Assembly (NCBI GenBank): GCA_937858455.1
Contig: CALLYN010000290.1
Span: forward strand, 1-11,669
Origin: an uncultured Kouleothrix sp.
GTDB taxonomy: Bacteria > Chloroflexota > Chloroflexia > Chloroflexales > Roseiflexaceae
Length of the DNA stretch: 11,669 nucleotides
Reading direction: 5' to 3'
The notes beneath the pieces were generated by a model. The model did no database searches and was not told the origin of the DNA. It saw only the letters and a list, made by a program, of their open reading frames with translations. Positions 1 to 11,669 of this stretch are shown piece by piece; position 1 is the stretch's first letter; each line of letters starts with the position of its first letter. The position numbers and the translations under genes were made by a program.

Positions 1-1
1 C

Positions 2-340
2 TCCACCGACCGCCACACCGTGAAGCCCTGGTTCCAGGGCCGCGTGGACTTCGCGCCGCCGGTGCACGACCTGGCGGCCGAAGGCTTCGTGCTCGAAGGC
101 GGCCGCGTGCAGGACGTGGCCGGCCGCCGCGCCGCGGTGCTGGTCTTCCGCCACCGGCTGCACTGGATCGAGCTCTACGTGTGGCCTGCCGCCGGCGAAG
201 CCGCTCCGGTGGCGTTGCGAGAGCGCGGCTTCGCGCTGCAGGGCTGGCGCGAAGACGGCCTGCAGCTGTGGCTGGTCGGCGACGCCGACGCGGCCACGAT
301 GGCGCACTTCGTCGAGGCCTGGAAGGCCGCGCCTTCCTAG
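2..340 (+). CDS. Anti-sigma factor (RsiW-like), C-terminal part, 5' truncated by window edge
   Basis: The frame is open from the first codons of the window ([17 protein letters not shown]), so the GTG at 20 is an internal Val and not the start. The motif [14 protein letters not shown] is characteristic of the C-terminal, extracytoplasmic half of proteobacterial transmembrane anti-sigma factors of the RsiW/zinc-finger anti-ECF type. The rest ([19 protein letters not shown], then a W/R-rich end) fits the same family. The N-terminal anti-sigma domain and membrane segment lie outside the window. Its TAG stop and the TAG of the opposite-strand gene share the palindrome CTAG at 337-340, a tight convergent arrangement. 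Nearly all third positions are G or C, and the gene style is that of Burkholderiales, unlike the region after ~766. Family recognised from memory of the motif; the cognate sigma factor is not visible. Confidence 0.72.
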
Positions 341-765
341 TCCACCTTCGCGCCCGAGTCCTTCACCACGCGCGCCCACTTCCGGGTCTCGGCGTCGATG
401 AACTTCACGAACTCGGCCGGCGTCATGCCGCTCGGGATGGCGCCCTGCGAGAGCAGCCTTTCCTTCAGCACCGGCGTGCCCAGCGCCTTCGCGGTCTCGG
501 CCTGCACGCGGTTCACCACGTCGGCCGGCGTGCCGGCCGGCGCCAGCAGGCCGAACCAGGAGCTGGCCTCGTAGCCCTTGAGTTCGGGCACGCCCGATTC
601 GGCCACCGTCGGCACCTCGGGCAGCGCGCTGGAGCGCGTGCTGCTGGTCACCGCCAGCGCCTTCAGCTTGCCGCTCCTGATGTGCGGCAGCGAAGATGGC
701 AGGTTGTCGAACATCACGTCCACCTGGCCGCCCATGAGGTCGATCAGCGCCGGCCCCGAGCCGCG
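337..765 (-). CDS. Tripartite tricarboxylate transporter substrate-binding protein (Bug/TctC family), C-terminal part
   Basis: This is the periplasmic solute-binding protein of a TTT-type transporter, which captures carboxylates or related small acids for a TctAB-like permease. About 143 C-terminal residues are present of a protein usually near 320. Recognisable family signatures in order are [16 protein letters not shown], then [41 protein letters not shown] and a final [22 protein letters not shown]. The real family sequence would continue upstream with HVPYRGSGP. Here the codon before RGSG reads Ser instead of Tyr and no Bug similarity follows, although the frame stays open to 894 by chance. 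The gene is therefore broken at about 763-768. It converges on the anti-sigma gene with overlapping stops. Substrate cannot be inferred. Bug paralogues are especially abundant in Burkholderiales, matching a beta-proteobacterial origin for this end of the contig. Confidence 0.85.
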
Positions 766-770
766 CGACG
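763..770. other. Abrupt junction between two unrelated genomes (probable assembly chimera)
   Basis: On the left, the Bug reading frame on the minus strand is canonical down to RGSGPA. On the right, the plus strand becomes the linker and helix-turn-helix of a LuxR-family regulator. Both genes are truncated at the same few bases, both lack their N-termini, and no insertion-sequence end, tRNA or target duplication is visible. The bases here are a CG-rich run (CCGCGCGACG), which could serve as a short overlap for a mis-join. The exact base is uncertain by a few nucleotides. Confidence 0.8.
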
Positions 771-997
771 CAGCCAGGCGCGCTGGCGCGCTGGCCGAGC
801 CACTTACGCCACGCGAGCTCGAGATCCTGCGGCGCGTGGCCGCCGGCCAATCGAACCAGCAGATCGCCGACGCGCTGGTGCTGAGCGTCGGCACCGTGAA
901 AACTCACCTGCACCACCTGTACGGCAAGCTCGACGCTCGCGACCGGACACACGCCGCCGCTCGCGCCCGCGAGCTCGGGCTACTCGACGAGAGCTGA
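767..997 (+). CDS. LuxR-family (MalT-like) transcriptional regulator, C-terminal HTH only, 5' truncated
   Basis: About 76 residues carry a complete LuxR/GerE helix-turn-helix: [20 protein letters not shown], then [23 protein letters not shown], and a short tail ending in [12 protein letters not shown]. The LTPRE start, the SNQQIA turn and the [14 protein letters not shown] recognition helix are diagnostic of this DNA-binding domain. The [16 protein letters not shown] lead-in is typical of the end of the large MalT-type ATP-dependent regulators common in Chloroflexota. The frame remains open back to 578, but residues before about 765 are only the antisense of the Bug gene, so an ATG at 578 is not the real start. 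The MFS gene starts 7 nt after its stop, so the two may be co-transcribed and the regulator may control the exporter. The ligand and sensor domain are lost. Confidence 0.83.
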
Positions 998-1004
998 GGC
1001 GAGT

Positions 1005-2255
1005 ATGGTTTCACGCATTGCCGATCGGCTTGGAGCAGCCCGCGGATTACTGTTCCCGCGCGACTTCCGGCTGTTCGTGCTCGGCCAGAGTATCTCGCAG
1101 GTTGGCGACCAGTGCTATTTGCTCGCGCTTGCGTGGCTGGTAGCTCAGCGCAGCGGCTCGGCCGCTACCCTGGGCCTCGTGCTGTCGGCCGCTGCGGTGC
1201 CGCGCGCGCTGCTTATGCCATTCGGCGGCGCGCTGGCCGACCGGCTGTCGCACCGCCGGCTGCTGCGCTTTGTCAACCTGGCGCTGGCGGCGCTGCTGCT
1301 GGCGCTGGTGGGGCTGGCCGGCGCAGGCACCGCACCGCTGTGGACGATCGCGCTGGTGGCCGTGCTCGTGGGCGGCCTCGAAGGGCTGCTCACCCCTGCG
1401 GCCTACTCGATGACACCGCTGCTGGTGCCTGGCAAAGTGCTGGCGCAGGCCAACGCGCTGTTTCTAGGCAGCATGCTCGTGTGCGGGATCGTCGGCCCGC
1501 TGGCGGGCGGCTGGCTGCTGCAGAACGCGGGCGCCGCGCTGGCATTCGCCATCGACAGCGCCAGCTTTTTCGCCGTGGCAGGCCTGCTGACGCTGATGCG
1601 CCCGATGCCACAAGCGCCGCGCGCCCGCGCTACGCTGCTCGACGATATTCGCCCCGTGGCCGCCAGCATTCGCGCCGACCGCGAGCTGGCGCTGTATGTC
1701 GCCCTGATGCTGCTCGGCAACCTCGCGCTGGCTGGCCCGCTCGACGTCGGCTTCGTGGCCATGGCGCAGGGGCCGCTTCACGGCGGGCCCGAGCTGCTCG
1801 GCACGGCGATGGCGCTGTTCGCGGGCGGGTCGCTGCTGGGGACGCTGCTCGGCGGAGTGATCGGGCGGCCCGCGCGCCGCGTGGCGAAGCTGTTTGGCGG
1901 CATTCTCGCAAGCGGGCTGCTGCTCGCGCTGATGAGCCTGGCCACCACCACGCCGCTGTTTATGGCGATTGCCGCGCTGCTAGGGGCCGGCATCGGGCTG
2001 ATCGACGTGCTCGCGCAGACGAGCATTCAACAGCGCGCCGCGCCCGATCAGCTTGGCCGTGTGCTCGGCGCGACACTATGCGCCGGCAAGCTGCTCGCGC
2101 CGCTCTCGACAGCGCTCGCCGGCCTGATTGCTGATCGCAGCGTGCCGCTGCTGTTTGCCGCTGCCGGCGGGCTGTGGGTCGCCACCACCCTGCTGCTGGC
2201 GCTGGTTGCGCGCCGCGCCGTGCAGGCTAGCGCAGGCACGGCCGTGGTGGGGTAG
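1005..2255 (+). CDS. MFS exporter, DHA3-like (MFS_3 / macrolide-efflux type)
   Basis: A 416-residue integral membrane protein, the usual length for a 12-helix major facilitator. It opens with FRLFVLGQSISQVGDQ, the layout seen in the DHA3 branch (MFS_3 and macrolide-efflux type proteins), where F-x-L-x-GQ-x-S/I-G-D lies at the start of the first helix. The helix 2-3 loop carries motif A as GGALADRLSHRRLLR (residues 74-88), with the conserved Gly, Asp and Arg residues. Long hydrophobic stretches continue to the C-terminus, with a pseudo-repeat loop near residues 285-293 (GVIGRPARRVAKL). The ATG at 1005 has GAGG a few bases upstream, overlapping the stop of the regulator gene. Expected role is proton-driven export of a hydrophobic drug or metabolite across the inner membrane. 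Substrate is not determinable. The gene converges on 2264-2677 with only 8 nt between stops. Confidence 0.85.
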   Translation: MVSRIADRLGAARGLLFPRDFRLFVLGQSISQVGDQCYLLALAWLVAQRSGSAATLGLVLSAAAVPRALLMPFGGALADRLSHRRLLRFVNLALAALLLALVGLAGAGTAPLWTIALVAVLVGGLEGLLTPAAYSMTPLLVPGKVLAQANALFLGSMLVCGIVGPLAGGWLLQNAGAALAFAIDSASFFAVAGLLTLMRPMPQAPRARATLLDDIRPVAASIRADRELALYVALMLLGNLALAGPLDVGFVAMAQGPLHGGPELLGTAMALFAGGSLLGTLLGGVIGRPARRVAKLFGGILASGLLLALMSLATTTPLFMAIAALLGAGIGLIDVLAQTSIQQRAAPDQLGRVLGATLCAGKLLAPLSTALAGLIADRSVPLLFAAAGGLWVATTLLLALVARRAVQASAGTAVVG

Positions 2256-2263
2256 TGGCCGCT

Positions 2264-2677
2264 CTAGCTACGCGCCGCCGCCGCCACAAAGCAGGCGAGC
2301 GCCAGCACCAGCGAGAGCGGGCCGAACAGCGCGGCCTCGCCGCCGCTAGCCGATGCAAAATTGCCCAATGTGTTGAGTACCATGTAGATCGTTATGACCC
2401 ACGCCAGGATCTTGACCAGCCGCGAGGCAGGCGCGCCCCCCGAGAGCCCGGCCCTGCGGCGAATGATCAGCGCGCAGCCGCCGAGCACGGCCACTGCAGC
2501 CAGGCTGGCGAGCCGCAGCCCTGGCGTAAGCGCCGCCTGGCTGCCGCCCCAGGCCATGCTGATCGGCAGCGCGCCCAGCGCGAGCAGCAGCTGAAGCAGC
2601 ATCCCCAGCAAAAAGCCAACCGTCGCCACCTGCCCTGCGATCCGCGCCGCCGATGCTGAAAATAGCCGCTGTGTCAT
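2264..2677 (-). CDS. Small four-helix membrane protein, unknown function
   Basis: I do not recognise a family. The chosen ATG (2675-2677 on the plus strand) gives 137 residues starting MTQRLFSASAARIAG, with a purine-rich AAGAGAA a few bases upstream. The frame is open back to 2902, but that extension runs through the hairpin repeats and is low-complexity, so it is rejected. Four hydrophobic segments are visible, near residues 13-36, 52-72, 83-106 and 115-135, separated by short polar loops; RRRAGLSGGAPASR between helices 2 and 3 is probably cytoplasmic by the positive-inside rule. No signal peptide or catalytic motif is seen. It is convergent with the MFS gene and divergent from the phosphotransferase gene, so it is likely a single-gene unit. 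Confidence 0.7.
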   Translation of the reverse strand: MTQRLFSASAARIAGQVATVGFLLGMLLQLLLALGALPISMAWGGSQAALTPGLRLASLAAVAVLGGCALIIRRRAGLSGGAPASRLVKILAWVITIYMVLNTLGNFASASGGEAALFGPLSLVLALACFVAAAARS

Positions 2678-2738
2678 TGCGTTCTCTTTACGTATTTCCA
2701 ATAAGGGGCTTGGAAATTGGCCATCATCCAGCGGGAGG

Positions 2739-2776
2739 TTTGGAGGGTCTGCGACCCTCCAAAGGTTTTCTTTTTT
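2739..2776 (+). terminator. Rho-independent terminator-like hairpin with T-tract (in element A)
   Basis: An 11-bp perfect stem TTTGGAGGGTC/GACCCTCCAAA with a TGC loop is followed by GGTTTTCTTTTTT, giving the classic stem-plus-T-run layout on the plus strand. It would stop rightward transcription before the phosphotransferase gene at 2949. Since the nearest upstream gene in that direction (MFS) ends ~480 nt earlier, its role may be to block read-through or antisense transcription. Confidence 0.55.
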
Positions 2777-2815
2777 CGCGCTGTGGCAGAGCCGCCGCTC
2801 TGCCACAGCGCGAAA
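2774..2815. repeat. 19-bp perfect inverted repeat, 4-nt loop
   Basis: The arms start TTTCGCGCTGTGGCAGAGC (2774-2792) and are exactly complementary to 2797-2815. A stem of this length is far beyond what a terminator needs. It parallels the 19-bp perfect hairpin at 11476-11516, although the stem sequences differ, which suggests a shared design with compensating changes. Confidence 0.85.
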
Positions 2816-2948
2816 CAGCATCCGCGAGGGCGGCAAAGCCGCCCCCGCGCCCCACCAAGCGGGATGATTATGTATCGTGCTGCCGCAGGCGAATGTGTGC
2901 AATTATACCACGCACACCAGAGGCGCCTGAGTAGAAAGGAAGCCATCA

Positions 2949-3983
2949 GTGCTTGAACCACCCGACCTTCACGAAACCGCGATCAGCGCCTGCCTCGGCG
3001 CGGCGTATGGCCTGTCGATCGCCGAAATTGTGTTTCTGCCGCTCGGCGCCGACCCCGACACCGCCGTGTATCGTGCCGTTGCGAGCGATGGCCGCGTCTA
3101 CTTTCTGAAGCTGCGCCGCGGCCACTTCCCCGAGGCGAGTGTCAGCATCCCGTACTGGCTGGCGCAGTCGGGCATGCGCCAGCTGATCGCGCCGATCGCA
3201 GCCCGCGCAACCGGCGCGCTGTCGGCGCCGCTCGCGCCCTTCACCGCAATCCTCTACCCATTCATCAGCGGCGAGTCCGGCTGGGATGTGGCGCTGTCGC
3301 CGCGCCAGTGGGCCGAGTTCGGCGCCAGCCTGCGCCAGCTGCACGCCGCGGCGCCGCCGCCGGCTCTGCTCGCCACGGTTCCGCACGAAACCTACACCCC
3401 GGCCTGGCGCCAGCTGCTCGCGGCCTTTCTCCAGCAGGCGGCCGGGCAGCCATTCGCCGACCCGGTGGCGGCCGAGTTCGCGCGGCTGCTTGTGGCACAG
3501 CAGCGCACCATCCGGCAGCTGATCGCCCGCGCCGAACAGCTCGCCGGCATGCTGCGCCGGCAGCCGCCCGACCTGTGCCTGTGCCACGGCGACATCCACG
3601 CCGGCAACCTGCTGATCGACCCTGCCGGCCAGCTCTACCTGGTCGATTGGGACACGCTGGTGCTGGCGCCGAAAGAGCACGACCTGATGTATATCGGCGC
3701 GGGGATCGGCGGCATCTGGAACAGCGACGCGGAGGCGGCCCAGTTCTATGCAGGCTATGGCCCGGCGGCTATCAGCCCGGCGGCGCTGGCCTACTACCGC
3801 TACGAGCGCATCGTGCAAGACATCGCCGTCAGCTGCCAGCAGCTGCTCGCCAGCGCCGCCGGCGGCGACGACCGGCCGGTAGTGCTGCGCCAGATCGCCG
3901 GCCAGTTCGCGCCCGGCAACGTCGTGGCCGTCGCCATCGCCACCGACCAGCGCGCATTCGGCCAGGCGGACAGTGTCAGCTAG
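2949..3983 (+). CDS. APH(9)-Ia-like aminoglycoside/spectinomycin phosphotransferase family kinase
   Basis: A 344-residue cytoplasmic kinase of the APH/choline-kinase fold. K54 in YFLKLRRG fits the ATP-binding lysine. HGDIHAGN (residues 213-220) is the catalytic loop with Asp215 and Asn220, and VDWD (232-235) carries the metal-binding Asp. Features beyond the generic family match the spectinomycin phosphotransferase APH(9)-Ia as I recall it: GADPDTAVYRA near the start, AILYPFISGESGW, SPRQWAEFGASLRQLH, LAPKEHDLMYIGAG directly after DWD, and YYRYERIVQDIAV near residue 287. APH(9)-Ia is 331 residues, so length agrees. The GTG start is supported by AAAGGAAG (2935-2942). Relatives of this family occur widely in soil and water bacteria and many do not confer resistance, so activity on spectinomycin is an inference from family resemblance. 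The gene stands alone, with its own stop ~110 nt before the next gene. Confidence 0.82.
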   Translation: MLEPPDLHETAISACLGAAYGLSIAEIVFLPLGADPDTAVYRAVASDGRVYFLKLRRGHFPEASVSIPYWLAQSGMRQLIAPIAARATGALSAPLAPFTAILYPFISGESGWDVALSPRQWAEFGASLRQLHAAAPPPALLATVPHETYTPAWRQLLAAFLQQAAGQPFADPVAAEFARLLVAQQRTIRQLIARAEQLAGMLRRQPPDLCLCHGDIHAGNLLIDPAGQLYLVDWDTLVLAPKEHDLMYIGAGIGGIWNSDAEAAQFYAGYGPAAISPAALAYYRYERIVQDIAVSCQQLLASAAGGDDRPVVLRQIAGQFAPGNVVAVAIATDQRAFGQADSVS

Positions 3984-4010
3984 CCATCAGCATATGCGCA
4001 GCAGCGGCCA

Positions 4011-4019
4011 TGCTATAAT
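4011..4019 (+). promoter_or_regulatory. Extended -10 promoter for the DUF697-murA unit
   Basis: TGCTATAAT is a perfect extended -10 (TG-N-TATAAT) in the 109-nt gap after the phosphotransferase gene. No good -35 is seen 17 nt upstream, which is usual for extended -10 promoters. Initiation would fall near 4026, giving a ~67-nt leader before the GTG at 4093. Confidence 0.6.
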
Positions 4020-4092
4020 TGGCCGCGAGATCGGCGCTGGCATAGCATGTGCAATATCGCCGGCAGCCTTTCAGACAACAATGAGGTGTACC

Positions 4093-5187
4093 GTGCCCAA
4101 GTGGAGCGATTTCGGAAATATCTTCTCGACGCTGCGCGAGATCGACGTCAACGCCATTCGGGAAGAAGCTGAGCGGCCGTTCGTGATCACCTGTATTGGG
4201 CATAACACCGCGCTCGACGCCCTCGACCGGCTGCTGCACCAGGGCCACGAGCGCTACCCCGCCGCCGGCCCCGACCCGCTCGATATCGTGCCGCTCGCGC
4301 GCGCCGCCGAGCGCGCCAACGGCCTTGGCTCCGTCGATATGCTGATACTGGCGATCGACGCGCGCAACACCCTCTCGGCTGCCGAGCTGGCCGCGTTCGG
4401 CCGGCTTGAGGCGCTGCCGGTGCCGTTTCTCGTAGCGCTGCTGTATGGCGACCAGACGCAGGCCGGGCAGGCGTTCCTCTCGCCAATGCTGCGCGCGCGC
4501 ACCGTCGCCATCCTCGACCCGCAGGCGCTCGACGCCGCCGACCGGCTCGCCACCGCCGTGCTGGCGCGCCTGCCCGGCGAGCTGCACCTGGCCGCGGCGC
4601 GCCTGCTGCCCGGCCTGCGCGCGATCTTCGCCCGCGACCTGATCAGCAGCGTGGCCTTCACCAACGCCACCTACGCGCTGGCCTCGGGCCTGCCCGAGCA
4701 GATCCCGCTGGTGAATGTGCCCTTCGCCGCCGCCGATATCCTCGTGCTCACGAAAAACCAGGCGCTGCTGGTCTACCGGCTTGCGCTGGCCTACGGCGCA
4801 CCACCCGACTTCCAGGCGCGCATCCGCGAGGTGCTGCCGGTGGTCGGCGGGGCGTTCCTGTGGCGCCAGGCCGCGCGCAGCCTGGTTGGCCTCATTCCGG
4901 TGTGGGGCCTGGTGCCAAAGATCGCGGTGTCCTACGCCGGCACCTACACCACTGGCGTCACTGCGTGGCGCTGGTACGAAAGCGGCGACCTCGTCTCCAC
5001 CGAGCAGATCAAGCGCATCTCGAGCGAGGCGATAGCACAGGGCCGCAAGCGCGCCGCCGAGCTGATCGCGCGCGCGCGCAGCAGCGCCGCCGAGATTGGC
5101 GCCGCTGAGCGCCCCAGCCTCGGCGAGCGGCTCGGGCGGCTGAACCCGTTCCGCCGCAAGCCGCGCGAGCTACCACCATCACAGTAA
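4093..5187 (+). CDS. DUF697-domain protein with degenerate GTPase-like N-terminus
   Basis: A 364-residue protein from the GTG at 4093, preceded by GAGGTG (4084-4088); the frame opens earlier at 3973, but those residues lie across the promoter and are rejected. Residues 29-120 alternate hydrophobic strands and helices as in a small GTPase domain ([40 protein letters not shown]). However, the P-loop lysine-serine is missing (GHNTALD where GxxxxGKS is expected) and no NKxD is seen. Residues ~185-300 match DUF697 (YcjF-type): [20 protein letters not shown], a hydrophobic segment, [21 protein letters not shown] and [16 protein letters not shown], with likely membrane-embedded helices. The tail (305-364) is basic and Ala-rich with a probable coiled coil, ending in FRRKPREL. 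It probably sits at the membrane as a non-hydrolysing scaffold, but its function is unknown. murA starts 35 nt downstream and is probably co-transcribed. Confidence 0.75.
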
Positions 5188-5222
5188 GCCCCATAGATAC
5201 TGCCAAGTTCGCAGGAGGAAGA

Positions 5223-6506
5223 GTGGAACGGTTCATCATCGAAGGCGGGCGCCAGCTTGCCGGCACCGTCACGCCCGCCGGCAATAAAAATGCGGCGCTG
5301 CCGCTGCTGGCCGCCACACTGCTGGCCGAGCGCGAGGTGGTGCTGCACAACCTGCCGCAGATCGGCGATGTCGGCATCAAAATCGCCCTGCTGCGCAAGC
5401 TCGGCGTGGCGATCGAGCAGCGCGCCGGCCACAGCTGGGCCTTCGCGGCCGGTGCGGTTGGCGCCGCCGAGCCCGACACCACCATGGCGCGTAAGATCCG
5501 CACCTCGATCCTGCTGGCCGGCCCGCTGCTGGCCCGCCGCGGTTATGTCACGCTGCCGCGCCCCGGCGGCGACATGATCGGCCGCCGCCGGCTCGACACG
5601 CACTTCCTGGCGCTGCGCGGCCTCGGCGCCACGATCGAGGTTACGCCAACCGAGTACATCCTGCGCGCCCAGCGGCTGCGCGGCGCCGATCTCTTTCTCG
5701 ACGAGATGAGCGTCACCGCCACCGAGCAGGCGATCATGGGCGCGGTGCTGGCCGAGGGCACCACCACGATCTGCAACGCCGCTTCCGAGCCACACATCCA
5801 GGATCTGTGCCACTTTTTGAACATGCTCGGCGCGCGCATCGATGGCATCGGCACGAACATGCTCACGATCGACGGCGTCGCCCGGCTCGGCGGCGGCGAG
5901 TATACGATCGGCCCCGATTTCATGGAAGTCGCCTCGTTCATCGGCCTCGCCGCCGTCACTGGCAGCGCACTGCGCATCGCCGGCGCCCGCCCGCGCGACC
6001 ATCGCATGACCCGGATCGCCTTTGGCAAGCTCGGCGTGCGCTGGGACGACGACGGCGACGATATTGTGGTGCCCGACGGCCAGGATCTGCACGTGCAGGA
6101 AGACGCGCACAACGCCATCCCAAAGATCGACTCGGCGCCCTGGCCCGGCTTCAACCCCGACCTGATCAGCATCGCGCTGGTGGTGGCAACCCAGGCGCGC
6201 GGCACCGTGCTGATCCACGAGAAGATGTTCGAAAGCCGGCTGTTCTTCGTCGACCGGCTGATCTCGATGGGCGCAAAGATCGTGCTGTGCGACCCGCACC
6301 GCGCCGTGGTAGTGGGGCCAAGCCAGCTGTACGGCGAGCCGGAAGGCCTGCCCAGCCCCGACATCCGCGCCGGCATGGCCCTGCTGATCGCCGCGCTGTG
6401 CGCGCAGGGCCGCAGCGTGATCTACAATATCGGCCAGATCGACCGCGGCTACGAGCGCATCGAGCAGCGGCTCCAGCAGCTTGGGGCACAGATCGAGCGA
6501 GTATGA
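5223..6506 (+). CDS. murA: UDP-N-acetylglucosamine 1-carboxyvinyltransferase (MurA), Asp variant
   Basis: Transfers enolpyruvate from PEP to UDP-GlcNAc, the first committed cytoplasmic step of peptidoglycan synthesis. The 427 residues cover the whole family length (E. coli MurA is 419). Visible active-site residues by E. coli numbering are K22/N23 in GNKNAALP, R91 in KIRTSI (R93 here), R120 (R122 here), D305 in the NPDLIS motif, and R397 in IDRGYERIE. The usual Cys115 in the GGCAIG loop is Asp here: [14 protein letters not shown], Asp117, codon at 5571-5573. This Asp form occurs in Mycobacterium tuberculosis and Chlamydia MurA and makes the enzyme insensitive to fosfomycin. The start is a GTG with AGGAGG at 5213-5218, 4 nt upstream, and the N-terminus [16 protein letters not shown] aligns with known MurA starts. 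Paralogous MurA-like enzymes exist in many bacteria, so a second copy elsewhere is possible. Confidence 0.93.
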
Positions 6507-6512
6507 TACAAT
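6504..6512 (+). promoter_or_regulatory. Extended -10-like promoter overlapping the murA stop
   Basis: TGATACAAT reads as TG-N-TACAAT, an extended -10, and its TGA is the murA stop codon. Transcription would start near 6519 and run through the hairpin element to the response regulator at 6675. No clear -35 is seen. Moderate evidence only. Confidence 0.4.
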
Positions 6513-6559
6513 AGCGCGGCAATCCCTGGCTAGTGTCAACCAAACGGCCCTGTAGTAGG

Positions 6560-6651
6560 CCTTATTGGAAATAACATGGTGGGGGCTTGGGGCCCGAGGC
6601 CTCCAAAAATCCTCTCCTGGTGGGGCTTTGCCCCTCCGAATGATTATTTCC
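6560..6651. repeat. Hairpin-rich intergenic element B between murA and the response regulator
   Basis: The element is bounded by GGAAATAA (6567-6574) and its complement TTATTTCC (6644-6651); adding one bulged base, the match extends inward to CAT/ATG. Between them are a bulged hairpin TTGGGGCC/GGCCTCCAA (6587-6606, followed by AAAT) and a 5-bp hairpin GGGGC-TTT-GCCCC (6622-6634). The CCTTATTGGAAATA at 6560-6573 is the exact reverse complement of 2693-2706 in element A, and the GGCTTTGCC core is shared with elements A and C. The right edge GAATGATTATTT resembles GGATGATTATGT in A. It lies in the untranslated leader of the regulator gene if the promoter at 6504 is used. Confidence 0.65.
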
Positions 6652-6674
6652 GATGAAGCCTCTTGGAGACAGAC

Positions 6675-8045
6675 GTGGCGCCCCAACACGAATCGATAGG
6701 CACAATTTTGATCGCCGACGACGAGAGCGCGACGATCGATATGCTCACCGACCTGCTCACCGAAGAAGGCTACCAGGTGAAAGGCGTCGGCAGCGGCACC
6801 GCCGTGCTCGAACAGCTGAAGGGCGATCATGGCTACGGGCTGCTGCTGATGGATCTGCAGATGCCTGGCATCAACGGCCTCGATCTGTTCGAGCGGCTGC
6901 GCAAAGAGGGTAGCGATATCCCGGTGATCCTGATCACCGCGCACGGCACCTCGTCGATCGCGATCCGCGCCATGCAGATGGGCGTGTACGATTACCTGCA
7001 AAAGCCCTTCGACCTCGACGAAGTGCTGGTGGTGATCAAGCGCCTGTTCGAGCACCAGGAGCTGGCCTCACGCGTGAAATCGCTCGAGCAGCGCGCTGAT
7101 CTGCGCGAGCGCATGATCGGCCGCAGCCCAGCCATGAGCCAGATCTACAAGACGATCGGCCGCGTCGCTGCCTCCGATGCCTCGGTGCTGATCACCGGCG
7201 AGACCGGCACCGGCAAGGAGCTGGCCGCCAACCTGATCCACCAGAACTCGGCCCGCCGCAACGGCCCGCTCGTGAAAGTCAACTGCGCGGCGCTGCCCGA
7301 GACGCTCATCGAAAGCGAGCTGTTCGGCCACGAGAAAGGCGCCTTTACCGGCGCGGTGGCCCAGCGCAAGGGCCGCTTTGAGCAGGCCCACAAGGGCACG
7401 ATCTTTCTCGACGAAGTCGGCGAGATCACCCTGCCGGTGCAGAAAAAGCTGCTGCGCGTGCTGCAAGAGGGCGAGATCGAGCGCGTCGGCGGCACCGGCG
7501 TGGTCAAGGTCGACGTGCGCGTCGTCGCCGCGACTAACCGCGATCTGCTCGATGAAGTCAAACAGGGCAATTTCCGCGAAGACCTCTACTACCGCCTGAA
7601 TGTGATCAACATCCACATGCCGCCGCTGCGCGAGCGCCGCGGCGATATCCCCATCCTGGTCGAGCATTTCCTCGATAAGTACCGCTACAAGCCCGGCGCG
7701 CCGCTTACCAAAATCTCGGAAGAGGCGCTTGCGCGGCTCGAGCGCTACGACTGGCCCGGCAATGTGCGCCAGCTCGAAAACGAGATCGAGCGCGCCGTGG
7801 TGCTCTCGCAGGGCAATGTGATCACCAGCCACGATCTGAACCTCTCGCAGCACGGCATTCCCACCCAGGTCGATCTGGCCACGCGCGTGCGCAACCGCGA
7901 GCGGCTGCTCGACGTGCTCGCCGAGGTCGAGCGCGTGATGATCTACGAAGCGCTTCAGCAGAGCGACGGCGACGAAAAAGACGCCGCCCAGCGGCTTGGC
8001 CTGGCGATCGACGATTTTCAGAAACGGCTGCACGCCGCACAGTAA
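6675..8045 (+). CDS. NtrC-family response regulator, sigma-54-dependent transcriptional activator
   Basis: A cytoplasmic bacterial enhancer-binding protein of 456 residues. The receiver domain (8-125) has acidic pocket D15/D16, phosphoacceptor D60 in LLLMDLQMPG, T88 and K110. The AAA+ domain (~148-376) has Walker A GETGTGKE (175-182), the sigma-54-contacting GAFTGA loop (222-227), Walker B GTIFLDEVGE (241-250) and a YDWPGNVRQLENE end. The C-terminal Fis-like segment (~425-456) keeps the spacing AAQRLG-x-x-x-DD-F-QKRL, but its recognition helix carries two Asp where NtrC relatives have basic or hydroxyl residues. The GTG at 6675 is preferred over an in-frame TTG at 6663 because GGAG (6665-6668) sits 6 nt before it. 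No partner kinase is adjacent; the kinase fragment at the window end is one candidate. rpoN lies 780 nt downstream, so both halves of the sigma-54 apparatus are local. Confidence 0.93.
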   Translation: MAPQHESIGTILIADDESATIDMLTDLLTEEGYQVKGVGSGTAVLEQLKGDHGYGLLLMDLQMPGINGLDLFERLRKEGSDIPVILITAHGTSSIAIRAMQMGVYDYLQKPFDLDEVLVVIKRLFEHQELASRVKSLEQRADLRERMIGRSPAMSQIYKTIGRVAASDASVLITGETGTGKELAANLIHQNSARRNGPLVKVNCAALPETLIESELFGHEKGAFTGAVAQRKGRFEQAHKGTIFLDEVGEITLPVQKKLLRVLQEGEIERVGGTGVVKVDVRVVAATNRDLLDEVKQGNFREDLYYRLNVINIHMPPLRERRGDIPILVEHFLDKYRYKPGAPLTKISEEALARLERYDWPGNVRQLENEIERAVVLSQGNVITSHDLNLSQHGIPTQVDLATRVRNRERLLDVLAEVERVMIYEALQQSDGDEKDAAQRLGLAIDDFQKRLHAAQ

Positions 8046-8065
8046 ACCAGCGTGCCGCCAACGCG

Positions 8066-8096
8066 TCGACGCAGGTGGCATGGCCACCTGCGTCGA
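8066..8096. repeat. 14-bp perfect palindrome between convergent genes
   Basis: Arms TCGACGCAGGTGGC and GCCACCTGCGTCGA surround an ATG loop. It starts 20 nt after the activator's stop and lies 85 nt beyond the stop of the opposite-strand gene, so a bidirectional transcription stop is the ordinary reading. There is no T-tract on either side. Its centre is also about 103 nt upstream of the predicted start of the sigma-54 site at 8158, a distance typical of activator binding sites. Confidence 0.7.
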
Positions 8097-8157
8097 TGTA
8101 TCTGCCTCCACCCTCGGTTTCGGGTAGGCCTGAGCGCGCACCGCGGGCGCCAGGCTA

Positions 8158-8174
8158 TGGCACACATATTGCTT
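8158..8174 (+). promoter_or_regulatory. Putative sigma-54 (-24/-12) promoter, rightward
   Basis: TGGCACACATATTGCTT matches the consensus TGGCACG-N4-TTGCW at every position except the seventh, with GG and GC exactly 10 nt apart. Predicted start is near 8184, which is inside the stop codon of the minus-strand gene, so the transcript would be antisense to that gene or a long leader for rpoN. Functional use is unproven. Confidence 0.5.
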
Positions 8175-8181
8175 ATAGAGG

Positions 8182-8622
8182 TTATGGGCGCAGCACCTGG
8201 TAGATCACCAGTACCTGAGGCCCTGAGCCGTCGCGTAGCACAACCTCGATCGCATCAGCTGGCAGCGTGCCGCGGCTCAGCGGGTCGAAGCCTGGCTGGC
8301 CTTCGAAGTAGTAGTAGTACGTGCGGCCACCCACCGAAAATCCGCGCATGGCGCTCTGCCGGGCGGTGACGCCGGGCGCAAGCTCGACCAGTGGATCGCT
8401 CACATCGCCATTCACACGGGCCCAGATCGCCTCACGAACAGTTTGAATATCGGCGCTGCGCGCAAGTGGCAAGCGGCTAGGAAGCGTGGAAATGATCAGG
8501 AGAAGCGCGACGGCAATGCCGGCCCCGACAAGCACAAAGATTCCCCAAAACAGCGCCGGGTTGGCGCGCAGAACTGGCACCGGCCGCGCTTGCGCGACTC
8601 CTTGGGCGGGTACGTTGATCAT
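8182..8622 (-). CDS. Single-pass membrane-anchored protein, unknown function
   Basis: A 146-residue protein that I cannot place in a named family. A proline-rich N-terminus (about 23 residues, MINVPAQGVAQARPVPVLRA) is followed by one membrane segment, ALFWGIFVLVGAGIAVALLL (~23-46). The remaining ~100 residues are soluble and probably outside the membrane. They contain RSADIQTVREAIWARVNGD, GGRTYYYYFEGQPGFDPLSR and a final IEVVLRDGSGPQVLVIYQVL, reading as a small beta-rich domain; the four Tyr in a row are striking. The ATG is well supported by AGGAGGG 6 nt upstream. It lies between the sigma-54 activator and rpoN, is transcribed against both, and has a sigma-54-type promoter 61 nt before its start, which suggests it is a target of this local circuit. 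Confidence 0.75.
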   Translation of the reverse strand: MINVPAQGVAQARPVPVLRANPALFWGIFVLVGAGIAVALLLIISTLPSRLPLARSADIQTVREAIWARVNGDVSDPLVELAPGVTARQSAMRGFSVGGRTYYYYFEGQPGFDPLSRGTLPADAIEVVLRDGSGPQVLVIYQVLRP

Positions 8623-8692
8623 TCGATGCCCTCCTGCTCCGGCGCCCGCTCTGGTAAGCTCCAGCCGTAGCGCCGCGTCTACCGGCCCCTGT

Positions 8693-8709
8693 CAGCAGAT
8701 AACGTGCCA
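8693..8709 (-). promoter_or_regulatory. Putative sigma-54 (-24/-12) promoter for the 8182-8622 gene
   Basis: Read on the minus strand, TGGCACGTTATCTGCTG has a perfect -24 box (TGGCACG) and a -12 box CTGCT, with GG and GC exactly 10 nt apart; only one base departs from TTGCW. The predicted start is near 8683, giving a ~60-nt leader before the ATG at 8622. It lies in the intergenic gap, correctly oriented, next to rpoN. Confidence 0.6.
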
Positions 8710-8781
8710 TCGCCATCGAGTGTACGCCTGCGGGTCGTAACCGGCGATGAGTCCGCGCTGATGCCCGGCTGATGCGCCGAT

Positions 8782-8790
8782 TGTGATACT
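8782..8790 (+). promoter_or_regulatory. Extended -10-like promoter for rpoN
   Basis: TGTGATACT fits TG-N-GATACT, four of six matches to the -10 hexamer plus the TG extension. It lies 36 nt before the rpoN ATG. No convincing -35 is seen. Confidence 0.35.
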
Positions 8791-8825
8791 GATAGGACGA
8801 ATACAGCAGCCGCGAGGTTTCAGGT

Positions 8826-10205
8826 ATGATGGATATGAGCATGGGCATGAATCTGCTGCCCCAGCAGCAGATGAAAGCATCGCCGGCGCTGATCGCGCTG
8901 AATAATATGCTGGTTCTCTCAACACAAGAGCTCCAGCAGCTCGTGCAGACCGAGCTGGAAGACAACCCGGCGCTCGAGCAGGCCGAGAGCGACGAGGCGC
9001 TGTGCAGCCGCTGCGGCCGGCCGCTCAGCGGCGCTACCTGCATTTACTGCCTGCACGAAGATATGAAGCTGGCCGAGGCCGAGCGCGATGACTCGAGCGC
9101 CGCGCCCGCCGACGACGAGTTCGACCCGCTGCTGGCGATCGCCGCGCCCTCGACACTGCGCGAATCGCTTGAGCGCGACCTGCATATCAGCCTGCCCGAG
9201 GCCGACCACAGCATCGCCGATTACCTGATCGGCTCGCTCGACGAGCACGGCTTCCTCGATGGCGCGCTAGACGAGCTTGCCGACGCGCTGCGCGTCGCCC
9301 CCGAGCAGATCGAGCAGGTGCTGCTGAAGCTGCAGGATCTGGCGCCGGCCGGCATTGGCGCGCGCAATGTTCAGGAGTGCCTGCTCATCCAGATCGACCG
9401 CCTCGAGCGCCAGGGTGTCAGCAACCCGCACCTCCGCGCGATCATCCGCGATCACTGGTTCGACCTAGGCGAGCACCGCTACGGCGCGATCGCCCAGGCG
9501 CTCGGCATCAGCTACGACGACGTTGTGGCCGCGCGCGATTTCATGCGCCAGTACCTGCGGCCGTTCCCGCTCGAGCGCACCAACGACGGTGCCAGCAGCG
9601 CCGATACGTCGTTCGTGCTGCCCGACGTGGTCATCCGCGAAGAAAACGGCCAGCTCGTGGCCGAGGTGGTCGAGTCGCGCCGCTTCTACCTGCGCCTCAA
9701 CCCGCTCTACCAGGAGCTTGCCCAGTCGGCCGGGCGCCAGCAGCACAATATCTCGGCCGAGGAACGCGAGCACCTCAGCGTATTCGTGACGCGCGCGCGC
9801 CTGTTCCTGACGAATATGCGCCAGCGCCGCGAGACCATCCGGCGCATCGCCGAGTTTCTGATTGAGCGCCAGGAGGCCTACCTGCGCTATGGCGTGCGCC
9901 ACCTCGCCCCGCTGACACGCGCCGAGGTGGCCGCCGCGCTGGGCGTGCACGAGTCGACGGTGAGCCGCGCCACCGCCAACAAGTACGTGCAGATTCCCAG
10001 CAAAGCGATCGTGCCGTTCAGCCATTTTTTCACCGCCTCGCTGTCGATCAAGGATATAATTCAAGAGCTGATTGCCAACGAGAGCACGCCGCTGACCGAC
10101 CAGGACATCGTCGAGATTTTGCGCGACCGCGGCATGGATGTGGCCCGCCGCACTGTGACGAAGTATCGCGGCCAGCTCGGCATCCTGCCCTCGACGCTGC
10201 GCTAG
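8826..10205 (+). CDS. rpoN: RNA polymerase sigma-54 factor with a four-cysteine insert
   Basis: Directs RNA polymerase to -24/-12 promoters and requires an activator ATPase. Region I is present at residues ~12-51 (LLPQQQMKASPALIAL then LSTQELQQLVQTELEDNPALE). The core-binding domain runs about 105-290, and the promoter-binding helix-turn-helix at ~362-392 reads LGVHESTVSRATANKYVQ. The RpoN box is ARRTVTKYR (440-448), close to the canonical ARRTVAKYR. Length 459 is usual. The oddity is CSRCGRPLSGATCIYC at residues 60-75 (9003-9050), a CX2C-X8-CX2C knuckle between region I and the core-binding domain, where relatives have an acidic variable linker. ATG codons also occur at 8829, 8835, 8841 and 8847; the first, with GAGG 9 nt upstream, is taken. 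Two small membrane-protein genes follow closely. Confidence 0.95.
   Translation: MMDMSMGMNLLPQQQMKASPALIALNNMLVLSTQELQQLVQTELEDNPALEQAESDEALCSRCGRPLSGATCIYCLHEDMKLAEAERDDSSAAPADDEFDPLLAIAAPSTLRESLERDLHISLPEADHSIADYLIGSLDEHGFLDGALDELADALRVAPEQIEQVLLKLQDLAPAGIGARNVQECLLIQIDRLERQGVSNPHLRAIIRDHWFDLGEHRYGAIAQALGISYDDVVAARDFMRQYLRPFPLERTNDGASSADTSFVLPDVVIREENGQLVAEVVESRRFYLRLNPLYQELAQSAGRQQHNISAEEREHLSVFVTRARLFLTNMRQRRETIRRIAEFLIERQEAYLRYGVRHLAPLTRAEVAAALGVHESTVSRATANKYVQIPSKAIVPFSHFFTASLSIKDIIQELIANESTPLTDQDIVEILRDRGMDVARRTVTKYRGQLGILPSTLR
9003..9050 (+). other. Zinc-ribbon-like motif inside RpoN
   Basis: Encodes Cys60, Cys63, Cys72 and Cys75 in the pattern CX2C-X8-CX2C, with Gly-Arg and Ile-Tyr following the knuckles as in small zinc ribbons. 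This is the part of sigma-54 (region II) that is normally acidic, variable and without known structure. Confidence 0.7.
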
Positions 10206-10221
10206 CGGAAGGTGCAACACA

Positions 10222-10518
10222 GTGCCACAACGCATACGTCATATCGCCGCCGGGGCCGTTGGCGCGCTGGCCGCGCTGGTTGCCGCACGGCTGCTGCTGC
10301 GCCTGCTGGCCGCGCGCCCCGATAACCCGGTGTTTGGGCCGTTTCTGGCGCTCACCGCGCCGCCCGCGTGGCTGGCCACGCTCGACGCCGGGCAGCCGCG
10401 CTTTGGCGCCACGCTCGAGATCTCGACCCTGGCGCTGCTGGCGGCGCTGATCGCGGCAGCGCTACTGATTGCCGGGCTGCGGCGGCGCGCCCAGCGCCAT
10501 CTGGAGGAAAACTCGTGA
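10222..10518 (+). CDS. Small two-helix membrane protein, YggT-like
   Basis: Ninety-eight residues from a GTG 16 nt after the rpoN stop, with GGAAGG upstream. Two hydrophobic helices are visible, at about 8-30 and 67-87. The pattern LLLRLLAARPDNPVFGPFLALTAPP, then a Gly-containing loop and ISTLALLAALIAAALL, resembles the single repeat of the YggT family (PF02325), whose members are small inner-membrane proteins often linked to cell division or osmotic stress. The match is by eye and weak. The stop overlaps the start of the next gene (GTGA), so translation is probably coupled and the two genes act in one operon with rpoN. Confidence 0.68.
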   Translation: MPQRIRHIAAGAVGALAALVAARLLLRLLAARPDNPVFGPFLALTAPPAWLATLDAGQPRFGATLEISTLALLAALIAAALLIAGLRRRAQRHLEENS

Positions 10519-10952
10519 ACACAACCCTGTGGCAGCTGCTCTCGACTCTGGCGATTATCATGGGGGTGTGCGTGGTGATCGCGCTGCTCGGACTGCTGAT
10601 GCTGGTGCGGCAGATCCGCCAGCTGCGCATCCCGCGCGATGCCGATTTCTTCACCACGATGCGCTACGTGCCACTGCCGCTGGTGGTGCTGCTCGACTTG
10701 CTCGATTTCGGGCTGGACATCTTCTCGGCGCCGATCATGTGGATGGTGCTCGACCGCATGGGCCTGCCCAATTTGCGCAACAAGGCCGTGATCGAAGCGC
10801 TCATCCCGTTCACCAATGTCATCCCGACGTTCACCGCCAGCTGGCTCGCCGCGCGGCTGTTCAACCTTGGCGAGCAGCACTGGTCGTACGCCGAGCGCTA
10901 CCGCGAGCTCGCCGGCCCGCGCACGATCGACATGGACGACCCGCGCCGCTGA
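10515..10952 (+). CDS. Membrane protein of unknown function, translationally coupled
   Basis: The GTG at 10515 overlaps the previous stop in GTGA, with GGAGG at 10503-10507, so this start is preferred to an open extension back to 10368. The 145 residues begin with one clear membrane helix (~5-31), followed by RQIRQLRIPRDADFFTTMR, then a hydrophobic stretch PLPLVVLLDLLDFGLDIFSAP with two Asp in a helix, DRMGLPNLRNKAV, and ALIPFTNVIPTFTASWLAARLF, which probably re-enters the membrane. The tail is soluble and charged. I do not recognise a named family. The P-F-T-N-V-I-P-T-F motif is distinctive. It ends the rpoN operon. Confidence 0.75.
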   Translation: MNTTLWQLLSTLAIIMGVCVVIALLGLLMLVRQIRQLRIPRDADFFTTMRYVPLPLVVLLDLLDFGLDIFSAPIMWMVLDRMGLPNLRNKAVIEALIPFTNVIPTFTASWLAARLFNLGEQHWSYAERYRELAGPRTIDMDDPRR

Positions 10953-10998
10953 ACGCCTCTTCGAGGCTCCCGAAGAAATTCCGGGGCCTTAAAGTCTA

Positions 10999-11027
10999 TT
11001 GACGTGCAGCGCAGGTTGCGCTACAGT
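10999..11027 (+). promoter_or_regulatory. Sigma-70-type promoter for the GlsB-like gene
   Basis: TTGACG (10999-11004) and TACAGT (11022-11027) are separated by exactly 17 nt, giving a near-consensus housekeeping promoter. Start of transcription would be near 11034, 44 nt before the GTG at 11078. Confidence 0.65.
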
Positions 11028-11077
11028 ATCAGCGCCAGGCCAATTGCATTCTGAAACACAGCGATCGAGGAGGCATT

Positions 11078-11377
11078 GTGGATCTGCTTCAGCTGCTCAC
11101 CCTGCTCGTCATCGCCGGCATCTGCGGCGCGATCGCCCAATGGATCGTCGCGTTCAGCCCCGGCACTCTGCTGGTATCGATTATCGTCGGCGTGATTGGC
11201 GCATATCTCGGCACGGTGCTCGCCAATTTGCTGCGCATTCCCAACCTGATCCCGCCGCTGCTAATTGGCAACCAGCCGTTCAGCCTGCTCTGGGCGCTGC
11301 TCGGTTCGGTCGCGCTGCTGTACGCGCTGAAGCTGTTGCGCAACAGCGGGCGCTCGCGGCTGTTCGCGCGTCGCTAA
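11078..11377 (+). CDS. GlsB/YeaQ/YmgE-family (transglycosylase-associated) membrane protein
   Basis: Ninety-nine residues, about the usual size for this family of tiny inner-membrane proteins (PF04226), which are induced by general stress in several bacteria and have no established activity. Three hydrophobic helices are visible: LLTLLVIAGICGAIAQWIVA (~5-24), then LLVSIIVGVIGAYLGTVLANLL (~31-52), containing the family's G-x-x-GA-x-LG pattern, and LLWALLGSVALLYALKLL (~70-87). A basic end RSRLFARR follows. The GTG start has GAGGAGG (11067-11073) 4 nt before it. It has its own promoter and a hairpin terminator, so it is a monocistronic unit. Between residues 52 and 70 the P-rich loop NLIPPLLIGNQPF is longer than I expect, so the family call is good but not certain. 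Confidence 0.72.
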   Translation: MDLLQLLTLLVIAGICGAIAQWIVAFSPGTLLVSIIVGVIGAYLGTVLANLLRIPNLIPPLLIGNQPFSLLWALLGSVALLYALKLLRNSGRSRLFARR

Positions 11378-11441
11378 GCCGCGTGGCGCACAAAGCCAGA
11401 GCCACCGCCTACGCCAGCCAGTCAGTTGCTGTATGTGGGGG

Positions 11442-11478
11442 TTCGGGGGCGGCTTTGCCGCCCCCGAATTTTCATTTT
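11442..11478 (+). terminator. Rho-independent terminator after the GlsB-like gene (element C, hairpin 1)
   Basis: A 12-bp perfect stem TTCGGGGGCGGC/GCCGCCCCCGAA with TTT loop is followed by TTTTCATTTT. It lies 65 nt beyond the stop at 11377, well placed to end that transcript. The GGGCGGCTTTGCCGCCC core is the reverse complement of 2828-2844 in element A, so it belongs to the same repeat family. Confidence 0.7.
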
Positions 11479-11516
11479 GCGATGCCTGCCCGGCGAAGCC
11501 GGGCAGGCATCGCAAA
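11476..11516. repeat. 19-bp perfect inverted repeat (element C, hairpin 2)
   Basis: Arms 11476-11494 and 11498-11516 are exactly complementary around a GAA loop, with core GGCGAAGCC. It lies 5 nt past the stop codon of the kinase on the minus strand and probably ends that transcript, although no T-run follows on that strand. Confidence 0.8.
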
Positions 11517-11521
11517 CGAAG

Positions 11522-11669
11522 TCAGGATGATTTTTTCTCGATCTCGATTGAGTGCGCGGCCGGCAGCGAGACTCGGAACGTGCTGCCGCCGGGGCTGCTG
11601 CTCACCGAGATCGAGCCGCCGTGCCGCTCGACGATGCTATAGCTTACGGCCAGCCCCAGGCCAACATTG
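11522..11669 (-). CDS. Sensor histidine kinase, C-terminal end (partial)
   Basis: The minus-strand frame enters at the window edge and ends with TGA at 11522-11524. Its 48 residues read [18 protein letters not shown], then [18 protein letters not shown] and a polar tail ending IEIEKKSS. This is the end of a HATPase_c domain: GLGLA is the G2 box of the ATP-binding lid, and [25 protein letters not shown] is the standard closing strand set. The sensor region, H-box and N-box lie outside the window. Kinases with this [14 protein letters not shown] signature often pair with NtrC-type regulators, so it could be a partner for the activator at 6675-8045, but it is 3.5 kb away and in the opposite direction. 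Confidence 0.88.

Follow-up and report, generated by a model that had tools for sequence, protein, structure and literature searches.

In E. coli sigma-54, the RII.1 element of region II is lodged in the downstream DNA channel when the holoenzyme is inactive, with RII.3 in the RNA path, as summarized in PMC7057263. The region II finger, residues 104–112, is close to the template strand, and PMC10786286 describes region II as a whole as less conserved than any other part of the factor. Activators thread the N-terminus of the factor into an AAA+ ring and unfold helix 1 of region I; the statements on this step in PMC9770992 and PMC12054792 present as open how activator-driven unfolding ends or is regulated, and the latter holds that unfolding approximately 26 residues of region I should be enough. 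Among proteins linked to the function of sigma-54, FlgZ (HP0958, DUF164/PF02591) is described as having a C4 zinc ribbon; it is a stand-alone protein that contains a coiled coil and has its Cys pairs set further apart (PMC3372290). The Chloroflexota sigma-54 analyzed here likewise has a probable C4 ribbon, carried within the sigma factor itself: where the E. coli protein has an acidic, Cys-free sequence, it has a four-Cys module. We consider it likely, at a probability of roughly 0.73, that this is an ancestral structural C4 metal module in early region II, most plausibly holding one zinc in a ribbon or treble-clef fold. No description of a four-Cys module in sigma-54 was found in the open-licence PMC literature searched, mainly at the level of titles and the first lines of abstracts, and Chloroflexota sigma-54 thus appears to be a phylum-wide architectural variant that is apparently undescribed in those sources.

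The window, the whole stretch of 11,669 nucleotides that was analyzed, is contig CALLYN010000290.1 (C290) of an uncultured Kouleothrix sp. (Chloroflexota, Roseiflexaceae; GCA_937858455.1), whose genome comprises 5.14 Mb at 71.5% completeness. On its plus strand, to which all protein coordinates below refer, rpoN (8826–10205) encodes a 459-residue protein that scores 303 bits against TIGR02395 (cut-off 277) and matches PF00309, PF04963 and PF04552, the activator-interacting (AID), core-binding and DNA-binding domains, all above cut-off. It is the sole match to the sigma-54 DNA-binding domain in this 71.5% complete genome, and its closest named RpoN matches among those listed are from Kouleothrix and Roseiflexaceae. 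Region I spans residues 13–51 (8862–8978; PF00309) and ends in NPALE (8964–8978), the core-binding domain spans residues 105–295 (9138–9710; PF04963, 144 bits), and residues 440–449 (10143–10172), ARRTVTKYRG, form what we take to be the RpoN box. The sequence DDEFDPLL (9111–9134) is the likely equivalent of the region II finger; window Pro101 aligns with E. coli Pro110, and in a 79-row alignment (A3) D100 is invariant and F99 and P101 are almost invariant. The alignment of the two prolines argues that the finger is retained and that the difference lies in the part before it. In common with E. coli-type systems are the three domains, the RpoN box, the finger Pro, −24/−12-type sites and a GAFTGA activator nearby. 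The window protein is ordinary as a sigma-54 and unusual in its architecture.

The protein contains five Cys residues, at positions 60, 63, 72, 75 and 185, the first four of which form the CX2C-X8-CX2C pattern of residues 60–75, CSRCGRPLSGATCIYC, coded exactly by nucleotides 9003–9050. The original prediction had placed this quartet in the linker between region I and the core-binding domain, and both the coordinates and the Pfam domain bounds agree. Its description of the motif as an insert does not hold: 49 residues separate NPALE, ending at residue 51, from the finger-motif Pro101, compared with 61 residues from NPLLE to Pro110 in E. coli sigma-54, and an insert by length was rejected since the window linker is not the longer of the two. 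As read from sequence, the module occupies the variable first half of region II rather than lengthening it. The distance from the end of region I, an NPALE-like motif, to the first Cys is 6 residues in 110 of the 125 Chloroflexota sigma-54 places in which that motif was recognized; it is 8 residues between NPALE and Cys60 in the window, and so is not perfectly fixed. A simple motif search puts the finger-like motif 7 to 56 residues after the module, with no motif found in 18 cases and one outlier of 106. The module is followed by a weakly conserved, mostly acidic spacer (9051–9110), as judged from per-position residue frequencies in the 93 members with X8 spacing. Behind the last Cys the top frequency in these members falls to 0.13–0.29 per position, a count made by offset from the Cys rather than by alignment, to which differences in linker length add apparent divergence. 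The mean net charge over the 30 residues following the module is −4.2 in the same members.

The conservation of the quartet was assessed in 400 sampled Chloroflexota genomes, 120 of which have a PF04963 match, giving 139 sigma-54 places (L001–L139) that were all read. The quartet is present at 133 of the 139, in 34 family codes and in 115 of the 120 genomes with a match; 128 places have CX2C-X(7-13)-CX2C, with X8 in 93, and five have CX2C-X11-CXC. The original prediction had named a lack of Cys conservation even in close relatives as a ground for rejecting it, and this phylum-wide count is the reverse of that outcome. In a separate homologue search, 118 of the 120 homologues listed (of 3607 found) carry the quartet, 116 with X8 and 2 with X10, and the other two, P0075 and P0108, start downstream of it. 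A search with three deep-branching members found it in 117 of the 120 matches listed; two of the exceptions are truncated, and the third, P0292, is missing the fourth Cys. The chance of a quartet is crudely estimated, from the Cys frequency of these proteins, as approximately 1e-6 per 60-residue linker, and chance or local oddity was rejected as its source on the counts of 118 in 120 and 133 in 139. Since the X8 class is defined by the Cys pattern, its 100% Cys at those positions holds by construction, as the Cys invariance in alignment A3 follows from the choice of its rows as quartet carriers; the independent evidence is therefore the count over all places together with the other preferred positions. 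In the 93 X8 members the second Cys is followed by Gly (92%), then Leu (70%) and Gly (69%), so that positions that played no part in choosing these members also appear to have a ribbon-like preference.

The places lacking an intact quartet differ in kind. At L011 and L062 the quartet is present behind a stop or in another frame, and L097 and L139 are cut by contig edges, L097 retaining an apparent second Cys pair. L002 has no quartet and is an RpoN of alphaproteobacterial type. In L130, from genome G094 of the same order, region I and a finger-like motif are retained, but the module site has no Cys; judged by this comparison it is a real loss, and it constitutes a natural deletion variant of the module. 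The loss in G094 and the three-Cys P0292 indicate that the module is not strictly essential. Both would also suit a passive relic, a small folded module merely keeping the linker compact or soluble and having no regulatory role, as would the reported low conservation of region II (PMC10786286). A relic of this kind is rather unlikely, however, given that the quartet is held at 133 of 139 places while the sequence behind it diverges. Several genomes of family codes f17 and f43 (L092–L127) have two or three sigma-54 paralogues, and of those read all but the truncated L097 have the module; L094, L105, L119, L124 and L127, which have CX2C-X11-CXC in place of the usual pattern, form one clade. In the family of the window genome, 7 of 9 genomes (own included) have no sigma-54 match, and among the f2 genomes listed the same is true of 13 of 17. 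That so many close relatives are without sigma-54 may reflect frequent loss of the factor in this order.

The nature of the site was addressed by family searches and structure prediction. For 5 of 6 module fragments the highest-ranking Pfam family is the double zinc ribbon, DZR (PF12773), each time below the cut-off of 27.3 bits (18.8 bits for the window, 17.0–23.0 for the four others), and no Pfam zinc family matches any of the six above cut-off. Like DZR and other short CPxCG ribbons, the module has CX2C-X(7-13)-CX2C with mostly Gly after the second Cys; it differs from DZR in having one ribbon only, in scoring below the family cut-off and in being embedded in a sigma factor. Zn_Ribbon_TF gives weak, partial matches in 2 of the 6 fragments (E 0.066 and 0.65; 13.2 and 10 bits against a cut-off of 29) and is not among the three families matched by the window fragment; PF02591 is absent from the matches of both the window RpoN and its fragment. 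Two AlphaFold models were made, from a 95-row alignment that included mainstream sequences and from a 79-row alignment of quartet-bearing proteins only. In each, a strand begins at residue 50 and ends at 52 or 54, positions 59, 66, 68 and 71 are single bridge residues, and a helix (9042–9083) starts at the second Cys pair, extending over residues 73–84 in one model and 73–86 in the other. The structure prediction called for originally is therefore reproducible in its strand and helix and low in confidence, with pLDDT of 54–63 over ten-residue blocks and block means of 63 and 55 for residues 71–80; the quartet-only alignment gave no rise in local confidence. In C4 zinc ribbons and treble clefs two Cys pairs lie on knuckles, with the second pair of a treble clef at the start of a helix, and the motif together with the predicted secondary structure would be compatible with this pattern at the low pLDDT given. 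Foldseek and VIA-align searches with the whole model as query ranked sigma-54 structures first; most of the lower matches covered the C-terminal DNA-binding part. The sequence pattern, the sub-threshold resemblance to DZR and the low-confidence models together argue that the module very probably binds zinc, and we infer that it folds on its own.

C4 sites can in principle also act as redox or metal switches. Here such a switch would mean that the Cys hold iron-sulphur or form reversible disulphides and that sigma-54 activity responds to oxygen, redox state or the supply of zinc, and in the window a two-component-type activator does lie upstream of rpoN. That all four Cys persist across 34 family codes is more readily explained by a structural site, and no redox or metal family is named among the window proteins scanned, several of which have no family match at all; a switch is accordingly quite improbable, and the structural metal site remains the preferred reading.

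The original prediction also held that standard sigma-54 proteins have no known metal site at this position, which agrees with the outside RpoNs examined, and the Chloroflexota knuckle itself is probable on the sequence pattern described above. The quartet is absent from all 80 RpoNs taken from named genome contigs (the best 80 of at least 589 confirmed candidates), which comprise 74 from Pseudomonadota, 5 from Verrucomicrobiota and 1 unplaced, some having N-termini close to contig edges. It is likewise absent from the 30 loci examined of 60 AID places in the phylum of a Prosthecobacter record, and from 8 plasmid-record RpoNs (of 226 matching records) from Bacteroidota, Fusobacteriota, Bacillota and Pseudomonadota, the first three of which contribute one RpoN each to the outside set. 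One loose match, at a Paraburkholderia locus (L229), lies ahead of the protein itself, close to where the open frame begins. A search with a consensus N-terminus, a computed query that itself contained a ribbon, gave 97 matches, 83 without a ribbon and 14 with one; the 7 of these 14 that were placed on the tree all fall inside the Chloroflexota group, the other 7 having been left off. The module thus appears to be absent from the outside sigma-54s examined, a statement that applies to this sample, in which Armatimonadota, Dormibacterota, Planctomycetota and most Bacillota were left out and the phyla nearest Chloroflexota are absent.

A quick, unrooted tree of 135 rows, built from the core-binding and DNA-binding parts and not including those nearer phyla, places 103 of 103 quartet rows in one 107-row group with SH-aLRT 99, the same group including four Chloroflexota rows labelled as having no quartet. 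L116, L138 and L139 are excluded from it, and within-genus repeats were thinned except in f17 and f43. The label changes five times on this tree; three of the changes, at L011, L062 and L097, arise only through a cut or frame-split N-terminus. The simplest reading is that the module was gained once and truly lost once. L002, the only RpoN place found in Chloroflexota genome G360, clusters with alphaproteobacteria, and its lack of a ribbon is explained by contamination or recent transfer. The module also sets Chloroflexota sigma-54 apart as a clade of distinct architecture.

What the module does can be approached by analogy with the E. coli holoenzyme. It would take the place of the RII.1 stretch immediately behind region I, and its nearly constant distance from region I suggests that it is well placed as a plug and perhaps as a stop. 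A metal-stapled RII.1 would plug the downstream DNA channel as a folded unit that has to leave in one piece, and the metal-held module would be a hard stop confining unfolding to region I. This plug/stop mechanism specifically, which rests on E. coli structures, is offered tentatively, with the odds against it. Doubtful as well is an activator stop in the strict sense, a knot that blocks threading through the AAA+ ring and so fixes the point at which unfolding ends, with the module also plugging the downstream channel; if approximately 26 residues of region I suffice, as indicated in PMC12054792, the activator may stop short of the module altogether. The main rival to a plug or stop is a docking or stabilizing role, in which the ribbon is a fixed contact to polymerase, DNA or a partner, or protects against proteolysis, acting as FlgZ does but in cis. 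The extra contact to polymerase or DNA raised by the original prediction is possible. The stability of H. pylori RpoN is reported to require the FlgZ zinc ribbon (PMC3372290), and PF02591 has no match in the window genome, in G309 or in the seven genomes of family code f3 with a ribbon-bearing RpoN, with matches in 5 of 60 genomes of the order. However, PF02591 is also missing from relatives that have no sigma-54 match, so its absence cannot be read as replacement. In G150 a ribbon RpoN and a PF02591 protein occur together, and the Cys spacing of the FlgZ family, CXXC-X18-26-CXXC, is unlike that of the module (PMC3372290). An either/or coupling of the module to FlgZ was considered and dropped, the PF02591 survey giving no clean pattern. 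The docking role is overall conceivable and, on this divided evidence, on the unlikely side.

Returning to the plug/stop mechanism, a parallel lies in transcription factors of the TFIIB type, in which a zinc ribbon precedes the segment that reaches the polymerase active centre. The module would similarly precede the region II finger, a likeness of arrangement by analogy and not of family membership. If the module acts as both a stop for the activator and a plug, a whole phylum would have a metal-dependent, differently wired sigma-54 promoter opening that is outwardly TFIIB-ribbon-like. A conserved four-Cys module behind region I would also provide a natural handle on region II and on the end of region I unfolding.

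The surroundings of rpoN look like those of a working sigma-54. A response regulator with a sigma-54 AAA+ domain, an enhancer-binding protein, is encoded upstream at 6663–8045 on the plus strand, with GAFTGA at 7338–7355; elsewhere in the genome, C892 carries another strong PF00158 match, and there are four weak ones. Between the activator gene and rpoN lies a 146-aa ORF on the minus strand (8182–8622) with one apparent membrane segment by eye and no Pfam or NCBIfam match, and the two strong −24/−12-like sites in the window, identified by sequence match (at most 1 mismatch), flank it. On the minus strand, TGGCACGTTATCTGCT (8694–8709, 1 mismatch) lies upstream of this ORF and approximately 116 bases before rpoN, and the ORF is a possible sigma-54 target. 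On the plus strand, TGGCACACATATTGCT (8158–8173, perfect core) points into the ORF from its 3′ end and could give rise to an antisense transcript or a small RNA. The reading of sites in the window rests on these two; allowing 3 mismatches across the whole window gave 23 sites against 25.5 by chance, and hence no excess. In G309, an activator homologue with 70% identity adjoins rpoN and a homologue of the 146-aa ORF (49% over 83 aa) lies between them, so that the order of activator, ORF and rpoN is kept, with a similar −24/−12 site at the matching place (L269). Contamination as the source of the motif was rejected for the window, as G309 also has the module, together with several of the neighbouring genes in the same order. 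Upstream sequence was long enough for this analysis at 130 loci. Of these, 36 have −24/−12 sites in the direction of rpoN within the 300 bases before it, against 0.55 expected from a first-order model, some of these loci being close relatives so that the 36 are not independent cases; 94 have no site in this direction. In the opposite direction, sites occur in 8 of 130 loci against 0.35 expected, and a coding control gave 0 and 0 in the two directions. With this excess of sites far above chance, the proteins look like working sigma-54s.

Two further features of the window concern its other genes. The plus-strand gene at 2949–3983 encodes an APH-family phosphotransferase whose match to NCBIfam APH(9)-Ia, 238 bits against a cut-off of 680, is far enough under that threshold that it is not called a resistance gene. 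At the left end (337–997), the C-terminal half of a TctC-type receptor on the minus strand meets a LuxR-type DNA-binding region on the plus strand near 770–800, and both parts look truncated, pointing to a rearrangement or to a chimera in the assembly.
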